Shown: in pieces, positions 1-64,000 of the stretch | Layout of the letters: every line of letters begins with the position of its first letter | Position numbering within the stretch: position 1 is the stretch's first letter | Assembly (NCBI GenBank): GCA_019752635.1 | Contig: JAIELX010000037.1 | Coordinates: forward strand, 1-64,000 | Origin: Candidatus Obscuribacterales bacterium | GTDB lineage: Bacteria; Cyanobacteriota; Vampirovibrionia; Obscuribacterales; Obscuribacteraceae | Length of the DNA: 64,000 bases | Reading direction: 5' to 3' | Notes under the pieces: model-generated | What the model was told of the DNA's origin: nothing | The model's database searches: none | The model's input: the letters and a program-made list of their open reading frames with translations, nothing else | Translations under genes and position numbers: made by a program

Positions 1-91
1 CGGAAAGCAGCTCATGCTACGATCCGGATATCTGCTGGTTCAGAACAATTTTCAACTGAGATTGGGACAATCCCAAAGTCGCAAAGTTTGG

Positions 92-131
92 CCGGAGCTG
101 TGCTTGCCATAATCGGCAAGCATAGCTCCGG
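92..131 (-). terminator. Hairpin after PIG-L gene
   Basis: Two 17-nt arms (92-108 and 115-131) pair with one G-T wobble around a 6-nt loop. It lies about 50 nt past the stop of the minus-strand deacetylase gene. No good T-run follows, so it may act as an RNA 3'-end stabiliser rather than a classic intrinsic terminator. Confidence 0.55.
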
Positions 132-179
132 GAGCCATTGTTGCAGGTGATCGGCAGGCGATCTAACTAGACACTCGTA

Positions 180-896
180 TTAGAACACGGGGCGCAAATC
201 GACACGGTGAAAGCACTCACCGTACGTCATCTGCTTCTGTTCTCCCACTTTTGAAGCGTGGTTGCGCAGCCAAGCGGCTACTGGGCCTGCCTTCGGGAAT
301 TGTGTCTTGTGGCATGCCACGGCATCGATCCGTGCGTCGATGTGGTCGGTGATGTCTTCGAAGTGATTCGGCGTGTTGCTGTCCCAGAGAAAGAGATCTT
401 TGACGGCGTGCGCCGAGAGTCCCTGCGCGCTAAGCTGATCGGGATAAAGCAGTCGCGCTCTGGCGTAGGGGTAAGCTGCGTCCATGGCAAGTTCGCCGAC
501 GACTCTGTGATCGCGGTGATTCACCTCGTTCCAATCAAGCAGCAGTGTTCGTGGATCATGAGTGAATAGGGCGTCGGGACGCCAGGTGCGGATTTGGCGG
601 ACGATTTGTCCTCGCAACGCGGAGCTGTATTCCACGCCGCCATCGGGTTGGCGGAGGAACTCAACACCAGATGCACCCAGAAGTTTCGCTGCTTCGCGCT
701 GTTCAGCTTCGCGTTGTGCGATCATTTGTTCCGCAGTTAAAGTGTTGCGCCTGCCGCCGCATTCACCGCTTGTTACCAGCAACAGACACACCTGTGCGCC
801 TTGTGTGGCGAACTTGGCAATGGTGCCACCACAGGACATTTCAACGTCGTCCGGGTGAGCAGCCACGACCAGAACTCTATTCGGAATTTCTAACAT
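180..896 (-). CDS. PIG-L family zinc-dependent deacetylase
   Basis: A 238-aa LmbE/PIG-L protein. These enzymes remove an N-acetyl group from GlcNAc-containing sugars or glycoconjugates using one metal ion. The signature HPDD (residues 14-17) sits at the end of the first beta strand, and NHRDH (126-130) supplies the second metal-binding histidine. Length is normal for the family. I start it at the ATG at 896 because AGAAGGGA lies just upstream; the open frame continues 48 codons further but that part has no family-like sequence. The substrate cannot be told: no mycothiol, bacillithiol or GPI gene is nearby. A 59-bp gap separates it from the gene upstream, so co-transcription is possible. Confidence 0.93.
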   Translation of the reverse strand: MLEIPNRVLVVAAHPDDVEMSCGGTIAKFATQGAQVCLLLVTSGECGGRRNTLTAEQMIAQREAEQREAAKLLGASGVEFLRQPDGGVEYSSALRGQIVRQIRTWRPDALFTHDPRTLLLDWNEVNHRDHRVVGELAMDAAYPYARARLLYPDQLSAQGLSAHAVKDLFLWDSNTPNHFEDITDHIDARIDAVACHKTQFPKAGPVAAWLRNHASKVGEQKQMTYGECFHRVDLRPVF

Positions 897-955
897 CAAT
901 AGTCCCTTCTGCGCCGGTCTGAATGTTTGAAATGAGACCGGCGGCTGTTTGACGG

Positions 956-1561
956 TTAGTCGTGCGTGAACTTCGTCGCGAGCATGTCGCGCGGATCGGG
1001 CTGGTCGATGCCTAGGTAGGTGCACCGAATATGGTTCCACAGCTTCAGCTTTTGCCAGTCCGGCGGGTTGGCGTAGTTCATGTCGTGCGTGAGCAGGGGG
1101 TTCGGCAGGTAGACCGTGAGCGTCTGCTCAGCCTCCGGCATCCTGCTGTTGAAGCATCGTAATGCCCAGAATGTCGGTTCACCTCTGGCGTTTAGTTTGC
1201 GGTAGAGCTCCACTCGAGACGGTCTGCGGATGGCCGCGACTTCAGGAGCGGTGGGCGAACAGTGATAGCCCTTGTTAAGACCGACACACAGATGCATGTG
1301 TCCGTAGTGCCCGAATTCGACCGTCAAGTAGCCGTCGAGGAAGCCGAGCTTCGTTGGTGCGCAAGGCGGTTCGAACTCCAGCACGCCTCCCTGGATGAGC
1401 AGTCCGTACTGAATCTCCTTCCACCAGTTGGTAAAGATGTCCGTAAAGAGCTTCTTGAGTGACTCTTCCGTGGTATCGAGTTGCCAGATTTCGAGCGTGC
1501 CGTTGCCAGGCTCGTTGACAGTGAGGTGCGGAGCCAGGTTTGCAGAGGCCGTTGTCGTCAT
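956..1561 (-). CDS. Conserved-looking hypothetical protein, 201 aa
   Basis: Not assigned to a family. The protein has no signal peptide or membrane segment. It is rich in aromatic residues and has a central His-rich stretch (GHYGHMHLCVG, residues about 84-94) that could bind metal, followed by a Cys in a KGYHC context. The C-terminal half reads like a compact globular domain ending in DPRDMLATKF. The ATG at 1561 follows a GGAG site. A perfect 10-bp inverted repeat lies immediately upstream. It is downstream of the B12-controlled pair on the same strand, but a 318-bp gap suggests its own promoter. It could belong to one of the uncharacterised DUF families of metal-handling bacteria; I cannot show this. 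Confidence 0.8.
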   Translation of the reverse strand: MTTTASANLAPHLTVNEPGNGTLEIWQLDTTEESLKKLFTDIFTNWWKEIQYGLLIQGGVLEFEPPCAPTKLGFLDGYLTVEFGHYGHMHLCVGLNKGYHCSPTAPEVAAIRRPSRVELYRKLNARGEPTFWALRCFNSRMPEAEQTLTVYLPNPLLTHDMNYANPPDWQKLKLWNHIRCTYLGIDQPDPRDMLATKFTHD

Positions 1562-1580
1562 GGTCTTTGCTCCGTGTCGA

Positions 1581-1614
1581 CTCAGATGTTGCTACTTCTT
1601 TGCGAACATCTGAG
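1581..1614. promoter_or_regulatory. Leader inverted repeat
   Basis: CTCAGATGTT and AACATCTGAG are perfect 10-bp arms around a 14-nt loop, ending 20 nt upstream of the start of the 201-aa gene. The position suits an operator or a leader hairpin. The rest of the 318-bp gap (1562-1879) shows only GC-rich GCGAG-type low-complexity sequence around 1770-1815. Confidence 0.5.
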
Positions 1615-1879
1615 ATTGTCGTGGCGGTAGCTATTTGCAGGTTCGAAGGGAAAGTTGGAGCTCGAGAAGTTGAGGGTGAAAGAGACGACTGAAATTACTG
1701 CATTGGTTAATGTGTCCACAATGAGAGTGCGAAATGATTGCGGAAGATTGCCTGCGCGAACCGCGCAAAGCAAGGCGAGGTAAGCGAAGCGAGGCGAGTG
1801 CGTCGGCGCTCGGCTGCAAGGATATGGTTGCGATGCCTTCGTATGTGGTATCGCTGGCTAAGATCGAGGAATAATGCGT

Positions 1880-2338
1880 TTAGTGATCCGCTATCGCAAA
1901 TCCCCTTTCGGCTGCCGCGCAAGTGCGCTTGTTGGCGATGTCGCGCAGTACTTCCGCCCAGCGTTCACTGACGCAATGCAGGTAAGTAGTCTTGTTTTGC
2001 TGGTGTTTGAGAGTCACCACCGGTGCGTTTTCGCATTGCCAGTGGCAGCCGGTGGACTCCACCGCACAGCCCAATCTTTCGCTTAACTCCTGAAGTGATG
2101 CTCCTGCAGGATTCAAGTAGGAGCTTCGAATGCATGGTTTGTCCGTGCATACGTAAAGCTTTCGTTCAGCATCGTGGTACTGCCGGAGCGCCTCGTTCAG
2201 GGCTCTTTGATAAGCTTCCTTGCAGATCGTAATGCCTTTGCTTTCCGCGTAGAATCCAAGCAAATCCGTAACATCACGTTCCTCAACGTTTCCGTTCTTG
2301 TGGATTACTAGTGATAGTGCCGAGCGAAAGACGTCCAT
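1880..2338 (-). CDS. Thioredoxin-like [2Fe-2S] ferredoxin-domain protein
   Basis: A 152-aa protein. The second half matches the thioredoxin-like 2Fe-2S ferredoxin fold: a strand followed by CTDKPC (Cys 64 and 69), then about 30 residues, then CHWQC (Cys 98 and 102) leading into a hydrophobic NAPVVTL strand. Cys 91 and Cys 122 are extra. The first 60 residues are an unassigned helical domain. In known proteins this fold occurs in hydrogenase/NuoE subunits and as a domain linked to cobalamin biosynthesis (CbiX/CbiW type). It starts 3 nt after the stop of the preceding gene, so both belong to one transcript under the cobalamin riboswitch at about 3.2 kb. That context supports a role in corrinoid or cobalt metabolism, as inference. 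Confidence 0.82.
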   Translation of the reverse strand: MDVFRSALSLVIHKNGNVEERDVTDLLGFYAESKGITICKEAYQRALNEALRQYHDAERKLYVCTDKPCIRSSYLNPAGASLQELSERLGCAVESTGCHWQCENAPVVTLKHQQNKTTYLHCVSERWAEVLRDIANKRTCAAAERGFAIADH

Positions 2339-2341
2339 TGA

Positions 2342-3145
2342 TTACGCTACCTTGAGAATGCCGCGTGTGAATGCGTAGCGAAGGGCCGCGTGGATATCCG
2401 TTTGCAGCTTCTGCTGAGCCTGACAGGACTGGTCGAGAGTCAGCCTTATGAGTTGATCTAGTTCGGCGCGAGTGGATTCAAAAACATCTTTTTTGACTGA
2501 ATTCAATTCGTCACTGGACAGGCGCGGTCGCTTCTTGATGGAGTTGCTTACCTGGTTTGCAACGCCGACACCAAGTGGCATACCGGGCTCAATGAAGAAA
2601 AGGCAGTTGCCGTTTAGCAAAGACATGTCGGCGTAGCTTGGATCGGTTTCGGTCATTAGTTTGCGTACTGCAGAAATCTCGTTGGTATCGGCAAACATCA
2701 TGTCGGCGCTTTGTTTGCCGGTAGCAAACGTGTAGTAGTTGGAGAAGTAGCAGGTCGCATAAATCTCTTCGTCGCTTTCGATAACCGGGTAGATGTTTGA
2801 TCGGAGGCGGGGATCGCCGGGGCGATAGGCAATACCCTGCAGTGTCCACGTCGCGGTGTCGGACCATACCGAGCTGATTTCGTCCGCCAGTTTGATAGCG
2901 TTGTCGGGCAGTTCGAGCCCCAGCATCATTGCGTCTTGTTCGGCATGGTGCGCTGCTTTTATAACAATGCTGCGTGCAGCCATTCGATAGATGAGCACTG
3001 CTTGCGGTGTGCCATGGCGCGCTAGATCAGTGAACGATTCTTCGTGAATGTATATTCGTCGTCCGACAGGATCGCTTGCTTTTCTTTTGTCCGGCGGGCT
3101 TTCGCAGCCACCTGACGGATTGATTCCGCACGATAAAGTTTGCAT
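2342..3145 (-). CDS. Unknown protein, first gene after a cobalamin riboswitch
   Basis: A 267-aa soluble protein with no signal peptide or membrane helix that I do not recognise. Its N-terminus carries two Cys in a CGINPSGGC arrangement (residues 6-14). The rest reads as a mixed alpha/beta domain followed by a helical C-terminal third rich in Asp, Gln and Leu. The ATG at 3145 sits directly behind the T-run of the riboswitch terminator, so transcription into the gene should depend on cobalamin. No clear Shine-Dalgarno site is visible except the GGGAG inside the terminator stem, 13 nt away, so a later start (for example Met 54) is possible. It is co-transcribed with the 2Fe-2S protein. Possible roles: corrinoid biosynthesis, cobalt handling or a B12-independent bypass enzyme; none is shown by sequence. 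Confidence 0.78.
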   Translation of the reverse strand: MQTLSCGINPSGGCESPPDKRKASDPVGRRIYIHEESFTDLARHGTPQAVLIYRMAARSIVIKAAHHAEQDAMMLGLELPDNAIKLADEISSVWSDTATWTLQGIAYRPGDPRLRSNIYPVIESDEEIYATCYFSNYYTFATGKQSADMMFADTNEISAVRKLMTETDPSYADMSLLNGNCLFFIEPGMPLGVGVANQVSNSIKKRPRLSSDELNSVKKDVFESTRAELDQLIRLTLDQSCQAQQKLQTDIHAALRYAFTRGILKVA

Positions 3146-3151
3146 GAAAAC

Positions 3152-3340
3152 AAAAAACTCCCGGACTAAAGCCAGGAGAAATGCATGGCAGGCTGAACCG
3201 CACGTCCAGACAAGCTAGTGCACCTCTCTTTGCCTCGAAGAGGATGAATATTTCATTCAGGGTGGGCATTCTGACTTGAGCGGGAGCTCTTACAGTTGCG
3301 GGACAGCGGTGGATTTGCACCACACTTCCCCCACGTTCTG
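3152..3340 (-). promoter_or_regulatory. Cobalamin riboswitch with intrinsic terminator
   Basis: Read on the minus strand, the leader carries the hallmark cobalamin aptamer elements in order: GGGGGAAG, GGTGCAAATCCACC (3321-3308), CCCGCAACTGTAAG (3302-3289, the B12-box region) and GTCAGAATGCCCACCC (3275-3260). About 80 nt later a hairpin with 7-nt arms (3158-3164 / 3172-3178) is followed by TTTTTTG, directly before the start codon at 3145. This is the layout of a ligand-induced transcription-termination riboswitch: cobalamin binding should switch the downstream pair off. Assignment rests on visual match to the Rfam cobalamin consensus, not on a covariance search. Confidence 0.88.
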
Positions 3341-3722
3341 AACGACCAATATCAGCAGTGGAATCAATTGGCTCTTGCAGTCTACAGCCCCTTGGCGAGA
3401 CTTCGGGGGGGGGAGGCTTGCAAGTGTGCAAAATCTTTTCAAAATTCCGGGTGCACTGTGCGCTGTTGAAATCACTGCGATCAAACAACTTCTGATTTAC
3501 GCTAGAAACGCTGGTGCATTCCGCAAACAAAGAGATTCTGCACTCAGTTCTTATGATTTCAGCGATAAATGAGGGTTTGTGCGTCCCGTATGCGCTCGGC
3601 CTTGGTGAGGATGCTAAGTTGGAGTAATCAACTCATAACAACTAGACACGCGACTTAAGAACCCAAGAATAAATTCTCCTCACTGTCCGAACAAGCATCC
3701 TTAATCCGTGAAGGGATCTGCG
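3341..3722. other. Intergenic region upstream of the riboswitch
   Basis: No convincing gene. It holds a run of nine G (3405-3413) and an AT-richer part between 3420 and 3660 where the promoter of the riboswitch transcript should lie; I cannot pick a -35/-10 pair with confidence. Confidence 0.4.
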
Positions 3723-3938
3723 ATGGTGTCTTTCTTCTTTCTGGTGAAGCAGGCGATCTGGTTGTTCGTACTGGTCCAAGTATCTCGCCACTGTTTGGCG
3801 AAGGGGCGGGACAAGCGCGTGCCGGAATTGAAGCGATGTGGGTACGGCCTCGGTGTACTTAGCGCCATCGCCAGTGCGGCGATGGCTGTCCTCATGCTCT
3901 GGACGCTCTTTCTCGGTGTGTCCTGTTTGAAGACGTGA
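3723..3938 (+). CDS. Small two-helix membrane protein
   Basis: A 71-aa ORF with two hydrophobic stretches (about residues 3-19 and 44-66) separated by a basic loop, the look of a small inner-membrane protein. The ATG at 3723 is preceded by GAAGGGA at good spacing. Its TGA overlaps a GTG (GTGA, 3935-3938) opening the next frame, which suggests coupling. No family recognised; support comes from the start site, hydrophobicity pattern and context only. Confidence 0.5.
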   Translation: MVSFFFLVKQAIWLFVLVQVSRHCLAKGRDKRVPELKRCGYGLGVLSAIASAAMAVLMLWTLFLGVSCLKT

Positions 3939-4423
3939 CACTAACCTTTCGAGGTGCAATATGCATTGTGCGGAAGTATCAGATCCAGTTTCAGAAGCCG
4001 ACCGCTGGTCAGCGCTACCTTCAGGTCCCTGAGGGCAGCGAGTTTCTCCATCTCTTCAATCACTGCGGCAGCATCCAGGCTGTAACGAAACGCCCGGTGC
4101 GGACGTGTCAATGTGCCGTGCGGATGGAAATTCCTATGGAGCCGCCGCGACAGTTGAATAAGGTGCATCCGATCCCTCCGTTGTGGCAAAGGGAGCGCTT
4201 TGAGGTGCGCTCGGGGCGCAATACAATCTGCGCACCGGCCAACTGGGTTGTCACCGAGCTCACGTCCGGCGCAATTCATCTGTGCGGTCCGATTCGGTCG
4301 CGTCTGGTGCCGCGGCTCGTGCCGCGTTGCTTCTACGTGTTCGCCTGCAACCAGAGCGCTCCTGCCGACGTGGTGGATCGGCTCAGTTATGTGGGCGCGG
4401 CCGCGAGCTACAGCAGTAGCTAA
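3935..4423 (+). CDS. Possible small hypothetical protein
   Basis: A 162-codon frame whose GTG start overlaps the TGA of the preceding small membrane protein. A second possible start is the GTG at 3968, giving MRKYQIQF followed by QVPEGSEFLHL, a sequence style seen in small beta-rich phage and bacterial proteins. The middle is arginine-rich and odd, so a decayed or frameshifted gene is possible. A 208-codon frame lies on the opposite strand (3941-4567); I prefer the plus frame because its amino acid composition is more natural at both ends. Low confidence. Confidence 0.33.
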   Translation: MTLTFRGAICIVRKYQIQFQKPTAGQRYLQVPEGSEFLHLFNHCGSIQAVTKRPVRTCQCAVRMEIPMEPPRQLNKVHPIPPLWQRERFEVRSGRNTICAPANWVVTELTSGAIHLCGPIRSRLVPRLVPRCFYVFACNQSAPADVVDRLSYVGAAASYSSS

Positions 4424-4634
4424 CGTTCGTGGGAGGGCCGTGTTGAGTTTTTCGAGCTGATCGATGCGGCGCAACTGAGTTGCGCATGCAATTGCTTCGC
4501 CCCCTGTCTGTGCGCTTCCACGGGTATAACAAGCAAGTCTCTCGATCAAGGTGCATCGGCACCGCATTGCGCTACATGCACTTGCAGAGAGCAGAGAATC
4601 GCGAACCGACTGCCATCCCTGTTCGTGAAGATTA

Positions 4635-4664
4635 GAGGAGACTGCCCGGCCGGGTAGTCTCCTC
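4635..4664. terminator. Palindromic hairpin
   Basis: GAGGAGACTGCCCGG and CCGGGTAGTCTCCTC abut with one wobble, a near-perfect 15-bp palindrome. It could end transcripts of the plus-strand pair at 3.7-4.4 kb. The stretch 4424-4853 otherwise holds no gene. Confidence 0.5.
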
Positions 4665-4810
4665 GGTCTGCTATCCGGGAGGGATTGTCCAATTTAGAGG
4701 TTTCGATCGCCGTGGTTCTGAACCCTCAAGTTCTCTTGGCTTTTGGCTTTGGCGTAAAACTACTATATGAAATCGGACGAAGAAAGATAGTGGAAGCGGT
4801 TCAAAGCGTA

Positions 4811-4843
4811 GAAGCCGGAATCGCTGTGTGCAATTCCGGCTTC
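4811..4843 (-). terminator. Hairpin downstream of pepA
   Basis: GAAGCCGGAAT / ATTCCGGCTTC (11 bp, 11-nt loop) lies 10 nt past the pepA stop codon on the minus strand. There is no long T-run. Just beyond it (4776-4800) is a GACGAAGAAAGATAGTGGAAGCG block also seen, in similar form, beyond the gene ending at 35265. Confidence 0.6.
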
Positions 4844-4853
4844 CCGCCCGTGG

Positions 4854-6389
4854 TTAGTAGCTCATCAAGAGACGAGCCAGCGTTCGTACGCCGACTCCGG
4901 TGCCGCCTTGCGGATCAACACCGTGAGCGTAGCGTCGGAACGAAGTGCTCGCGATGTCCACGTGCACCCACGGCACCCCCTTCTCAACGAACTCGCAGAG
5001 GAACCAGGCCGCGATGATCGCCCCCGGTCCTTCGCCGTCGTTGGTCAGGTCCGCCATCTCGGACTTGTTGCCGTGGCGGTATTCCTCCGGCAGGGGCAGC
5101 TCGTGCATGGCTTCGCCAGCCTGCGTCGCGCTCTTCAAGAACCTGGAGACCAGGCGCTTGTTGTTAGCGAACACGCCCGAAACCAGCCCGCCTAGCGCCT
5201 CGTCGACCGAGCCGGTCAACGTGGCCAAGTCCACGATTTCAGTGGCTTTGCTGACGTGCTGCACATAGTGCAATGCGTCGGCAAGTGTCAACCGTCCTTC
5301 GGCATCGGTGTGCCCGACTTCGACGGTCAGACCGCTCATCGTGGTGAGCACGTCGCCCGGGCGCATCGACTTGGCGTCGACGAGGTTTTCGCAAGCGGCC
5401 ACAACCGCGCGCACGGAGACCTTGGGCTTGATCAGCGGGAGCAACGACATGACGGCGATCACGGCGGCTGCACCGCCCATGTCGTCCTTCATGTCGCGCA
5501 TGTTGTCACCGTCCTTGATACCAAGCCCGCCCGAGTCGAACGTGATGCCCTTGCCGACCAGACCGACCACCGTTTCGGTGGGACCGGTCGGCGGGTCGTA
5601 GCGCATGTCGATGAACGCCGGGGCGTTCTTCGAACCTGCGTCTACGGCGAGGATGCCTCCCATGCCGAGCTTCTTCATCCGGGCTTTACCAATCACCTTG
5701 CAGGTGACCGCGCCCTTCGACGCGCGTGCGATGCTGCGAGCGACGCGCGCCATCTTCGCCGGCGTGAATGTGTTGGAAGGCTCGTTGACCCAGTCGCGGG
5801 CGTTGTTGGTCGCTGTGGCGAACTTGCGACCGGTGGTCATGCCGCGCTTGGCCGCTGCGGACGTGTCTTCAGCGCCGACCAGCGTCAGTGCCGCCAAGTG
5901 GGTCTGCTCCGCCTCGCCCGGCCAGGCGCGCGTCTTCTGGTGGTTCGGTTCGTAGTCCGCCAGCAAGGCGTACTCGGCCGCGATATGTGCGCACTGCTCC
6001 ACGGTGATGCGCGGCAAATCCGCTTCGATCAACGGGAACACCACGCGCTCGGCACCAGCGTTGCGAGCGCTCGTGAAGGCGTCCGCCAGCACCTTGCGCA
6101 GGACGTCGGGGGTTAGTTTTGAGCGCGAGCCGCAGCCGACCAGAACCACGTGGTTCAGGCCCTTGACCGTGAGGTCGCTGTCAATGACCCGAACGCCGAA
6201 GCTGTTCGCGTCGAACTCTTCCAGCTTGATGCGACGAGACAGAAGTCCGTTCGTCGCTTCATCAGCTACAAGGTTGTGGCCCGCAAGCGACTCGCCGGCG
6301 AAAACCATAAGAATCAGATCCGCGCGATTCTTGCCGTTGCGGGCAAGAGCCGCCGTCACATTTTCGGATGTGAGTCGGACAGTGGTCAT
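4854..6389 (-). CDS. pepA: Leucyl aminopeptidase (M17 family)
   Basis: A 511-aa cytosolic aminopeptidase that releases N-terminal residues from peptides using two metal ions. The N-terminal macro-like domain (1 to about 170) is followed by the M17 catalytic domain: VGKGITFDSGG (residues 278-288, metal/catalytic Lys 280 and Asp 285), DDMGGAAAV (302-310) and TDAEGRL (361-367) with Asp 362, Glu 364 and catalytic Arg 366. The usual Asn before TDAEGR is His here. The ATG at 6389 follows GGGGGAG. Codon use is strongly biased and GC-rich, which also gives long false ORFs on the opposite strand. The next gene upstream is a secreted protease on the same strand with a 141-bp gap. Confidence 0.97.
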   Translation of the reverse strand: MTTVRLTSENVTAALARNGKNRADLILMVFAGESLAGHNLVADEATNGLLSRRIKLEEFDANSFGVRVIDSDLTVKGLNHVVLVGCGSRSKLTPDVLRKVLADAFTSARNAGAERVVFPLIEADLPRITVEQCAHIAAEYALLADYEPNHQKTRAWPGEAEQTHLAALTLVGAEDTSAAAKRGMTTGRKFATATNNARDWVNEPSNTFTPAKMARVARSIARASKGAVTCKVIGKARMKKLGMGGILAVDAGSKNAPAFIDMRYDPPTGPTETVVGLVGKGITFDSGGLGIKDGDNMRDMKDDMGGAAAVIAVMSLLPLIKPKVSVRAVVAACENLVDAKSMRPGDVLTTMSGLTVEVGHTDAEGRLTLADALHYVQHVSKATEIVDLATLTGSVDEALGGLVSGVFANNKRLVSRFLKSATQAGEAMHELPLPEEYRHGNKSEMADLTNDGEGPGAIIAAWFLCEFVEKGVPWVHVDIASTSFRRYAHGVDPQGGTGVGVRTLARLLMSY

Positions 6390-6530
6390 GATAGTTACTC
6401 CCCCGCGTTGGCGGGTTAATAGCAAGGTTAATCAGGCACCGAATGCGGTGCGGGGTCAAGCTCGGAGAGAAGTTGGACGGGTACGAAGTCGGCGCCAACC
6501 GTTTTCACGGGTGGCGCACGACCGGGTGAA

Positions 6531-7556
6531 CTACTTGAGTTTTTCGTCGATGACTTTGAGGGCCTCGGCGACTTGGCTGTCACCGCTTGTACTCCGGCGG
6601 ACGACTCGGTCCGGAGTGATGCCCTTGCGGTGGATGCTTGACCCGCCCGGCAAGAAGTATTCGGCGAACGTTACACGAACAGCGCCGCCGTTGGGCAGCG
6701 CCGGGGCGATCTGTGCGATGCCCTTTCCGAAAGTCTTGACGCCGACAACCGTTGCACGACCGGAGTCTTGCAATGCACCGGTCAACATTTCCGATGCCGA
6801 TGCCGAGTCAGCGTCCACCAGAATCACAACCGGTTTGTTGCCTGTCAAATTCGGGCGACGATCATACTTCGTGACAGTGCCGTTCGCAATGTTTTCCAGG
6901 TGTGCCTTCTCGACCACGTACTCCTCCTTGTACGGAGCGCCCTTGTAGTGGCCTTTGAGCGTGGTGAACGTACCCTGGTCAACAAACAGCGAGAACACCT
7001 CGAATGCCTGCATCACATATCCACCGCCGTTACCGCGCAGGTCGATGATGTAGGACTTTGCATTCGGCATCGCTTTCAGCGCTGCCTCGACTTCCGCTGC
7101 GGTATTCTCCGAGGAGAAGGTGCGGATCTGGATGTAGCCGATATTCCCCGCCAGCAACTTGTACGTCACTACATTCTTCGCTGCAGCACGGTTCTTGTCG
7201 TTCTGAACCATATTGGCGGACTTGTAGTACGTGTAGTCTTCCTTAAGCGTGTCCAGCATCTGATTGATGGCGCGGACTGCATCGTCCTCGGTCATCAACT
7301 TACCGGCGAACTTGTGTTCCCACTTGTCCCAGTCCTTGAGCCGATCGCGATGGAGAAAGTTATCCTGGATAGCCTGCCACGCATCGTGATAGAGCTTCTC
7401 GGGATCGGCCTGTTGAGCCGATGCGACGGAAGCTGTGAGGACGGGAGTCGTAGCCGCCGGCTGAGCGAAAGTAACGCTGCCTTGGCCGAAAGGGGCCAGC
7501 GCAGCAATCAGAAAAGCTACCGCCATGAAGGCGATACTGCGCAGGTTAGTTTTCAT
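6531..7556 (-). CDS. S41 family peptidase without PDZ domain
   Basis: A 341-aa C-terminal-processing-type serine protease, probably exported: residues 1-31 form a signal peptide (basic start, hydrophobic 8-22, cleavage near FAQ). The tail-specific protease core is present: IDLRGNGGGY (171-180), the Ser motif DADSASASE (248-256) and the Lys in KTFGKG (274-279), which form the Ser-Lys dyad. Family members such as CtpA place a PDZ domain of about 90 residues between the N-terminal helices and the GNIGYIQI strand; here only about 25 residues (113-137) fill that space. The ATG at 7556 has GGGGGT upstream. Substrate recognition must therefore differ from PDZ-regulated relatives. Confidence 0.93.
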   Translation of the reverse strand: MKTNLRSIAFMAVAFLIAALAPFGQGSVTFAQPAATTPVLTASVASAQQADPEKLYHDAWQAIQDNFLHRDRLKDWDKWEHKFAGKLMTEDDAVRAINQMLDTLKEDYTYYKSANMVQNDKNRAAAKNVVTYKLLAGNIGYIQIRTFSSENTAAEVEAALKAMPNAKSYIIDLRGNGGGYVMQAFEVFSLFVDQGTFTTLKGHYKGAPYKEEYVVEKAHLENIANGTVTKYDRRPNLTGNKPVVILVDADSASASEMLTGALQDSGRATVVGVKTFGKGIAQIAPALPNGGAVRVTFAEYFLPGGSSIHRKGITPDRVVRRSTSGDSQVAEALKVIDEKLK

Positions 7557-8014
7557 TTTATACCCCCGGGTAGACACAAACCCTGCAGTCCGGAATTCCG
7601 GCTACAGATGCTGGTCACGTGAAAAGCACAGCTACACGCTGAGACAGAACGACTGCTTTAAAGGGCAGTGTTGCTGGTGCTTGGGAAATGAGTGAAATTC
7701 AGTACGAGTCGGTTAACCAACCGAAAGAGAGTCAAAACAGAGTTCTCCAGAACCCTAAAAGAAAGATGATCAGTCTCACAAGCGTGGGCGGATGATGCGT
7801 AGTTTACCCATTGCCGTCCGGGTCCAGCGGGGGTAAGGGTTTGCACTGATGACCGCCTGGCGGTAGCCTTTTTGTTTCGCCTTGTGAAGTTAGCGCGAAG
7901 ACGCTTGCAGTATGAAAGAGGGGCAAAGCCTGGCTGTCAAGAAGCTCGTCTGGTGAGGGTTTGGGGAACAGTTGGCGCAGTTGGCCCAGCTTTGTGCTGC
8001 CATGTTAGATGCGT
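7557..8014. other. Intergenic region
   Basis: No supported gene in 458 bp. A CCGCCTGGCGG palindrome followed on the plus strand by TTTTTG lies at 7851-7875. GGGGGTAAGGGTTTGC at 7829-7844 recurs with one change at 12320-12335. Confidence 0.4.
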
Positions 8015-9181
8015 CTAATCCGCGATGAAATTGATGGAGTGCGACTCTGATAGCTCTGGTACTTCCAGTCTTCGGGAAAGTCGTTCAAGTATCGCTGCGG
8101 GAACTGGATGTTTGCGAGCTGAGTTTCTTGAGAGGAGCTCGGCATAGGATGCAGGCTCACAGTAGACGATTCGGACACGCGCTCCATAGTTTGCGAAAAG
8201 GTCGAGCAAACCTGAACGCATAAATCGAGAGATGTTAGTGGCGTTCCAAACGAATGAAGTCCCTCTTCTCAAATAGGCTTTGGCGGATTCGCGGGCCTCA
8301 GCAATCACAGGATTTTGGTCGTCAGTGGCATCGATTTTTTGCGCGGCGCGAATGCGGTCTAATGAAATTAGGGGAGTCTCTTTCGCGCTCGTCTCAATCC
8401 AATAGTCCTTACCGGAAGCTGGCAAGCCTGACATCATGGTCACTTCTAGCTTGCGGTCGTCGTGAACTAAGCGGTCCGGCAGTTGCGACTCGCTGCGGAA
8501 ATATGAAAAACGGCTGTGATCCGAAGGAAACGTTGGAGCCTGTTTCAAACAATTGTGTTCGTTGCAGAATTGTTCGAAAAGAGCGACTCGTTCAAGCAGC
8601 TCGTTCTTGTCCGTGCATGATCTTCCGCGCACATCCGCTTCCGCCAAAAGGCACAGCCAGTTCATGCGAAGTGATAGTGCCGCTTTCAAAGTCGCTTTGA
8701 CAGGGTCTGCTTTGTCGAGAAACCACAAAGGTAAACCGGAATAGCGGACCATGCGGTCGACAGCGTGGCGCACCGCAAATGGTGCCGCTCCGTCGGGTCC
8801 GAATCCCTGCCAGAGGAGTAAGCGAGACATAGACGCACCTAGCTTGGTATGCTCGCGAGAGCTGATGTTTCCGTTTTCGTCACGCTCCGTGCATACGGGT
8901 TTGGCTATGTCGTGAAGTAAGGCCGCCAAAAATACAATCGATCGCTCGTATTCCGGTAGCTCTCGCCAGCTTTCTATGCGAGTCAGGGCCTCGCAGACCA
9001 TCATGGTATGGGTGAGAACGTCGCCTTCCGCGTGATGTTGCGGATCTTGAATGCATCCTCGTAATGCTTGTATCTCCGGAATCGTTTGAATCGCATTCCA
9101 GTCTATGCGCCAGTTCGGGGCGGTTGGTGTCAACGTCCACACGTATTGACGGGCGACATGCATATGTTTGGAATTGTTCAC
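8015..9181 (-). CDS. HD-Pnk: HD phosphoesterase fused to polynucleotide kinase
   Basis: A 388-aa two-domain RNA end-healing enzyme. Residues about 50-190 form an HD domain (His 58, then LLHDIAKP with His 90 and Asp 91), which in characterised HD-Pnk (Runella) removes 2',3'-cyclic phosphate or 3' phosphate. Residues about 245-388 form a P-loop kinase with Walker A GLPASGKD (252-259) and SLDRIR (273-278), expected to phosphorylate 5'-OH ends. It starts at GTG 9181, which overlaps the TGA of the RNA ligase gene (GTGA), so the two are translationally coupled. Together they would heal and seal cut RNA, a complete repair module. The domain order and pairing match the known HD-Pnk/ligase cluster. 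Confidence 0.9.
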   Translation of the reverse strand: MNNSKHMHVARQYVWTLTPTAPNWRIDWNAIQTIPEIQALRGCIQDPQHHAEGDVLTHTMMVCEALTRIESWRELPEYERSIVFLAALLHDIAKPVCTERDENGNISSREHTKLGASMSRLLLWQGFGPDGAAPFAVRHAVDRMVRYSGLPLWFLDKADPVKATLKAALSLRMNWLCLLAEADVRGRSCTDKNELLERVALFEQFCNEHNCLKQAPTFPSDHSRFSYFRSESQLPDRLVHDDRKLEVTMMSGLPASGKDYWIETSAKETPLISLDRIRAAQKIDATDDQNPVIAEARESAKAYLRRGTSFVWNATNISRFMRSGLLDLFANYGARVRIVYCEPASYAELLSRNSARKHPVPAAILERLSRRLEVPELSESHSINFIAD

Positions 9182-9984
9182 GAACCCGTCTCCTGTCGAA
9201 ACAGCAAGTCTTCAGCGCCGATTAGGCGATTTGGAATTATAGGCCTGTTCAGCCAATGGGAACCTGATTGCGTTACCGTCGCCAAAAATGTGTGACGAAC
9301 GAATTTGTATCGTTCCTTCACGACTCCGTTTTCTTCGACTTTGATGTAAAGTCCTTCCATCAGTGGGCTGCTATCAGTTTCTTCCAGTGTGCGTTGCTCA
9401 TCGATTTCGCGCATGCGGCAGGTTTCTGCGAGATTGTCGCTGCGCTGATCCGTGACGTAGTTCGATCGCACCAGTAGATTTGTTAGTTGCCTGCTTGACT
9501 GAAGTTCTCCCTGAAAGAGAACCGGAACTGCACTGATGGGTACGGCGGTTGCTCCAAGCAGCGACTTTCTGCGATCCGTGCTCAAGAACTGCTTGTGCTC
9601 TTTGTCGAACACGTCAAACTCGAGCCAGTAGTGAGGTAGCGCGTCGTAGAAAATTGTGTGTTTGGCATAAAGCCATTCGCCATAGGCGATGTAGCGCGTG
9701 CCCAGCACGTCGTGCAGGGCACACGCATGTGTATTGGCCCAGGTCTTGAGCAAGTTAAAGTGCTTTTCGCGCGGTCCGCCAGTCAAGAAGTGACCGCGGC
9801 TTTGAATCAGGAGCTTGCCGTCAGCTGAAAAACTGATACCACTATTGGCACCATCTAGTTTCTCCTCGACTACGATGTGACGCCCCTTGATTGCTGAGAA
9901 GGGTATAGAGTCCAGGTCCTCGTCACCTGCTTGCAGGCGCGAGCCTTCAATGTGGTGCGTACGCGGATATTTCAGTAACTCCAT
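9178..9984 (-). CDS. ATP-dependent RNA ligase (Rnl5-like)
   Basis: A 268-aa ligase that joins 3'-OH and 5'-phosphate RNA ends through a lysine-AMP intermediate. Motif I is EKLDGAN (41-47, nucleotidyl Lys 42); motif III-like LEFDVFD and motif IV-like MEGLYIKVEE with a following KFVR (motif V) occur downstream. I choose the ATG at 9984 (MELLKYPRTHH), because the KYPRT start is typical of the family; the open frame extends 11 codons upstream. It overlaps the HD-Pnk gene by 4 bp. This is the sealing half of the RNA repair pair. Codon use is less biased than in the neighbouring pepA region. Confidence 0.92.
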   Translation of the reverse strand: MELLKYPRTHHIEGSRLQAGDEDLDSIPFSAIKGRHIVVEEKLDGANSGISFSADGKLLIQSRGHFLTGGPREKHFNLLKTWANTHACALHDVLGTRYIAYGEWLYAKHTIFYDALPHYWLEFDVFDKEHKQFLSTDRRKSLLGATAVPISAVPVLFQGELQSSRQLTNLLVRSNYVTDQRSDNLAETCRMREIDEQRTLEETDSSPLMEGLYIKVEENGVVKERYKFVRHTFLATVTQSGSHWLNRPIIPNRLIGAEDLLFRQETGS

Positions 9985-10356
9985 AGGATTATCCAGTGTT
10001 CTGCAACTAATTATCATCTCACGCTCACATAAGATGTGCCAGGGCGCCAGCCGCGCTACCTGCTGGCTGTGGGAGGATCATCCCCGGGCCGTGCGTGAAT
10101 CCCCGGGGGCGGCAGGCCTGCCCGCCGAAGGCGTAGCACCCGAGACAGCGTGCGTGCGATGGTCTCTATCAGGGGGTGCTGCATGCGCGGCGCTTTGTAC
10201 CCATGAGCCTCTTCTGTAGGGTGGTGGTATTCACTTTCCTTTTCACCACTCTCAGGTCGTTACCGCTTAACCAGTCGCAGTTACATCATTGTCGGCCTTC
10301 TCGCCTTGCCTTCTTGCAAGTGTGATTGACCGCAACTTTTTTCTCGGGAGAAAACC
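9985..10356. other. GC-rich, highly self-complementary intergenic region
   Basis: No gene seen. Between 10070 and 10200 several complementary pairs crowd together: CCCCGGG (10082) with CCCCGGGG (10101), and GGCGGCAGG with CCTGCCCGCC (about 10108-10126). It is a shared leader between the divergent ligase and the 195-aa gene and could encode a structured RNA. Confidence 0.4.
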
Positions 10357-10944
10357 ATGATTGGACGCGCTTTCCATGTCGAACGAAGAATTGCGGGTGT
10401 TTGGGAATTAGTCCCGCCGCCCGACGGCAAACGTACCTGGGAAACTCACCACCACACGGGTTTGTTTTACTTGCTCTGCGGTGGTGACCCGAAGTATGTG
10501 CGCGACTCCTGCCGGCACTTCGCCGTTGCGCACATACTGCCCTGCCGTGGTTTGCCCGTCGACGTCACCGCGCAGGTCGCCGATGCGCGGGACCACACGA
10601 ACTGCGGGTGGGGCGAAACCTGGTACTCGCTGGCTGAGTTGCTCGCCTTCGGGTGGGACAACGAGGTCATCGTCGAGGAATTGGTGTGCCCCGCCGAATA
10701 CGTTCTCCTGGTCGGGGACAACCGCCTTGTGACTGACAATGACGAACTGCGCAGCTTCCTGAATCGCGAAGGTGCGGCAGTCGCGCGGCAGCGAAAATTC
10801 GGTCAGGAGAACAGCGCTTCCGGCGTCGTGCGCTACCGCGATACTTTCCGTGCGCAGAGTGGAAACTTCTTCGCCGACCTGCCTCACATCCAGGCGGCCG
10901 GTAACCCGGACGACGTCCGGATCATTGCCTGGTGGGAAGAGTAA
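10357..10944 (+). CDS. Hypothetical protein, 195 aa
   Basis: I do not recognise a family. The protein is soluble, without signal peptide or membrane segment. It has five Cys (two in the first 55 residues) and many Trp and Asp, with HTNCGWGETWYSL near residues 80-92 and a VIVEELVCPAEYVLLVGDN strand-rich stretch near 103-121. The ATG at 10357 is preceded by GGGAGAAAACC. It begins a plus-strand run with the zinc-ribbon membrane protein (35-bp gap) and the nucleotidyltransferase (41-bp gap), probably one operon. Composition and codon bias match the GC-rich gene group of this window. Confidence 0.82.
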   Translation: MIGRAFHVERRIAGVWELVPPPDGKRTWETHHHTGLFYLLCGGDPKYVRDSCRHFAVAHILPCRGLPVDVTAQVADARDHTNCGWGETWYSLAELLAFGWDNEVIVEELVCPAEYVLLVGDNRLVTDNDELRSFLNREGAAVARQRKFGQENSASGVVRYRDTFRAQSGNFFADLPHIQAAGNPDDVRIIAWWEE

Positions 10945-10979
10945 TCCACCCGGACAGTCTCTAACTGGAGGACAGAACC

Positions 10980-11414
10980 ATGAAGGGGAGCGGACTGGGT
11001 TACGCCATTCTGGCAGTCGTGATGCTCTTGCTTTACGGCATCGCAATGTTGTTCCGCGGCATCGTCAGTGCCATAGTCGGTACGGCGGTGCAGCAGGAGG
11101 CCAATCGTCAGGCAAAGGCGCGGCTTGGACAGTCGTCCTGCCCGCCGCCAGCGGCCAACACCGGATGGCAGCCACCGCCGGGGTGGAATCGTCCGGGAAT
11201 CGCGCCGACGCCGGTGTGCCGCGCACCGATGCTGGCAGACTCGGAACCCGACGTGTTGTGTCAGTGGTGCCAGCCACAGTTTCACGACGGTGGTAAGTTC
11301 TGCACCCGTTGCGGCACCTTTACGCGCTCGCGGCTCTACTGCATCTGCCACGAGTGTGCTTCCGGTCGAAAGGGTGGCTTGCGGACTTGCGAAAGCTGTA
11401 ACCAGCCGGTCTGA
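10980..11414 (+). CDS. Membrane-anchored zinc-ribbon protein
   Basis: A 144-aa protein with one N-terminal membrane helix (about residues 7-30), a Pro/Ala-rich linker, and a C-terminal Cys-rich domain with five Cys pairs or near pairs: CQWC, CTRC, CICHEC and CESC (about 85-142). This spacing suggests two zinc ribbons or a RING-like zinc fold facing the cytoplasm. GGAGG precedes the ATG. It lies in a tight run between the 195-aa protein and the nucleotidyltransferase. Function unknown; zinc ribbons of this kind usually mediate nucleic-acid or protein contact. Confidence 0.8.
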   Translation: MKGSGLGYAILAVVMLLLYGIAMLFRGIVSAIVGTAVQQEANRQAKARLGQSSCPPPAANTGWQPPPGWNRPGIAPTPVCRAPMLADSEPDVLCQWCQPQFHDGGKFCTRCGTFTRSRLYCICHECASGRKGGLRTCESCNQPV

Positions 11415-11455
11415 CCAAACTGGCGCATGGATGCGCTTTTCAGGAGGGCAATGTC

Positions 11456-12187
11456 ATGACTAAGCAACTGTCGCGCCGAGACCAGGAGCGACAGACCCGC
11501 AAACAGAAGCTCGATGCAATCGCGCGCAATGTGCTGCGCGTTATCGTCGGCTCTCATGCGCACGGCACTGCGGGCCCGACTTCCGACACTGATATTCGCT
11601 CGGTCTTCATGGTGCCGACCGCGGCGCTTGTCTCGCTGGACCCGCCGCCCGACACCGCGAAGAAGGAGAGCGAGGGCGACGACAACGCCTGGGAGCTGGC
11701 GCACTTCATGCGGTTGTGCTGCAAGGGTAGCCCCACCGTTTTCGAGGTGTTGCTGGTCGACCCGTTCGAGTGCAACGAAATCGGTACCGGATTGCGCAGG
11801 CTGATGCCGCACACTCTGGCCCGGCCGGTTATCTTCAACGCCTTCTACGGCTACGCCAGAAGGGAGAAGGGCACGTTCCTGTCGCCGCTTTCCGGGCGCA
11901 TATTCAAGAGCATGGGCCACTACCTGCGCATTTTGTACAACGGTGCCGAGATCCTGCGGACAGGCACCATGACAGTGCGCATCGTCGATACGCCTATCGG
12001 GCAAATGTGCCTGGACGCGAAGCGCGGGCTGCTCAAGGCGGAGGACGTTCTAGCCAAGGGTGAGGAACTGATTGCCGACCTGCGGCGTGCCGAAGCCGAG
12101 TCGCCCTTGCCGGAATTGCCGAACATGGAGCCGCTGAACGAGTTCTTGCTCGATGTTCGTCGCAAGCACTTCACTTGGACCGACTGA
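11456..12187 (+). CDS. Predicted nucleotidyltransferase (Pol beta superfamily, YcgL/COG3541-like)
   Basis: A 243-aa protein with the minimal nucleotidyltransferase core: GSHAHGT (32-38) followed by the metal-binding SDTD (43-46) and IRSVF strand. The remainder is helical, with an ELAHFMRLCCKGSP stretch typical of this family, which is found in bacteria and large phages. The catalytic Asp pair and GS turn are intact, so it should be active; the acceptor (tRNA, protein or small molecule) is unknown. The ATG follows AGGAGGGCAATGTC. It is the third gene of a plus-strand run and ends before a strong hairpin at 12226-12265. Confidence 0.9.
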   Translation: MTKQLSRRDQERQTRKQKLDAIARNVLRVIVGSHAHGTAGPTSDTDIRSVFMVPTAALVSLDPPPDTAKKESEGDDNAWELAHFMRLCCKGSPTVFEVLLVDPFECNEIGTGLRRLMPHTLARPVIFNAFYGYARREKGTFLSPLSGRIFKSMGHYLRILYNGAEILRTGTMTVRIVDTPIGQMCLDAKRGLLKAEDVLAKGEELIADLRRAEAESPLPELPNMEPLNEFLLDVRRKHFTWTD

Positions 12188-12225
12188 GTCGGTGGAACGC
12201 GAAGTGCGCATTAACAACCGCGAGC

Positions 12226-12265
12226 AAAGAGTCAGACGGGCGATCCTTCGCCCCTCTGGCTCTTT
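12226..12265 (+). terminator. Hairpin after the nucleotidyltransferase gene
   Basis: Arms of 18 nt (12226-12243 and 12248-12265) with two mismatches enclose a 4-nt loop and lie 39 bp past the stop codon. It probably ends the three-gene run. Confidence 0.72.
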
Positions 12266-12275
12266 CAAATCAGCC

Positions 12276-12292
12276 TACTAGATGCCGGAGTA
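12276..12292. repeat. TACT-N9-AGTA motif
   Basis: TACT and AGTA separated by 9 nt, 10 nt beyond the preceding terminator. One of six or more similar sites in the window (see findings). Confidence 0.5.
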
Positions 12293-12362
12293 AGGCCGCG
12301 CAAATGCCGTAAGGGGTGTGGGGGTAAGGGCTTGCGGGAGTCTCTCTCTGGTGCCGGTCCCG

Positions 12363-12424
12363 CGTGTCAACACGAATTCGATATCAAAAAGTCGAGACTT
12401 TGATGTCGAATTAGTGTTGACACG
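12363..12424. repeat. Long inverted repeat (26-nt arms)
   Basis: Arms 12363-12388 and 12399-12424 match at 24 of 26 positions. The stem continues inward as AAAGTC/GACTTT, leaving a loop of only 2 nt. It sits between convergent genes. It could be a bidirectional terminator or a miniature mobile element; no target duplication is evident. Confidence 0.75.
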
Positions 12425-12512
12425 CTACAGACGAGATATTAAATCGCGGTCGGCGCGCGGATGAAACGCACTCCGACTACGTTTTGATATCGCCGTTGCC
12501 TGTGACTGATTG

Positions 12513-12773
12513 TTATCGAAGCGTCAGATGCAAAAGACCGATTTTGTAGTCGGCCATGCCGTAGTAGACATCGAAGACTCGCTTGCCGAGCTCGACGCGC
12601 GGGTCGACTGCTGTCGGAAACATCACGTTGTTCACCGTGCCGATCAGTCGTCCCTGGCGGTCTCGCGTTGATGCGGGATTGAGGACGCCTTCGGCCTCGC
12701 AAGGGGCACCGTTCGGTTGCAGGGCCACTCCGAGCCGTGTGATTTCAGGAGTCAAACTAAAGAGCTGGTTCAT
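12513..12773 (-). pseudogene. GH130-type glycoside phosphorylase/hydrolase with internal deletion
   Basis: An 86-codon ORF that joins the two ends of a GH130 protein. Residues 24-42 (CEAEGVLNPASTRDRQGRL) match the N-terminal strand region, and residues 45-79 (GTVNNVMFPTAVDPR, then VFDVYYGMADYKIG) match the C-terminal blade, while the roughly 250 residues of the propeller between them are missing. The junction is in frame and the reading frame is clean, so this is either a recent in-frame deletion or a retained mini-protein. No strong Shine-Dalgarno site precedes the ATG at 12773. It cannot form the five-bladed catalytic propeller. A large inverted repeat lies just upstream and another just downstream. 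Confidence 0.75.
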
Positions 12774-12803
12774 TTTTTTGCTTTCTAATAGCATGAATCG
12801 GCA

Positions 12804-12880
12804 AGTCGAGAGTGCACCGCAGGCAATACCATCGCATTGGGTTTGTCGTGAGATGGTATTGGCGAGATGCACTCTCGACT
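12804..12880. promoter_or_regulatory. Bipartite leader inverted repeat
   Basis: AGTCGAGAGTGCA (12804) pairs perfectly with TGCACTCTCGACT (ending 12880); inside, CAATACCATC pairs with GATGGTATTG, separated by a 7/6-nt internal loop, with an 18-nt apical loop. It is 31 bp upstream of the truncated GH130 start. It could be an operator or RNA leader structure. Confidence 0.6.
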
Positions 12881-13070
12881 GGATGATAAGTGCCACAAGG
12901 AGTGAAGTTGTTGATACTTGCACCCTAGAACAAACTCTGCTTGCATTCATGATTCGGCGGCCGCCAATTGTTGATTAAACAACACCGGAGCGCCGCGAGT
13001 TTGGAGGCAAAGAGCATAGCTAGTGATGCTCATGCTGCGTTGTGACGCTTCGTTGTGCCGCGCTCCAGAA

Positions 13071-13781
13071 TTACTCTTTCGGGAATGTAACAGTCGCGAT
13101 GAGATGATTCAGCACTTGGTCGAATGATACGCGGCATGTTTGACGGTTCAACATTGAGGTGAGCTCGCGCCTGCCCAGTAAATGCAAGTGTTCGGGGTTG
13201 TCGTCTTCGTGAGACGGAACAGAAAGAATTACGGCCGATGATGCTACCCGTAGTGCCTCGTCAATGGCATCTTCGGGACCGTCCATGTGTTCGAGTACCT
13301 CCAGGAGCGTCACCAGATCAAAGCTGTTCGCGTTGAAACTCAAGCAGCCGGCACCCATGACGTGTGCGTTAAGAGTTTCCACTCCGCCGGCTTTGACCGC
13401 CAATATATCTGCTACGCGGTCTTCTCGCACGTCAATGCAAGTAACGGGAAGATGCGGGAATTCATTCAAGACCGGCCACAAAAAGGCGCCGCGGCCGGAG
13501 CCGACATCGAGCAACGACCCGGGATTGAAGCCCTTGATCGCCCCGAGCACACGACTGACTCTAGCTAAACCCATTGTGCGTTTGAACTTGTGCAAGCGAA
13601 GCCCTTGTTGTGCGCCGTACTCGACCAGGGTGGCTAGCTCGTTGTTCGACAACTCATCCAGATGCGCAGCTCGCAGCTCCGGCAGGTGTTCGTCCATCGC
13701 GGCCAGGGCGAATCGTCCTCGAACATACGCTGCTGCTAGACGCAAGAAATACTTTTCGCCCAGTTCCTCATGGTCTTGCAA
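13071..13781 (-). CDS. Class I SAM-dependent methyltransferase
   Basis: A 236-aa protein. The N-terminal 85 residues are helical; the Rossmann methyltransferase domain begins at SLLDVGSGRGAFL (89-101), the SAM-binding motif I, followed by CIDVRED (motif II Asp) and LLEVLEHMDGPEDAIDEALRV (a typical type 11 motif IV region) and then ILSVPSHEDDNPEHLHLL. The start is TTG at 13781 with GAGGAG nine bases upstream; no ATG fits. The acceptor is unknown. Related methyltransferases that modify RNA 3' ends (Hen1) keep an ExxEH motif, and EVLEH is present here, but this motif also occurs in small-molecule enzymes, so no RNA role is claimed. Confidence 0.88.
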   Translation of the reverse strand: MQDHEELGEKYFLRLAAAYVRGRFALAAMDEHLPELRAAHLDELSNNELATLVEYGAQQGLRLHKFKRTMGLARVSRVLGAIKGFNPGSLLDVGSGRGAFLWPVLNEFPHLPVTCIDVREDRVADILAVKAGGVETLNAHVMGAGCLSFNANSFDLVTLLEVLEHMDGPEDAIDEALRVASSAVILSVPSHEDDNPEHLHLLGRRELTSMLNRQTCRVSFDQVLNHLIATVTFPKE

Positions 13782-14186
13782 GTCCGTTATCTCCTCGGGA
13801 AGCCGTTAGTTCCACCGTGGGCAATTACATCACGTGACAGTCTGAATGGTTACAGCTAGCGCTAGCCTGCCTCGGGCTTAAATGTATCTCACTTGGGCCG
13901 TGGAGAGCGGACTTTCGCCTCAAGGGACGGTGGGCTTCGCCCGACCGCCCCTTGATTACTGTGCGTGATTTTCTGTTATCTATCTGTATCACTAGTCTTT
14001 CTCTTTAAGAACTCAATAACACCCCTAACCTATAGCCGTATCGCACCATCGCCCCAAGCCGCACTGACGAGTCGTCAGCCGGAGTGGTCCGTTGTGCTGT
14101 TTTTCGTAACGAACACCAGGTTCGCCTGCAACACGAAAGGTCGTTGACATGACCTGCTAAACGCTAACGCGTAACTGGAGAAAAAC
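13782..14186. other. Divergent promoter region
   Basis: No gene. It separates the minus-strand methyltransferase from plus-strand corA. A hairpin of the form CAAGGG/CCCTTG with inner CGG/CCG and GGGC/GCCC lies at 13921-13954 around a TTC loop. Confidence 0.5.
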
Positions 14187-15305
14187 ATGTCGAACACATC
14201 CAAACAGCTTTTGGAGATGCTGCGTGCCACCACCACCACGCCCCCACGCATGCGCGCTTACACATACGGGCCCGAGCAGGAACTGCAGGAGCACGTATTG
14301 ACCGAGGTCGGTCAGCTCGTTGACCTGAAGGACAGAAGCGCAGTTATCTGGGTGAACATCGACGGACCTTGCGGCAACGAGATCCTGGCCGCCTTCGGCG
14401 CAATGTTCAAGCTCCACCCCCTGGCGCTTGAAGACGTTGCCAACACCGACCAGCGCGCCAAAGTGGAAGAGTACCCGAATCACTACTTCGTGGTGTCGCG
14501 CATGGTGTCGCTGAAAGACCATAAGCTGGAGACGGAACAGCTGAGTGTCTTTCTCGGCAAGAACTTCCTGCTTACGTTCCAGGAGAAGCCTGGCGGCGAC
14601 TGTCTTGATCCCGTGCGCGAACGTCTTCGTCGCAGTCAGGGCCGCATTCGCGAACTCGGTGCCGACCACCTCGCGTACGCGATCATGGATGCGGTTATCG
14701 ACGGCTACTTCCCGATTCTCGAAGACATCGAGGAAGAACTGGAAGAGCTGGAAGAAAAGCTCGATGGTAACGACAAGCAGCCGCCATCCCCGCGGTTGGT
14801 GCGAAAGGCGCACGCCGTCCGTCGCAAGATCCAGAAGCTCCGGCATGCCGTCATGCCGAGCCGCGAAGTGGTACACAAGTTGTCGATGAACACGCGCAGC
14901 ATTCAGGAAGAAACGCGCCTGCACCTTCGCGACTGCTACGACCACGTTCTCAGGATCCTGGAAATGCTCGAAACCCACCGAGATACTTGCCTCGGTATTC
15001 GAGAACTTTACCAGACTCGGGTGGGCAACCACCTGAACGAGGTGATGAAGATTCTCGCGATCATCACCACTATCTTCACTCCGCTGACGTTCATCGCCGG
15101 GATCTACGGCATGAACTTCAACCCGGACAAGTCGCCGCTGAACATGCCCGAACTGAATTGGTTCTACGGGTATCCGTTCGCCTTGGCGGTCATGGGGGCG
15201 GTGTTCCTCGGGATGTTGTTCTACCTCTATCGCCGTGGCTGGTTGACGCGAGCGGCCACGCGCGACGAAGAAGATGACGAGGACAAGCGTCGCCGTCAAA
15301 AGTAG
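14187..15305 (+). CDS. corA: CorA family magnesium/cobalt transporter
   Basis: A 372-aa channel that passes Mg2+ (or Co2+/Ni2+) through the inner membrane as a pentamer. The long cytoplasmic domain (1 to about 290) ends in the charged stalk helix (EELEELEEKLDGN near 189). The signature YGMNF is at 307-311 (GMN 308-310), at the outer end of TM1; TM2 spans about 325-350 and the tail is basic and acidic. ATG 14187 follows GGAGAAAAAC. Length and topology are normal. A false 393-codon ORF covers it on the other strand. Downstream is a hairpin at 15338-15359, then a small gene. Confidence 0.96.
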   Translation: MSNTSKQLLEMLRATTTTPPRMRAYTYGPEQELQEHVLTEVGQLVDLKDRSAVIWVNIDGPCGNEILAAFGAMFKLHPLALEDVANTDQRAKVEEYPNHYFVVSRMVSLKDHKLETEQLSVFLGKNFLLTFQEKPGGDCLDPVRERLRRSQGRIRELGADHLAYAIMDAVIDGYFPILEDIEEELEELEEKLDGNDKQPPSPRLVRKAHAVRRKIQKLRHAVMPSREVVHKLSMNTRSIQEETRLHLRDCYDHVLRILEMLETHRDTCLGIRELYQTRVGNHLNEVMKILAIITTIFTPLTFIAGIYGMNFNPDKSPLNMPELNWFYGYPFALAVMGAVFLGMLFYLYRRGWLTRAATRDEEDDEDKRRRQK

Positions 15306-15337
15306 CGCCCACCGGCGCTGCTGGTTGTCTGTTCCCA

Positions 15338-15359
15338 AGCCCGGAGTTTACTTCGGGCT
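15338..15359 (+). terminator. Short hairpin after corA
   Basis: AGCCCG / CGGGCT with a 10-nt loop, 33 bp past the corA stop and followed by GCCTTCGTT. Weak terminator candidate. Confidence 0.4.
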
Positions 15360-15419
15360 GCCTTCGTTCTCACAAGCACTCACCTGAATCAGGGCTTCGG
15401 CCCGCAAGGAGAATCTGTC

Positions 15420-15692
15420 ATGGCTCACAAGCTTGGCGACACCATCATCCCGACCGAGGTCGGCGATTTCTACGCGAACTGGATGCCCGGTGCGCCGGTC
15501 GTCACGACGCGCGACAGCGAAGAGACCGCTCCGGACTGGAACAAGGTCCGCCGCGGTCGGCCCCTGCCCGCCGGTGGCAAGTCCAGCGCGCAGATGGCGC
15601 AGGAGGGTTGGGTCGGGCTGTATCTGACCACCCCGAAGGACCCGCCTGCCGGCGCGGTCAAGGTGGCCTGGTTCCAGGAACCGTCCGCCTGA
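15420..15692 (+). CDS. Small hypothetical protein, 90 aa
   Basis: A clean small ORF with AAGGAGAATCTGTC in front of its ATG and the same biased GC-rich codon use as corA. The sequence is hydrophilic, rich in Pro, Gly and Ala, without Cys, signal peptide or membrane segment. GWVGLYLTTPKDPPAGAVK near residues 63-81 suggests a small beta-rich fold. No family recognised. It is followed by a hairpin at 15741-15778. Confidence 0.75.
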   Translation: MAHKLGDTIIPTEVGDFYANWMPGAPVVTTRDSEETAPDWNKVRRGRPLPAGGKSSAQMAQEGWVGLYLTTPKDPPAGAVKVAWFQEPSA

Positions 15693-15740
15693 GTCCGGCG
15701 GGGCTGCTCCGGTCAGTGTTGCAATAACCGAACAGGTAAC

Positions 15741-15778
15741 GCCGAGCCACCGCATGCATCGCATGTGGTGGCTTCGGC
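15741..15778 (+). terminator. Hairpin terminator
   Basis: GCCGAGCCACCGCATG pairs with GCATGTGGTGGCTTCGGC with small mismatches around a 4-nt loop, 49 bp past the 90-aa gene. Confidence 0.6.
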
Positions 15779-15814
15779 TTACCGTTTCTCCTTCTCGTCT
15801 TTTTGGAGATCCAC

Positions 15815-16078
15815 ATGCCTTCAGAAAGAGGCCCCGGTTACCACCTCAACGCGATTGCCAAAGGGGAACTCGGGGAACTCAGCAAACTCGACGAAGAACT
15901 CGCCGAGCTTCACGACGCCGCCGCTCAGGGCGTCAAGATCATGGAGCTGGTCGAACTGTCCGATCTTTACGGCGCGATGCGGCTGTACCTGGAGCGTCAT
16001 CATCCGGGGACGACTATGGCAGACCTGGAGAAGATGAACGACGTGACGCGGAGGGCTTTCCTCAATGGTTACCGCTAA
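15815..16078 (+). CDS. MazG-like nucleotide pyrophosphohydrolase fragment protein
   Basis: An 87-aa all-helical protein resembling the short MazG-like proteins of large phages. KGELGELSKLDEELAELHDA (residues about 15-34) carries the EExxE-type metal-binding helix, and VELSDLYGAMRLYLERHHPG (about 45-64) carries the second acidic helix. The end, MADLEKMNDVTRRAFLNGYR, is also phage-like. Such proteins hydrolyse non-canonical or alarmone nucleotides or are catalytically weak relatives. The ATG at 15815 follows TTTTGGAG. The next gene starts inside its last codons (14-bp overlap), so the two are coupled. Confidence 0.82.
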   Translation: MPSERGPGYHLNAIAKGELGELSKLDEELAELHDAAAQGVKIMELVELSDLYGAMRLYLERHHPGTTMADLEKMNDVTRRAFLNGYR

Positions 16079-16634
16079 CCTCGAGGCCGGTCGCATCGAT
16101 TACGGGCTGATTGGCGCAGCCGTAAGCTTCTACGCGGCGCGCGGTTATGCGTACGTCGAGGTCCCGTGGTTCGTTACTGCGCCGGCGTTCGACGTGACTT
16201 GTCCGCCCGGTGTTCGCACTTTTGACACCTATGCTGGACGATTGGTTGCTTCCGGCGAGCAGAGTTTTCTACAGATGCTCGCGGATGGCAAGCTTCCTCC
16301 GGGGCGGTATATGTGCGTCACCCCGTGCTTTCGAGACGAACCGCAGTACGATGATCTGCGCAAGATGTACTTCCTGAAGGTTGAGCTGATCGATACGGCA
16401 CAACTTAATCATGAAGCCTTGCTCGCCGACGCGCTGGCGTTCTTCTCGCAGTACGTCCCATGCAGAGCGGAAGATATGGGCGACAGCACCAAGGACATTG
16501 TCACCGTCAACGGTTGCGTTGAGTTGGGATCTTACGGCACGCGCAATCATGCGCTGACCGGAGCCTGGTCGTACGGCACCGGATGCGCTGAACCGCGCCT
16601 GTCCGCCGCTATCAAGCGCGAAGTGAAGAGTTAA
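16065..16634 (+). CDS. Class II aminoacyl-tRNA-synthetase-like core protein
   Basis: A 189-aa protein resembling an isolated class II synthetase catalytic core. VPWFVTAPAF (33-42) mimics the motif 1 region, SGEQSFLQML (63-72) the SPQ-LQ strand, VTPCFRDEP (85-93) matches motif 2 (FRxE), and GCAEPRLSAAI near 174-184 resembles motif 3 (GxGxxxR). There is no anticodon-binding domain. Paralogues of this sort can aminoacylate or adenylate proteins or small molecules (for example AsnA-, PoxA- or HisZ-like roles); which applies is unknown. It overlaps the MazG-like gene by 14 bp. A strong terminator follows. Confidence 0.75.
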   Translation: MVTANLEAGRIDYGLIGAAVSFYAARGYAYVEVPWFVTAPAFDVTCPPGVRTFDTYAGRLVASGEQSFLQMLADGKLPPGRYMCVTPCFRDEPQYDDLRKMYFLKVELIDTAQLNHEALLADALAFFSQYVPCRAEDMGDSTKDIVTVNGCVELGSYGTRNHALTGAWSYGTGCAEPRLSAAIKREVKS

Positions 16635-16661
16635 GCGATGCCTTTTTGATGTGCATCGCAA

Positions 16662-16704
16662 GGTAGTGGAGAACCAGGACCTCAATTCCCGGTTCTCCAC
16701 CACC
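16662..16704 (+). terminator. Intrinsic terminator
   Basis: GGTAGTGGAGAACC (16662-16675) pairs with GGTTCTCCACCACC (16691-16704), then TTTACTCTTTCCTTTT. It closes the MazG-like/synthetase-like pair. Confidence 0.8.
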
Positions 16705-16735
16705 TTTACTCTTTCCTTTTCGTTCCCGATTCGCC

Positions 16736-16752
16736 TACTAGATATAGGCGTA
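16736..16752. repeat. TACT-N9-CGTA motif
   Basis: Same recurring element as at 12276, here 32 nt past the terminator and about 130 bp upstream of the thioredoxin-like gene. Confidence 0.5.
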
Positions 16753-16881
16753 GTTCTCCGGCAGTCCCGGAGGAATTGACTGATGTCCAATTAGGGTTTT
16801 TGCTGTAGACGATCGCCGGCGGGCAATCGAAGATAAGTAGATAGTCCGCACATCCAATTGACTTCGATAACAGAGGTTCTT

Positions 16882-18060
16882 ATGTTCTACCGTCGCCTGG
16901 TGCTATTGGCTCTAACCGCGGGGCTCATCTCTGTTCCGCAAGTATCAGCGCAGAACTATGCCCACTCAGCCGGGCGTCGTGCTGATTTCTCCAAGCTTGC
17001 CATTGAAACTCCGTTAGAAAAATTGATTTCGCGATCGAATCGAGGTGTTGTTTCCGGTTCGCCGGCACTGCCACTGTCGCCGTCTATGGCGAATCTTTCA
17101 GAACCAGCTGCTGACGCCGCTGAGAACCGAATCATTAACAGTCGGGTCTGGCAGTCTTCGTTTGCGCGCCAGCGTAAGCAGAAAGGGGCTTCATCCGGGA
17201 GTGTCGAGTTATCGACTCGCAATGTGTTACAGGATACCGGTGCCCGTAACAGTGATACCAGAGCCGGTGTCAAGGTCGCCCCCGGAGAAGTAGCATGGCA
17301 GCCGGATTTTGATACCGCATGTAAGCGCGCTTCCGAAAGTGGAAAGCCTGTTCTGCTGTTCCAGATGATGGGTAAGTTGGATGATGAGTTCTGCTGAACG
17401 AATGCCAGATTGGCGAGAACCGTGTTGTTCTCAAACTCTCAACTAGCTTCATTCATCAGTGACTCGTTCGAGCCGTGCTGGCAATCTGTACGTGATGTTC
17501 CTGTAATTACGGTCGACTTCGGCGACGGCAAGATCATCAAGCGAACACTGCATGGCAACATCGCCACTTATGTTTGTTTACCGAATGGAACAGTTGTAGA
17601 TATTCTGCCGGGAATTTATTCTGCCGCCGAATACCAACGACGCTTAGGTGAACTGCTGGTGGTGGCAAATAGACAACCTGATGCGGTCGCTCTTGTTGGT
17701 TATCACCGCGAAAAGGCGGCGCCGACACCGAAGCCGTCCGCCTTTTACGGGCGCCCGGACATGCGTAAATCTATCATTGAAAGTCCTGTGGAAAAGCTGC
17801 TGACCACGGACGCCTCGATGGCTCCGACTGTACGCGGTGAGCGCACTCTCGTTCTTGCAGAGGACGTCGTTTTAAACGAAAACATCCGCAGAAAACAGAT
17901 TCACGAGAAGCTGGCGCAGTGGCCCGGTGTGCGACCGTCCGATGTGTGTAAATGGTTGTACAAAGAAGTGTTGCACGCGGACCTCGATGATCCGTATCTG
18001 GGCCTTGGTCAGTCGCTTTTCGCTACGTATCCGTTCCGGAGTGGTGAACGAGTCAATTAA
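16882..18060 (+). CDS. Secreted thioredoxin-like protein with in-frame TGA: candidate selenoprotein
   Basis: Two open frames (16882-17394 and 17398-18060) lie in the same register and are split only by TGA at 17395-17397. Read through, they give 392 residues with a signal peptide (cleavage near VSA-Q, residue 24), a linker, and a thioredoxin-like domain: KPVLLFQMMG then DEFC-U-TNAR (Cys 171, TGA residue 172), TVLFSNSQLASFI, VPVITVDFGDG and ATYVCLPNGTVVDILPGIY. TGA therefore falls next to the redox Cys position. GAGAAC-CGTGTT-GTTCTC (17415-17432) forms a hairpin whose loop begins 23 nt after the TGA with G as second base, as expected for a bacterial SECIS. The alternative is a nonsense mutation. 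Related EKL-type motifs (ETPLEKLI, ESPVEKLL) flank the domain. ATG at 16882 follows AGAGG. Confidence 0.72.
17395..17432 (+). promoter_or_regulatory. Candidate bacterial SECIS element
   Basis: TGA at 17395-17397 is followed by a 6-bp perfect stem (17415-17420 / 17427-17432) with the 6-nt loop CGTGTT. Loop size, G in the first two loop bases and the 23-nt distance fit the published bSECIS rules. Confidence 0.6.
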
Positions 18061-18152
18061 CTTCGAGTAACAGAGTCGATTAACTTCTATGCGATGTCGT
18101 TACCGGCCCGTGCGCAGCGGGTAATGGTAAAGGAGTATGCTTAGGAGCGCGC

Positions 18153-19244
18153 ATGAAAATCGTTGGCAATGAGCAACTGCTTCCAGCTATTTTGCTTAGC
18201 GCCCTTCTGGGATCAGCCGGGTGCGGCTCGGCTGTGTTGGCACAGTCGTGGGGACAGTTCAAGCATGCCGCCCTTACCGCTGTTGAGCAAAACAACTTGC
18301 CCCAGGCTGAAAAGTTCTGGCAGTCGGCTTTGCAAGCAGCCTCGGAGTATGGTCCGCGCGATCCTCGGTTCTGCGCAAGTGTCAGCGGGTTAGCCGCTGT
18401 CTATCGCAATCTAGAGAAGTATTCGGAAGCGGAAGCGCTCTATAAAAAAGTCATTGATGATGTGAACACATTTCAGCCGGTATCGGATGAAAGCAAGACT
18501 TGTGCTATCGACTACGTGTCGTTTTTGAAACAGCGACAGCGCCCTGCCGAAGCGATTGCGCTTGCTGCGCGGCTGCCGGTAGGAACTGTGTTCGATAGTG
18601 GTGAAGGTAAGCAGGAGAGCTCGCCGTCGATTAGCCCAGCCGCGTTTTCTGCCGTAGTGTCGGCTAGCGGGCCGAAATTGCCTGAGGCGAAAGAGGGCTC
18701 GAAGTGGACGGAGTTCACTGAGGCCGGTAAGCAGTACTTGATGCAGAAGAACTATCAATCTGCCGAAAAGGCTTTCAAACAAGCCCTTGATCAGGTAGCA
18801 ACACTGCCGGCCAATGATGTGCGGGTGAATCAATCTTTTTCCAACCTGAGCGATCTTTATTTGGCCTGGAAGAAAATACCGGAAGCCGATGCGGCTCATC
18901 ACGGCTCTCTGGCGTGGATTCGCAAATTTCGCGGACCACAGTCGCACGATCATGTTGCTGCACTGGTGCGTCATGGAAAGTTACTTCGGGCGCTCAATCG
19001 AAAAGCCGATGCGATAGCAGAAGAAGGCAAGGCGGAGAAAATTCAGTTTGCAATCACAGGGCGACCGGATCCAGATGGCAATGCTTTCTCGTCAATTACT
19101 ACCATAGATGCGTCCGGGTCGATTCTGAGCTCATTCAGCATGAATTCACCAAGTGGCGGCGGTGGTGGCAGCAGCGGCGGGCTTGATGGTGGTGGCGGCG
19201 GGTATGGGGCTTCTGTTGGAGCCTCGGTCGGTAGAGGCGGTTGA
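18153..19244 (+). CDS. Exported TPR protein with glycine-rich tail
   Basis: A 363-aa protein with an N-terminal signal sequence (hydrophobic residues about 9-30, cleavage near VLA-Q). Two TPR blocks follow: residues about 30-105 (AEKFWQSALQAASEYGPRD then LAAVYRNLEKYSEAEALYKK) and about 190-285 (YLMQKNYQSAEKAFKQALDQ and following repeats), joined by a low-complexity linker. The last 40 residues are almost only Gly and Ser, suggesting a flexible surface or aggregation-prone tail. TPR arrays bind partner proteins. ATG 18153 follows AGGAGCGCGC. It lies 92 bp after the candidate selenoprotein gene and may share its transcript; both are exported. Confidence 0.9.
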   Translation: MKIVGNEQLLPAILLSALLGSAGCGSAVLAQSWGQFKHAALTAVEQNNLPQAEKFWQSALQAASEYGPRDPRFCASVSGLAAVYRNLEKYSEAEALYKKVIDDVNTFQPVSDESKTCAIDYVSFLKQRQRPAEAIALAARLPVGTVFDSGEGKQESSPSISPAAFSAVVSASGPKLPEAKEGSKWTEFTEAGKQYLMQKNYQSAEKAFKQALDQVATLPANDVRVNQSFSNLSDLYLAWKKIPEADAAHHGSLAWIRKFRGPQSHDHVAALVRHGKLLRALNRKADAIAEEGKAEKIQFAITGRPDPDGNAFSSITTIDASGSILSSFSMNSPSGGGGGSSGGLDGGGGGYGASVGASVGRGG

Positions 19245-19605
19245 CGGTAGTTTCGAGCGAGGCGGGTCTTCGCAAAACACCGGGAAACGAAAGCGTTAAG
19301 TCTAGATGGGCTGATCGCCGGTAGTGTAGCTTCGCAAGGTGAATGCAGTGGAAACGCTGCTCATCAAGCCCCGGGGGGCGCAATCCGGTTCCGTGTCCGC
19401 TTGACTGAGTCGGGGCGAGACGATAGGCTCTGCCGGATACTTACGAATCATCTTCCGCAGGGCATTATAGCCAGCAGCCTTGAGACTTACTTGCGTTAAT
19501 TTACATCGGCTCGCGCCGAGTGGTTATCGTCATTTGGCTTGAGGCTCAAGCTTCTGACCTACGGATTTTCTTGCGCTTAGTCACTCTTTTGCAAAGAGCA
19601 TTTCT
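19245..19605. other. Intergenic region
   Basis: No gene or clear RNA seen in 361 bp. The sequence around 19320-19420 is GC-rich with scattered short complementarities only. Confidence 0.3.
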
Positions 19606-20232
19606 ATGAATCGACGTGTGGTCGTTGTTCTTTCAGTAGCGGCCCTCCTTGCGGTTGCTGCCGGGATTTTCATTTTCGGTGGATTTGGCGGTGGCGGACA
19701 GGAATCGAACGGTTACGAAATCACCGTTTGGAAAGACGGCAAAGTGGAGCGCGTTGTCCACGCGGACTCCTATAGTGCCAAGGGTGATACCATTGCTTAT
19801 CATCTCGCGAAGCCTGATGCTGAAGGGAAAACCACCGGGCAGGCAAGCGGAACCTGGGTTGTGAAACATCATGACTGGAAGCCGGAGGCTGCAGAACAGA
19901 AGTTCAAAGCCACCCTATTCAGTGGCGACCAGGTGGTTGGTACATGGTACATTCGCGAGTTTGTCACCGGTGAACGTTCGGTGATTCTCTTCCCGGCAGA
20001 CGGTTCTGAGGCGCTGCGGGTTTGCGGGAACCTGGTAATCGAGGAGCTGGCATCGCAATCGGCCGGTGAAGCTACGCAGCGCTTAACCTTGACGAGCGGC
20101 GGCAAATCGGTCTACACCAGAGAGCTAATCGGTACCACAATTGTCGGGCACTATGTCACTGGACATCCCGCTGATGGTTCCGGTGCGGTCTACATCTGGG
20201 GCGATTACAAGATCGAAGAAGTGAAGAAGTAA
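19606..20232 (+). CDS. Membrane-anchored hypothetical protein, 208 aa
   Basis: Residues about 5-27 form one hydrophobic anchor followed by a Gly-rich turn (GGFGGGG), then a 175-residue beta-rich domain with repeated short strands: GYEITVWKDGKVERVV, TGQASGTWVV, VVGTWYIREF, TIVGHYVTGH and AVYIWGDYKIEEV. The two VGTWY/VGHYV units suggest an internal duplication. It is exposed on the outer face of the membrane. No family recognised. ATG 19606 has only a weak site (AAAGAGCATTTCT). A 13-bp perfect hairpin follows at 20285. Confidence 0.78.
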   Translation: MNRRVVVVLSVAALLAVAAGIFIFGGFGGGGQESNGYEITVWKDGKVERVVHADSYSAKGDTIAYHLAKPDAEGKTTGQASGTWVVKHHDWKPEAAEQKFKATLFSGDQVVGTWYIREFVTGERSVILFPADGSEALRVCGNLVIEELASQSAGEATQRLTLTSGGKSVYTRELIGTTIVGHYVTGHPADGSGAVYIWGDYKIEEVKK

Positions 20233-20284
20233 TCTTCGAGAACTAGTAATGCGCCATCCGGTCTGAGAACGGTCTCACAATGGA

Positions 20285-20317
20285 GATAGGGGCGCTAACT
20301 TCGCTAGCGCCCCTATC
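20285..20317 (+). terminator. Hairpin terminator
   Basis: GATAGGGGCGCTA and TAGCGCCCCTATC are perfect 13-bp arms around a 7-nt loop, 52 bp past the 208-aa gene. No T-run follows. Confidence 0.65.
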
Positions 20318-20446
20318 GAGAGCGGGCTATCCCGAAGCGGCAATTTTCATAATTAAAACCTCGCAAAGGCCTTAGTAATTATTGCTTTCTTCAGCGGTAG
20401 TCAAGTTAGGGTTGGGTGTTCTCATTTTCAGCTCATTCTCAGAGGT

Positions 20447-20459
20447 CCCCCCCCCCCCC
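20447..20459. repeat. Run of 13 C
   Basis: A homopolymer of 13 C, 98 bp upstream of the start of the 255-aa gene. Such tracts are prone to slippage and could vary expression of that gene, or simply be a sequencing-sensitive site. The remaining part of the 325-bp gap holds nothing else. Confidence 0.7.
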
Positions 20460-20557
20460 ACTCACGTTGTAAGCACTGGCTTCAACGGTTTCTGTAAGTC
20501 GCTGTGGCGGCTTTGACGTCAACCACCTTCAGAAAACAAGAAAGAAGGGAATCCAGC

Positions 20558-21325
20558 ATGTCCAATCCAAGAATGTCCATGGTTCGCACCTGTATCGAGC
20601 GCGCCATTGGTTGTCTTCAGGGTGACACTGTTCGCTCTACACGGGTCGAGCTTGCCGCTCCGAACCTTGGTTTTGCCCTGCAGCTCTCGTTCGCGCTTAA
20701 GGCGCAGACTTTCACTGCCACGCTCGGAACCGTTGCCGGCGTTGGCCCTGTGGACAGCTATGAGAGCGCAGACCCGGCTAAGCTGCTCGACATTGTCTAC
20801 GGCGAAGTTGATGCGGCGCTGGCCCATGCGGACCTGAGCGGTCTCACCGCCATTCTCAGCGCGCAGCCTGTCGACCCGGCGCAGTTTCTGCCCGTCGCCA
20901 AGATGGTGGACAGCGCGCCTGGCGAGGTTCGTTGCATGTCCGAGGAAATGATTTGCTTCTTGACTGCGGCCATTCAACAAACCGTGACTAGCGCTCGTGT
21001 GCGCGGCACGTGTTCCCTTCGCGTGACCGCGCCCGGCAAGACCTGGCCGGTCTGGATCTGCGTGGACGTCGCGGATGACGAGAGCAACTTCACCGCCAGC
21101 ACCAACGACGTCGACCTGATGGTGCCGTGCCCGCCTTCGTTCTTCTCTACACAGACCAGCGCTTCGGCGATCGTCGCGCAGATCATGCGGTTCCTCGCCG
21201 AAGAGTTCATCGATGCGGCCGATACGTCGGTTCTCATTCGTCGCGAGGGCAACTTGCCTTGTTTGACGGGAGACTCGGCACGGGGTCCGGGCAGCATCAT
21301 CGAGGAAGTGATCGCGGACGTGTAA
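20558..21325 (+). CDS. Hypothetical protein, 255 aa
   Basis: ATG 20558 follows GAAGGGAATCCAGC. The protein is soluble, with two similar-length halves: an N-terminal region with strands (VELAAPNLGFALQLSF) and an acidic middle (DIVYGEVDAALAHADLSGL), and a C-terminal half with CSLRVTAPGKTWPVWICVDV and a helical stretch SAIVAQIMRFLAEEFIDA. No catalytic motif is obvious. Strong GC-rich codon bias places it with the pepA/corA gene group. No family recognised. A small hairpin (21359-21380) follows the stop. Confidence 0.8.
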   Translation: MSNPRMSMVRTCIERAIGCLQGDTVRSTRVELAAPNLGFALQLSFALKAQTFTATLGTVAGVGPVDSYESADPAKLLDIVYGEVDAALAHADLSGLTAILSAQPVDPAQFLPVAKMVDSAPGEVRCMSEEMICFLTAAIQQTVTSARVRGTCSLRVTAPGKTWPVWICVDVADDESNFTASTNDVDLMVPCPPSFFSTQTSASAIVAQIMRFLAEEFIDAADTSVLIRREGNLPCLTGDSARGPGSIIEEVIADV

Positions 21326-21358
21326 TAAGTCTCGGTGTGGACAGCGGCAGATCCGCCA

Positions 21359-21380
21359 ACACGGCGTTAACCCGCCGTGT
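21359..21380 (+). terminator. Short hairpin
   Basis: ACACGGCG / CGCCGTGT with loop TTAACC, 34 bp past the 255-aa gene. Confidence 0.5.
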
Positions 21381-21619
21381 CGGGCGAATCTGTATTTCGG
21401 GCGAGTCGAGAGGGTTCATTGCTAAGAAGCACGGACAATCTCGCTCGCTCGGTTTTTGCTTTCGATATACTGAATGGGGTAGTAAAACGGGCGTTTTTGA
21501 GTCTAGCGTGGACGGAGGTGTTGACTGTCACCGCTGCGGCAACAGCGCCGACGGAATGCGGTATAGTTTGTGATTTGTTTCTGTTTGCCTGTTATTTGTC
21601 CGCGAAAGGTTCGGGGCTC

Positions 21620-23128
21620 ATGGTTCTTAGTCCGTCCGTGCAAAAGTGTATTCACAATATAGTGTCGGGTTTGGTGTTCCTGACAGTATCGGTTGTGGTG
21701 GCACTTTATGCGCTGACCTGGTATTGCTACCTCTTTGTAAGGACCGCTTCAATCGGATACGAGGGACCGATCTTATGGGCTGCAACACAGTTAGCTGCGG
21801 GGCAGAACATCTATCCCTTGTCGGGGCTAACGACTCAGCCCTGGATCACCATTTTGTATCCGCCGCTGTATATGCTGCTGGCGGCGACAGGCGTGCCGCT
21901 TTTCGGTTACTCCTATCTGCCGGGGAGACTCATTAGTTGCGGGGCTTCGATTCTCGCGGCGATGAGCCTCTACCGATTGTTGCGACTGCAGAATTGTTCT
22001 TGGATGGTGGCACTCACTGCTACCGCATTGTATTTTAGCTTTGCCTGCGTCTTGACGGAATCAGGACAATATCGTCCGGATATGCTTTGCCTGGGGGTTG
22101 GCGCCTTGGCGAACTACCTCTTCGTTTTGCGGGTGAGAGAAGGAGCGAATGGTGCTTTTGGTTCGCGCCAGATGGTATGGCCGGCGGTGCTTTGTGCGTT
22201 GAGCTTTTTTGCCAAACAGCAAGGTGTGGTTTTTGCAATAGCCATTTTGTTGACGCTGTTGAGTGAGCGCAAACCAAAGATTGCAGCTGTCTTTGGCGCG
22301 ATTTGGGCGGGTGTGTTGGCCCTGTTGATCATGCCTGTGCAGCTGATTTCCGGAGGATTGTTTGCGAATCTCAGTCTGCTGTCCGGGGTAAAGTCGCACG
22401 TCGAGATTTTGACCACTAATTTGCTTTCCGTTGGTCTGGACATATTCAAATTGATCTTCTGTATGATTCTAGCTCCGATAGGAATCTTGTCGAACAAGCA
22501 GATGCTCGTCGATGAAAGATTGTCTTTGATCTTGTTTTTTGTTTGCGCTGTAATTCTGGCCTACACAATGGGAATTCCGGCCAGCAACGTCAACCACCTG
22601 ATTCCGGCATTGTTTGGTTTGTGCTGGTTTGTTGGACTGACTCTTCGAAAATTGCCGGGGTTTGTTTGTCTGATAGCTGCTGCGTTAATAGTACTTACGA
22701 TAGTGCCGGGATTCTATGAGCAGAAGGCGATGCTGCAAATGCAGGCGCGCGTGCAGCAAGATACAGCCGATCTAATCGCTCTTAATTTAAAGGACAAGGT
22801 GGTTCTGACGGACGATGTTTACCTGAACCTTGTTACCGGTTCCAAGCCTGCATTCGTCGATTGCGCCACGTTCATGAATCTGTGGAAGGATTCCGGTCAG
22901 GGCTTCGAGCAACTGAATGCACGAATTGCAGCTCAAGAGTATGCCGCCATCCTCATCAATGAGGTTGATGTTAAGCAAGGGGAAGAAAAAGCCTTTTGGC
23001 CTCCATCGGTGATCTCTGCAGTCAAACAAAATTATGAGCAAAAGCAGTTGTTTTTCTGTGGTCCGTGGATACTTGTATTGTTTACGCCTAAGAGTGATGC
23101 CTTGCCGGTTCCTGAGCGGTCTCGCTGA
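21620..23128 (+). CDS. Polytopic membrane glycosyltransferase (GT39/ArnT-like)
   Basis: A 502-aa protein with about ten membrane helices in the first 380 residues and a soluble C-terminal domain of about 110 residues. After TM1 comes a loop with YEGPILWAATQLAAGQNIYPL, where the acidic residue and the following YP motif fit the first periplasmic loop of polyprenyl-phosphate-sugar-dependent GT-C enzymes. These transfer a sugar to lipid or protein on the outer side of the membrane. ATG 21620 follows AAAGG; the open frame runs 81 codons further upstream without family-like sequence. Codon use is relaxed compared with neighbours. It appears to be a single gene; the substrate is unknown. Confidence 0.83.
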   Translation: MVLSPSVQKCIHNIVSGLVFLTVSVVVALYALTWYCYLFVRTASIGYEGPILWAATQLAAGQNIYPLSGLTTQPWITILYPPLYMLLAATGVPLFGYSYLPGRLISCGASILAAMSLYRLLRLQNCSWMVALTATALYFSFACVLTESGQYRPDMLCLGVGALANYLFVLRVREGANGAFGSRQMVWPAVLCALSFFAKQQGVVFAIAILLTLLSERKPKIAAVFGAIWAGVLALLIMPVQLISGGLFANLSLLSGVKSHVEILTTNLLSVGLDIFKLIFCMILAPIGILSNKQMLVDERLSLILFFVCAVILAYTMGIPASNVNHLIPALFGLCWFVGLTLRKLPGFVCLIAAALIVLTIVPGFYEQKAMLQMQARVQQDTADLIALNLKDKVVLTDDVYLNLVTGSKPAFVDCATFMNLWKDSGQGFEQLNARIAAQEYAAILINEVDVKQGEEKAFWPPSVISAVKQNYEQKQLFFCGPWILVLFTPKSDALPVPERSR

Positions 23129-23283
23129 TTGCAAATACTGCTGCCAAAAAGGCGGAAAAAGTGCCGAAAATTGAAAAAGCGATGGGGGTGGTGCTTTCAA
23201 ATGCACTGCCCCCGCTTCGCGGACCCTTCTCGTTGAATGCTCGTGGCGATTGGTTCTCGGGATAGAGCCGGGTCCTGTCAATG

Positions 23284-23559
23284 TTAGTCGCTCGAGCCGC
23301 TGTCGTCCTTGGACTTCGAGCTAAACGCGTCGCGTACGGTATTCACCAGGATGCGGAACGGAATGAGCAGAATCGCCAGTGCGATGCCGACAAACCAGTA
23401 TGTGAATGCCGCAGCGATGACCGAGAGGATTCCCGTGCCGACGATATTGCTGAAAGTGGACATCTCGGGCCAAAAGTTCCACATCCACAGCGCAAAGGTG
23501 AGCAGGTAGGAGACGCTCCAGTAAAGCCGCGTGCGTCTCTCGATCTCTTCATTGTTCAT
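23284..23559 (-). CDS. Small membrane protein, 91 aa
   Basis: Two hydrophobic helices (about residues 14-32 and 43-68) flanked by a charged N-terminus and a Ser/Asp-rich soluble tail (SSKSKDDSGSSD). ACGGAGAACACGCA precedes the ATG at 23559. Topology suggests both ends in the cytoplasm. No family recognised. An 18-bp perfect hairpin lies 28 bp upstream. Confidence 0.75.
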   Translation of the reverse strand: MNNEEIERRTRLYWSVSYLLTFALWMWNFWPEMSTFSNIVGTGILSVIAAAFTYWFVGIALAILLIPFRILVNTVRDAFSSKSKDDSGSSD

Positions 23560-23586
23560 TGCGTGTTCTCCGTCGCTATCATTGGT

Positions 23587-23630
23587 CGACCGACGAAGGA
23601 GGGCAGAGGAACGCCCTCCTTCGTCGGTCG
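23587..23630. terminator. 18-bp perfect hairpin
   Basis: CGACCGACGAAGGAGGGC (23587-23604) pairs fully with 23613-23630 around an 8-nt loop. It separates the 91-aa and 215-aa minus-strand genes, ending one transcript or forming the leader of the next. Confidence 0.7.
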
Positions 23631-23805
23631 GAAGTTACTTGGTGTGCAGGTTCCGCACGGTCTGCTCCGCTCGGCGACCCGCCTCTGAAGCGTTCGCTCC
23701 TTGGACGGACCGCGAGTAGTGATCGCCAGTACCCGGTCGGACAGGCTGTCGGCCGAGTTGCGTGCGCAGGGCACCGCAACGAGGGTGGATTAAGGACCGC
23801 TTGCT

Positions 23806-24453
23806 TTAGTTGGCGGCGTCGACCGACGGTTGGACCTGGTTGCGCAGCTGGCGGAGGACCAGGCGCGCGGCCAGCAGATCGTCGGCGGCAACACCGACCT
23901 CAAGTCCGGCGCCGCCGAATTCGACGGTCTCCTTGGCACGCCTGAACTTGTATTCCTGGAGCAAGTCCGGCTTGTGCGCTTGCAACAGCGCGCGAGTCGC
24001 TTCCAACTCCGCGGCGACAATCTGCTCGTAGGCGGAGATGCCTTCGGCGAGGGTCTCCGGCGAAGGAAGGTCCGTGTCTACCTCGGGAAGCATTTGGTTG
24101 TCGCTCTGGAAACACCGAATGGCGTGAACCAGATCGCCGTGGTCTTGCAACTCGGCAGCGATGCCGGTCCACTCGCCACTCAGGGCGGAGAGTTGACCTT
24201 GTGCGCCGCCGAGGGCAGCTTGCTGGACCTTGAGGTAGCCTTCGTGTACGCGGTGTACCAGGTTCAATTCTTCAGGCTGCAAACCTTGCTCGCACTCGTC
24301 GAACCAGGGTTTGGCGGCCAGGCGTTGGTTGGCTTTCACCGCTGCATCTTCGGCTTGCTTCTTGCGTTCCTGATAACTCTCGAAGCGAGCGAACAGGTCT
24401 AGTCCGAGCTTCTGCTCGGCTGCGGGAAACCCGCTGAACGTTTGTTTCGGCAT
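23806..24453 (-). CDS. Helical hypothetical protein, 215 aa
   Basis: A soluble, almost entirely helical protein rich in Gln, Glu and Ala. Residues about 20-45 (FARFESYQERKKQAEDAA) and 60-100 have coiled-coil character. No signal peptide, membrane segment or catalytic motif. The ATG at 24453 follows GTGAAAGGATCGTC. It is preceded by an unusually structured leader (24454-24600). Function unknown; a structural or adaptor protein is possible. Confidence 0.75.
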   Translation of the reverse strand: MPKQTFSGFPAAEQKLGLDLFARFESYQERKKQAEDAAVKANQRLAAKPWFDECEQGLQPEELNLVHRVHEGYLKVQQAALGGAQGQLSALSGEWTGIAAELQDHGDLVHAIRCFQSDNQMLPEVDTDLPSPETLAEGISAYEQIVAAELEATRALLQAHKPDLLQEYKFRRAKETVEFGGAGLEVGVAADDLLAARLVLRQLRNQVQPSVDAAN

Positions 24454-24501
24454 GACGATCCTTTCACGTGTGTGAAACGGTTTATGAGAGAGACTGTCGG
24501 T

Positions 24502-24589
24502 AGCAGCCAGCCAGACTGACCACCACCGGCATCGGTGGCGGTTGATTCGTTTCGGGAACGGGACATCTGATTGTTTCGGGCTGGCTGCT
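24502..24589 (-). promoter_or_regulatory. Structured leader of the 215-aa gene
   Basis: AGCAGCCAGCC (24502-24512) pairs perfectly with GGCTGGCTGCT (24579-24589). Inside is a second hairpin (CCACCACCG / CGGTGG-GG, 24519-24541) and, read on the minus strand, two near-identical CCCGAAAC-AATCA segments. It may be a regulatory RNA structure. The rest of 24590-24884 shows nothing. Confidence 0.45.
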
Positions 24590-24884
24590 CAGTGGTAGGC
24601 GGGTATGGGTGACGGGTTACCCTAGTGCATTGAGGCGGCGACGCGCTGTGATGATTTGACAACGTAACGTGTAACTTGACTTAATCTCGCACGAACTTGC
24701 GACACCTCTTTACGACCGCGCCGGTTCGCGAGTCTCCCGCTGCAATAATTTGCCGGAGATTGGTGCACGTTGTCACATCTTCTCCAGATTGAAGCGCGCT
24801 CACAATGGCGTTGCCGTTCGCAGCAAGGTTACTCGATTTTGAGGAAACTTCAAGCAGTCGGCGGTGACGCTACCGGCGGTGCGA

Positions 24885-25274
24885 TTAGATCATCCGCGCC
24901 ATCGGAATGACGGAGTCGACAAAGGTTTGTGTGCGAGACGATTTTACTGTTTCGACCTGTTGATACAGCTTTGAGGGGATTAGGAGAAACAAGAGGCGTG
25001 TCATTCCCATGCGAATTTCATCACCGGACTGCAGTTTTGCTCGGTGCCCTACGAGCGCACCATTCAGCCATGTGCCGTTTTTGCTTGCCATATCTTCGAC
25101 GAAGAAGTGCTCGTCGATGCACAACACAACTGCGTGTTGTCTCGAAATTGCTTTATCGGTCGCAAGCACGACGTCGTTCCCGATCTCGCGACCCACTGAT
25201 ACCGAGTATCGTTGCAAGTTGAATTCTTGTCCTGTTTTGGCGTTCACCAGAATGGCGATTTCGGGCGTTGTCAT
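24885..25274 (-). CDS. FHA domain protein
   Basis: A 129-aa protein made of one forkhead-associated domain, which binds phosphothreonine peptides. The hallmark residues are present: VGREIGND (Gly 28, Arg 29; also Asn 33), ISRQHAVV (Ser 44, Arg 45, His 47) and SKNGTWLNG (Asn 65, Gly 66, Asn 70). A short tail of about 25 residues follows. It starts at ATG 25274 with GAGGCTTCT upstream. It is divergent from the histidine kinase gene, so it may report Ser/Thr kinase activity in the same regulatory circuit; no such kinase is in the window. Confidence 0.92.
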   Translation of the reverse strand: MTTPEIAILVNAKTGQEFNLQRYSVSVGREIGNDVVLATDKAISRQHAVVLCIDEHFFVEDMASKNGTWLNGALVGHRAKLQSGDEIRMGMTRLLFLLIPSKLYQQVETVKSSRTQTFVDSVIPMARMI

Positions 25275-25423
25275 AGAAGCCTCGCTGCGGCAGACTAGCT
25301 GTCAAGCATACGATTTGCTGCAATTTCATAAAATGAGTAAACACACATGATGCTACTGTGGAATTACACAGTGAGGGTGAGGCACAGCCCGTTTGCAGTA
25401 TCAGACCGTCAGTAGCAGCATTA

Positions 25424-26569
25424 ATGTCAGTAAGCATGAACAATCCAATGGAAAAGCCCGTTGTGTCGGCTCTGATCGCTTCGGCCGCCGTTGCTGTTTT
25501 TGTGTGGCTTATCGTGCGTGAGCTTGCGTTTGTTGAGCACGAAATGTTCGGGCGTTTGATTAGTGCGTTTCATGTTGATGCGACAGGCGCCGACATTGAG
25601 GACCCCAGAAGTCTGACCTCGAATATATGCACCATAAGCAGTTTTCTCTTGTTTGCGGCGTTGTCTACGTGGGCTGGACTGAAGTTAGGATCTTTCGCTC
25701 GCGTGATCAGCGGGTTGCAGATCTTTGCAGTTAGTCTCTGTTATCAGCTTTTGATCTGGCAGAGTTTCAAGATTGTCGGGCACCCGCTGGGATATTCAGT
25801 GGCAATACTTTTCGGCTTCTTGAGCGGCGGTTGGCTACGTCATCTCAATGAGAGCCGCAAAGTAAGCGAATCGCGGTACTATGAGCTGAAAATTCGTAAC
25901 CGTGAACTGCATGAAACCCGTTTGACGATGGTCAAGCAGGATGAAGTGGAGCGACGCATGCTTGCGGCAGATTTGCACGATCAGGTGTTGAACGATATGA
26001 AACAAGTTGTGCAGAGATTCGAGGATTATGTCGAGAAGCAGGATCAAGAGGACTTGCAGCGAGTGAGAACCTTGTCGACAAAAGTAATGCACGAAATTCG
26101 CGAAGTGATGGAAAGTCTGTGTCCGTCCGTGTTAGAGCATCTCGGACTTGCCGCCGCCTTGGAAGACTGTTTGAGAAAGGGCGCTGAACGGTCTTCGTTC
26201 AAAGTAAGATTTCGCTCCAAGATTGAAGATGAAGATCTGAAAGTATTGTCGCTTGTCGAACAGTCGTTGCTGTACCGGCTGGTTCAAGAATCGATCACCA
26301 ATATTTGCAAGCACGCAGATGCTTCCACCGTGCGAATCGTTGTTGAGAAGGTTGACAACAATCTGCTGATTACCATCAATGACGACGGAAAAGGGCTTGA
26401 TCCTGCAAAGAGCCGCCAGGACTCTCGCGGACTTAAGTACATGCGCTTGAGGGCGGATCTAATTGGCGCTACTATTGCGTGGAAGTCCGGCGATAATAAT
26501 CGGGGCACTAAAGTTGAGATTCGCATGGACCTTCGCGAAAAAGTAATGGTAAACACTGATGACCACTAA
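25424..26569 (+). CDS. Sensor histidine kinase (NarL/DesK-type, HisKA_3)
   Basis: About 381 aa. Four hydrophobic segments in the first 140 residues form a membrane sensor; a linker with coiled-coil character follows; the dimerisation/phosphoacceptor motif is AADLHDQVLND (His 185). The HATPase domain keeps the N-box (SITNICKHADAS) and the G-box (DDGKGLDP). No separate extracellular sensor domain is seen, so it probably senses the membrane or an intramembrane signal. The exact start is uncertain: ATG 25424 and ATG 25436 are both possible and neither has a strong ribosome site. The stop overlaps the start of the response regulator gene. Confidence 0.9.
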   Translation: MSVSMNNPMEKPVVSALIASAAVAVFVWLIVRELAFVEHEMFGRLISAFHVDATGADIEDPRSLTSNICTISSFLLFAALSTWAGLKLGSFARVISGLQIFAVSLCYQLLIWQSFKIVGHPLGYSVAILFGFLSGGWLRHLNESRKVSESRYYELKIRNRELHETRLTMVKQDEVERRMLAADLHDQVLNDMKQVVQRFEDYVEKQDQEDLQRVRTLSTKVMHEIREVMESLCPSVLEHLGLAAALEDCLRKGAERSSFKVRFRSKIEDEDLKVLSLVEQSLLYRLVQESITNICKHADASTVRIVVEKVDNNLLITINDDGKGLDPAKSRQDSRGLKYMRLRADLIGATIAWKSGDNNRGTKVEIRMDLREKVMVNTDDH

Positions 26570-27311
26570 ATTACTCGTAGTCGATGATCTGTCCGCCTTA
26601 AGGCAGCACATCGTGCGCCTAGTGCGCGAGAAAGTCACAACTGACCTGGAGGTGAAAGAAGCACCGAACGGGTTGGAAGGATTGAATCTCTTTCGCTCGT
26701 ACAAGCCCGACATGATTGTGATGGACATAGTAATGCCCGAGATGACCGGCATCAAAGCTGCTCAGCAGATTTGGGCCGAGTCGCCGCGTACCAAAATCTT
26801 GTTCTGGTCGCAATTTCACAAGGAAGCCTATATTCGCGAGCTTGGCAAGATTGTGCCTGACGAGGCGATCCACGGTTATGCGTTGAAAAGTGAAAGCGAC
26901 GAGAAACTTATCTACGCGCTTACTTCGATTATGCTGCACGATAACCCGTATATCGACCCGATCGTTCGCGGTGTTCAAACCAAGCTGCAAAGCAAGGACG
27001 GCTCACTGAGCGACGTCGAGTATGAAACCCTTCTTGATATCGCCCTTGGGCTGACCGATAAGGCTATTGCTTTTCGTCGGCATATAAGCGTGCGCGGTGT
27101 GCAAAACAGGCTTGCGATGCTGTCCGGCAAGCTCTTCAAGGGAGAAGATCTCTTTCTCAAAGAGAGTGCGGGGATGGAAGTTTATAATCCTCGGACCAGA
27201 CTTGTTCTGGAAGGCCTCAAACGCGGTTTGATCGACATCGATCAGATTCCCGAGCTGGAAAAGGAATTGGAAGAGTGGCTGGCAGAGGAATTCGACTACG
27301 AGAAAGCCTAG
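26559..27311 (+). CDS. Response regulator with LuxR-type output domain
   Basis: A 250-aa partner of the upstream kinase, whose gene it overlaps by 11 bp. The receiver domain has the acidic pair in VVDD (Asp 9-10), the phosphorylated Asp 56 in VMDIVMP and Lys 110 in YALKSE. After a helical linker, residues about 148-195 (LSDVEYETLLDIALGLTDKA and following) resemble a LuxR/NarL helix-turn-helix, though the second helix is unusual (AFRRHISVRGVQNRL) compared with the classic IAxxLxxSxxTVKxH. The last 50 residues are an acidic helical extension. Flp pilin genes follow, possible targets. Confidence 0.9.
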   Translation: MTTKLLVVDDLSALRQHIVRLVREKVTTDLEVKEAPNGLEGLNLFRSYKPDMIVMDIVMPEMTGIKAAQQIWAESPRTKILFWSQFHKEAYIRELGKIVPDEAIHGYALKSESDEKLIYALTSIMLHDNPYIDPIVRGVQTKLQSKDGSLSDVEYETLLDIALGLTDKAIAFRRHISVRGVQNRLAMLSGKLFKGEDLFLKESAGMEVYNPRTRLVLEGLKRGLIDIDQIPELEKELEEWLAEEFDYEKA

Positions 27312-27509
27312 GTTAGCGAGCGTTAATGTGTGCGTTCGTTAACCCGGGTTTTGTATTTGCAACGGTGATGTTCCGGATATGCACACGGACCGGGCGTTAT
27401 CAAGAAGCGGGGCGCTTTCTTTGCTTTTGATTCCGGTAAAGATAGACCTCTCGGCATTTTGCGGTTCTCGTGCTATTCTTTCTCGAGCAAAATGAACGGG
27501 GGCTTGGAA

Positions 27510-27731
27510 ATGAATTCGCTTAAATCTTTGGTTTTTCAATTCATTCATGACGAAGACGGACAAGGTATCACCGAATATTTTGCATGCCTTGCGTTTTTGG
27601 CGTTGCTAGTCGCGATGGTATTCGCCCTTGAGAATGGCACGCTCTTTAACAGTCTCAGCACAGCGTTCAGCAATATGGCCGCTGAGATTAATCGTTTGGT
27701 TGCCGGCAGCAATTCCGGACCAACAATCTAG
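27510..27731 (+). CDS. Flp/Fap-type pilin
   Basis: A 73-aa protein: short charged N-terminus, then DEDGQGITEYFACLAFLALL, the class IVb prepilin signature with the G-x-T-E-Y motif, a hydrophobic helix and a short polar tail. Tad-system pilins of this type are cleaved before the hydrophobic helix and polymerise into thin adhesive fibres. ATG 27510 follows GGGGGCTTGGAA; ATG 27492 is also possible. A terminator follows. The tad assembly genes are not in the window. Confidence 0.85.
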   Translation: MNSLKSLVFQFIHDEDGQGITEYFACLAFLALLVAMVFALENGTLFNSLSTAFSNMAAEINRLVAGSNSGPTI

Positions 27732-27758
27732 CAAACAATCTTCTGTTATGCCCGATGC

Positions 27759-27789
27759 AAGAGCGTTTATCCACCCGATAAGCGCTCTT
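27759..27789 (+). terminator. Intrinsic terminator after first pilin
   Basis: AAGAGCGTTTATC / GATAAGCGCTCTT with one mismatch and a 5-nt loop, followed by TTC and an AT-rich stretch. Confidence 0.8.
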
Positions 27790-27950
27790 TTCAATTTCTG
27801 ATAACCGTCGCGCAAAAGGTATAGCTGTGTAAGGATTTTCCCGACCGTTCCGCTACCCCCCGGGCGCTCTTTGCAAGGGGGCTCCTGCGTGATATCCTCA
27901 GGTAAGAAGGCGTTAATCTGGTGTGGCTGAATTTTCTTGTTGGAGGGGCT

Positions 27951-28151
27951 ATGTTGTGGCTGTCTGAGTTTTGGTCCGACGACGGAGGCCAGGGCATTAC
28001 AGAGTATGCTTGTATTCTGGCTTTCGTGAGTTTGCTTATTGCGTCCGTGTTTGCCATTGCCCAGGGGTCGTTTTCCGACTCCCTGTTTGCTTCGTTCTCT
28101 AGCATGTCCCGCGAAATTGGACGACTTTGCGAAACTGCAAGCGGACCTTGA
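27951..28151 (+). CDS. Flp/Fap-type pilin, second copy
   Basis: A 66-aa paralogue of the pilin at 27510. DGGQGITEYACILAFVSLL repeats the prepilin signature; the tails of both end with a similar S-FSSM-EI-RL pattern. GGAGGGGCT precedes the ATG at 27951. Separate terminators (27759 and 28184) suggest the two copies are expressed independently. A Cys in the helix (TEYAC) and one near the C-terminus distinguish it. Confidence 0.83.
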   Translation: MLWLSEFWSDDGGQGITEYACILAFVSLLIASVFAIAQGSFSDSLFASFSSMSREIGRLCETASGP

Positions 28152-28183
28152 ATCGGTTGAAAATGTACCTGTTTCTACCTGGA

Positions 28184-28205
28184 CCCGACACCTCCCTCCG
28201 TCGGG
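28184..28205 (+). terminator. Hairpin after second pilin
   Basis: CCCGAC / GTCGGG with a 10-nt loop, followed by CGCTTTAGTGTTTC. Confidence 0.55.
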
Positions 28206-28345
28206 CGCTTTAGTGTTTCAAAATCGTCAGGGTAAGCTGCACACATCTACCTTCTAAGTGTTTACGGGTGTGAGCCGCTATACTTAAATACGCAAGTCGG
28301 GGCTCAGGCCTGCGGTTGTCGCAGTATCCGGCACAGTAGTGAACA

Positions 28346-29542
28346 ATGGCGCGTATTCTCTTCGTAGTCAGCTCAGATGCCGGGCATATCAATCAGTGCA
28401 TCGGTCCTGCGTCGTATTTGCAGAATGACGACCATCAGGTTGCTTTCTATGCCCCGAAGGACATAAGCAGGAGGCTCTGGCGTGCGGGGTTCACTCAGAG
28501 TTACTTTTGCGATCCCGTCGCTCCCATGCGGCTCGATCCTGTGCGCTCAGAGCGTCTGTCGGAGAATTTGAAGGACGGTCACTGGTCCAGACTTTGGCTG
28601 CGATCTGCTTTGCTGGACGATTTGCAGGAGCGGATAGACAGGGTTTTCGAGGTTATTGGAGAGTTTCAACCGGATGTGGTTGCGACCGTCTCAGTTGCTT
28701 ATGAGGGTGCTATCGCGGCTCAGAAAGCTGGTTTGCCCTGGGTGACGCTCACGGCCTCATTGACCCCTTTTATTCCTGAGCTGGTGGCACATGAAATGAA
28801 AGAGCAGATAGACGGCTGGGCGCGTGAGCGCGATGCAATCGTTGATGATGCCGGGGTGAAGCTTTCGTTTCGCTTAACAGATGTAATCTCACCTCACGCC
28901 AATCTAGCATTTACGAGCAGTGATCTGATCGGACACAAGATCAATCCGGAGTTCAGGCGTATCGGCCCGTCGATTCCGCCGGGCGATAGAGGGGACGAGC
29001 CGGACTTTCCGTGGGATCGCATTCGGGATGACGTGCCGTTGATTTACATGTCTCTAGGTTACGATACTTACAATCAACCGCAAGTGTTTCAACAAGTGTT
29101 TGAAGCGGTTGAGGGAAGGGATGTGCAACTGATTTGTGTGTCCGGCCTGGCGCAAATCGCGCCCGAGGACGTGCCGTCGAATGTGTTGTTGTGCGAGTAT
29201 GCACCGCAGCTCCTGGTCCTTGCTGCAAGTTCGATGTTCATCACCCATGGTGGCGCTACCTCGGTAATGGAATCGCTTTTTTATGGTGTTCCAATGCTGG
29301 TCTCGCCGCTCTGGAAAGATCAACCGCATCAAGCATTTTTTGTTGACAGGGAGAAAGCCGGTGTGCGATGCGAGTTGCATCACGCATCGCCCGCGGTAGT
29401 ATGGAAGCATATAGAAAGTGTTCTGCAATCAAAAAAGATCAAGGAATCGGTAGAGAAGCTGCAGCTGGCGTACAAGCGCTATGAAGGCGCGGCGGAAGCT
29501 GCTCGTTTCATTGCGCAGTTAGCGGAAAAGACTGTAGTTTGA
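28346..29542 (+). CDS. UDP-glycosyltransferase-like protein (GT1/MGT family)
   Basis: A 398-aa GT-B fold glycosyltransferase. The N-terminal acceptor domain opens with ARILFVVSSDAGHINQ, the GH-containing loop typical of macrolide/UDP-glycosyltransferases; the C-terminal donor domain holds CEYAPQLLVL and FITHGGATSVMESLFYGVPM with the conserved HGG that binds the nucleotide sugar. Acceptors in this family are lipophilic small molecules, sterols or antibiotics. The ATG at 28346 lacks a strong ribosome site. Its stop codon directly abuts the stop of the convergent NCS1 gene. Confidence 0.88.
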   Translation: MARILFVVSSDAGHINQCIGPASYLQNDDHQVAFYAPKDISRRLWRAGFTQSYFCDPVAPMRLDPVRSERLSENLKDGHWSRLWLRSALLDDLQERIDRVFEVIGEFQPDVVATVSVAYEGAIAAQKAGLPWVTLTASLTPFIPELVAHEMKEQIDGWARERDAIVDDAGVKLSFRLTDVISPHANLAFTSSDLIGHKINPEFRRIGPSIPPGDRGDEPDFPWDRIRDDVPLIYMSLGYDTYNQPQVFQQVFEAVEGRDVQLICVSGLAQIAPEDVPSNVLLCEYAPQLLVLAASSMFITHGGATSVMESLFYGVPMLVSPLWKDQPHQAFFVDREKAGVRCELHHASPAVVWKHIESVLQSKKIKESVEKLQLAYKRYEGAAEAARFIAQLAEKTVV

Positions 29543-30937
29543 CTAGTCTGCCGTACGTTCGGTTATTGTTTCGGCAAGCGGCGCTGTCGTTCGACTGAGA
29601 GTCGAAGATTGGCTGGAAACAAGATTGCCGTCTAGTTTGCATTGGACGACGCGCCAGGCGCTATATGTCAGGAAGCTGATGAGCCATGCTTGTAACGGTG
29701 GTATGCCGATTTGCCAGGTGGCGGTGCCGGGAATAAATCCGGAAGTCAAAACGCCTGCTGCAATGCCGATCGCTAGTGATACTACTGCCGGCCAACGCAA
29801 CGCGGGTAACTCGCTGAACTCGGGTACTCGGGCCAACTCCGAAGTGGAACGCCCGAACAGGGGCAGGATGACGAACGCTTCGGCCATCATGATCACGGTG
29901 CTGCAAGGCAAGAAAATGCACGAGAGTGCCGCTACCGCTTCGAAGTTTTGCTTATAGCCGAACAGCGCTATGGTGGTCAGGGCACCGGCTATCGTGAGGG
30001 CTGTAACGCAGTCTTTTCGGGGGAATTCTTTCAAGTTCTGAGCCGCATTGATGGCGCCGTAAAGACCGGCATCATTCACAGCTACATAGCTAATTATTAG
30101 TACCGTCGCTGATATCAGTGATATGCCGCCGAAAGCATAGTCGTTCATTAGTTTCGTTGCTGCTGCATACTCTGTTACTCCAAACAGCCTGGCCATCATC
30201 CACCCGGTGATGGGGAATAGAATCTGCCCGAGTAATAGTGATATCACAAGTGGTAGCACTGATGCCGACCATTTTGGTCTGCCGTAGCGCCAATAATCGG
30301 CTTCGTTGCCCCAGCAAGCTATACCGAGAACAAAGGATGAAACTACTGTCAGGGCATGGGCGGGAGGTACTTTTGTCGCTTCGATCAGAGCTGCTGAAGG
30401 GCAGTTCATTGATGCTTTGCAGAACACGAACAACACCCAGATCACCAGTACCGGTGCCGCCAGGTAGCCGGCAAAATTGGCAACACCTTTGAAGCCGAAA
30501 AAGTTGTTGAACGCCATCAAAACTGCCAGCACGGTGGCAAAACATAGCGGGTCGATGTTCAATGAAAAAAGTCCCCGCAGACCTTCGGCCAGGAAAATTG
30601 CGTTGAGGGCATACCAGCCGGTTGAAACCCAAATCGAATTGAAGGAGACGAACCAGGAGCCCCAGCGTCCGAAGATTGAACGGCTCAGCAAGCTGTAGGT
30701 TAGTCCGGTTGTTGAGCCCAGAAAACACGCGGGAATGGAGTAAGCGAGGATAATCAAGCAGCTGGTTACTAGCGAAGCGGCTACTTCCGGCAAGTTCATG
30801 CCCAGCTTGTACCATTCGAATCCGACAAGAACGTTGGGGAACACAGTAACCATCGTAATCCACAGCAGCGCCATGATCAGTCCGCCGCGGCGTTCGCTCA
30901 GCGGAACGGGATGGTTTGTGAAGTCCTGGCTCGTCAC
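29543..30937 (-). CDS. NCS1 family nucleobase/cofactor:cation symporter
   Basis: A 464-aa inner-membrane transporter with about twelve helices. TM1 begins after LSERRGGLIMALLWITMVTVF, and the early GSTTGLTYSLLSRSIFG and WYALNAIF segments match NCS1 carriers of cytosine, allantoin, hydantoin or thiamine precursors. The Ser/Thr-rich C-terminus is short. It starts at GTG 30937 with AAGGACACCTGTT upstream. The leader (30940-31060) contains several hairpins. There is no catabolic gene next door to reveal the substrate. Confidence 0.9.
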   Translation of the reverse strand: MTSQDFTNHPVPLSERRGGLIMALLWITMVTVFPNVLVGFEWYKLGMNLPEVAASLVTSCLIILAYSIPACFLGSTTGLTYSLLSRSIFGRWGSWFVSFNSIWVSTGWYALNAIFLAEGLRGLFSLNIDPLCFATVLAVLMAFNNFFGFKGVANFAGYLAAPVLVIWVLFVFCKASMNCPSAALIEATKVPPAHALTVVSSFVLGIACWGNEADYWRYGRPKWSASVLPLVISLLLGQILFPITGWMMARLFGVTEYAAATKLMNDYAFGGISLISATVLIISYVAVNDAGLYGAINAAQNLKEFPRKDCVTALTIAGALTTIALFGYKQNFEAVAALSCIFLPCSTVIMMAEAFVILPLFGRSTSELARVPEFSELPALRWPAVVSLAIGIAAGVLTSGFIPGTATWQIGIPPLQAWLISFLTYSAWRVVQCKLDGNLVSSQSSTLSRTTAPLAETITERTAD

Positions 30938-30959
30938 AACAGGTGTCCTTGAAACTTGA

Positions 30960-31060
30960 GGAGAACCGAACTAAACAGCTTACCACCTACTCCGGGTGGA
31001 AGGCCGACATCGCGAACAGGCACGACTTTCCACTCGGTAGCCTCTACCCTCCGCGCTGCT
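30960..31060 (-). promoter_or_regulatory. Hairpin-rich leader of the NCS1 gene
   Basis: On the minus strand GGTAG-AGG-CTACC, a longer GTGGAAAG / CTTCCAC stem and a CCACC/GGTGG pairing follow each other within about 90 nt. This could be a ligand-sensing leader, but it matches no riboswitch consensus I know. The rest of 30938-31414 has an AT-rich patch near 31110-31135. Confidence 0.35.
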
Positions 31061-31145
31061 TCCTTACACGCTCGCGCAGATACGCCAGGTTGTTGACTAG
31101 ACTAAATCCACCTAATATATCTCATCGGATATAAACGGGGATCTC

Positions 31146-31373
31146 TTACCGGCTTTGCGGGCAAGTGTTTGCGACCTTGTGCCCTTCGTCCGGCGCCCGT
31201 GGTTCAGAGGGCAGTAACTTAAACTCGTATTGCTTGCCAAGAGGAATTGGTTCAGCATTGAGTCCACTCATTCCTGAACCAATTCCGAGACACACACCAA
31301 GCACAGTTCCAGAACTGAGAGCCACGAAATTCACGAGCGAGATTGCGACCCCGATGTCGTACGTGAGTCTCAT
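31146..31373 (-). CDS. Possible small membrane-associated protein, 75 aa
   Basis: One hydrophobic N-terminal segment (residues about 8-31) and a polar C-terminal half rich in Pro and basic residues. The ATG at 31373 has only a distant GGAG. A perfect 13-bp inverted repeat (GGAATTGGTTCAG, 31243-31255 with 31274-31286) lies inside it, which argues that the DNA may serve another purpose. It is divergent from the FxxDGK gene. Low confidence as a gene. Confidence 0.38.
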   Translation of the reverse strand: MRLTYDIGVAISLVNFVALSSGTVLGVCLGIGSGMSGLNAEPIPLGKQYEFKLLPSEPRAPDEGHKVANTCPQSR

Positions 31374-31414
31374 TGTTTGCGCGGTGTGTTCTCCATTGAT
31401 ACGAGGAGCCTATC

Positions 31415-32524
31415 ATGCGGCGTTTCTACACGCAGCAGATTGCGTTTTCTTGCCTCATCGCCGGCACCTGGTTGTGCACTATCGCCATGCTGACGCGCGG
31501 TTCTTCCGCCGTTCCGCTGAGAACAGAGCGCCCGAGCCCCACCGATTTGATCACTCGGCGACTCGAGCCTCGTGATGAAAGCACCGGTGAGGTAAGTCGC
31601 CTACACAAGTTCAACGACCTCGGCACTCGCACGGAAGTGGAGATCCGATTCAAGGACAAGTGGAGAGCCAGTGTTTACTTCAACGTCCTGGGGCGGCGCT
31701 CGCGCGCTGTGGAATGGGCCCCCGACGGAGAGCGAAGCGAGTACACGTTCGCCCGCGACGGAAAATCGTTACGACGAGTGATGACCTACGGTGCCGACGG
31801 CGTGCTCAAGAGCGATACTATTCCGGTGAATGGCACCGAGGTTCGCACCACTCGATTTGCTGCCGACGGCAAGACGAAGGTCAGCGAGCAAACGCTGCGT
31901 TCGGATGGCGGAGCAACGCTCACGGTCTTCCATCGCGACGGAAAGACTGTGTACCGGATTCTCCGGCGCATCGACCCTCGCAGCGAAGAGCTGGTGACGC
32001 ACGACGAACGTGGCGTCAAAACCGACATCGATATCATCACGCGAGTGCTATACGGCGGCGGTTTCATGTTTCCGGGATACATCGTTCATCATGTCACCCA
32101 CACGCGGTTGCGCGAGGATGGCAGACCTGCGTACAAGCAGCAGTACTCGATAGTCCACGGACGGCGCAACGTTTCCCGCGTTGAGGAGTATCACTCGGAC
32201 GGAAAGACTGTCAGCGCTCGGTTCGCGCGAGTGCAGAACGATACTCCGGGAATCCGCGTTGTCGGTCAAGGGGACGGCTTCAAGGTCGAAGTCTTCACCG
32301 ATGACGGCACGCTGCAGACTACCAAGACGCTGCGCGCCGATCTTAGTGTCGCCAGCGTTGAGGATGCCACCACCGGGGAGCGGACCGAGATCCCGGACAG
32401 CAACACCAAGGAGCTTCGCTATGTTGAGTTGATGGACGGTTCTCCCGCTCGCGACCTCGACAAGTTGCCGCAGATTAGCTCGGACATTGGTACCCACCAC
32501 CTGGGTCAGCTGCTGGCGGATTGA
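31415..32524 (+). CDS. FxxDGK-repeat protein, membrane-anchored (copy 1)
   Basis: A 369-aa protein with an N-terminal signal-anchor (about residues 8-27) and many short beta-hairpin repeats of the form (T/Y)-F-x-x-DGK-(T/S): for example TFARDGKSLRRV, RFAADGKTKVSE, VFHRDGKTVYRI, EYHSDGKTVSAR and VFTDDGTLQTTK. The pattern resembles MORN_2/antitoxin-like repeats that build an extended beta surface, here outside the cytoplasm. ATG 31415 follows ACGAGGAGCCTATC. The next gene is a diverged tandem paralogue starting 64 bp later; a third lies at 58915. Function unknown; a surface binding scaffold is plausible. Confidence 0.85.
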   Translation: MRRFYTQQIAFSCLIAGTWLCTIAMLTRGSSAVPLRTERPSPTDLITRRLEPRDESTGEVSRLHKFNDLGTRTEVEIRFKDKWRASVYFNVLGRRSRAVEWAPDGERSEYTFARDGKSLRRVMTYGADGVLKSDTIPVNGTEVRTTRFAADGKTKVSEQTLRSDGGATLTVFHRDGKTVYRILRRIDPRSEELVTHDERGVKTDIDIITRVLYGGGFMFPGYIVHHVTHTRLREDGRPAYKQQYSIVHGRRNVSRVEEYHSDGKTVSARFARVQNDTPGIRVVGQGDGFKVEVFTDDGTLQTTKTLRADLSVASVEDATTGERTEIPDSNTKELRYVELMDGSPARDLDKLPQISSDIGTHHLGQLLAD

Positions 32525-32588
32525 GTTCTTTTCACTTCAATGCCCGGCGACGTCGTCGGGTCGTTCAAACTCAGAAGGGACAATGCTT

Positions 32589-33719
32589 ATGAGCAAGTTC
32601 TATTTCCAACAAATCGCCGGGACCATCGCCATCGCCGGCGTCTGGTGCGCGGCGGTCGTGCTGCTCACCTCCGACTTCTCGCCTTCGCGTGTCCGGAAGG
32701 AATCGAACACGATCGCCGTCGTGCGCGAACGTGTCGAGGCCCGTGACGAAGCAACCGGCGAGGAAAGCCGCGTCCATCGCTTCAGCGAGGACGGTCAGCG
32801 CACGCAGATGGAGGTGAAGTTCAAGGACAAGACCACCGGCCTCGTGCACTTCAACGTGATGGGCCGGCCGGGCAAGATCGAAGAGCAGTACCCGGACGGG
32901 TCGATGCAGGTGTTCTACCTGCGGCCCAACGGTAGTCTCGCCAAGCGTCAGAGCTTCCGCAAGGACAAGACGCTCAAGAGCGAGACGTTGCCCGCAGCAG
33001 AGAACGCTGCGCTGACGACGGTGTACGGCGACGATGGCAAGACCGTGGTGCGCACGGAGCAGCAGTGGCAAGATGGTGCGGTCGAGACCGTCACCTTCCG
33101 TCAGGACGGGCGAACGCCCGAGCTGCGCTACAAGACGTTGGACAAGGATGGCAACAAGGCCACGCTGACCACGTACGACGACTCCGGCAAGGTGGTGACG
33201 GTCGAGAACATCGAGCGCGACGGCAACAACGGTAGTTGCGGTGATCCGATGTGTCACGAGTGCGGCGGGGAGATGTCCATCACCATGACGCGCTATCGTG
33301 CGGACGGCAGCATCTGGGTGAAGGGACAATGGAACTACTCCTACGGCAATGTCTCGATCAACTCGCTTGAGGAGTTCGCCAAGGACGGTAAGACGCTGGT
33401 GAAGCGGATTACGTCCATCAACGAAACGCTCCCGGACGAGAGTACGAAGAACGACAACACCGCATACACCAAGGTGGAGAAGTTCGAGAGCGGTAAGCTC
33501 CAGTCGGTGCGGCTACTGCGCTCCGACAACACTGTCGCGCGTGAGGAGACCGCCGGCTCCGACGGTAAGCTCGGTGCGCCGACCTTCAACAAGAAGGACA
33601 CCCAGGTAAAAGAAGAGGTGAACTACGCGGACCCTGCGTCGCTCAGCCTGCGCGAGCTGCTGGAGAAGGTCACGCCTCAGCCGGAGCCGAATCACTTGCA
33701 GCAGATGTTCTCCCGCTAA
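32589..33719 (+). CDS. FxxDGK-repeat protein, membrane-anchored (copy 2)
   Basis: A 376-aa paralogue of the preceding gene: the N-terminus (MSKFYFQQIAGTIAIAGVW) mirrors MRRFYTQQIAFSCLIAGTW, followed by the same ARDE-TGEESRVHRF opening and DGK repeats. A CGDPMCHECGG insertion (about residues 218-228) with three Cys is unique to this copy and could bind metal. I choose ATG 32589 because AGAAGGGA is then 8 nt upstream; ATG 32583 is too close. A 13-bp hairpin terminator follows. The pair arose by tandem duplication. Confidence 0.87.
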   Translation: MSKFYFQQIAGTIAIAGVWCAAVVLLTSDFSPSRVRKESNTIAVVRERVEARDEATGEESRVHRFSEDGQRTQMEVKFKDKTTGLVHFNVMGRPGKIEEQYPDGSMQVFYLRPNGSLAKRQSFRKDKTLKSETLPAAENAALTTVYGDDGKTVVRTEQQWQDGAVETVTFRQDGRTPELRYKTLDKDGNKATLTTYDDSGKVVTVENIERDGNNGSCGDPMCHECGGEMSITMTRYRADGSIWVKGQWNYSYGNVSINSLEEFAKDGKTLVKRITSINETLPDESTKNDNTAYTKVEKFESGKLQSVRLLRSDNTVAREETAGSDGKLGAPTFNKKDTQVKEEVNYADPASLSLRELLEKVTPQPEPNHLQQMFSR

Positions 33720-33750
33720 GGGAGCTAGTTGAGCCGATGTGTGAGTTGCA

Positions 33751-33780
33751 CGAGCCGGAAGGGATTTCCCTTCCGGCTCG
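33751..33780 (+). terminator. Hairpin terminator
   Basis: CGAGCCGGAAGGG / CCCTTCCGGCTCG, 13 bp perfect, loop ATTT, 31 bp after copy 2. Confidence 0.75.
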
Positions 33781-33826
33781 TAGCGGTTTATGTTCAAAGA
33801 ATCCCCACTTGCAAGCGAGAGAAACC

Positions 33827-34288
33827 ATGCCACGCCAAACTAAGCGTGACCGCTACGCCCGGTTGCTGGACGCCGCTCGTGAAGCAGCCGGCAACGCCTA
33901 CTGTCCGTACTCCGGCTACTCGGTCGGTGCTGCCGTCCTCACCCTGGACGGGCATGTCTACACCGGCTGCAACGTTGAGAACGCCACGTACACGCTCACC
34001 GTTCACGCCGAAGTCGCTGCCGCGACCGCTGCCATTGCCGGTGGTGCGTTAAAGCGCTGCCTGGCCGCCGGTCGCAATCAGGGACAGCTGATTCAGGCGG
34101 TTGCCTGCGTGTGTCTGAAGACTTTCGAGACCTGGCACTGTGCGCTCTGCCGACAATTCCTCTGCGAGTTCGGCGTCGAGATGGACATCGTCGTGCCCCG
34201 CGAGGACGGCACCGCACTGTGGAAGCCGCTGAAGCAGCTGTTGAAACACCCGTTCGTGCCCGCCATCGTGCAGGGCTGCCAGCACTGA
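33827..34288 (+). CDS. Cytidine deaminase-family protein
   Basis: A 153-aa zinc deaminase. AYCPYSGYSVGAAVLTLDG (24-42) is the substrate-binding entry typical of cytidine deaminases, CNVENATY (48-55) follows, and the zinc site is HAE (60-62, catalytic Glu 62) with CALC (105-108) followed by RQF. The zinc ligand His rather than Cys in HAE, and HCALC in place of the usual PCGxC, mark it as a variant. The family converts cytidine/deoxycytidine to uridine for pyrimidine salvage. ATG 33827 follows AGCGAGAGAAACC. The open frame runs 30 codons upstream through the terminator hairpin, so that part is not coding. Confidence 0.88.
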   Translation: MPRQTKRDRYARLLDAAREAAGNAYCPYSGYSVGAAVLTLDGHVYTGCNVENATYTLTVHAEVAAATAAIAGGALKRCLAAGRNQGQLIQAVACVCLKTFETWHCALCRQFLCEFGVEMDIVVPREDGTALWKPLKQLLKHPFVPAIVQGCQH

Positions 34289-34352
34289 TAGCGAGCCGGC
34301 GTCGTCTGCAGCTCACGCAGAAGATTTTCCAACCAACTGAGAGGACTGTTTC

Positions 34353-34985
34353 ATGCTGCAAGGCATCCGTTTTCGTCGCCAGGGAATCACTTTGGCGGAG
34401 TTGCTGGTTTGCGTAGCGATCATCGTGATCCTCGCAGCCTGCTTGATCGGCGGCGGGCATTCGCTGCCTCCTGCTCCGGCCGGTGCCACGCTGCCGACGA
34501 ACTTCGAGGTGATTCAACAGCCCGGCTTTGTCACCTCGCTGGACGTTTCGGCGGCCGGCGTTCGCTACGGTTCCGTTACTCGGCAAGGCTCGGTCTGGAC
34601 CGTTTTCCACTACGAAGACACCAACGGCGTCGTCAAAGCTAAGGGCTGGATCACGCGCGAGGGGTGGGGCAAGAAGGTCGAAGTGAAGGACGGCGCGGAC
34701 AACGCAATCGGTAGTCTCAAGAAGGAGTACTGGCAGAGCGGATTCGGCTCTACCGTCTACACCGTTTACGACGGCTCCGGGCGAGAGATCGCCAAGTCCG
34801 AAAAGGAAGACTGGTTCGCTACCAGTATCACGCTGAAAGACGGTCGTGGTCGTGCTATCGCGCGGCTTGACCGCCCGACGCGTGCCTTCGGGGACAGCTG
34901 GACTGTTACGGTGCTGGTACCGAATGTGGTGGATCACCGCGTGCTGATCATGATCGCCGCCTTCAAGACCAACGCCGACAAGTAA
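34353..34985 (+). CDS. Prepilin-like protein with LURP/scramblase-like domain
   Basis: A 210-aa protein. The N-terminus is a type IV prepilin signal: RRQG followed by ITLAELLVCVAIIVILAA, with cleavage after Gly 11 and Glu 16 at mature position +5. The exported part (from about residue 50) is beta-rich; VYTVYDGSGREIAKSEKEDW followed by SITLKDGRGRAIARLDRP resembles the twin strands of LURP-one/scramblase domains. It could be a minor pseudopilin or use the pilin signal as an anchor. ATG 34353 follows GAGAGGACTGTTTC. No pilus assembly gene is adjacent. Confidence 0.78.
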   Translation: MLQGIRFRRQGITLAELLVCVAIIVILAACLIGGGHSLPPAPAGATLPTNFEVIQQPGFVTSLDVSAAGVRYGSVTRQGSVWTVFHYEDTNGVVKAKGWITREGWGKKVEVKDGADNAIGSLKKEYWQSGFGSTVYTVYDGSGREIAKSEKEDWFATSITLKDGRGRAIARLDRPTRAFGDSWTVTVLVPNVVDHRVLIMIAAFKTNADK

Positions 34986-35192
34986 GCTGTCATCTGATGC
35001 TTCGACTACGGTCCTGTGTTACCCGGAGGAGGGCTGGCGGATTTTCCGTCAGCTTTCTTCTTTTGGCTTCGCCTACTGGGGGGTATAGTGAAGACTGGCT
35101 CGTGCTTAGCCGAATCGATTTTGGATTTTTCGACGCGCGACGAGGTGAGATAGTAGAAGCGAAAAAAGCGCAAAGACTGAAAGACGAGGACG

Positions 35193-35228
35193 GCGGTCAG
35201 GTACTCCCGAAAGGGAGTACCTGACCGC
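35193..35228 (-). terminator. 16-bp perfect hairpin with GAAA loop
   Basis: GCGGTCAGGTACTCCC (35193-35208) pairs fully with 35213-35228 around a GAAA tetraloop, 36 bp past the stop of the 165-aa minus-strand gene. Confidence 0.75.
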
Positions 35229-35264
35229 TCGGTTTCTAGTTGCTCAGTGGCGTCGCAGACGATA

Positions 35265-35762
35265 CTAAGCCTTGGTGATCAGGTAGCCGAACGTGAGTTT
35301 GGTGTGGTTGCCGTCGGCGTCCGTCAGCGTGATCCACGAGTTGCCGTTGCCTTGGTGGCCCTTCCCGAACATGTGACCGGTGAAGCGGGCTTCGCTGCCG
35401 TCCTCGGACGCTTCGCCCTTGAGCAGCCGACCCCCGCCGACCGAGCCCGGGCAGTTCAGCTTGCCGTTGACGGCCTTGATGACCAGCGTTTGATTCGGAC
35501 GAATCACCATCAGCGGCAGGTTACCCTGCTGCCCGTCCGGAAGCAGGTCGGTGCTGTTGACCACCTTCTCGTTGCCGGTGGCGATGCCGAACTGCTGGCA
35601 CGCCTCTTCGACAGGCACGCAATAGGTGCGGCCGCCGGCGGTCAGCTCGAGGAGTCGTCCCGACGCGACGCCTTCGGCGATGAGGCGGCGGTGGCGCACG
35701 ACGAAGAAGGCGACCACGCCAGCGATAACAGTGAACAGCGCGAAAAGTTTCAGCACTAGCAT
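35265..35762 (-). CDS. Membrane-anchored hypothetical protein, 165 aa
   Basis: One N-terminal membrane helix (about residues 2-21) followed by a basic patch (VRHRRLI) and a soluble domain of about 130 residues. The domain contains two Cys (TYCVPVEEACQQF, 45-57, and NGKLNCPG, about 102-109) and several predicted strands; GSEARFTGHMFGKGH and SWITLTDADGNHTKLTFGYL are near the end. ATG 35762 has AAGGGAAT upstream; the open frame runs 49 codons further. It follows two other small minus-strand genes and may share their transcript. Confidence 0.78.
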   Translation of the reverse strand: MLVLKLFALFTVIAGVVAFFVVRHRRLIAEGVASGRLLELTAGGRTYCVPVEEACQQFGIATGNEKVVNSTDLLPDGQQGNLPLMVIRPNQTLVIKAVNGKLNCPGSVGGGRLLKGEASEDGSEARFTGHMFGKGHQGNGNSWITLTDADGNHTKLTFGYLITKA

Positions 35763-35841
35763 GTCTTGTATTCCCTTGTGAGTTTCGGATTGTTGAATTC
35801 GACCAAGCGTAGCGTCGCTTACACGGGTTATCGTGCAGACC

Positions 35842-36063
35842 TTAGTAGCGGCAGCGCGGCTCGCTAGGGCGGAAAAGCGACAGCAGCACGACGTAGAGAA
35901 TGGCTGCAAAAGCGAAGGTCGTGATTTCCATCAGGGCCTCGGCGACTTTGATGGCGATAGCGATGATGTAACCTAACGCCAGACAAATCACCAGCAGCGC
36001 GAGTCCGAGGAGCAGTTGCAACAGGACCTTGCGCAGTCCGCCTGCGGGTTTGTTTTCCGACAA
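35842..36063 (-). CDS. Small membrane protein, 73 aa
   Basis: Two hydrophobic helices (about residues 13-38 and 43-65) after a short polar start, ending in PSEPRCRY. It begins at TTG 36063 with GGAGCTCTAAC in front. It lies between the 94-aa and 165-aa genes on the same strand (45-bp and 79-bp gaps), probably one transcript. No family recognised. Confidence 0.68.
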   Translation of the reverse strand: MSENKPAGGLRKVLLQLLLGLALLVICLALGYIIAIAIKVAEALMEITTFAFAAILYVVLLSLFRPSEPRCRY

Positions 36064-36108
36064 GTTAGAGCTCCGGTCCGGGTTTGGTAGAACGGGAAGT
36101 CTGTCCCG

Positions 36109-36393
36109 TCAGGAGGTCCGGGTCGGGACGACGGGGCTGCGGTTGCGGCGACGGGGCCGACAGGAACGGTAGAACACGGAAGCGGCGGGGCAGCCGGAAG
36201 TCAGTTGTTCGGTGAGTGCGATGACGCCTTCGGCGTGGGTGTTCCAGGAGACGACCAGGTCGCTTCGCATACTGTCGATGTCGGGGTCGGCCATGCGGAT
36301 GCCACCGCTACCGTCGCTCTCCAGCTCCAGATGTCCAGAGTTGCCGTGTTCGCCCCACTGCTGGAAGAGTCGCCACAGTTCCAAGAGTTCCAT
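36109..36393 (-). CDS. Small hypothetical protein, 94 aa
   Basis: Begins MELLELWRLFQQWGE, an amphipathic helix, then an acidic strand region (LELESDGSGGIRMADPDID) and a basic, Arg-rich C-terminus (RPRRRNRSPVV). ATG 36393 follows TCGGAGAATTTGCAA. No membrane segment. The style recalls small phage or plasmid proteins. First gene of a three-gene minus-strand run. Confidence 0.65.
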   Translation of the reverse strand: MELLELWRLFQQWGEHGNSGHLELESDGSGGIRMADPDIDSMRSDLVVSWNTHAEGVIALTEQLTSGCPAASVFYRSCRPRRRNRSPVVPTRTS

Positions 36394-36993
36394 TTGCAAA
36401 TTCTCCGAGGTTACGGGGGTGTCGAGAAAACGCGGTGCGAGCGTACCGAGCCGAACCGCTCAATGAGCGTCTGCTACTTCGTGAGTTGGCGGTTGGTAAT
36501 TCGGTTTGGGGGCGGGACGCTCGAAAACGGGGAGGGAAGGAATAATCTGAATCTAGTTCAGTGCACTACCCTTTCCAAGGTCGCGCGCATGGCCCCGGGC
36601 GTAGTTGCCCCACCCTTGTGCGTTCGTGGCAGCCGCGCTGCTAGCGTTACGCGCTCCTTGCGCCGGGCCGTTGGCGGCACTCAGTGGGGAAAACACGACA
36701 GATATTTGGTCCACAAGCGGGGCTGAGACCAGCATGAAAAGACGATTAACTGGCCCGGCGTAACACTGGTGGATTCACAGCCCGCTCAATTGTTAGGTTC
36801 CTTGTACAACCCGTTACAGCTGCCACTCGAGATTTTGAACCAAGACCAACCACCATTCTTTGCTAACAATTTAGAACAAGTTACGCACTGATTGTGGTGT
36901 CTGGTTCTTGCTGCCCCGGTTTTTCTGTCTACCGGAGCTGCGTCTCTCGTCGTGAAGCTAAGTCCGCACTCTACAAGCAAGAGGAGTTTTGAC
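36394..36993. other. Intergenic region
   Basis: No convincing gene in 600 bp. It must hold the promoters of the divergent 94-aa and 150-aa genes. AT-richer sequence lies at 36840-36890. I see no repeat or structured RNA. Confidence 0.4.
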
Positions 36994-37446
36994 ATGACCC
37001 TTACCCGCACGCATCTGTCGCTGATCGGCGTCGGCGCTCTGCTCTTCGTTCTGGTCTTTGCCCCTGTGGAGATCAGCAAGGCCCTTCTCTCGATGGTGTC
37101 GACCGCTGCGATCTTCGGTGCCATCGCCGGTGGTATCTACTTCGTGAACAAGAGCATGAAGAAGCAGGAGAACAACGCCAAGAAGCTCGTCGCCGGTCTC
37201 GCCGCTTCGCTGGCTCGGGTCGAGAAGGCCGTCCGCGACCTGCCTCACAACGACCTGGCCGACGACAGTCTCCGGAACGCCCGCCATCACCTGAACGTGG
37301 CGCTTCAGTACAATGCCGAAGGTGAGTTCTCGGACGCAGAGCGCGCCGCCGAGTCCGGCCGCACCTCCCTGGGCCTCGTCTGCAACATGCTCGGTCTGAC
37401 CGACGAGTTCGCGCAGTCGCCCTCCACGGTCACTAGCGCCGAGTAA
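36994..37446 (+). CDS. Small membrane protein with helical cytoplasmic domain, 150 aa
   Basis: Two membrane helices (about residues 7-25 and 29-49) and a 100-residue helical tail: KKQENNAKKLVAGLAASLAR, then LRNARHHLNVALQYNAEGEF with a TPR-like turn and a Ser/Glu-rich end. ATG 36994 follows AAGAGGAGTTTTGAC; the open frame extends 34 codons upstream without a site. Codon bias is strong. No family recognised. A T-rich intrinsic terminator follows. Confidence 0.78.
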   Translation: MTLTRTHLSLIGVGALLFVLVFAPVEISKALLSMVSTAAIFGAIAGGIYFVNKSMKKQENNAKKLVAGLAASLARVEKAVRDLPHNDLADDSLRNARHHLNVALQYNAEGEFSDAERAAESGRTSLGLVCNMLGLTDEFAQSPSTVTSAE

Positions 37447-37529
37447 TTCGTCCAGCTCGCTCGGCAAGCCTCCTCGCCTCCGCGCGAAAATGGCTGCGCT
37501 GGGTGCTAGACAGCTGTAAATCGCCCTGT

Positions 37530-37560
37530 GCAAGGGGAGGAGCATTGCTCCTTCCCTTGC
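37530..37560 (+). terminator. Intrinsic terminator
   Basis: GCAAGGGGAGGAGC / GCTCCTTCCCTTGC, one wobble, loop ATT, then GCCTTTTGTT. Confidence 0.82.
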
Positions 37561-37596
37561 GCCTTTTGTTACCGTCGTTTTGCTTGTGATACTAGC

Positions 37597-37613
37597 TACT
37601 AGATGGAAGAGTA
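37597..37613. repeat. TACT-N9-AGTA motif
   Basis: Recurring element, 36 nt past the terminator and between convergent genes. Confidence 0.5.
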
Positions 37614-37688
37614 AAGCGTGTTCAAACGATCAAGTCTGGAGGTGAGATTGCTCTTCCCTTCCAGACTCGACTCGCCGCTCGAGCTTCA

Positions 37689-38459
37689 CTACCAGTTACG
37701 GTACTTCGCTTCGAGCCTGTCAGGATACGAGATCAGGTCGTCACGATTGACGCCGAACGTATGCGTCGTGATCAGGTGGTGGATCTTGTTGCCTTCGCCA
37801 TCATCCTGGTCAAAAGCGCTCGAATGCGATGAAGTGACATGGCCCACTTCTGCGATTTCGGCGCGAATCAGGCTCAGGTATTCCGTTTCTTGCGGATTGA
37901 GGGACTTATTGCCCTGTAGCGCGCTGTCGATTTCTTGAACCGTGAGCGTACCGTCGCCATCCGCGTCTACCTTGTAGAAAGCGGCTAGCCCGTGGCGTTG
38001 TACGAGATTAGCTGTTTCGCGCAGTTGCGTTGCCTTCTGCTTGGTGTTCACCGCCATCTCCACCGGCATGAGCCAGGTGAAGGCAAATACGGCTAGAGGC
38101 AAGGTTCGGGCGGTGAACGTGAAGTTTTGCGGATGCTGGCGGCAATACCATGCCACCACTCCGCCTGTCAGTGCAGCTAGCGTACCAGTGCTCAGTAGCA
38201 ACACCAGCGGACCGCTGAGATAGACGAAGTTGGCCAATGTGCCTCCAGCAAACATGAACGCGGTTCCGATCAGGAAAGCGACGAACCACACGCTGATGTC
38301 TTTGAAGGTGGCGCGCCGGTTTACGGCGGCGGCCAGCAGCGTGCTAACAAGTGTGCCCAGAGAGTACACAAGGAGGTCGCCCCCGGTGCAGGCGCTGGAG
38401 AAACACCAGACAGCCAGGGCGGCAAGTAGCGTCGTCAGAATCGTTCGGCCGGTCGACAT
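37689..38459 (-). CDS. Membrane protein with EF-hand
   Basis: A 256-aa protein with about five membrane helices in the first 135 residues and a soluble C-terminal part. Residues 165-176 (DADGDGTLTVQE) are a canonical EF-hand calcium loop with Asp at positions 1, 3 and 5 and Glu at 12; only one loop is evident. The tail contains a His/Ser/Asp-rich segment (VTSSHSSAFDQDDGEGNKIHH) that may also bind metal. It may couple calcium to a membrane activity. It starts at ATG 38459, downstream of korB on the same strand, separated by a hairpin-like GC stretch. Confidence 0.85.
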   Translation of the reverse strand: MSTGRTILTTLLAALAVWCFSSACTGGDLLVYSLGTLVSTLLAAAVNRRATFKDISVWFVAFLIGTAFMFAGGTLANFVYLSGPLVLLLSTGTLAALTGGVVAWYCRQHPQNFTFTARTLPLAVFAFTWLMPVEMAVNTKQKATQLRETANLVQRHGLAAFYKVDADGDGTLTVQEIDSALQGNKSLNPQETEYLSLIRAEIAEVGHVTSSHSSAFDQDDGEGNKIHHLITTHTFGVNRDDLISYPDRLEAKYRNW

Positions 38460-38549
38460 TCATTCCTCGATTCTGTAAGCGCCGCCCGCCCGGGAGTTTG
38501 TAAGCTTCCGGGCAAGCAGCTGCAGGTTCTGGTTGGTGTGCGGACCGAC

Positions 38550-39674
38550 TTACATGAACGATTTCATGAGCTGGTCGAGCGCGCTGGCGGCGGGGCGCAG
38601 AGAACTGTCCGGGAGGCGAGCCAACGGCTCTTCCACCAGCGAGCATTTCTCGCCCAGGTTCTCGGCTTTCTGGTCGACATAGAACAGACCGGTCAGAAAC
38701 TGCTTGTCGAAGGCGGCCCGTTTGACCGTCATGATGGCGTTCATGCGGTCCGTCGGGTCATAGTCCTTGTCCAGCTTCTTGAGCACGAGCGTTGAGCCGT
38801 CGTGCATCTTCACTTCCCGAACGGTGCCGGGTTCATAGTCGGCCGTGATCGGTTCGAAGTGCGGCACGAACCCCAGTTCGTGAATCGGCTCTTCGTTGTC
38901 GCGGCAAGCCTTACGGCTCTTGCTCGAACCCTCGTGGTCGTTGAACGTGACGCAGGGGCTGATCACGTCGATGACCGCCGTGCCCCTGTGCGCCAATGCA
39001 GCCTTGATCAGAGGCAACATCTGCTTCGGGTCACCGGAGAAAGATCGCGCCACGAAGGTGCAACCCATTTCCAGCGCCAAGCCGCAGAGATCGACTGGAG
39101 GAAGTTCATTGGTCCGCCCGTCTTTCAGGCTTGAGCCTTCGTCGGCGGTGGCGGAGAACTGCCCCTTGGTCAGACCGTAAACACCGTTGTTCTCCACGAT
39201 GTAGAGCATGCGCACGTTGCGGCGCATCATGTGAATCAACTGACCGATGCCGATGCTGGCCGAGTCGCCGTCGCCGCTGACGCCCAGAAGCGTCAGCTTG
39301 CGGTTTGCCAGCGAAGCACCGGTCGCCACCGAGGGCATGCGACCGTGCACCGAGTTGAAACCGTGCGCGCGTCCCAGGAAGTACGCCGGTGTCTTGCTGG
39401 AACAGCCAATGCCGCTTAGCTTGGCGACGTTCCACTGTTCCAGTCCCAGTTCGAAGCTTGCCTTCGTGATGTGGGCGCTGATGGCATCGTGGCCGCACCC
39501 GGCGCAGAGTGTCGAGTTTGCGCCACGATAATCGAGCACGGTCAAGCCGAGACGATTCTTGCCGGGGCCCGGGGAAGCAACCGGAGTCGGCTTTGCCGGC
39601 GGGGTGACCACCGTTGGTTCCATTGGAGGAACGACAGGAGTGACCGGTGGTGTGGTTTTTGCTTCAGCTGACAT
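38550..39674 (-). CDS. korB: 2-oxoacid:ferredoxin oxidoreductase, beta subunit
   Basis: A 374-aa thiamine-diphosphate subunit of a KorAB-type enzyme, which oxidatively decarboxylates 2-oxoglutarate or a similar 2-oxoacid and reduces ferredoxin. STLCAGCGHDAISAH (54-68) opens the domain, GIGCSSKTP and HGRMPSVATGA follow, and GDGDSASIG (134-142) with NNGVYGLTKGQ binds TPP-Mg. The first 40 residues are a Pro/Thr-rich extension absent from ordinary KorB. ATG 39674 has AGGAGG nine bases upstream and lies inside the end of korA (11-bp overlap). Confidence 0.93.
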   Translation of the reverse strand: MSAEAKTTPPVTPVVPPMEPTVVTPPAKPTPVASPGPGKNRLGLTVLDYRGANSTLCAGCGHDAISAHITKASFELGLEQWNVAKLSGIGCSSKTPAYFLGRAHGFNSVHGRMPSVATGASLANRKLTLLGVSGDGDSASIGIGQLIHMMRRNVRMLYIVENNGVYGLTKGQFSATADEGSSLKDGRTNELPPVDLCGLALEMGCTFVARSFSGDPKQMLPLIKAALAHRGTAVIDVISPCVTFNDHEGSSKSRKACRDNEEPIHELGFVPHFEPITADYEPGTVREVKMHDGSTLVLKKLDKDYDPTDRMNAIMTVKRAAFDKQFLTGLFYVDQKAENLGEKCSLVEEPLARLPDSSLRPAASALDQLMKSFM

Positions 39675-41763
39675 GGGCTGCCTCCTTTTCCGAAATGGCG
39701 TCGACCACGAAGCGAGCGTGAATCGGCAGCCCGTTGTAGTGCTTGATGGAAACCAGGCGCGTCGCCAACTCCGGGACTTCCAGTGCGATGATGTCTCGCA
39801 TCTGTCCGTCGCGATTTTGCTCCACGACGTAGATGCGATCGTGTCCCTGCAAGAACGTGCGTAGCGCATCGTTGAAAGGCAGCGCGCGAATGCGCAAGTA
39901 AGAGGTTTCCAGACCACCCTGACCGAGGATGTGTCGCGCCTCTTGCACTGCGGAATCCGACGAACCGAAGGCGATGATACCAACCTTCGCTTTGTCGTTC
40001 GTCTGCAATACCGGTGCGGGGACGGCGCTACGAGCGGTATCGTGCTTGCGGGACAGCCGGTCCACCAGGTTGCGATAGTCGGAGGGGCGCTCGCTGTATC
40101 CAGCCTTCTCGTTGTGTCCGCTGCCGCGGTTGAAGTATCCCGCGATGGGCGAGTTCGTCCCCGGGAGGGTTCGCGCGCAGATACCGTCACCGTCCACGTC
40201 TCGGTAGCGCTCGAACTTGCCGGCGGCTGCCAGTTGTTCGGCGCTGAGGACCTTGCCTCGATCGAGCGGGCGCTCGGGGTACTTGAACTGGTCGGCCAGG
40301 AAGGTGTTCATGCCGAGGTCGAGATCGGACAGAATGAACACCGGCGTTTGGAACCGGTCGGCCAGGTCCAGCGCATCCATCGCCATCGTGTAGCATTCCT
40401 CGACGTTGCCGGGGATGAGCACGATGTGCTTGGTGTCGCCGTGCGACAGCTGGTAGACGAAAGAGAGGTCGCCTTGTGCCGTGCGGGTTGGCAAGCCTGT
40501 GGAAGGTCCGACGCGTTGCACGTCGACGATCACGACCGGGATCTCGGTGAAGTATGCCAGCCCGACGAACTCGGCCATCAAAGAGATGCCGGGGCCGGAG
40601 GTGGCGGTCATCGCTCGAGCGCCTGCCCAGCCCGCGCCGATGGCCATCCCCACTGCCGCAAGTTCGTCTTCTGCTTGCACCACTGCGAAGGTTTGCGTGC
40701 CATCGGCATTGGTGCGGTGCTTCTTTAGATAGGCTTCCAGATGCTCGCAGACGCTCGATGAAGGCGTGATCGGGTACCACGTCACCACCGAGACACCGCC
40801 GAACAGGAAGCCCATTGCCGTTGCGCTGTTGCCGTCGATCAGGATCTTGCCGGCGGTCTTGTCCATCGGCCGCACGACAAAGCGATCTTTCTTCGGCAGG
40901 TTCTTCGCCGCCCAATCGCGCCCCTTTTCCAGCGCCGCCAGATTGGACTTGATGGCGCTTTCCTTCTTCGGGAATTGACGCCGGATCGCCGCTTCGATAA
41001 CCTTAAAGTCCATGTCGAGCAGCTGACCGAGGACTCCGACGTAGATCATGTTCACCAGCAGCTTGCGCAGCTTGGTGTTGTCGGTGGTGCCAACCACCAG
41101 TTCGTTGAACGGCACCTGGTAGTGAATCACGTCGGTGCGGACCTGATCGAGCTTCAGTTCGACCGGGCTGATGCAGACCGAGCCGGGACGAAGATCTTGC
41201 AGATCCGCCACAGCCGTCTCTTCGTTCATTGCGACCAGGATGTCGACGTCGCGCTTGCGACCGAGCCAGCCGTCCTTGTTCACGCGGATGGTGTACCAGG
41301 TTGGCATGCCGGCGATGTTGGACGGGAAGAGGTTCTTTCCCGAGGTCGGGACGCCCATGTCCTTGATCGAGCGGTTGAGGACGATGTTCGCCGACTGGCT
41401 GCCTGACCCGTTTACCGTGCCAATGTGAACGACGAAGTCATTGTCCAGCAGCACGATGGCTGGTGGCGACGGGGGTACCACCGCGACGGGAGCCGTTGTC
41501 GGGGCTACGGTCGCTGATCCGTTCGCTGTGTTGTTCGGTACGGTGGGCGACGTTACGGCAGCAGGTGTCACGCTGAGGTCCTCAGCAGGCGCGGTCAGGA
41601 CTTGCAGAGTGACGGTACCGGGAGTGGTGCGGCAGCAGCCGGAACCGGGTACGGTGCCATTGCGAATGGCTGCGGCAATGGCTGCGGGGCCTCCGGCGGG
41701 CGGGGTGCAACACCCTGATGGCTGATGGACCGTCGGTCCATCAGCTGTTGGTTTGTCTGACAT
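39664..41763 (-). CDS. korA: 2-oxoacid:ferredoxin oxidoreductase, fused gamma-alpha subunit
   Basis: A 699-aa fused subunit. Residues 1 to about 105 are a low-complexity Pro/Thr/Ala extension with two CC pairs (CCTPP near 18 and CCRTTP near 43). The gamma domain follows (VHIGTVNGSGSQSANI), then the alpha domain from about 310 (VSVVTWYPITPSSSVCEHLE, AEDELAAVGMAIGAGWAGAR, TATSGPGISLMAEFVGLAYF), the usual order of gamma-alpha fusions. The ThiTPP-pairing regions look intact. It is the first gene of the korAB pair and starts at ATG 41763 with AGGAGG. No ferredoxin gene lies beside it. Confidence 0.94.
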   Translation of the reverse strand: MSDKPTADGPTVHQPSGCCTPPAGGPAAIAAAIRNGTVPGSGCCRTTPGTVTLQVLTAPAEDLSVTPAAVTSPTVPNNTANGSATVAPTTAPVAVVPPSPPAIVLLDNDFVVHIGTVNGSGSQSANIVLNRSIKDMGVPTSGKNLFPSNIAGMPTWYTIRVNKDGWLGRKRDVDILVAMNEETAVADLQDLRPGSVCISPVELKLDQVRTDVIHYQVPFNELVVGTTDNTKLRKLLVNMIYVGVLGQLLDMDFKVIEAAIRRQFPKKESAIKSNLAALEKGRDWAAKNLPKKDRFVVRPMDKTAGKILIDGNSATAMGFLFGGVSVVTWYPITPSSSVCEHLEAYLKKHRTNADGTQTFAVVQAEDELAAVGMAIGAGWAGARAMTATSGPGISLMAEFVGLAYFTEIPVVIVDVQRVGPSTGLPTRTAQGDLSFVYQLSHGDTKHIVLIPGNVEECYTMAMDALDLADRFQTPVFILSDLDLGMNTFLADQFKYPERPLDRGKVLSAEQLAAAGKFERYRDVDGDGICARTLPGTNSPIAGYFNRGSGHNEKAGYSERPSDYRNLVDRLSRKHDTARSAVPAPVLQTNDKAKVGIIAFGSSDSAVQEARHILGQGGLETSYLRIRALPFNDALRTFLQGHDRIYVVEQNRDGQMRDIIALEVPELATRLVSIKHYNGLPIHARFVVDAISEKEAAHVS

Positions 41764-41784
41764 GATACCTCCTGTTGGGGTCCC

Positions 41785-43170
41785 TTAGCCGTTCAGCTCA
41801 CCAGCGAGCGTGAAATAGCGGCCGATAGCCTGGATGCCGGCGTGGAAGTTGGCCAGATCCAGATTCTCGTTGGGGGCGTGCATGTTGCAGTCGGGCAGCG
41901 TGAATCCGGTCAGGAGCACGGGAGCGTTCAGAACGTGTTTGAACGTACCGGCGATCGGAATCGAACCGCCCTCACGAACGTAAGCGGGATCTTTCCCGAA
42001 CGTGAGCTTGTAGGCCTGAGCGCAGGCCTGGATCAATGGGTTATTCGTTTCCACGCGCATTGCCGGCGATGCTGAGAGGATCTTCACATCGACGCGCGCA
42101 TGTTTCGGTGTCACTTTGCGAACGTAGTCCGCGAACAGCTTGGCGACAGCTTGCGGGTCCATGTCGGGCACCAGGCGCATGCTGATTTTTGCCGACGCGA
42201 CAGCGGGAATTACCGTCTTGAACCCGTCGCCGCTGAAACCGCCGGTGATACCGTTGATTTCCAGGGTGGGTAGTGCCCAAGTGCGGTGCAGCACCGAGTA
42301 GCGGCGATCGCCGATCAACCCTGCCGCACCTACGTGATTGACGCAGTAGTCGTGTTCATCGAACGGCAGACGTGCCCATGAATCGAGTTCCAGTTTGTCC
42401 GGGCGCTTCACCTGCTTGTAGAAGCCGGGAATGCGGACCCGGCCGGTGGGAGTCTTCAACTTGGCGATGATTTCAGCCAGGGATTGCACCGAGTTCGGTG
42501 CTGCTCCGCCGAACTCACCGGAGTGAAGGTCGCGGCTTGCTCCGGTCACAGTGACCTCCGCGGCGATCAGCCCGCGCAGTCCCGTGCTGATTGTCGGCAG
42601 TCCGGCCTCATACATGCCGCAATCGAGCACCACCGCAGCTGAGCAGCCGAGCTCGGCTGCGTGCTTGTTGACGTACTCTTCGATGTGTTCGCCGGACGAC
42701 TCCTCTTCGCCTTCGAACAGCACTTTGATGTTGACGGGCAGCTTGCCGGCTGTTTTGAGGAAGCCTTCCAAAACGGCCAGCAGGATGAACCCTTGCCCTT
42801 TGTCGTCAGCGCTTCCCCGCGCGAAGAGTTTCCCATTTCGTTCTGTCGGTTCGAACGGCGGTGAGGTCCACAAAGTCAGGGGATCGACCGGTTGAACGTC
42901 GAAATGGGCGTAAAGAAGCAGTGTGGGTTTGTCCGGGGCGTGCAGCCAGTCGGCGTAGACCAGTGGATGGCGATCTGGACCCCCGTCTATGGTGCGTACG
43001 TGCTCCATTCCGATTGACGTCAATTTGTTGGTGACCCAGTCGGCGGCAGCTTGCACATCGCTCTTGTGGGCAGGAAGAGCGCTGATGCTGGGTATCCGTA
43101 GAAATGCTTTCAGCTCGTCGAGTAAGCGGCTGGCGTGCAAAGTCCAGTAACCGCTTGCGGCGTTGAACAT
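41785..43170 (-). CDS. M20 family dipeptidase (CNDP-like)
   Basis: A 461-aa metallopeptidase with a catalytic and a lid domain. YAHFDVQPVDP (87-97) has His 89 and Asp 91, ARGSADDKGQ the bridging Asp, and FEGEEESSGEHIEEY the catalytic Glu pair; all zinc ligands are visible. Such enzymes hydrolyse dipeptides and N-acyl amino acids in the cytosol. ATG 43170 follows CAGGAGACCTGC; the frame runs 70 codons further upstream but crosses a terminator hairpin. It precedes korA by only 21 bp, so all three may be one operon linking peptide use to 2-oxoacid oxidation. Confidence 0.94.
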   Translation of the reverse strand: MFNAASGYWTLHASRLLDELKAFLRIPSISALPAHKSDVQAAADWVTNKLTSIGMEHVRTIDGGPDRHPLVYADWLHAPDKPTLLLYAHFDVQPVDPLTLWTSPPFEPTERNGKLFARGSADDKGQGFILLAVLEGFLKTAGKLPVNIKVLFEGEEESSGEHIEEYVNKHAAELGCSAAVVLDCGMYEAGLPTISTGLRGLIAAEVTVTGASRDLHSGEFGGAAPNSVQSLAEIIAKLKTPTGRVRIPGFYKQVKRPDKLELDSWARLPFDEHDYCVNHVGAAGLIGDRRYSVLHRTWALPTLEINGITGGFSGDGFKTVIPAVASAKISMRLVPDMDPQAVAKLFADYVRKVTPKHARVDVKILSASPAMRVETNNPLIQACAQAYKLTFGKDPAYVREGGSIPIAGTFKHVLNAPVLLTGFTLPDCNMHAPNENLDLANFHAGIQAIGRYFTLAGELNG

Positions 43171-43188
43171 GCAGGTCTCCTGACACAA

Positions 43189-43222
43189 GAGAAGCGCCGA
43201 AGCTGGAGTGCTCCGGCGCTTC
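43189..43222 (-). terminator. Hairpin after the beta-CASP gene
   Basis: AGAAGCGCCGAAGC / GCTCCGGCGCTTCT, one mismatch, 6-nt loop, 73 bp past the beta-CASP stop and 19 bp before the dipeptidase start. Confidence 0.65.
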
Positions 43223-43294
43223 TTTACATTTGGCGGCAGTTGTTGCTGTGCCGCATGATGATTGGTCGCAACTAAGAAGCGTGCAGCAAGCTGC

Positions 43295-44923
43295 TCAGTC
43301 CAGGTCCACGAATTCGCGATAGTGCGGCACGTGCACATTCCACTTGAAACGCTCTTCGACGCGGGTCTTGAACGCCGCAAGAGAATCAGTATCGCCGTGG
43401 ACGAGGAAGACTTTCTTCGGAGCCTGGCTGAACCCCGACAACCAGTTCAGGATGTCGTTGTAGTCGCCGTGACCCGAGTAATCCTCCATGTGAGCGATTT
43501 TGGCACGAACGCGGACTTCCTCACCACCGACATACAGCTCTTCGCCCTTGTTGTTCATCAACTGTCGTCCGAGTGTTCCATCGGACTGGAAGCCGGCGAA
43601 CAGAACCGTGTTCTGCGGTCCGGGCAAGCGCTGCTTCAGGTGGTGAACGACGCGGCCGCCGGAGGCCATGCCGCTAGAGCTGAGGACGATGATTGGCTTG
43701 GCTGGCGGATCGTCGAGCTTCTTGGATTGCGCCGCATCGGGCAGCTCGGCGTAGATCGGAGTTTTGAAGGGATCGCCGGCTTGGAGAGCAGCGAGCGCCT
43801 TCGGGTTGTATTCCTCGACCGCCTTACGATAGACATCCGTGGCTTTGATGGCCATCGGGCTGTCCACGAACACGGGGATCTCGGGGATCCGACCATCCGC
43901 CATAAGTTGGCGCAGGTCGAACAGTACCGACTGCACGCGTCCGACCGCGAAAGCCGGAATCAGGATCACCCCGTGTCCGAACGACGGGTGCGCTTTCTTG
44001 ATGGCGCGGTCGTGGGCTTCGTTGATGTGGTCCGCCAAGGTGGCCTGACGATCGCGGCGCGGGTGAAGGCGATCACCGTAGGTCGCTTCACAGAGGACAT
44101 AATCCGCGCGCTTAAGACGCACGATGTTCTTCAGCACCGGCATGTCCGGCCGACCGATGTCGCCGCTGATGACGATTCTCTTGGTCTTGCTGCCCGTACC
44201 GACCTCAAGGACTACTACCGCGGCACCGAGAAGGTGCGATGCGCGTTTGTACTCGAACGCCACGAGCGGGTGAGCCTTGAACCGCTGGTCGAATGGCACG
44301 ACCTTGATCAGCTTCAGTGCTGCTTCGGCATCCGCTTTTGTGTAGAGCGCGGGCAGCACCGTTCGCGGTGCATCTTGCTTGGGATGCTTCTTGCCCTGCT
44401 GCCGACCACTCGGCTTGGCTTGCGGCTTCTCGTCGGATTTGGCCGTGCGGCCTTTGCGTCCTAGCGTTGCTTGCTTGGTCTGCTTGATCGGCTGAGGCGC
44501 TTGGACTTGGGACATGCGACGGACTTCTCGTGCCAGTCGGCGGGAGGCTTCTTCCTCTTGGAGGTATCCGCTGTCGGGAAGGAGGATGCCCATCAGGGCT
44601 GCGGTCTGGGGCGATGCATAGACGGGACCGCGGAAACCGTCTTTGTAGAGCTTCGGCAGAAAACCGGTGTGGTCGTTGTGAGCGTGGGTGATGATTCCGA
44701 ACTTGATGTCGGAGGCCTTCAGCCCGGAGGGGAGCCGGTTTTGATAGTTGAGGGACTCGTCTTCCTGAGCGAGTCCGGCATCAACGAAGAAACGGATCAC
44801 TTCGCTCTCTTCGGTGGTGTACTCGAAGAAGTGAAGCGATCCTGTGACGGTACCGGCGGCTCCAAGAAAATGGAGACGAAGCCGGCTGTCGCCAGAACGC
44901 TTAGTGCGTTTTGAACGTGGCAT
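43295..44923 (-). CDS. Beta-CASP metallo-beta-lactamase nuclease (CPSF-like)
   Basis: A 542-aa RNA-processing type MBL protein. THAHNDHTG (79-87) is the HxHxDH zinc motif; CEATYGDR, VFVDSPMAIKATDVYRK and LSSSGMASGGRVVHHLKQ are the beta-CASP motifs A to C, and VHGDTDSLAAF the terminal His motif. Between residues about 140 and 205 it has a basic, Lys/Gln-rich insertion (PQPIKQTKQATLGRKGRTAK) not usual for the family, probably an RNA-binding loop. It probably cleaves RNA endonucleolytically. ATG 44923 follows AAAGGTAGGTTG. Confidence 0.94.
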   Translation of the reverse strand: MPRSKRTKRSGDSRLRLHFLGAAGTVTGSLHFFEYTTEESEVIRFFVDAGLAQEDESLNYQNRLPSGLKASDIKFGIITHAHNDHTGFLPKLYKDGFRGPVYASPQTAALMGILLPDSGYLQEEEASRRLAREVRRMSQVQAPQPIKQTKQATLGRKGRTAKSDEKPQAKPSGRQQGKKHPKQDAPRTVLPALYTKADAEAALKLIKVVPFDQRFKAHPLVAFEYKRASHLLGAAVVVLEVGTGSKTKRIVISGDIGRPDMPVLKNIVRLKRADYVLCEATYGDRLHPRRDRQATLADHINEAHDRAIKKAHPSFGHGVILIPAFAVGRVQSVLFDLRQLMADGRIPEIPVFVDSPMAIKATDVYRKAVEEYNPKALAALQAGDPFKTPIYAELPDAAQSKKLDDPPAKPIIVLSSSGMASGGRVVHHLKQRLPGPQNTVLFAGFQSDGTLGRQLMNNKGEELYVGGEEVRVRAKIAHMEDYSGHGDYNDILNWLSGFSQAPKKVFLVHGDTDSLAAFKTRVEERFKWNVHVPHYREFVDLD

Positions 44924-45561
44924 TTTCAACCTACCTTTGTCGAGGACCAGTAAAGTTACGGTCGCTCGTAAACGTCTACGCAGATGGGGACAGGGACCGA
45001 GCACATGCTCTTAACTCATCGCGGGGCGATGGCTATCGAATTCAGTAGTCTTTCGTTCAGTCCTTGATGGAGTCACCCGTGCTGCGAATTAAAAAGTTCG
45101 TCTCACCCTAGCAACAGGGCTCCGCTGGTTACCAGCGCTGCGGGACCGCATAAGTAGAGATTTAGGTCTTATTGGAGCCTGTTACGAGATCGATAAAGTG
45201 TTGACAAGCGCTGTGCTGGTATGGCTAGAGGGGGTCTTCGGACCACCGATGTCAAGGTACGTTATCCGCGCTACTCGTGTCAGGGGCGATGGACTGAGCG
45301 TGTCAGGCTCCGCGGTTGTATTGGCTATACCTGTCCGCCTAGGGTGTGATGTTTCCCATTTTAGATTTTTCGCACGGTAGTCCAAACAGCGAAAAACCAA
45401 CTGACTGTTCTTATCGAAAACTCTTCGCTGCAACATCTGTTGTGCGTTCAAGCCTGCAATCCAGAGGTTGTTTGGGATTGCACATTTGAACGGACCCATC
45501 AAGCGGGAGCCCGTTCCCCTTCACAGAGCCGGTTAACACCGGCATCATCAGGGAGTACCCA
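44924..45561. other. Intergenic region
   Basis: No gene in 638 bp. A TTGACA at 45201 begins a possible promoter reading right. A bipartite inverted repeat (CGTTCAA then TGCAATCC, 45445-45462; GGATTGCA then TTGAACG, 45475-45492) lies in the leader of the rhomboid gene. Confidence 0.45.
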
Positions 45562-46506
45562 ATGATTCCCATTCGAGATAATCTCAGCTGTAAGAGTCCG
45601 GCTCGCGCCACTCAAGTGCTGATCATCCTGAATGTCATCGCCTTTGCAATTGAGATGCTCTTGCCTGCTGGCATGAGCGACTGGTTCTTCTCGACCTTCT
45701 GCGTCGTACCCGGCAACATCACCGAAGCTTTCGCAACGTGGAACCTTGCCGGTATCGGCATGGGGCTGCTGAGCATTCTTACCGCAATGTTTTTGCATGG
45801 CGGCGTTGCTCACATCTTCGGCAACATGATTTTCCTCAACGCCTTCGGCAAATCAGCGGAGAACAGGCTGGGATCGCTGCGCTTCGTAGGATTCTACCTT
45901 CTGGGTGGGTTTGCGGCGTGGTTCTTCCACTACATTCTCGACCCCTACAGCATGGTGCCGGCCCTCGGTGCTAGTGGCGCCATTGCTGCTGTGCTCGGGT
46001 TTTACTTGCTGTTCTACCCCAAGGCAGAGTTCCTATCGTTGGTCATGGCCGGTCCCGTGCCGGTACTGGTGAGCATTCGCGCTTACTGGTTCCTGGTTGC
46101 ATGGTTCGTCGGTCAGATCATCCCCGGGTTGGACGAGCTGCTCAAGCCGAGCATGGGCGCAGGCATTGCCTACTGGGCACACATTGGCGGGTTCGCTGCC
46201 GGGCTATGTCTGGCTGCGTACTGGAAGATGGTGCGTCCAGTTTCGGATGTGTGCTACTCGCCTTTCATGTGCAAGTGCGGACATGAGGACTGTGTGAAGA
46301 ACGGGGTCTCGTTGTCCAGCTTGTTCCGTCGGCGCAACGTCGATAGCTCGTGCGAGCATGGTTGCGACGTCAGTGAAGACGAAGTTCAGGCCGACCTGGA
46401 GCATGGTCGCTGTGACGGAGATAATCACGCTCCCAACTGCGATCACCAGAGGGATTCGAAGCGCGATCAGAAGACCGACGCTGCTTCGGATCAGTCCAAG
46501 CAGTAA
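45562..46506 (+). CDS. Rhomboid intramembrane serine protease
   Basis: A 314-aa protein with six membrane helices in residues 17-225. HGGVAHIFGNMIFLNAFG (79-96) is the oxyanion-hole region, GASGAIAA (136-143) contains catalytic Ser 138, and AHIGGFAAGL (206-215) contains catalytic His 207, so the dyad is complete. The family cleaves membrane helices of client proteins. The C-terminal 85 residues are soluble, Cys-, His- and Asp-rich (CKCGHEDC, CEHGCDV, HGRCDGDNH), an unusual extension that may bind metal. ATG 45562 follows CAGGGAGTACCCA. Confidence 0.94.
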   Translation: MIPIRDNLSCKSPARATQVLIILNVIAFAIEMLLPAGMSDWFFSTFCVVPGNITEAFATWNLAGIGMGLLSILTAMFLHGGVAHIFGNMIFLNAFGKSAENRLGSLRFVGFYLLGGFAAWFFHYILDPYSMVPALGASGAIAAVLGFYLLFYPKAEFLSLVMAGPVPVLVSIRAYWFLVAWFVGQIIPGLDELLKPSMGAGIAYWAHIGGFAAGLCLAAYWKMVRPVSDVCYSPFMCKCGHEDCVKNGVSLSSLFRRRNVDSSCEHGCDVSEDEVQADLEHGRCDGDNHAPNCDHQRDSKRDQKTDAASDQSKQ

Positions 46507-46523
46507 CAGTGAGTCGAAGTTCG

Positions 46524-46556
46524 CTCCCTCTGGCGCCGATGGCGCGCCAGAGGGAG
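46524..46556 (+). terminator. Hairpin after the rhomboid gene
   Basis: CTCCCTCTGGCG / CGCCAGAGGGAG, 12 bp perfect with a further inner pairing, 18 bp past the stop. Confidence 0.72.
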
Positions 46557-46733
46557 GCGAGTAGACGCCGCTGGTAGTGATGTTTCCAGCGCGATACGTT
46601 GTCGTTTTCTTGCTTTTGGAAAACGACAGGAGATAGTAGGGCGGCGATTCTGTCGCAAGCGTTGTGATTGCGTGGTTGGGCGCTACCCTGTGGTTCTGGT
46701 CCTACGCCTTTCGACAATTATCTTTGTCCATGT

Positions 46734-47417
46734 TTACGGCGGATCTCTCAGAGGTGCCCAGATTTCTGAGAAGTGGCACTGGCGCCAGTCGAACGGGATA
46801 TGTCTTTGCAGAATGTCAGTTATTCTGGCCGGACCGCATCGCAGTAGCGGAACAAGTTGCTTCTTTAGTTCTTGGGATAGATCACCAATTAGCTCCTTGA
46901 CCTCTGCAACGACGTTTGCTGGTTTCTGTTGCCAAATTTTGCGAACTAGTTCACCTGTTCTTTCCATCGAGAGTCGGAATTTGCGAGGGGCTACATGTCT
47001 GGCAACAACCCATTGGCCGTTGTAACAGCGAAAGCGGCTGGAACCGGTGGCGGTATCAAGCTTTAGTGGTCTAGTTGCCTCCGGATTTATCGGCCTCAGC
47101 CTCGTTTTGCTTGTAACCGGGGGGAGTTTCGGCATTGGTGCGTTTGGCGGTGATGGTATCGTAGTCTTGTTGAACCAGGCGTTTTTTGCGGCGGCGATTT
47201 CCTCAATCGGCGGACGCCAATCGGGATTGTCTTTCTTTGGTTTGCAGAAGACTCCCCATGCGAGGCGAATGAAGATGCCTTTGGCCACCAGCGCGCAGAG
47301 TACCGAGTCTACTTCGGACCTCGGACCGAAATGGAGACATTCGCGGGTTGTAATTATCTCGCCTTCCTGAAGTTTGTCGATTCGTCTGTGTATGTGTGCA
47401 GCTGTATCTTTTCGCAT
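46734..47417 (-). CDS. AbiEi antitoxin-like / DUF6088 winged-helix regulator
   Basis: A 227-aa protein. Residues about 8-60 (HRRIDKLQEGEIITTRECLHFG, then VDSVLCALVAKGIFIRLAWGVF) match the winged-helix N-terminus of AbiEi antitoxins and DUF6088 regulators. A Pro-rich linker (PSPPNAPMPKLPPVTS) and a helical C-terminal domain follow. In type IV toxin-antitoxin systems this protein represses its operon and counters an AbiEii nucleotidyltransferase toxin, but no such toxin gene is adjacent, so it looks like an orphan. ATG 47417 follows GCAAAGGAGATTGGTT. Just upstream lies the satellite array. Confidence 0.75.
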   Translation of the reverse strand: MRKDTAAHIHRRIDKLQEGEIITTRECLHFGPRSEVDSVLCALVAKGIFIRLAWGVFCKPKKDNPDWRPPIEEIAAAKNAWFNKTTIPSPPNAPMPKLPPVTSKTRLRPINPEATRPLKLDTATGSSRFRCYNGQWVVARHVAPRKFRLSMERTGELVRKIWQQKPANVVAEVKELIGDLSQELKKQLVPLLRCGPARITDILQRHIPFDWRQCHFSEIWAPLRDPP

Positions 47418-47571
47418 AACCAATCTCCTTTGCCGGGTGTGTTATTTGAAACGCCAGAGGTTGGAAAAAAGTTCAATGTTTTAGATCCCATGGCAATTGA
47501 TTTAATGTTATAAATTGGCTCCGGGGGCGAGTTGTGGCATGCAGAAATTGCCAGTTCTGTCGGGGGTCGCA

Positions 47572-48160
47572 TAGAAAAACTGCGAAAAGTCTGCGTTATG
47601 GCGTGCGGGGCAGGCATGGATAAACTGCGAAAAATCTGTACTACGGCAGCATGGCAGGTGTAGAAAAACTGCGAAAAGTCTACGTTATGGCGTGCGGGGC
47701 AGGCATAGATAAACTGCAAAAATCTGCACTAAGGCAGCATGGCAGGTATAGAAAAACTGCGAAAAGTCTACGTTATGGCGTGCGGGGCAGGCATAGATAA
47801 ACTGCGAAAAATCTGCACTATGGCAGCATGGCAGGTGTAGAAAAACTGCGAAAAGTCTACGTTATGGCGTGCGGGGCAGGCATAGATAAACTGCAAAAAT
47901 CTGCACTAAGGCAGCATGGCAGGTATAGAAAAACTGCGAAAAGTCTACGTTATGGCGTGCGGGGCAGGCATAGATAAACTGCGAAAAATCTGCACTATGG
48001 CAGCATGGCAGGTGTAGAAAAACTGCGAAAAGTCTGCGTCATGGCGTGCGGGGTAGGCGTAGAAAAACTGCGAAAAAATCTGCACTACGGCAGCATGGCA
48101 GGTGTAGAAGAACTGCGAAAAGTCTGCGTTAAGGTGTGCGGGGCAGGCATGGAAAAACCG
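47572..48160. repeat. Hierarchical tandem repeat (44/45-bp monomers)
   Basis: Thirteen full monomers and one partial, all opening with TAGA-AAACTGC. Starts: 47572, 47617, 47661, 47706, 47749, 47794, 47838, 47883, 47926, 47971, 48015, 48060, 48105. Two alternating types: A (45 bp, ending GCGTGCGGGGCAGGCA) and B (43-45 bp, ending GCAGCATGGCAGGTG). AB pairs form an 88/89-bp unit, and 47661-47837 and 47838-48014 are two identical 177-bp tetramers. There are no variable spacers, so it is not CRISPR. It lies between the AbiEi-like promoter and the dapE terminator. Confidence 0.92.
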
Positions 48161-48210
48161 CTCTAAACCTCACACCAGAACAGAGGTCCGTCTGGTGTGA
48201 GGTTTAGAGC
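48160..48210 (-). terminator. Intrinsic terminator of the dap operon
   Basis: Perfect 20-bp arms (48160-48179 and 48191-48210) with an 11-nt loop; on the minus strand GGTTTTTCC follows. The hairpin includes the dapE stop codon. Confidence 0.9.
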
Positions 48211-49334
48211 ACTGTTTCCAATATTCGCTCGTAAATCAGGGTGAGCTGATCGAGCGAACTGACTTCCACACATTCGTCAACCTTGTGAATGGTTTGATTT
48301 ACAACGCCCAGCTCAAACACCTGGGCTCCTGTCGGGGCAACGAAGCGCCCATCGGAGGTGCCACCACCGGTGGAGAGTTGAGGGGGGCTGTCGACCACTT
48401 CTTGCACGCATTGGCAAACTTTGTGAATCAGTTCTCCTGCAGGAGTTATGAAAGGATGCCCTGATAGTCGCCACTTGATTTCGTAATCGAGATTGTTTTT
48501 GTCTAGAATTTCTTCGCAGCGAGCCTGGATTTGTTCTGCGCTCAGCTCTGAGGAGAAACGCCAGTTGAAGAGCACATCGGCGTGTCCGGGGATTACATTC
48601 ACTGCGCCTGTGCCGGAATTGATGTTGGAGATTTGAAAGCTTGTGGCAGGAAAGTATTGGTTGCCCTCATCCCAGCGCGTGGCACAAAGTTCGGAGAGCG
48701 CCGGTAGAGCCTTGTGTATCGGGTTGTCCGCAAGATGCGGGTACGCCACGTGTCCTTGCTTTCCTTTAACTCGAAGCGTGCCCAGAAGTGAACCGCGTCG
48801 TCCATTCTTGATGATGTCGCCCAAAGTTTGCTCTGAGCTCGGCTCGCCAACAAGGCAGTAATCAATATTCTCGCCACGGTGTTGTAGTCGCTCTATTACT
48901 TTAACTGTTCCATTGATAGCAGGTCCTTCTTCGTCGCTGGTCAACAGCAGAGCAATTGAGCCATTGGGCTCGGGCCTGTGGTTCAGGAAGCGCTCGCATG
49001 CCGTGACGAATGCCGCAATTCCGCTTTTCATGTCTGCGGCGCCGCGTCCGTATAAGAACCCTTCGCGCACAGTAGGCGTGAAAGGAGGTGAGGACCATTG
49101 GCTCACCGGTCCGGTCGGAACAACGTCCGTGTGTCCTAGGAAAACGAACAAAGGGCTCCGGGTTCCTTTTCGTAGCCAGATGTTCGACACGTCCTCGAAC
49201 TGCATTTTTTCGGCCGCAAAGCCTAGCGGAACCAGGCGCTCGGCAATCAAGTCCTGGCAACCGGCGTCATCAGGCGTGATTGATGCGCGCTCAATCAGTT
49301 CCTTGCACAATGCTAATGTTGGTGAACCGCTCAT
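48204..49334 (-). CDS. dapE: Succinyl-diaminopimelate desuccinylase
   Basis: A 376-aa M20 enzyme that removes succinate from N-succinyl-LL-diaminopimelate, giving LL-diaminopimelate for lysine and peptidoglycan. [10 protein letters not shown] (66-75) has His 68 and Asp 70, [11 protein letters not shown] (95-105) Asp 101, and TSDEEGPA the catalytic Glu pair; [17 protein letters not shown] is DapE-specific. Length is normal. It overlaps dapD by 4 bp and is the last gene of the operon, with a terminator across its stop codon. Confidence 0.94.
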
Positions 49335-50152
49335 GGTGTGCGAAGCAATTCGTTCAAGCTAACTTTGCCGCGAGTCTTTTCGTCGACACGCTTAACTATG
49401 ACTGCACAGTAGAGAGAGTATTTGCCGTCTGGAGACGGAAGCGAACCCGATACGACAACGGACCCTGCGGGAATTCTGCCGTAGGTGATTTCGCCGGTCT
49501 CGCGGTTGTAAATGCGCGTGCTTTGACCGAGAAACACTCCCATAGATATGACGGAACCCTCTTCGACAATGACTCCTTCCACTACTTCCGATCGTGCACC
49601 GATGAAGCAATTGTCCTCGATGATTGTCGGGCTGGCTTGCAGTGGTTCAAGGACGCCTCCGATGCCTGCACCGCCAGACAAATGGACGTTCTTTCCAATC
49701 TGGGCGCAAGAGCCGACCGTCGCCCATGTGTCCACCATTGTGCCGCTATCTACGAACGCGCCGATATTGATAAACGCTGGCATGACGATGACGTCGGGCG
49801 CGATGTACGATCCGCGTCTTACCGCTGCTGGAGGCACAATTCGAAATCCGCCCGTGCGAAAGTTTTCATCAGTCCAACCGCTAAACTTGGGATCGACTTT
49901 GTCCCAATAGTTTGTATAGCCGCCGGGCATTACCTTGTTGTTTTCTATCCGGAATGAGAGCAGCACTGCTTTCTTGAGCCACTCGTTGACGATCCATTGT
50001 CCATCTTTCTTTTCCGCTACGCGCGCACTACCGTTGTCTAGCAACTCCAGCGCAGCGTTTACGGATTGTTTTAGTTTGGCGTCGACATTCGCCGGAGTGA
50101 TGGTGCTTCGTCGTTCAAATGCTTCTTCGATCGCGGCGATCAAGTCCTTCAT
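49331..50152 (-). CDS. dapD: Tetrahydrodipicolinate N-succinyltransferase
   Basis: A 273-aa acyltransferase, the length of E. coli DapD. It transfers succinyl from succinyl-CoA to tetrahydrodipicolinate. The left-handed beta-helix shows as hexapeptide repeats ([20 protein letters not shown], then [20 protein letters not shown] with [20 protein letters not shown]). The start is one of two overlapping ATGs (50155 or 50152); I prefer 50152 for its spacing from AAGGAGG. It overlaps the stop of dapC (ATGATGA), so translation is coupled. Confidence 0.95.
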
Positions 50153-51375
50153 CATTCCTCCTTGTAGTGTTCGACAAATCTCTTCAGGCGTTCGGCGCCT
50201 TCGATGCACTGTTCTCGCGGTGCTACCAATGCCATGCGAACGTATCCGTATCCTGGCGTGACATCATGAGCGGTGCGCGACAAGTAAGATCCGGGTAGTA
50301 CCACCAGGTTCTCTCTCTGGTAAAGTTGACGAGCGAATTTGGTGTCGTCTCCCGGGACCCGCGTCCAGAGGTAGAATCCGCCTTCGGGTTGCTCTGTGTA
50401 AAAACTGTCGCCGTTGTTATCAATTACAGGTGAAAGAATTTTGAGAACTTCGCCGAATTTTTCTTTGTAGAGACGTCTGTTCTCGCGAACATGTAATTCG
50501 TCGCTCCAGGCAGTGACGCTCGCCGCCTGAATAGGCGGGGGCATCGAGCAACCGTGGTAAGTCCTGAACTGTCGATATTTTTTGATGATGTTCGCGTCGC
50601 CAGCAACAAATCCCGAGCGCAATCCGGGCGAACTTGATCTTTTGGAAAGGCTGTGGAAAACAACGCATCGCTGGAAATCGGCACGGCCTGCTTGCCAAGC
50701 TGCCTTTAGCAGTCCGGCCGGCGGTGCGTTTTCATCGAAATATAACTCGGAGTAGCATTCGTCGGATGCAATTACGAAGTCGAATGTGTCCGCCAGCTCA
50801 ATGAGCTTGTTGAGCTCGGAAGCGGAAAGTACCGATCCTGCAGGGTTGCCCGGATTGCATACGTAGATCAACTGGCAGTTTTTCCACACTGCCTCGGGAA
50901 CGGTATCGAAGTCTGGTTTGAAACTGTTTTGAGCGGATAAGTTCTGAAACCATGGAGTGGCGCCTGCTAGCAAGGCAGCCCCTTCGTAAATTTGATAAAA
51001 CGGATTGGGCATGACTACGGTTGCGCCCGGGCTCGGGTTTACTATGCATTGCGCGATCGAGTAAAGCGCTTCTCTTGTTCCGTTTACGGGTAGAACATGA
51101 CGTTCGGGATCGATCGCTTTTGGTTGCAGGAAGCGTTGATCAAGCCAGTTACTGATTGATGTGCGCAGTTCTGCGCTAGCGGCGATGGGTGGATAGGTGC
51201 CAAGCATTACGGCGCTTTCCTGCAGCTTTTGTACTATCGCAGGCGGAACAGGATGCTTGGGTTCGCCGACCGACCAGAGAATTTGTTGGCGATCGGAAGG
51301 CGGTTCGACACCGGAAAAAAGTTTCCCGAGCTTTTCGAACGGATATGGCTGCAGCAGGTCTAATGCAGGGTTCAT
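50152..51375 (-). CDS. dapC: Succinyldiaminopimelate aminotransferase (DapC-type)
   Basis: A 407-aa fold-type I PLP aminotransferase. [42 protein letters not shown] and [16 protein letters not shown] (PLP Lys in SLSKRS) follow the DapC pattern of proteobacteria, and [13 protein letters not shown] is a DapC-like loop. It converts N-succinyl-2-amino-6-oxopimelate to N-succinyl-LL-diaminopimelate with glutamate. Its place between dapD and the M20D gene supports this rather than a general aminotransferase. ATG 51375 follows GAAGGAAACC; the open frame reaches TTG 51387. Confidence 0.92.
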
Positions 51376-51383
51376 GGTTTCCT

Positions 51384-52562
51384 TCAAATAGTCATCAGTC
51401 TTTTTGCCGTTTCGGCCAGTATTGCCGGACCCAGAAAGAGGTGCGACTCGTCAATATCGAATGTAGGGCTGTGGTGGCTTCTTCTGTCGCCTCTCACCTC
51501 GCAACCAAGGAACATGAAGGCTCCCGGCGCCGCTTGCGCCAGTACCGAAAAATCCTCAGACCAGGTTTTGGGTGGAATGGTGATCACGTTTTCTTCGCCG
51601 ATCAACTCACGAGCAACTTCATTCATCAGCATCGCGACTGTGAAATTGTTTACTGTCGCCGGATAGCCAAGTTGATAATCAAGTTTGAAATCTCCGCCAA
51701 GAGCGCGCGTTATGTTGCACGCCCTGGTTATCTCTTCCTTGAGCTTATTCCGTGTTTCATCGTTGAAGCTCCGAATCGAGCCGAGCAGAGTAACTGTTTC
51801 GGATATGATGTTGCCTCGGGTGCTGGAGCTGCTCACGGAGCCAATGGTAAGTACGGCCGGTTCAACGGCTGCGATGCGTCTTGAGACAATTTGCTGAAGT
51901 GCGTTGATTACTTGTGCTGATAACGCAACCGCGTCGATCGTGCTTTCGGGATAAGCTCCGTGTCCGCCTTTTCCGATAATTGTAATTCGAAAAACATCAG
52001 CGGCCGCCATTACTGCGCCAGGCATTATCGCAACTTTTCCTGCAGGTAATGATGAGTCCACGTGCAGACCTATGACTGCTGAAACGCGATCCATTACTCC
52101 TTCTTCAAGCATGCGCATCGCGCCGGATTTCAGTTCTGCGTCAACGTTTTCTTCGGACGGCTGCATCAAAATTCTCACAGCACCGTCAATGTTGGTCTCG
52201 CCGGAAAGCAGTTTGGCCGCGGCCAGTCCACAAGCCATGTGGGCGTCATGGCCACATGCATGCATGACGCCCTGATTTGCGGAGGCAAACGGGAGATTGT
52301 TGGCCTCTTCAATCGGCAGACCATCCATGTCTGCGCGTATCGCTACGATTCTGCCTGTGCCGATGTCTCCAACAACACCAGTTTTGGCCACGCCGGTTTG
52401 GACTGAATACCCGAGTTCCTTTAGTCTGGCGGCGTTGACTTTTGCCGTCTCAGTTTCTTGAAAGCTCAGCTCGGGGTGTTGATGGAAGTAGCGTCGTGTT
52501 TCGATAATGTCCGGCTGGAGTTCGCGCGCGCGCTCCAGCATTCCGGTTTTAGTCCCGCTCAT
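51384..52562 (-). CDS. M20D amidohydrolase in the dap operon
   Basis: A 392-aa zinc amidohydrolase. HACGHDAHMA (101-110) carries the metal ligands Cys 103, His 105 and His 108 region, RRYFHQHPELSF opens the domain, and PSEENVDAE supplies the catalytic Glu. Relatives include hippurate hydrolases, IAA-amino acid hydrolases and N-acetyl-diaminopimelate deacetylase. It lies 8 bp upstream of dapC. As dapE already supplies desuccinylation, it may clear an N-acyl side product or serve a different acyl substrate. ATG 52562 has only a weak site (GAGGCGG). Confidence 0.9.
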   Translation of the reverse strand: MSGTKTGMLERARELQPDIIETRRYFHQHPELSFQETETAKVNAARLKELGYSVQTGVAKTGVVGDIGTGRIVAIRADMDGLPIEEANNLPFASANQGVMHACGHDAHMACGLAAAKLLSGETNIDGAVRILMQPSEENVDAELKSGAMRMLEEGVMDRVSAVIGLHVDSSLPAGKVAIMPGAVMAAADVFRITIIGKGGHGAYPESTIDAVALSAQVINALQQIVSRRIAAVEPAVLTIGSVSSSSTRGNIISETVTLLGSIRSFNDETRNKLKEEITRACNITRALGGDFKLDYQLGYPATVNNFTVAMLMNEVARELIGEENVITIPPKTWSEDFSVLAQAAPGAFMFLGCEVRGDRRSHHSPTFDIDESHLFLGPAILAETAKRLMTI

Positions 52563-52584
52563 ATCTGGCCGCCTCGCCTATTTG

Positions 52585-52758
52585 TTAACGGCCTCGGCTA
52601 CCGCTGCTGCCACTGTTGTTTGCGAATCCTTCTTCGATCATGCGTTCCGTTATCTTGATAAACGCAGCCACAAGGCATTGGATTTGCTCTTCGGTGAACT
52701 GCGCATTTGTTTCTTCAATGCACCGGCGAAGCATCCTTTCGGTCTCTGATTTCAGCAT
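52585..52758 (-). CDS. Small protein heading the dap operon, 57 aa
   Basis: A 57-aa ORF not listed by usual length filters. ATG 52758 has an ideal ACAGGAGGATGATGTC site and the stop is 22 bp before the M20D start. The sequence is a helical core (ETERMLRRCIEETNAQFTEE, then QCLVAAFIKITERMIEEGF) with a Gly/Ser/Arg tail; two Cys (13 and 28). It resembles small helical adaptors or antitoxin-like proteins but I do not recognise it. It is translated first on the operon transcript. Confidence 0.75.
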   Translation of the reverse strand: MLKSETERMLRRCIEETNAQFTEEQIQCLVAAFIKITERMIEEGFANNSGSSGSRGR

Positions 52759-52821
52759 GACATCATCCTCCTGTCGAACAGGGAGAGTTTACCGCGTTCT
52801 AAGTGCAGATGACTCCTGACA

Positions 52822-52885
52822 CCGGCAGCATTTCACAGGCCCGATCGTTGCGATCTCAGTGGGGTAAACCCCGTGGTGCTGCCGG
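52822..52885 (-). promoter_or_regulatory. Three-stem structured leader of the dap operon
   Basis: Outer stem CCGGCAGCA (52822-52830) with TGCTGCCGG (52877-52885) encloses two smaller hairpins: GATCG-TTG-CGATC and GGGGT-AA-ACCCC. This three-way-junction layout in the leader, 64 nt before the first gene, suggests a regulatory RNA. It does not match the lysine riboswitch consensus. Confidence 0.5.
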
Positions 52886-53338
52886 ACCGGGCGCTCAGCT
52901 TGCTCGAAGCTAATGTAATTCAGGTGTTACATCGCTTGGACGGGGCCGTGCCAGTCGCGAATTCCCCGTTCGATTTACTGCCTTATCTGGTAGACGGCGC
53001 ACTTGCCGAGAGTTAGCGCAGGTAGCGTGTTGTCGCCGCTAGCTCGTGAAGCGAGAGATTACGTGAGGCTTGAAAAACAATAATGTAGATTCAGGCATAT
53101 ATCAGTGATTTCAGGAAATTATCTTGATTAATATGCCAGTAGCCTTTTCCTTTTCCGACAATGCGAGAAAACTCGTCCTCCATAGTGTCGCTTCCACAAT
53201 CAGGTTCGCAACAAGCAATGTGATTGCCTGTTGTATGCCGGAACTCGGAAGAACATGCGGGAGTTTTTCGTCGTCGGGCGGATTGGCGCAAACAAGATTG
53301 GGCTCTGCTCAGGCAAGCCCGCCAGGGAACTGTGTGTC
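52886..53338. other. Intergenic region
   Basis: No supported gene. It holds the promoter region of the dap operon (reading left). A 66-codon minus frame at 53091-53291 has no support. Confidence 0.35.
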
Positions 53339-53482
53339 ATGAAGTTGCGTATTCGGGAATTTTTGCCGCTGGTGTTGATATTGCTGTGCTTCCTGCTCGT
53401 GGTAGGAATCGCGCAAGTCTACGACCGTGCAGGCGTTCAGACAAACCCGACTCGCCCTGCTGAGTTACTCCCGCTTCGCTGA
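53339..53482 (+). CDS. Small membrane protein, 47 aa
   Basis: MKLRIREFLP, then a single strong hydrophobic helix (LVLILLCFLLVVGIAQV) and a short polar tail. AGGGAACTGTGTGTC precedes the ATG at 53339. It ends 61 bp before the M28 peptidase gene and could be co-transcribed. Single-span small proteins like this often act on larger membrane complexes; none is indicated. Confidence 0.55.
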   Translation: MKLRIREFLPLVLILLCFLLVVGIAQVYDRAGVQTNPTRPAELLPLR

Positions 53483-53543
53483 GATTCCAACGGCAACGCC
53501 GCGATTCTCCCACCTTCCAATACTCTCCATCAGGGATCTGAAC

Positions 53544-54545
53544 ATGAGCATCAAGCCAACGCCTCGCTTGGCGAAAGCGATTCTCGAAGCGCCCGTAAAG
53601 ATCGACCTGTCCGGTGTTGTGCCGCCCGATGCGCGCATCGTCAAAGCTCTGGCCGCGCGGATCAACGTGACCTCGACCACCGGTTTGCTGAGCGATCTCA
53701 CCGGTGTGCGCGACTGCACAATTGATGGTGCGGCGTACCGGATGCGCACGCGGAACGCCATGTCGTCCGGCTACCTCAAGGCCGTGCGCTATCTGGAACA
53801 GTTCTATGCCGGACTGCGGAATCCGCTTTCGACGGTCCGACGTTTCTACACGGCCAACAACGTGCGGCGTCCTCAGCTGCAGGTGGACTTCCTCGCGGAT
53901 AAACCCACCAAGCGGACGTTGTTCCTGACGTCGCATGTGGACTCGACCGTTGGTCGACCGAGAGCTGAGGAGATGGACGCTCCGGGAGCAGACGACGACG
54001 GCACAGGGACGGTTGCGCAGATGCTCATCTTCGCCACGCTGGCGGATTTGCGCGAAGCCGGCGTGCCTATCAACATCAACGTTCGCGGTGTCCACTTCGG
54101 TTCGGAAGAGCAGCAGTTGCTCGGAAGCAAGCAGTATGTCGCCGAGCTGAAGAACGAGACCGGCATCGAAGTGGTCGGCCAGCTTCAGCTGGAAATGATG
54201 GGCTACGACGGTGACAAGTCGCGTCGGGTGGACCTGCATGACGACGAGGACCACAACGGCTCGCATGCCCTTGTTGAGAGTTTGATGCGTTCGGCCACGG
54301 CTCATGGTTTCGACCTGGGCATTCGTGACTTGCACGTGTTCAACCCCTATCGCCCCAGCGATCACCGCCCTTTCTTGGCCGCCGGTTACCGAGCGGTGTG
54401 TATCAGTGAGGACTCATCTGACCACGGGGTCAATCCCAACATGCACACCATCAACGATACCATCGACAAGCTCGACATGGCCTACTTCGTCGATGTTGCG
54501 CGCTTCTGTGGTGCGGGGGCCATCGACCTTGTTATGGCCGGCTAA
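53544..54545 (+). CDS. M28 family aminopeptidase
   Basis: A 333-aa metallopeptidase. SHVDSTVG (130-137) has His 131 and Asp 133, APGADDDGTGT (146-156) the bridging Asp, GSEEQQLLGS (187-196) the catalytic Glu pair, and SEDSSDHGVNPNMHTINDT supplies the last His ligand, so the two-zinc site is complete. The domain starts about residue 75 after a helical N-terminal part. There is no signal peptide, so it is cytosolic, unlike many M28 enzymes. ATG 53544 follows CAGGGATCTGAAC. Strong codon bias. Confidence 0.93.
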   Translation: MSIKPTPRLAKAILEAPVKIDLSGVVPPDARIVKALAARINVTSTTGLLSDLTGVRDCTIDGAAYRMRTRNAMSSGYLKAVRYLEQFYAGLRNPLSTVRRFYTANNVRRPQLQVDFLADKPTKRTLFLTSHVDSTVGRPRAEEMDAPGADDDGTGTVAQMLIFATLADLREAGVPININVRGVHFGSEEQQLLGSKQYVAELKNETGIEVVGQLQLEMMGYDGDKSRRVDLHDDEDHNGSHALVESLMRSATAHGFDLGIRDLHVFNPYRPSDHRPFLAAGYRAVCISEDSSDHGVNPNMHTINDTIDKLDMAYFVDVARFCGAGAIDLVMAG

Positions 54546-54600
54546 GTAAGGTCCCAATTGCGGTTAGCTGATTGCCGCGCGGTGCCGTCGGCTGGAGGGT

Positions 54601-54637
54601 AAGCCGGAGGAAGCCTTGGCAGGCTTTCTTCCGGCTT
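54601..54637 (+). terminator. Intrinsic terminator after the M28 gene
   Basis: AAGCCGGAGGAAGCC / GGCTTTCTTCCGGCTT with small mismatches and a 5-nt loop, followed by TTCTCCTTATTG. Confidence 0.75.
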
Positions 54638-54655
54638 TCTCCTTATTGCAAGATG

Positions 54656-54672
54656 TACTATAGACGGCAGTA
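54656..54672. repeat. TACT-N9-AGTA motif
   Basis: Recurring element 18 nt past the terminator. The rest of 54546-55009 shows only a GTGGTCACCAC palindrome near 54773. Confidence 0.5.
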
Positions 54673-55009
54673 GCGACGGTATCGACTTTAGCTCAGGGGC
54701 TTAGTAAGGTACGCACCGAGCGCCCTTATCTGCTAAAGCTTTTCAGCAAAGCGTCCTTGTCGCTAGCTGATAGTGGTCACCACTTTTCTTTTCGGATCTC
54801 AAGTGATGAGTAGCTTAACAATATCTTCTTTGATTGCCGCGATTCGTTGATGCTCTGCGGAACATTGATTGGGAGGCGCTTTCGGCGAAGTCGTTCGTGT
54901 TTGTCGGGAGCCCGGGGACATATCCAGTGCAATCCATGTGGAGTCATTCTCTGTAATATTGCGGCGGTGGTGTTAACATTTTGCTCTGATATACATCGGA
55001 GGATGTGGC

Positions 55010-55672
55010 ATGGCTTTGGGATTGCTGCGCGCAGTGCTGCTGAGTTTTTTACGGACTCTCTTTGGCGCGATAGTTTATCGGGGCTCGGAACCACCGCACT
55101 TTGAAGTTGAACGCAAGTTTCACCTTGAGGACGGGGAAGTCAATGAGGTGATCGAGCGATTGCGTGAGCAGGGTTTCTCTCCCGCCGGCGTCGTGGTGAT
55201 GACTGATACGTTCTTGCCGCCGCCAGCCAAGGGTGAAATGCTGCGAGTTCGTGACGAAACAATTGGTGGCGTCACTCGTACGGTTTTAACGCGTAAAAGC
55301 TGGATCAATACACCTGAGGGTGGTAAAGAGCGTCGTGAGATCGAACGCGTCGCGAGTCCTTTCCTCCGGACGGCTTTGTTATTGGCCGCCCGCATGATAT
55401 GCGGAGATCTTGCTTCTTTCGTAAAGGAACGCAGGCTCTTCACGGGTACCGCTAACAACTTGGAAGTCGTTGTTAGCGTTGACGAAGTGAATGGACTCGG
55501 CAAGTATTCCGGTGATTACCTGGAAGTAGAAGTGATCGTTCCCATAGGAGAAGACACTGCCGCTGCGCGCGACGTCATCTTCTCTGTCGCTGCAAGGCTC
55601 TTCGACGGACAGCGCAGTGATGTCGGTCGGTCGTATCAGGAAATGTTGTCGCTGCATCGTCAGGGCAAATAG
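55010..55672 (+). CDS. CYTH domain protein with N-terminal membrane helix
   Basis: A 220-aa protein. Residues 4-23 form a hydrophobic anchor. The CYTH (triphosphate tunnel) domain begins with FEVERKFHL (31-39), the ExExK signature, followed by strands with basic residues (EMLRVRDE, TVLTRKSW, ERREIER, ASFVKERRLF) and LEVEVIVPIGED. These enzymes hydrolyse thiamine triphosphate or inorganic triphosphate, or bind polyphosphate. A membrane-anchored CYTH is unusual. ATG 55010 follows TCGGAGGATGTGGC. Confidence 0.9.
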   Translation: MALGLLRAVLLSFLRTLFGAIVYRGSEPPHFEVERKFHLEDGEVNEVIERLREQGFSPAGVVVMTDTFLPPPAKGEMLRVRDETIGGVTRTVLTRKSWINTPEGGKERREIERVASPFLRTALLLAARMICGDLASFVKERRLFTGTANNLEVVVSVDEVNGLGKYSGDYLEVEVIVPIGEDTAAARDVIFSVAARLFDGQRSDVGRSYQEMLSLHRQGK

Positions 55673-55758
55673 CGCCGCAATTTGGTTTGTCGTTTGCTGA
55701 ACGCACCGGATGTGGTGCTAGAGTTCTTTGGAATGTTTTTCTGCAAAGGAGATGAGCT

Positions 55759-56775
55759 ATGCCGGTGCAAACCACCACTCGGGCGTTTATTCTGCGTGAT
55801 TTTGGACTTGAGCATCTTGTCACCGAGAATCGAGCACTACCCGAACTTGGGGAGCACGGTGTTCTTCTCTCAATGAAAGCCGTTTCGTTGAACTTTAGAG
55901 ATCTTATGGTCGCGAAGGGGCTTTATAGCAGAAACTTGAAACTGCCCTTGGTGCCGCTGTCGGACGGCGCCGGTGAAGTGATCGAGGTCGGTTCGAGCGT
56001 CTCAAGGGTGAAGCGAGGTGATCGTGTAACGCCGATCTTTATGCAGCGCTGGTTGTCCGGGATGCTGGACAAAGATGCGGCGAAGAGTGCTTTGGGTGCA
56101 GCTATCGATGGTGTGCTTCAGAATGAGGCTGTGTTTCACGAAGACGGGTTGGTTAAGATTCCGGAGCACCTGTCCTTCGAAGAAGCCGCTACTCTTCCGT
56201 GCGCCGCTGTGACTGCCTGGAACGCTTTGATGGAATCGGGCAAAATTCTGCCTGGCGCCAGAGTTTTGACTTTGGGTACAGGTGGTGTTTCAATTTTTGC
56301 GCTGCAATTTGCGAAAGCCGCTGGCGCCGAGGTAATCATCACTTCCAGTTCCGATGCAAAATTGGAGCGAGCAAAAAAGCTCGGCGCCGTTATGGGCATA
56401 AACTACGGACAAACGCCGGACTGGGAGAAGTCTGTTCTAAAGGCGTTTCCAGACGGAGTCGATCATGTGATTGAGCTTGGTGGCGCGGGTACTTTGACCA
56501 GATCTTTGAAGGCCGTTCGGCTTGGCGGGCACATCAGCCTGATTGGCAGGCTCACAGATGGTCAATTCGATCCGACGCTTTTACTGATGAAAGGTGCTCG
56601 CCTGCAAGGAGTTTTTGTCGGCGCGCGTGACATGTTCGAGAGAATGAATGCCGCAATTTCCGCGCATAAGCTTCGTCCAGTGATTGATCAGCAGTATTCG
56701 GTGGACGAGATTCAGGAAGCTTTGAAAGCGATGGAAGCAGGCTCTCACTTTGGCAAGATTGTTCTTCGCTTTTAG
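55759..56775 (+). CDS. MDR-family alcohol dehydrogenase / quinone reductase-like
   Basis: A 338-aa zinc-free medium-chain dehydrogenase. The GroES-like domain (VLLSMKAVSLNFRDLMVAKG, LVPLSDGAGEVIEVGSSVSR) lacks the catalytic Cys/His zinc ligands of true alcohol dehydrogenases and the structural four-Cys lobe. The Rossmann domain has VLTLGTGGVSIFALQFAKAAG (NAD(P)-binding) and GVDHVIELGGAGTL. It resembles zinc-independent NADPH:enone or quinone reductases. ATG 55759 follows AAAGGAGATGAGCT. It lies 86 bp after the CYTH gene. Confidence 0.92.
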   Translation: MPVQTTTRAFILRDFGLEHLVTENRALPELGEHGVLLSMKAVSLNFRDLMVAKGLYSRNLKLPLVPLSDGAGEVIEVGSSVSRVKRGDRVTPIFMQRWLSGMLDKDAAKSALGAAIDGVLQNEAVFHEDGLVKIPEHLSFEEAATLPCAAVTAWNALMESGKILPGARVLTLGTGGVSIFALQFAKAAGAEVIITSSSDAKLERAKKLGAVMGINYGQTPDWEKSVLKAFPDGVDHVIELGGAGTLTRSLKAVRLGGHISLIGRLTDGQFDPTLLLMKGARLQGVFVGARDMFERMNAAISAHKLRPVIDQQYSVDEIQEALKAMEAGSHFGKIVLRF

Positions 56776-56810
56776 GCGCTCAGGCTTGTTGGCAAAGCCT
56801 CCAATCCGCC

Positions 56811-56868
56811 GCGCGTGGATGACGTCGCATCTCGCTTCGCGCCGGTCAAGCGTCGTTCGAGCTGCACT
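56811..56868. repeat. Dispersed element, copy A
   Basis: GCGCGTGGAT-(33 nt)-CGTTCGAGCTGCACT beginning 36 nt after the MDR stop. A related copy begins 36 nt after the stop at 60057. The rest of 56776-57393 (618 bp) has no supported gene. Confidence 0.45.
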
Positions 56869-57393
56869 TACTCTAACCTTGCTGTGTCGTTCCGATGTTG
56901 CGGACGGAACTCGTCGCTGGAGCTTCGCTGGGTAGTTTGCTAGTTTTTCCGCCTCGCCGGCAAGCCGGAGCAACTACGAATGGTGTCCGGCTAGTGCACC
57001 TAGCGAAGCCCGTCACCCCATGTCGTCGTGCGGCGATCCCCCGGGCGACGGCGTACGCGCTAGCGGCGTTGGTCCATCCGCGCCAAGCACGCCAGTGGTG
57101 CCAATGCATTGCATGGCAGGAGGAAAGAGCGCGGTTGCGCGGTTGGTATGCGTCGAAAGTTATATCTGCTCAGCTGTTGCCAGTCATTGCCATTGCTTGG
57201 AGATTCCGTCCGAAATCATTACGCTAGAGGTCTATTTCGTTTTTTCAATTAACTGGAGCAATAATCCCCTGGAAGACTAGTCCAGCGCACCATCATCGGC
57301 AGTCCCCGAGCAAGAGCGTAGCTCCTGGATTAAACACCGATGACGCTTCAGTGTGCTGAACCTCTCCCGGCTCTTCATGAAAGGGTCGCGATT

Positions 57394-58197
57394 ATGGTGA
57401 CTACACGCAACGTTTTGCTGGTCAGTTGGACCGGCTCGATTCTCGATGAGCTGTGCAACAACAATAATCTGCGTTGGAAAACTACCACGGTGCCGGTGAC
57501 CGTCTTCTACGCGGACCAACCTGCTGTTGCAGCAGTGCTTAATCTCTACGACAAGGCCGAAGGTTTCAATCGCCTGTACAAGGTGCATGAGACGCGGTTG
57601 GCGTTCGTGGAGGCGATGGACCTGGCTCGCGAAGAAGGGCTGCAGTTCATGGAGGCGCTTATCCGCGCCCAGTACGGACTGTCGCTTATGAACAAGGATC
57701 TGGTGATCGCAGCTCTCAAGGAAGCCGCGGCCAATTGCCAGCAGAGCATCAGCGAGTGGCAGGACCGCCTGATTTACATGCGCGCTAAGCCCGAGACGGC
57801 TGCCCCGATTCTCGACCCGCAGCAGGAATTGCTGGAGGTGATTCTGCAGAACCTGGAGCAGTATGAGTTGGTGAAAGCCAGCGACCTGCTGCGTACCCGT
57901 CGGCGGGTCATCGAGGACTTGCTCGGCGAGCAGGCCTTCGATCGGGCGGAGTACTACGCGCAGAGTGCGCTCAAGGAGGCGCATGCGTATGGTCGCCGTC
58001 ACTGGTGGACCGGAATCATGCTGTCGCTCCTGGCTCGCAGTCAGGTCCATCAGCGCAAGTTCACCGAAGCGCTGGCACACATGGACGTGGCTGAACGCAT
58101 CCTTCACGAATGGGTGCTGGATTCGCAAAGCGTGCTTGCCTCGGAGATGTCGCAGCTGGCGTCTCTTCGAAAGGCAGCGCTCAATCCGTTGCCGTAA
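57394..58197 (+). CDS. Helical repeat hypothetical protein, 267 aa
   Basis: Begins with a strand region (TTRNVLLVSWTGSILDELC, then VPVTVFYADQPAVAAVLNLY) and continues as TPR-like helix pairs (EAMDLAREEGLQFMEALIRA, LKEAAANCQQSISEWQDRL, AEYYAQSALKEAHAYGRRHW, EALAHMDVAERILHEW). ATG 57394 has GAAAGGGTCGCGATT upstream. No membrane segment or signal. Biased codons. No family recognised; a protein-binding scaffold is likely. Followed 39 bp later by the 203-aa gene. Confidence 0.8.
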   Translation: MVTTRNVLLVSWTGSILDELCNNNNLRWKTTTVPVTVFYADQPAVAAVLNLYDKAEGFNRLYKVHETRLAFVEAMDLAREEGLQFMEALIRAQYGLSLMNKDLVIAALKEAAANCQQSISEWQDRLIYMRAKPETAAPILDPQQELLEVILQNLEQYELVKASDLLRTRRRVIEDLLGEQAFDRAEYYAQSALKEAHAYGRRHWWTGIMLSLLARSQVHQRKFTEALAHMDVAERILHEWVLDSQSVLASEMSQLASLRKAALNPLP

Positions 58198-58236
58198 GGC
58201 TCAAAGTTCCTGAAAACACAATCGAAGGAGTTCAAA

Positions 58237-58848
58237 ATGAAAGAGCCTGTATGGCCCGGGCCGGTCGTCTTGACCGGCCGGGTTTTCGTGCATGGCGCTC
58301 TCGAGGAGGAATTCCCGAGTCAGCGTTGTCCGGCAAAAGTAACTGCCGGCGTGTTCCGGATTCACAGTCACCTCGATAACGTTGGACGCGCACGTCGCGC
58401 GCGTGGCAACTGCGCTGCGGGCTACAGCGGGGTGATCCGCGCATCGCTGTTCGACGGCAAACAGTGGCGCAAGTTCATGTTGGCGCGAGAGACGCAGGTA
58501 GAGCAGCGCACGTTTTCGCAGTTCGGACACCGCGGGGCCGCGGCTCGAACCGTGCTGCGCGTGCTTGGATTGTTGCGGGGCAAGACGTGCGTCTATCGCG
58601 ACGGGGCGTTCGCGGTGGATCACGGCATCCCTGTGCCGACCCTTGCGCCGCCATCAACGGTGGCTCCGCCGACGTCCGAGCGAGCGTTCACCCCTGCGCT
58701 TCCTCTCAAGCCGCTTCGGCAAGGGACTCTGTGGCCGGAAGAGGAGCCGTCTGCCCCCGCTAAGAAGTCCCGGTTTAAGCGCACCGGTCGCCGCGGGGCG
58801 CGCCGTCGTTCTGGCAACAAGAGCGACAATCAACCGACGTTGTTCTGA
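58237..58848 (+). CDS. Hypothetical protein with basic tail, 203 aa
   Basis: The first 130 residues are globular (TAGVFRIHSHLDNVGRARRA, GYSGVIRASLFDGKQWRKFM), and the remainder is a Pro-rich linker and a strongly basic, Arg/Lys-rich tail (RFKRTGRRGARRRSG), suggesting nucleic-acid contact. ATG 58237 follows GAAGGAGTTCAAA. A GC-rich hairpin with TTTT behind it (58255-58286) lies within the first codons, which could be an attenuator or the terminator of the preceding gene. No family recognised. Confidence 0.72.
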   Translation: MKEPVWPGPVVLTGRVFVHGALEEEFPSQRCPAKVTAGVFRIHSHLDNVGRARRARGNCAAGYSGVIRASLFDGKQWRKFMLARETQVEQRTFSQFGHRGAAARTVLRVLGLLRGKTCVYRDGAFAVDHGIPVPTLAPPSTVAPPTSERAFTPALPLKPLRQGTLWPEEEPSAPAKKSRFKRTGRRGARRRSGNKSDNQPTLF

Positions 58849-58914
58849 AAATCTACTGGCAATCGAAAACTCTGCCCATCGGGGCTTTCAACCTATTAGT
58901 CAGGAAAAACAAGA

Positions 58915-60057
58915 ATGAAGAGTTTACTTCGGGTTGGTTTGGCACTGGCGGGACTCGCCCTGTGCGTCGGCCTGTTCTTGTTCTTGGCGTTGGTGCTCGA
59001 TTCGAGCGGCCGCGGCTTTCAGAGCGCCATTCAGCCCGGCGACGCCGATGCGGAGTTCGGGAATGACTACCGTACCGTGACCAAGCCGATGAGCCGGGAG
59101 GACGACTTCCTGTTCAAAGAGCGGGTCTGCTATCCCGACGGCAGCCCGCGCATCGTCAAGACGGTCTACGACAACCGCATGCCGCATTTGGTGCGCGGTG
59201 ACGTTCCGGATGTCCTCTACGAGTACTTTCGGGCGGACGGCACGCTAGAACGCGATTTGCTGGTCGAACCGGAGGCAGGCTTGGGCGGCGGTGTTTATTG
59301 TAAGTACCGCAAGCGCTTCTTCGACGTGGACGGCAAGACCCCGCTCAAAGAGCAATACATTCGCGCTGACGGCACGCTTGGCGTTGACATCGACCAGTTG
59401 AAGGACATCTTCACTGTGTACCGAGCCGACGGCAAGACGTTGCGCTTCGTTCAGGAGCGTTACCCGAACGGCAAGACCCGTCAGACGCAGTACCGTTTGG
59501 ACGGCAAAACCGTCTGGTGGGTCAACGGCGACGCCACCACTAAGGTTTTTTTCGACCGCAATGGCAATAGCGTGAACAAGGAGTTTACCTGGCATTCGCT
59601 GGGATTCAGCGACTACCCTAAACCCGGCGAGCCGTCCGTCCCTCGCTGCGAGCATCGCTACATTCGGTCGGACGGCACTGCCGAGTACACGCAGTCCTGG
59701 CACACTGTCCATGACAACGGCGTGTATTTCGATGCGCTTGCGCAAGTGGATGTTTACGCGGCCGACGGTAAAGCGATTGTGGCACGCATTCACCTGAAGG
59801 CGCAGCATCCCGACAAGGGCCGTTGTATCACTAAGGTGGAGCTGTTCAACGCGGACGGCACACGACTGGTCCGCACATATCGCATCGCCGGCATCAGGCT
59901 CGAAGAGGAGTCGTTCGACGCCGACGGCAAGAGCATCAAGAAAGAGAGTTTCCCTGCTACCGACAAGTACAGCGAAGCCTTCGAGGAGATCATCTTCCAG
60001 GGCTTCGGGGGGCTGAACTACCACGGTGAATACGACACCGACCGATACGACAACTAG
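58915..60057 (+). CDS. FxxDGK-repeat protein, membrane-anchored (copy 3)
   Basis: A 380-aa protein with an N-terminal helix (about residues 7-29) and DG repeats like those at 31.4 and 32.6 kb: YFRADGTLERDL, FFDVDGKTPLKE, YRADGKTLRFVQ, YRLDGKTVWWVN, YIRSDGTAEYTQ, VYAADGKAIVAR and FNADGTRLVRTY. It is more diverged from copies 1 and 2 than they are from each other. Three Cys lie in the exported part. The ATG at 58915 has only AGGAAAAACAAG in front. It is not linked to the other copies. Likely a cell-surface beta-scaffold. Confidence 0.85.
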   Translation: MKSLLRVGLALAGLALCVGLFLFLALVLDSSGRGFQSAIQPGDADAEFGNDYRTVTKPMSREDDFLFKERVCYPDGSPRIVKTVYDNRMPHLVRGDVPDVLYEYFRADGTLERDLLVEPEAGLGGGVYCKYRKRFFDVDGKTPLKEQYIRADGTLGVDIDQLKDIFTVYRADGKTLRFVQERYPNGKTRQTQYRLDGKTVWWVNGDATTKVFFDRNGNSVNKEFTWHSLGFSDYPKPGEPSVPRCEHRYIRSDGTAEYTQSWHTVHDNGVYFDALAQVDVYAADGKAIVARIHLKAQHPDKGRCITKVELFNADGTRLVRTYRIAGIRLEEESFDADGKSIKKESFPATDKYSEAFEEIIFQGFGGLNYHGEYDTDRYDN

Positions 60058-60092
60058 TTTGTAGGCTCTCCGGCTCATAGGGAAGTCTCCTC

Positions 60093-60146
60093 GCGCGTGG
60101 ATTATGTCGTGCAGCTGTTGCGGCTCCTCGCCGTTCGAGCTGCACT
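60093..60146. repeat. Dispersed element, copy B
   Basis: GCGCGTGGAT-(29 nt)-CGTTCGAGCTGCACT, related to 56811-56868 and also starting 36 nt after a stop codon. Confidence 0.45.
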
Positions 60147-60237
60147 GCTTCGACTTTTTTGAAAGATTCACTACTAGACGGGCTGCAACCGCAATTCCTG
60201 TCGTTGCGCGCTCGTCGTTTTCCGAAGGACAAGCAAG

Positions 60238-62181
60238 TTGAACGCTACCGTTAGCAGTTCGAAAATGCCTGCCGCTGCCACCGGGCACAAGGCGGAACAT
60301 CACCAGGCTGCCTGGTGGAAAGTTGGGTGTCTCACCGGCGTGGACTACTTCTCCACGCTGGGGTACCAGCCCGGCATCGCGATCCTGGCTGCGGGCTTCC
60401 TCGCTCCGATTGCGACGCTGGTGCTCGTGCTTCTTACGCTGTTCGGCGCGCTACCCATCTATCGTCTTGTCGCAGAGCGCAGCCCGCAGGGTCAGGGCAG
60501 TATCTCGATGCTGGAGCGGCTGTTGCCGGGCTGGATCGGCAAGTTCGTGGTGCTGGGCTTGATCGGCTTCTGCGCCACCGATTTTATCATCACGATTACG
60601 CTCAGCAGCGCCGATGCTGCTGCGCACATCGTGCAAAACCCGCTGGTCGGGCAGTACCTCAACAGTCCCGTTCTGGTGACGCTGGGGCTGGTCTTGGCGT
60701 TAGGCGGCATGTTCCTGTGGGGCTTCCGCGAGGTGCTTGGTATCGCGGTCGCCCTGGTGATCGCTTACCTGGGCCTCAACGCCGTGGTCATCGTCACCGG
60801 ACTGGTGCATGTGGCGATGAACCCGGAGATGGTTGGCACTTGGACGAACGCGCTGGCGACCGGGCACAATGGCTGGACCGGAGCTGTCATCGCCGCCGCG
60901 CTGGTTTTTCCTCGGCTAGCGCTGGGCTTCAGCGGTTTTGAGACGGGGGTTGCCGTCATGCCGCAAGTAGAAGGAGCCGCGGGCGACACGGAGGAGCGTC
61001 CGGTTGGTCGCGTCGCCAACACCAAGAAGCTGCTGATGTGGTCGGCGTGCATCATGGCTGTCTACCTGCTTTTGAGCAGCCTGGTTACGACGTGGCTCAT
61101 TCCCGCGGAGCTGGTGCATCACGGCGGCGAGGCCGATGGTCGCGCGTTGTCGTATCTGGCGCACAAGTACCTGGGTCATGGTTTTGGCACCGTGTACGAC
61201 GTCTCCACGGTGTTGATTCTCTGGTTTGCCGGCGCATCCGCTATGGCGGGTCTGATCAACCTGGTTCCCAGGTATCTGCCGCGCTACGGCATGGCTCCGG
61301 AGTGGACCAAGGCGACTCGTCCGCTGGTCATCTTCTTCACTGTGGTGGCATGCGTGGTGACCGTGATCTTCGAGGCGAACGTTGAAGCTCAGGGCGGCGC
61401 TTACGCCACGGGCGTGCTAGTGCTAATCACATCGGCGGCGTTGGCTGTGTGTTTGACCTCCCGTGGCATACTCGCCAAGCTGTTCTTCGGGCTGATCACG
61501 CTGGTGTTCATCTACACCACGGCGGTGAACATCATCGAACGCCCGGACGGCTTGAAGGTCGCCAGCTTCTTCATCGGCACGGTCCTTGCGACCTCGCTGC
61601 TGTCGCGCTGGTTGCGTTCGATGGAGTTGCGGCACACAACGGTGTACATCGACTCTCACTGCAAAACGGTCATCGAGCAGGCGATTGCTTCCGACCGCGC
61701 TCGGCAGGAGTCGCGCCTCCATGATGGTGGCGACCCCGATAAGATCGTTCCGCAGCTGCGTTTGTTGGCACACCGTCCCGGTGGCAACACTGAGCAGAAG
61801 CTGCTCGACATGCAGTCGTTGCACGGTATCAATCCCGAGAACGTGATTCTGCTTGAGGTGACCGTGCGCGAGCCGTCCGAGTTCGCGACCAAGCTGCTGC
61901 ACGTCACGTGTACTCGCGATGCTGCCGGGCACTACATCTTCCACTGCGAATCGGCAGCAGTGCCCAATGCTATCGCGGGGCTTCTGCTCATGATTCAGGA
62001 ACTCTACGCTGAGGAGAACGTGCAGTGTCACGCCTACTTCGGCTGGTCCGAGAAGCGCCCGGCGCTGGCTGCCTTCGAGTTCCTGCTGTTCGGCGTGGGT
62101 GAAGTGGCTACGCTGGCACGGGAGATTCTGCGCCGCGCGGTGCCCGACGTGAACAAGCGTCCGCGCATCCACGTCGGTTGA
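60238..62181 (+). CDS. APC family amino acid permease
   Basis: A 647-aa transporter with about twelve membrane helices up to residue 455 and a cytoplasmic C-terminal domain of about 190 residues. [22 protein letters not shown] matches the unwound TM1 of APC superfamily carriers; [18 protein letters not shown] is the TM6 region. The long C-terminal domain ([18 protein letters not shown] and following) is an ACT/USP-like or regulatory module not found in short permeases. It starts at TTG 60238 with CGAAGGACAAGCAAG upstream. Substrate not predictable. Confidence 0.92.
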
Positions 62182-62225
62182 TGAAAGGCATCACCGCGAT
62201 ACCTTCGCGATGGTGCCTGACGATT

Positions 62226-62262
62226 AGCCGAGAGCAGCTTCATCGCTGCCTCGGCTTTCGTT
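62226..62262 (+). terminator. Intrinsic terminator of the APC gene
   Basis: AGCCGAGAGCAGC / GCTGCCTCGGCT with one bulge, then TTCGTTTTG. Confidence 0.8.
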
Positions 62263-62275
62263 TTGACGCAAAAAC

Positions 62276-62292
62276 AACTATAAGAAACAGTA
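62276..62292. repeat. AACT-N9-AGTA motif
   Basis: Recurring element 14 nt past the APC terminator. Confidence 0.45.
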
Positions 62293-62428
62293 GAGTGGGG
62301 CGTAAAAAGATCCTTCGGGAGCAACGCAGGTCGCGCAAAAGCTGCACGAGGAGGATGAGAGGCTTTGCCGACGAGAAGATGATGTAGCCAGCAGTCTAAA
62401 AGGTGTGGAAGGCAATAGACGGGATCGG

Positions 62429-62445
62429 TACTGTAGAAGATAGTA
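62429..62445. repeat. TACT-N9-AGTA motif
   Basis: Recurring element just beyond the terminator of the minus-strand gene at 62568. The remaining part of 62182-62567 holds no supported gene. Confidence 0.5.
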
Positions 62446-62464
62446 TTGGATTTGAAAGAAAGAA

Positions 62465-62497
62465 CTGCCCGCTACTTCGCGCTGAAGTGTCGGGCAG
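62465..62497 (-). terminator. Intrinsic terminator
   Basis: CTGCCCGCTACTTC / GAAGTGTCGGGCAG, two mismatches, loop GCGCT; on the minus strand TTCTTTCTTTC follows. It serves the 111-aa gene. Confidence 0.72.
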
Positions 62498-62567
62498 CTT
62501 TCGACGGAAACCGCTCGGCTCCATGGTGAAGTGCCGGGCAGCTGGGTCTGTCAGTCGTTGTCAGTGC

Positions 62568-62903
62568 TTACTTGTCGCCGTCGTTGTTCTTCTTGTTGGC
62601 GTCGAATTTGCTCTTGATCGCGAGGATTGCGCCAGTCAGACCGCCGATGAAGCCGGTGATCATGCTGGTGATAAGCCCCGGGCCTATGGTGTCTGCAGGG
62701 AAGATGTACTTCCCGAGGACGCCGAAGAGCGCCATGCCCAGCAACGCGCCGCCGAGGGTGGCGAAGGCGCTACCGCGCGCGCCGCCGAAGTCGCCTTGGG
62801 TGTTGGTCGCAGCGTGACCTGACCCCCAGAACTTCCGGGAAATCCAGTAACCGCCGCCACCGGAAATGGCCGTGGCGAGGAGACAGACGAGGATGGTGCT
62901 CAT
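62568..62903 (-). CDS. Glycine-rich small membrane protein, 111 aa
   Basis: Three hydrophobic Gly-rich stretches (residues 2-18, about 42-65 and 71-95), separated by a GSGHAATNTQGDFGGARGS loop, and a basic/acidic tail (KSKFDANKKNNDGDK). Small-x-small motifs (GGALLG, GFIGGLTG) suggest tight helix packing or an oligomer. ATG 62903 has only GGAACCAAGAA upstream; the open frame runs 43 codons further. Lies downstream of the membrane thioredoxin gene on the same strand. No family recognised. Confidence 0.75.
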   Translation of the reverse strand: MSTILVCLLATAISGGGGYWISRKFWGSGHAATNTQGDFGGARGSAFATLGGALLGMALFGVLGKYIFPADTIGPGLITSMITGFIGGLTGAILAIKSKFDANKKNNDGDK

Positions 62904-63066
62904 TTCTTGGTTCCGTGGTTGTAACGGCCGCAGCAAGCGGTCTCGTTCGGGTTTCGAGGCAAGATGAGGCGGAAGGGCATCGAGAACTTTGGGTTCCCGA
63001 TGCCGCTTCTTCGCCGCAAGCAGGCGCATCAAACTTGCGCGCTGCTTGGCACCGTGGGTGGTGCTG

Positions 63067-63522
63067 TTACTTGGTGGAGTCTTCGATCCACTTGTCCAAC
63101 TGGGCCTGGTCCTTGTAGCCGATGGACTCGACCTTGCCTTTGCCGGCGGGCAGCACGATGATCATCGTGGGCATCTTGCGAATGCCGTACTTGCGCGCGA
63201 GCTTCGGGTTCTGGTCGACGTCGACCTTGTAGACCTTCACTTTTCCCTTGTACTTGGTCGCAGCCGCTTCGAGGTGCGGGGCCAGAGCCTTGCAGGGCGG
63301 GCACCAGGTCGCGTGGAAATCGAGCAGAACGGGGACTTTCGAGTCTTCGACCAGGGCCTTGTGGTCGTCGGCGTCCGTGAGATGGCCGACGTCAGAGGCA
63401 GCCGTCGCAGTTAGTGATGCCTGGTTGGCTTCCAGACCGCCGCGGGTTAGCGCGCGATAAGCGCCGAGGACCAGGAGGACGGCGAGAGCGCCGAGGAGGA
63501 TGAACTTGGGGGAGAGGCTCAT
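63067..63522 (-). CDS. Membrane-anchored thioredoxin
   Basis: A 151-aa thioredoxin tethered by one N-terminal helix (residues 6-24). The domain has DFHATWCPPCKAL (68-80, redox CPPC 74-77) and KMPTMIIVLPAG with the cis-Pro, so the active site is complete. It would act outside the cytoplasm, reducing or isomerising disulfides or serving cytochrome c maturation. ATG 63522 follows GGAAGTACTCATC. The DsbD-like gene upstream on the same strand is a likely electron donor. Confidence 0.92.
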   Translation of the reverse strand: MSLSPKFILLGALAVLLVLGAYRALTRGGLEANQASLTATAASDVGHLTDADDHKALVEDSKVPVLLDFHATWCPPCKALAPHLEAAATKYKGKVKVYKVDVDQNPKLARKYGIRKMPTMIIVLPAGKGKVESIGYKDQAQLDKWIEDSTK

Positions 63523-63666
63523 GATGAGTACTTCCATTGGTTGTCGTCTTGTGTGGGCGGGCAAGGCATAAGCCGGCCCGAGCCTTTGATGCGGGAAGTG
63601 TCGCAGTAAATAGTGCCTAATCTCTGTTGCGCTTTTCCAGCGCCAGGCGTTTGTGGCGCCCTGCTG

Positions 63667-63703
63667 AGCCGAAGAGACGCCGTTCCGGGGCGCGTCTTCG
63701 GCT
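63667..63703 (-). terminator. Hairpin after the DsbD-like gene
   Basis: AGCCGAAGAGACGC / GCGCGTCTTCGGCT, one mismatch, 9-nt loop, 13 bp past the stop. Confidence 0.65.
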
Positions 63704-63716
63704 CTGCTTTGCCGAG

Positions 63717-64000
63717 CTACTTCTTCATCTTGTCCAGAGCGTCCAGCACCGTTTGTGGTGTCAGCAGCTCCGGTAAGACAATCGGGTTGCCCGGATCCTT
63801 CGCACCGAACACGACGCACAGCGGCACGCCCGAACGCCCGAACCGACGAATCAGTTTCAGGATCTCGGGGTCTCTGTTAGTCCAGTCGACAACCAGCACC
63901 ACCGCATTGTTGGCTTTCATGCGGTCTGTGACGGTTTGTCCGGTGATCACTTGTTCGTTCAACTTGCAGGTCAGGCACCAGTCTGCGGTAAAGTCCAGCA
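63717..64000 (-). CDS. DsbD-like thiol:disulfide interchange protein, C-terminal end (partial)
   Basis: The frame enters from beyond the window end. The visible 94 residues are the C-terminal thioredoxin-like domain: DFTADWCLTCKLNEQV carries the CxxC redox pair, then VVDWTNRDPEILKLIRRFG and GVPLCVVFGAKDPG, the usual DsbD-gamma pattern, ending in LDKMKK. DsbD carries electrons from cytoplasmic thioredoxin across the membrane. With the membrane thioredoxin gene 194 bp downstream it forms a disulfide-reduction pair. The membrane and N-terminal domains are outside the window. Confidence 0.9.
   Translation of the reverse strand, partial: LDFTADWCLTCKLNEQVITGQTVTDRMKANNAVVLVVDWTNRDPEILKLIRRFGRSGVPLCVVFGAKDPGNPIVLPELLTPQTVLDALDKMKK

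Follow-up and report, generated by a model that had tools for sequence, protein, structure and literature searches.

A cobalamin riboswitch heads an orphan gene, a ferredoxin-type gene and a DUF7676 gene in an Obscuribacterales bacterium: a probable B12-scavenging operon

The minus strand of the DNA studied here carries what is probably an operon for B12 scavenging, unusual in its make-up and including one new component or more. The window, that is, the whole stretch of DNA that was analysed, comprises bases 1-64000 of contig C43 (68,691 bases), which belongs to a genome of 9.2 Mb in 159 contigs (86% complete, 6% contamination). Behind a cobalamin riboswitch, the gene order is orf267 (encoding an orphan protein), fdx152 (a small iron-sulphur protein), a DUF7676 gene and a PIG-L gene (Table 1). 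The explanation that we consider the most probable, with some reservation, is that of a B12-repressed operon for the acquisition and processing of a corrinoid or of cobalt, in which the DUF7676 and ferredoxin modules are split, BtuB and BtuFCD are absent, and an orphan has been added.

Table 1. Features of the riboswitch-headed operon (positions in the window).
Feature	Position	Strand	Basis
AdoCbl/cobalamin riboswitch aptamer (RF01482)	3218..3358	-	Covariance model, 65.1 bits, E 1e-9
Possible antiterminator strand CUGGAC	3204..3209	-	Complementary to GUCCGG (3166-3161) in the terminator 3' arm
Intrinsic terminator of the expression platform	3148..3178	-	Stem 3178-3158 and T-rich tail adjoining the ATG at 3145
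orf267, orphan, 267 aa	2342..3145	-	ORF calling and codon use; soluble by hydropathy
fdx152, putative thioredoxin-like [2Fe-2S] ferredoxin-type protein, 152 aa	1880..2338	-	Cys64-x4-Cys69 ... Cys98-x3-Cys102
DUF7676 (PF24724) protein, 201 aa	956..1561	-	Pfam E 5.7e-56
PIG-L/BshB1-like deacetylase	about 180..893	-	PF02585, E 4e-33

Only 3 bases separate orf267 from fdx152, while the gap between fdx152 and the DUF7676 gene is 318 bases and that between the latter and the PIG-L gene is 62 bases. A scan of positions 1-4800 detected no minus-strand promoter-like site and, as the sole minus-strand terminator-like site, the stem at 3178-3158, which fits a single transcript in which co-transcription would extend across the 318-base gap. 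The PIG-L gene, whose product scores 107 bits against TIGR04001 (under the cut-off of 182.5), is a possible last gene of the operon, as judged from its strand and the 62-base gap. There are no TonB receptor or BtuFCD genes among the window genes downstream of the riboswitch, and the sole FecCD permease of this genome is on contig C56, near neither of its two riboswitches.

The covariance models confirm the cobalamin riboswitch predicted from the sequence alone and show it to be a genuine, full-length one of the AdoCbl class. The RF01482 match (cmscan) spans model positions 1-149 of 149 and exceeds the gathering score of 50, and RF00174, the model named in the original prediction, also matches (43.6 bits versus a cut-off of 31.5). 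A terminator ending right at the start codon had been described as well, and its T-rich tail does reach to within 1-2 bases of the orf267 ATG. The stem consists of 7 pairs, 5 of them G-C, followed by TTTTTTGTTT, and it also forms when the sequence that follows the aptamer is folded to minimum free energy. When both strands of 1-4800 are considered, 7 terminator-like sites appear versus 5.2 in shuffles; the pattern alone is weak, and it is the position of the stem that supports the terminator call. The only other cobalamin riboswitch found in the genome, located on contig C7 before cobN, shares the same aptamer-terminator-ATG layout.

We infer the ligand and the direction of the response as follows. 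With ample AdoCbl, the bound aptamer would let the terminator form and the operon, from orf267 through fdx152 to DUF7676 (and possibly PIG-L), would be off. With scarce AdoCbl, the strand CUGGAC on the 3' side of the aptamer could pair with the 3' arm of the terminator and allow read-through; if this pairing is forced, the RNA folds at -16.5 kcal/mol, versus -22.0 kcal/mol for the terminator form.

The first gene had been described as coding for an unknown protein, and the searches agree. When the orf267 protein was compared with Pfam, NCBIfam, PHROGs and the sequences of the PDB, no family was matched, enzyme families included, and the best scores (NCBIfam E 0.026, PDB E 0.55) were at chance level. 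No relatives were found in 99 genomes of related bacteria, among viral contigs, phages and plasmids, in a genome contig collection (a pattern-based search for close relatives only), in E. coli genomes (a DNA search for near matches) or, with phmmer, in the loci fetched during the analysis; 386 genomes of the phylum yielded chance-level matches only (E 0.01-0.04). The gene is also missing from a genome of the same genus (G001, 66% complete). A haem-oxygenase/TENA-like protein encoded before DUF7676 in another genome (G402) was compared with it because both appeared helical, and was rejected as a relative (hhalign probability 0.1). Structure prediction, also suggested originally, did not produce a usable model (AlphaFold2, single sequence, pLDDT 37.7).

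Several properties of orf267 are those of a gene. Its frame stays open in none of 2000 base shuffles, and its codon score is 0.116, with 19 training genes spanning 0.068-0.199; the median of 67 spurious ORFs is -0.049 and the best of them, at 0.116, equals orf267. The maximum 19-residue hydropathy is 1.14, without any strongly hydrophobic stretch. The protein may be an accessory partner in the operon.

The second gene, fdx152, had been described as encoding a thioredoxin-like 2Fe-2S protein, although it lies outside positions 2342-3340, to which that description was attached. The assignment as a [2Fe-2S] protein rests on four conserved cysteines (Cys64, Cys69, Cys98 and Cys102), which are invariant in all three aligned intact fdx152 proteins. 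With the PF01257 ferredoxins it shares the C-x4-C...C-x3-C pattern, but it scores 15.5 bits, under the Pfam cut-off of 24.8, and has an N-terminal stretch of its own, of about 60 residues, that is conserved inside the small fdx152 group. Clear relatives were found only in Obscuribacterales. Among the families compared, the closest is the ferredoxin domain fused to cyanobacterial DUF7676, with which the fdx152 profile aligns over all four cysteines (hhalign probability 78.6); the proposal that it is a domain of the sort attached to cobalt chelatases is not supported. DUF1636 (PF07845) was also discarded as its family, given a score of 15.8 bits, under the cut-off of 31.6, and an hhalign probability of 0.8.

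The same genome contains a second fdx152 copy (G000:C102:10843-11184, L019) that is broken by an in-frame stop and is apparently a decayed paralogue. In two other genomes, G021 and G012, relatives of fdx152 are located on other contigs than DUF7676. The one in G012 (G012:C231, L018 124-4004) stands between genes for a FUR-family regulator, an amidohydrolase-like protein and a CobW-type GTPase, a set that we take to resemble zinc-limitation clusters.

The third gene, absent from the original prediction, is the main source of the link to corrinoid or cobalt metabolism. Its product is a clear member of DUF7676 (189 bits versus a Pfam cut-off of 27) and keeps the H-x-H-x-C motif that is found in 35 out of 35 aligned DUF7676 proteins and could be a ligand or metal site. 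All 25 cyanobacterial DUF7676 proteins possess a C-terminal C-x4-C...GC-x3-C domain; a profile of this region matches [2Fe-2S] ferredoxins of the PDB (1f37, E 3e-9), and PF01257 matches 21 of the 35 aligned proteins with E <0.01, mostly under the family cut-off. The window protein, in contrast, has the single-domain form known from proteobacteria, and the ferredoxin is encoded by a gene of its own, upstream. Since fdx152 aligns with the DUF7676-fused domain over the four cysteines, both genes would encode, as neighbours, the split modules of the fusion found in photosynthetic cyanobacteria. AlphaFold2 (single sequence) gave no usable structure for the DUF7676 protein (pLDDT 33.1), and viral contigs scanned with fdx152 and DUF7676 alignments contained no match. 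A literature search found no paper naming DUF7676, which is not mentioned in the available parts of PMC7689651, PMC2667541, PMC2771747, PMC3621897 and PMC4465626; searches for DUF1636 together with cobalamin and for COG5469 found none either.

DUF7676 is present in 26 of the 386 phylum genomes, own genome included. In 22 of the 25 loci from the other genomes, it is preceded within 8 kb by a cobalamin riboswitch on its strand, versus 0.05 loci expected from random placement. The distance from riboswitch to DUF7676 is 2.1-3.3 kb in 21 of these 22 loci; in the remaining one, whose first ORF is MetE-like by eye, it is 6.7 kb. The loci without an upstream riboswitch are those of G233, G188 and G239; in the last one, the contig has only 2.3 kb ahead of DUF7676. 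A TonB receptor is encoded by the preceding ORF in 23/25 loci, and the 71 ORFs located downstream include 17 FecCD, 16 Peripla_BP_2 and 13 ABC_tran proteins, as for an importer of the BtuFCD type (neighbour ORFs were chosen by a longest-non-overlapping rule and some may be wrong, e.g. in L140).

Plasmids of proteobacteria, actinobacteria and cyanobacteria present a similar picture. Twelve of the 14 plasmid records with DUF7676 were examined (H3 and H14 were left out, being from the same species as examined records), and a same-strand upstream riboswitch was found in 10 of them, the exceptions being those of Gloeocapsopsis and Streptomyces. According to a reading of the annotation tables, a TonB receptor gene directly precedes DUF7676 in 10/12 and importer genes adjoin it in 9/12. 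In the riboswitch-less Gloeocapsopsis plasmid, the neighbourhood of DUF7676 comprises folE, hisI and genes for DUF1636 and two GTP-binding proteins, a set that looks, in our opinion, like zinc-limitation genes. The plasmid of Rhodococcus sp. PD04 (L104) carries three cobalamin riboswitches within 18 kb; they precede an importer-FhuF-type-DUF7676 set, another importer set, which includes a protein with a [2Fe-2S] ferredoxin domain, and metE.

The link is looser among the closest relatives. DUF7676 is found in 4 of 60 genomes of relatives (own included), in 5 loci, and only 2 of these 5 Obscuribacterales loci are behind a riboswitch; none was detected ahead of the copies of G011 and G012, even at a lax threshold, and in G011 one copy immediately follows the gene for a NiCoT nickel/cobalt transporter. 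In G021, a member of the same family, DUF7676 is the third gene behind a riboswitch, after an FAD-dependent oxidoreductase and a GNAT acetyltransferase (G021:C84, L020 5192-8066). The suggestion of an undescribed step in corrinoid or cobalt metabolism holds as regards the metabolic link, mainly via DUF7676, whereas nothing shows that orf267 performs such a step.

The nearest studied counterpart is the alr4027-btuB2-alr4030-btuFCD cluster of Anabaena PCC 7120. In the available part of PMC10878165, this cluster follows a cobalamin riboswitch, the alr4027 transcript increases about 100-fold without cobalt, btuD and tonB3 mutants show reduced cobalamin uptake, and alr4030 receives no btu name, a proposed similarity to ferredoxins being noted. 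On plasmid A of Trichormus variabilis the order is DUF1636, receptor, DUF7676-ferredoxin and importer, so alr4030 is very likely the DUF7676-ferredoxin fusion. The window operon would share with the Anabaena one the AdoCbl-type riboswitch at its head and a ferredoxin-like protein. It differs in that DUF7676 and ferredoxin are separate genes and in that BtuB, BtuFCD and a DUF1636-type first gene are replaced by an orphan and PIG-L. In comparison with BtuB-BtuFCD cobalamin-uptake operons in general, it has the riboswitch at the head but neither receptor nor importer. In HmuRSTUV haem-uptake operons, a cytoplasmic ligand-processing protein is encoded between receptor and importer; cyanobacterial DUF7676 has an analogous place, the likeness being one of position alone.

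On these grounds, the operon products probably constitute a cytoplasmic module that acquires or processes a corrinoid or its cobalt, with the DUF7676 and [2Fe-2S] pair most likely acting on the incoming corrinoid. The ferredoxin domain would supply electrons and the HxHxC domain would hold the substrate or a metal, so that cobalt might be reduced, or the upper ligand removed, before adenosylation. Because a protein with a redox domain is encoded between receptor and importer, reduction or stripping of the imported ligand seems the most plausible chemistry; we nevertheless advance it only tentatively, as a possibility. The FhuF-type [2Fe-2S] protein gene that adjoins DUF7676 in Rhodococcus agrees with a role in reductive release. 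A wider proposal, which we hold to be doubtful, is that DUF7676 with a [2Fe-2S] domain is an unrecognised corrinoid reductase or upper-ligand-removing enzyme that, in cyanobacteria, proteobacteria and actinobacteria, acts directly after B12 import and plays the part that the unrelated CblC has in humans, and that in the Obscuribacterales operon it is split and has orf267 as a new and unique partner. Since receptor and importer are absent from this operon, the Obscuribacterales version may use as substrate a corrinoid obtained by other routes, or cobalt.

The targets of cobalamin riboswitches in related bacteria bear on other explanations. Riboswitch matches occur in 27 of 55 genomes of the bacterial family and class concerned. 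Among 43 riboswitch places, 39 were examined, own two included; four below the cut-off were left out (G070, G015:C287, G067 and G053) and another one below it was kept (G019:C37). The first ORF encodes the large chain of ribonucleotide reductase in 16 cases, a thioesterase in 5, MetE in 4, CobN, CbiM, PrpB and acyl-CoA dehydrogenase in 2 each, and NrdD, an FAD oxidoreductase, a corrin methylase and NicO in 1 each. It is without family in 2 of 39, namely the window and a case whose next gene resembles CbiM; even within this bacterial family, orf267 is an unusual riboswitch target. B12-sparing functions are common among the targets, and this speaks for the idea that orf267, receiving electrons from the ferredoxin, takes the place of a B12-dependent enzyme without needing B12 itself and is made only under B12 shortage, DUF7676 being a separate unit. 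The 318-base gap before DUF7676 points in the same direction, as does the base rate of ribonucleotide reductase, MetE, PrpB and NrdD. However, orf267 matches no enzyme family and is confined to a single genome, whereas the isozymes are widespread. The downstream genes, tied together by the ferredoxin-DUF7676 fusion found elsewhere, favour acquisition; we regard a substitute enzyme as unlikely.

The confinement of orf267 to one genome, and its absence from the same-genus genome even if this is incomplete, would also be expected if it were a young or decaying gene without function of its own, the riboswitch really serving fdx152 and DUF7676. The intact 267-codon frame, the gene-like codon use and the close packing of the gene, with its start adjoining the terminator and its stop 3 bases before fdx152, make this quite improbable. 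The least probable alternative, in our judgement, is a general module of metal starvation (zinc or cobalt) whose control by a B12 riboswitch here would be incidental, fdx152 serving in metal delivery and not in corrinoid chemistry. The FUR-family and CobW-type neighbours of the fdx152 relative in G012, the Gloeocapsopsis plasmid and the NiCoT transporter in G011 speak for it, but the upstream riboswitches in 22/25 and 10/12 DUF7676 loci point to cobalamin. A broader role in metal handling would agree with the presence of a riboswitch in only 2/5 Obscuribacterales DUF7676 loci and with the fdx152 relatives that stand apart from DUF7676, one of them by FUR/CobW-type genes.

The corrinoid or cobalt acquisition operon thus preferred has a wider significance. 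Under shortage of cobalamin or cobalt, cyanobacteria and other bacteria switch on an operon for B12 import. A form that is split here and fused elsewhere, together with the tight link to riboswitches, makes the role of the protein encoded between receptor and importer testable, the candidate roles being the processing of the imported corrinoid or the handling of its cobalt. In the non-photosynthetic Obscuribacterales, B12 switches are on many genes (ribonucleotide reductase, MetE, the methylcitrate cycle and cobalt uptake), and these targets should be useful for inferring ecology from metagenomes.

Other observations were made in these genomes. A prpB-prpC-prpD methylcitrate operon is under a cobalamin riboswitch in G019 (C16, L068 2253-5770) and in G007 (C10, L065 9224-10120); PrpB, PrpC and PrpD of the former pass the NCBIfam equivalog cut-offs, those of the latter were read by eye, and both genomes have, at a distance of about 8-9 kb, a second riboswitch with an acyl-CoA dehydrogenase operon behind it. 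A 4HBT acyl-CoA thioesterase gene is behind a cobalamin riboswitch in five relatives (L059, L069, L073, L085 and L088). The window itself also contains, at 8015-12187, an RNA-repair-like set composed of an HD plus AAA_33 kinase-type gene (8015-9181), an RNA ligase gene (9178-10017) and, on the strand opposite to the ligase, a gene for an RlaP nucleotidyltransferase (11456-12187).

Follow-up and report, generated by a model that had tools for sequence, protein, structure and literature searches.

An in-frame UGA almost certainly read as selenocysteine in an uncatalogued family of thioredoxin-like proteins of Obscuribacterales and Planctomycetota

The gene and its reading frame

Does the TGA codon that interrupts the ORF at 16,882–18,060 end a gene, or is it read as selenocysteine (Sec)? 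The ORF lies on contig JAIELX010000037.1 of a Candidatus Obscuribacterales genome, of which positions 1 to 64,000 were analysed (the window). The first-pass annotation had described two same-register frames separated by TGA alone, directly after a Cys codon, and coding for a further 220 codons. Both points hold: the ORF begins with the ATG at 16,882, its sole in-frame interruption is the TGA at 17,395–17,397 (codon 172), which follows DEFC, and the frame then stays open for 220 codons to the TAA at 18,058–18,060. The residues around codon 172 read ...DDEFC-U-TNARLARTVLFS...; as in bacterial selenoprotein genes, the in-frame UGA lies at a redox-type site with coding sequence on both sides. The apparent stop is almost certainly read as Sec, and the product is one of a family of exported thioredoxin-like selenoproteins that the catalogues lack and that is widespread in the relatives of the host and in Planctomycetota. 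The features of the locus are as follows.

16,872–16,876, plus strand: AGAGG, a Shine-Dalgarno-like sequence located 5 nt before the ATG at 16,882
16,882–18,060, plus strand: whole selenoprotein gene, 392 residues including Sec, with homology on either side of the TGA, closed by the TAA
16,882–16,950, plus strand: putative signal peptide, residues 1–23 (MFYRRLVLLALTAGLISVPQVSA), with Arg-Arg, a hydrophobic core and a VSA-type end
16,984–17,031, plus strand: linker motif, copy 1, DFSKLAIETPLEKLIS, recurring in homologues
17,275–17,736, plus strand: predicted thioredoxin-fold domain (AlphaFold, Foldseek)
17,395–17,397, plus strand: TGA codon 172, almost certainly read as Sec to judge from the homologues, at the first-Cys position of CxxC
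17,415–17,432, plus strand: bSECIS hairpin, stem 17,415–17,420/17,427–17,432, loop CGUGUU at 17,421–17,426, supported by pairing, covariation and codon bias
17,758–17,805, plus strand: linker motif, copy 2, DMRKSIIESPVEKLLT, recurring in homologues
17,809–18,021, plus strand: C-terminal helical domain, conserved in homologues, ending with DDPYLGL

The AGAGG sequence supports the ATG at 16,882 as the start. From its N terminus onward the protein comprises a signal-like sequence, a disordered linker, the thioredoxin-like domain and the helical C-terminal domain; its export is suggested by the N-terminal sequence. The linker motif, D-x-S/R-K-x-x-I-E-x-P-x-x-x-L, recurs across the linkers of subfamily 1, with many copies in homologue L040, and the DDPYLGL domain is also found, with no recognisable thioredoxin part, in another frame of the same genome (L025, C8:30005-30205). 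Upstream, at 16,065–16,634 of the window, lies an ORF of 189 aa that bears a weak signature of class II aminoacyl-tRNA synthetases (PF00152, E 4.5e-4) and is too short for such an enzyme. Apart from the gene and the frames antisense to it, comparison of gene neighbourhoods revealed nothing conserved, and no pointer to a substrate.

Conservation of the TGA codon

A scan of the genome contigs with the single sequence gave no match, while an alignment-based scan did, and the family was found to count six copies in the host genome, the gene at 16,882–18,060 and five paralogues, all with TGA at the same site. Two of the paralogues are close (49–50% identical) and three are distant, carrying xTU-SAG. 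Among 194 relatives searched, 108 matches were found in 39 genomes, with exactly one TGA in 104 of them and TAA or TAG in none. The four matches devoid of TGA are a Cys form, a form in which Glu takes the place of Sec, a partial match that lacks this part, and an ordinary thioredoxin with WCGFC; the last fixes the register, so that Sec corresponds to the first Cys of CxxC and Ala175 to the second. The named homologues come from Candidatus Obscuribacterales and Planctomycetota, and of 294 Planctomycetota genomes searched 72 match. Three of the latter (G247, G203, and G318) have eight to nine matches each, nearly all with one TGA, which suggests still larger expansions and further subfamilies. 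In homologue L075 (G040:C1:533900-535500) the Sec site is occupied by Glu (GDC-E-IAGQ), the selenol having apparently been lost while the domain persists.

The alignment of homologues at position 172, proposed in the first-pass annotation as a check, gives TGA or, in ten cases (nine Planctomycetota homologues and one relative), Cys exactly at the Sec position, and the Sec/Cys column is invariant in an alignment of 37 sequences. The nine planctomycete Cys forms read xSC-ANSRFFRTVLYA, as against CU-ANGRFMRTVLYA in the Sec forms. The residue before Sec is Cys in 38 Sec forms, Thr in 34, and Leu in one, and Ser occupies this place in nine of the ten Cys forms. Judged from the aligned sequences, it is the Sec/Cys site that the family conserves, the preceding Cys being dispensable; as it varies between Cys, Thr, and Ser, this Cys was rejected as a diagnostic residue. 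The earlier proposal of an exported Cys-Sec redox protein is strongly supported as regards the selenoprotein, but the Cys-Sec pair, present in the gene at 16,882–18,060, describes that gene and not the family, in which Sec is preceded by Cys or Thr and, in the main Cys clade, Cys by Ser.

The bSECIS hairpin

According to the published rules, a bSECIS element has a loop of 3–9 nt, a stem of 4–16 bp, a G in one of the first two loop positions and a spacing of 16–37 nt (PMC13188914). The hairpin found here has a stem of six perfect base pairs, GAGAAC (17,415–17,420) with GUUCUC (17,427–17,432), and a 6-nt loop with G as its second base; it begins at the 18th nucleotide after the TGA, and the distance from the TGA to the loop is 23 nt. 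Its geometry therefore conforms to the rules, and all the measurements reported for it in the first-pass annotation were reproduced. The minimum free energy of the hairpin by itself, -6.9 kcal/mol, is slightly weaker than the guideline of at most -7.5 kcal/mol (PMC13188914), and reaches -11.3 kcal/mol for 17,398–17,440 with the adjoining stem. In a single-sequence test over 61 nt the fold is not significant (z = -0.89; 33 of 200 shuffles fold equally well), and an Rfam search over the region gave no match. The hairpin is thus unremarkable in isolation, and the case made from the sequence of this locus needed outside evidence; its significance comes from comparison only, namely from its recurrence across dozens of homologues at the corresponding place, from covariation and from a bias in Arg codons.

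The position of the hairpin is common to both subfamilies, with the stem shifted by one or two nucleotides in a few members (e.g., L026 and L120). Over 39 divergent members pairing holds in 95.2% of cells, and both partners have changed in five of the six pairs, giving stem variants such as GAGAAC/GUUCUC, GAGAGC/GCUCUC, GCGUAC/GUACGC, and GAGAAG/CUUCUC. Cells with a double change number 22 against 5.7 expected, a value reached in none of 500 shuffles and well above that of slid controls, with the proviso that relatedness inflates such counts. In the ten Cys forms the hairpin is degraded, pairing at its place falling to 58.3%. The Arg codon within the stem is AGA or AGG in 55 of 56 members, compared with ca. 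25% AGR over the same ORFs, and in seven of nine planctomycete ORFs AGR makes up just 3–12% of Arg codons. These comparisons indicate that the hairpin is a feature conserved at the RNA level. A covariance model run over the 9.2-Mb host genome finds six strong sites, which are the six family genes, the next having E = 0.57; since all six were used in training the model, this shows that the genome has no other site of this hairpin class and is not an independent discovery.

Selenocysteine machinery and co-occurrence

The genes needed for Sec insertion, which the first-pass annotation had suggested looking for, are all present in the host genome and score above the curated cut-offs: tRNA-Sec (71.9 bits; anticodon tca by ARAGORN), selA (541 bits), selB (347 bits), and selD (363 bits). 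Of the 42 long ORFs in the window, 13 end with TGA; the codon thus keeps its ordinary function as a stop and has not been reassigned. Completeness of the fragmented draft assembly is 86% and contamination 6%, so that a foreign origin of the sel genes is conceivable; the relatives, however, show the same pattern. In the relatives from the family of the host with at least 85% completeness, selA is present in 25 of 25 carriers of the gene and absent from six of ten non-carriers (Fisher 1.3e-4). Eight carriers among the relatives have no detected selA, all of them 64–84% complete.

In a methionine sulfoxide reductase, MsrA, of the host genome the catalytic codon is TGA (AAGUFWGPED; L143, C32:4800-5900), and the genome also codes for a Cys paralogue (GAGCFWKVQ; L144, GCFW); the in-frame TGA at GUFW is likewise found in L145 and L146. 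Sec-containing MsrA is an established selenoprotein family (PMC13188914), in fold unrelated to the product of 16,882–18,060, and serves here as a positive control.

Among Planctomycetota hosts, selB exceeds the cut-off in 10 of 11. The lack of selA in genomes with Cys forms was considered as a test and rejected: selA is present in seven of nine Cys-form planctomycetes and in most of those sampled, which makes its absence uninformative in this group. In a tree of 83 domains, for which no root was inferred, Sec occurs in both main branches and Cys arises twice, each time inside Sec groups, the simplest reading of which is loss of Sec. The sequences of Obscuribacterales and Planctomycetota interleave on the tree, which suggests horizontal exchange.

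Fold and active site

The proposed thioredoxin-like domain is borne out by structure prediction: modelled alone, it is predicted with confidence to have the thioredoxin fold (AlphaFold pLDDT 95.2, pTM 0.87), which places it in the thioredoxin-fold superfamily. Sec directly precedes helix 42–51 of the model, the same place as the attacking Cys of thioredoxin. Most of the Foldseek matches are redox or disulfide proteins that are exported or secretory; the matches include 3f9u (PDB, E 3e-5), 4fyb, the DsbH-type 7tkv, AGR2/3, and the DsbD C-terminal domain; sequence searches of PDB gave no match. Two hallmarks of the classical dithiol thioredoxins are missing. There is no CxxC, the site reading U-TNA, U-SAG, U-ANG, etc., with Cys at U+3 in none of 83 members, and no cis-Pro opposite the active site, the segment GNIATYVC (register Ile227 or Ala228) being devoid of Pro. 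In subfamily 2 a Cys within the HCLPGYW region is invariant.

Relation to known families

Searches of NCBIfam (June 2026) and Pfam with both subfamilies found no convincing redox family, the nearest, at trace level, being VPGUxxT and DsbH/Thioredoxin_7. The VPGUxxT selenoproteins (NF041382, NF041383; Olavius symbiont OS_HP5) also have Sec at the first-Cys position of a thioredoxin-like domain, align without gaps from U onward and occur in some of the same Planctomycetota. Nevertheless, they keep Cys at U+3, where the present family has Ala, Gly, or Ser, while the latter lacks VPG (its motif is DEFCU) and the MsrA-like second domain, has a loop before U longer by six residues, and differs in the sequence of the hairpin region after the TGA. 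The product of 16,882–18,060 scores 17.7 bits with NF041382 (cut-off 275) and 11.5 bits with NF041383 (cut-off 350), well below membership of either. Three Planctomycetota proteins of VPGUxxT type 2 (L136, L139, and L140) have two in-frame TGAs, in VPG-U-xxC and in GM[TS]-U-YW of the MsrA-like C-terminal part, and are likely double selenoproteins.

The fold is shared with DsbH/Thioredox_DsbH (PF03190), Thioredoxin_7 (PF13899), and the DsbD C-terminal domain (Foldseek 3f9u, 7tkv, 2ju5, 6dnu), although profile matches to PF03190 and PF13899 are weak and confined to a minority of members, and the classical proteins use CxxC where the present family has [C/T]-U-x-x-[A/G] and no cis-Pro. AGRs are secretory thioredoxin-fold proteins with a CxxS site. 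AGR2/AGR3 and ERp18, also matched by Foldseek, resemble the present family in having a one-nucleophile site in the secretory pathway, but are eukaryotic and Cys-based, and no sequence similarity to them was found.

None of the 119 selenoprotein families in the 2026 inventory (PMC13188914) has the same motif; Haft and Tolstoy (2025) were covered through that table and NCBIfam. Planctomycetes are known to use Sec (PMC4807772), and the literature search found no paper linking Obscuribacter with selenocysteine. Set against these catalogues, though not against the individual planctomycete candidates of PMC4807772, the selenoprotein family appears to be new, while UGA-Sec recoding and the fold are known.

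Alternative interpretations

Were the TGA at 17,395–17,397 a real stop, a protein of 171 residues would be followed by a second gene starting from TTG at 17,410, and an ORF caller does yield two ORFs. Such a stop would, however, cut the predicted thioredoxin fold between the first strand and the active-site helix, and in the homologues the frame is open apart from a single TGA at this codon, those with Cys being continuous, which makes this reading very improbable. Sequencing error or a pseudogene, conceivable in a fragmented draft with some contamination, is less probable still: error had been named beforehand as a possible refutation, and it is excluded by the recurrence of the TGA across six paralogues and scores of independent assemblies, together with conservation at the codon and RNA levels. 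The conserved and evidently read-through UGA might instead stand for another residue, Trp or Cys, owing to a near-cognate or suppressor tRNA, or TGA might be reassigned in the lineage. This is as improbable as the real stop, given the full Sec machinery and its co-occurrence with the gene, the bSECIS-type hairpin, the MsrA with GUFW, the loss of the hairpin where Cys replaces Sec, and the use of TGA as a stop elsewhere.

A more serious alternative concerns function: the selenoprotein could bind a metal or metalloid or act as a scaffold instead of catalysing a redox reaction. The lack of a resolving Cys of CxxC and of Pro in the usual cis-Pro segment speaks in favour of this, and a vicinal Cys-Sec could, in principle, bind soft metals; on the other hand, the neighbour of Sec is Thr, not Cys, in close to half of the Sec forms, and the nearest folds are the redox or disulfide proteins DsbH, DsbD, and AGR. 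We consider a binding or scaffolding role unlikely, at about one chance in four.

Proposed function and significance

At the sequence level, comparative genomics demonstrates the conservation of the UGA, the hairpin, and the machinery, and on the same comparative grounds we regard it as very nearly certain that the gene with UGA 172 encodes a true selenoprotein. A redox-type role of unspecified nature is only slightly less secure, an extracytoplasmic selenol redox role is reasonably probable, and any given substrate would be doubtful. The product is best read as an exported single-selenol oxidoreductase. With the hairpin 18 nt downstream as the signal, SelB and Sec-tRNA-Sec would insert Sec at UGA 172 to give an exported protein of 392 residues. 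Sec would stand before the first thioredoxin helix in the place of the attacking Cys of CxxC, the second Cys being replaced by Ala, and its most likely target, outside the cytoplasm, would be a peroxide or some oxidised substrate. Resolution of the selenenyl intermediate may fall to the neighbouring Cys171 or to an outside thiol; in subfamily 2 the invariant Cys of the HCLPGYW region could be the resolving residue.

The wider picture, which we hold to be somewhat favoured, is that these exported selenoproteins form a large family of two branches that current catalogues lack. Sec would be the older state in it and Cys the derived one; its members would work with a lone or vicinal selenol, having neither CxxC nor cis-Pro; and it would have expanded to six or more copies per genome in the non-photosynthetic Cyanobacteriota of the order Obscuribacterales and been exchanged with Planctomycetota. 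Gene callers normally split each gene of this multi-copy family into two truncated ones, and many genomes of Planctomycetota and Obscuribacterales would have their gene models corrected. The family supplies an unusually uniform SECIS class, mostly with a CGUG loop, and natural controls in the Cys forms without the hairpin. It extends the bacterial selenoproteome, occurs in a cyanobacterial relative in which Sec use is little described, and makes the role of Sec in a thioredoxin fold without a resolving Cys testable.
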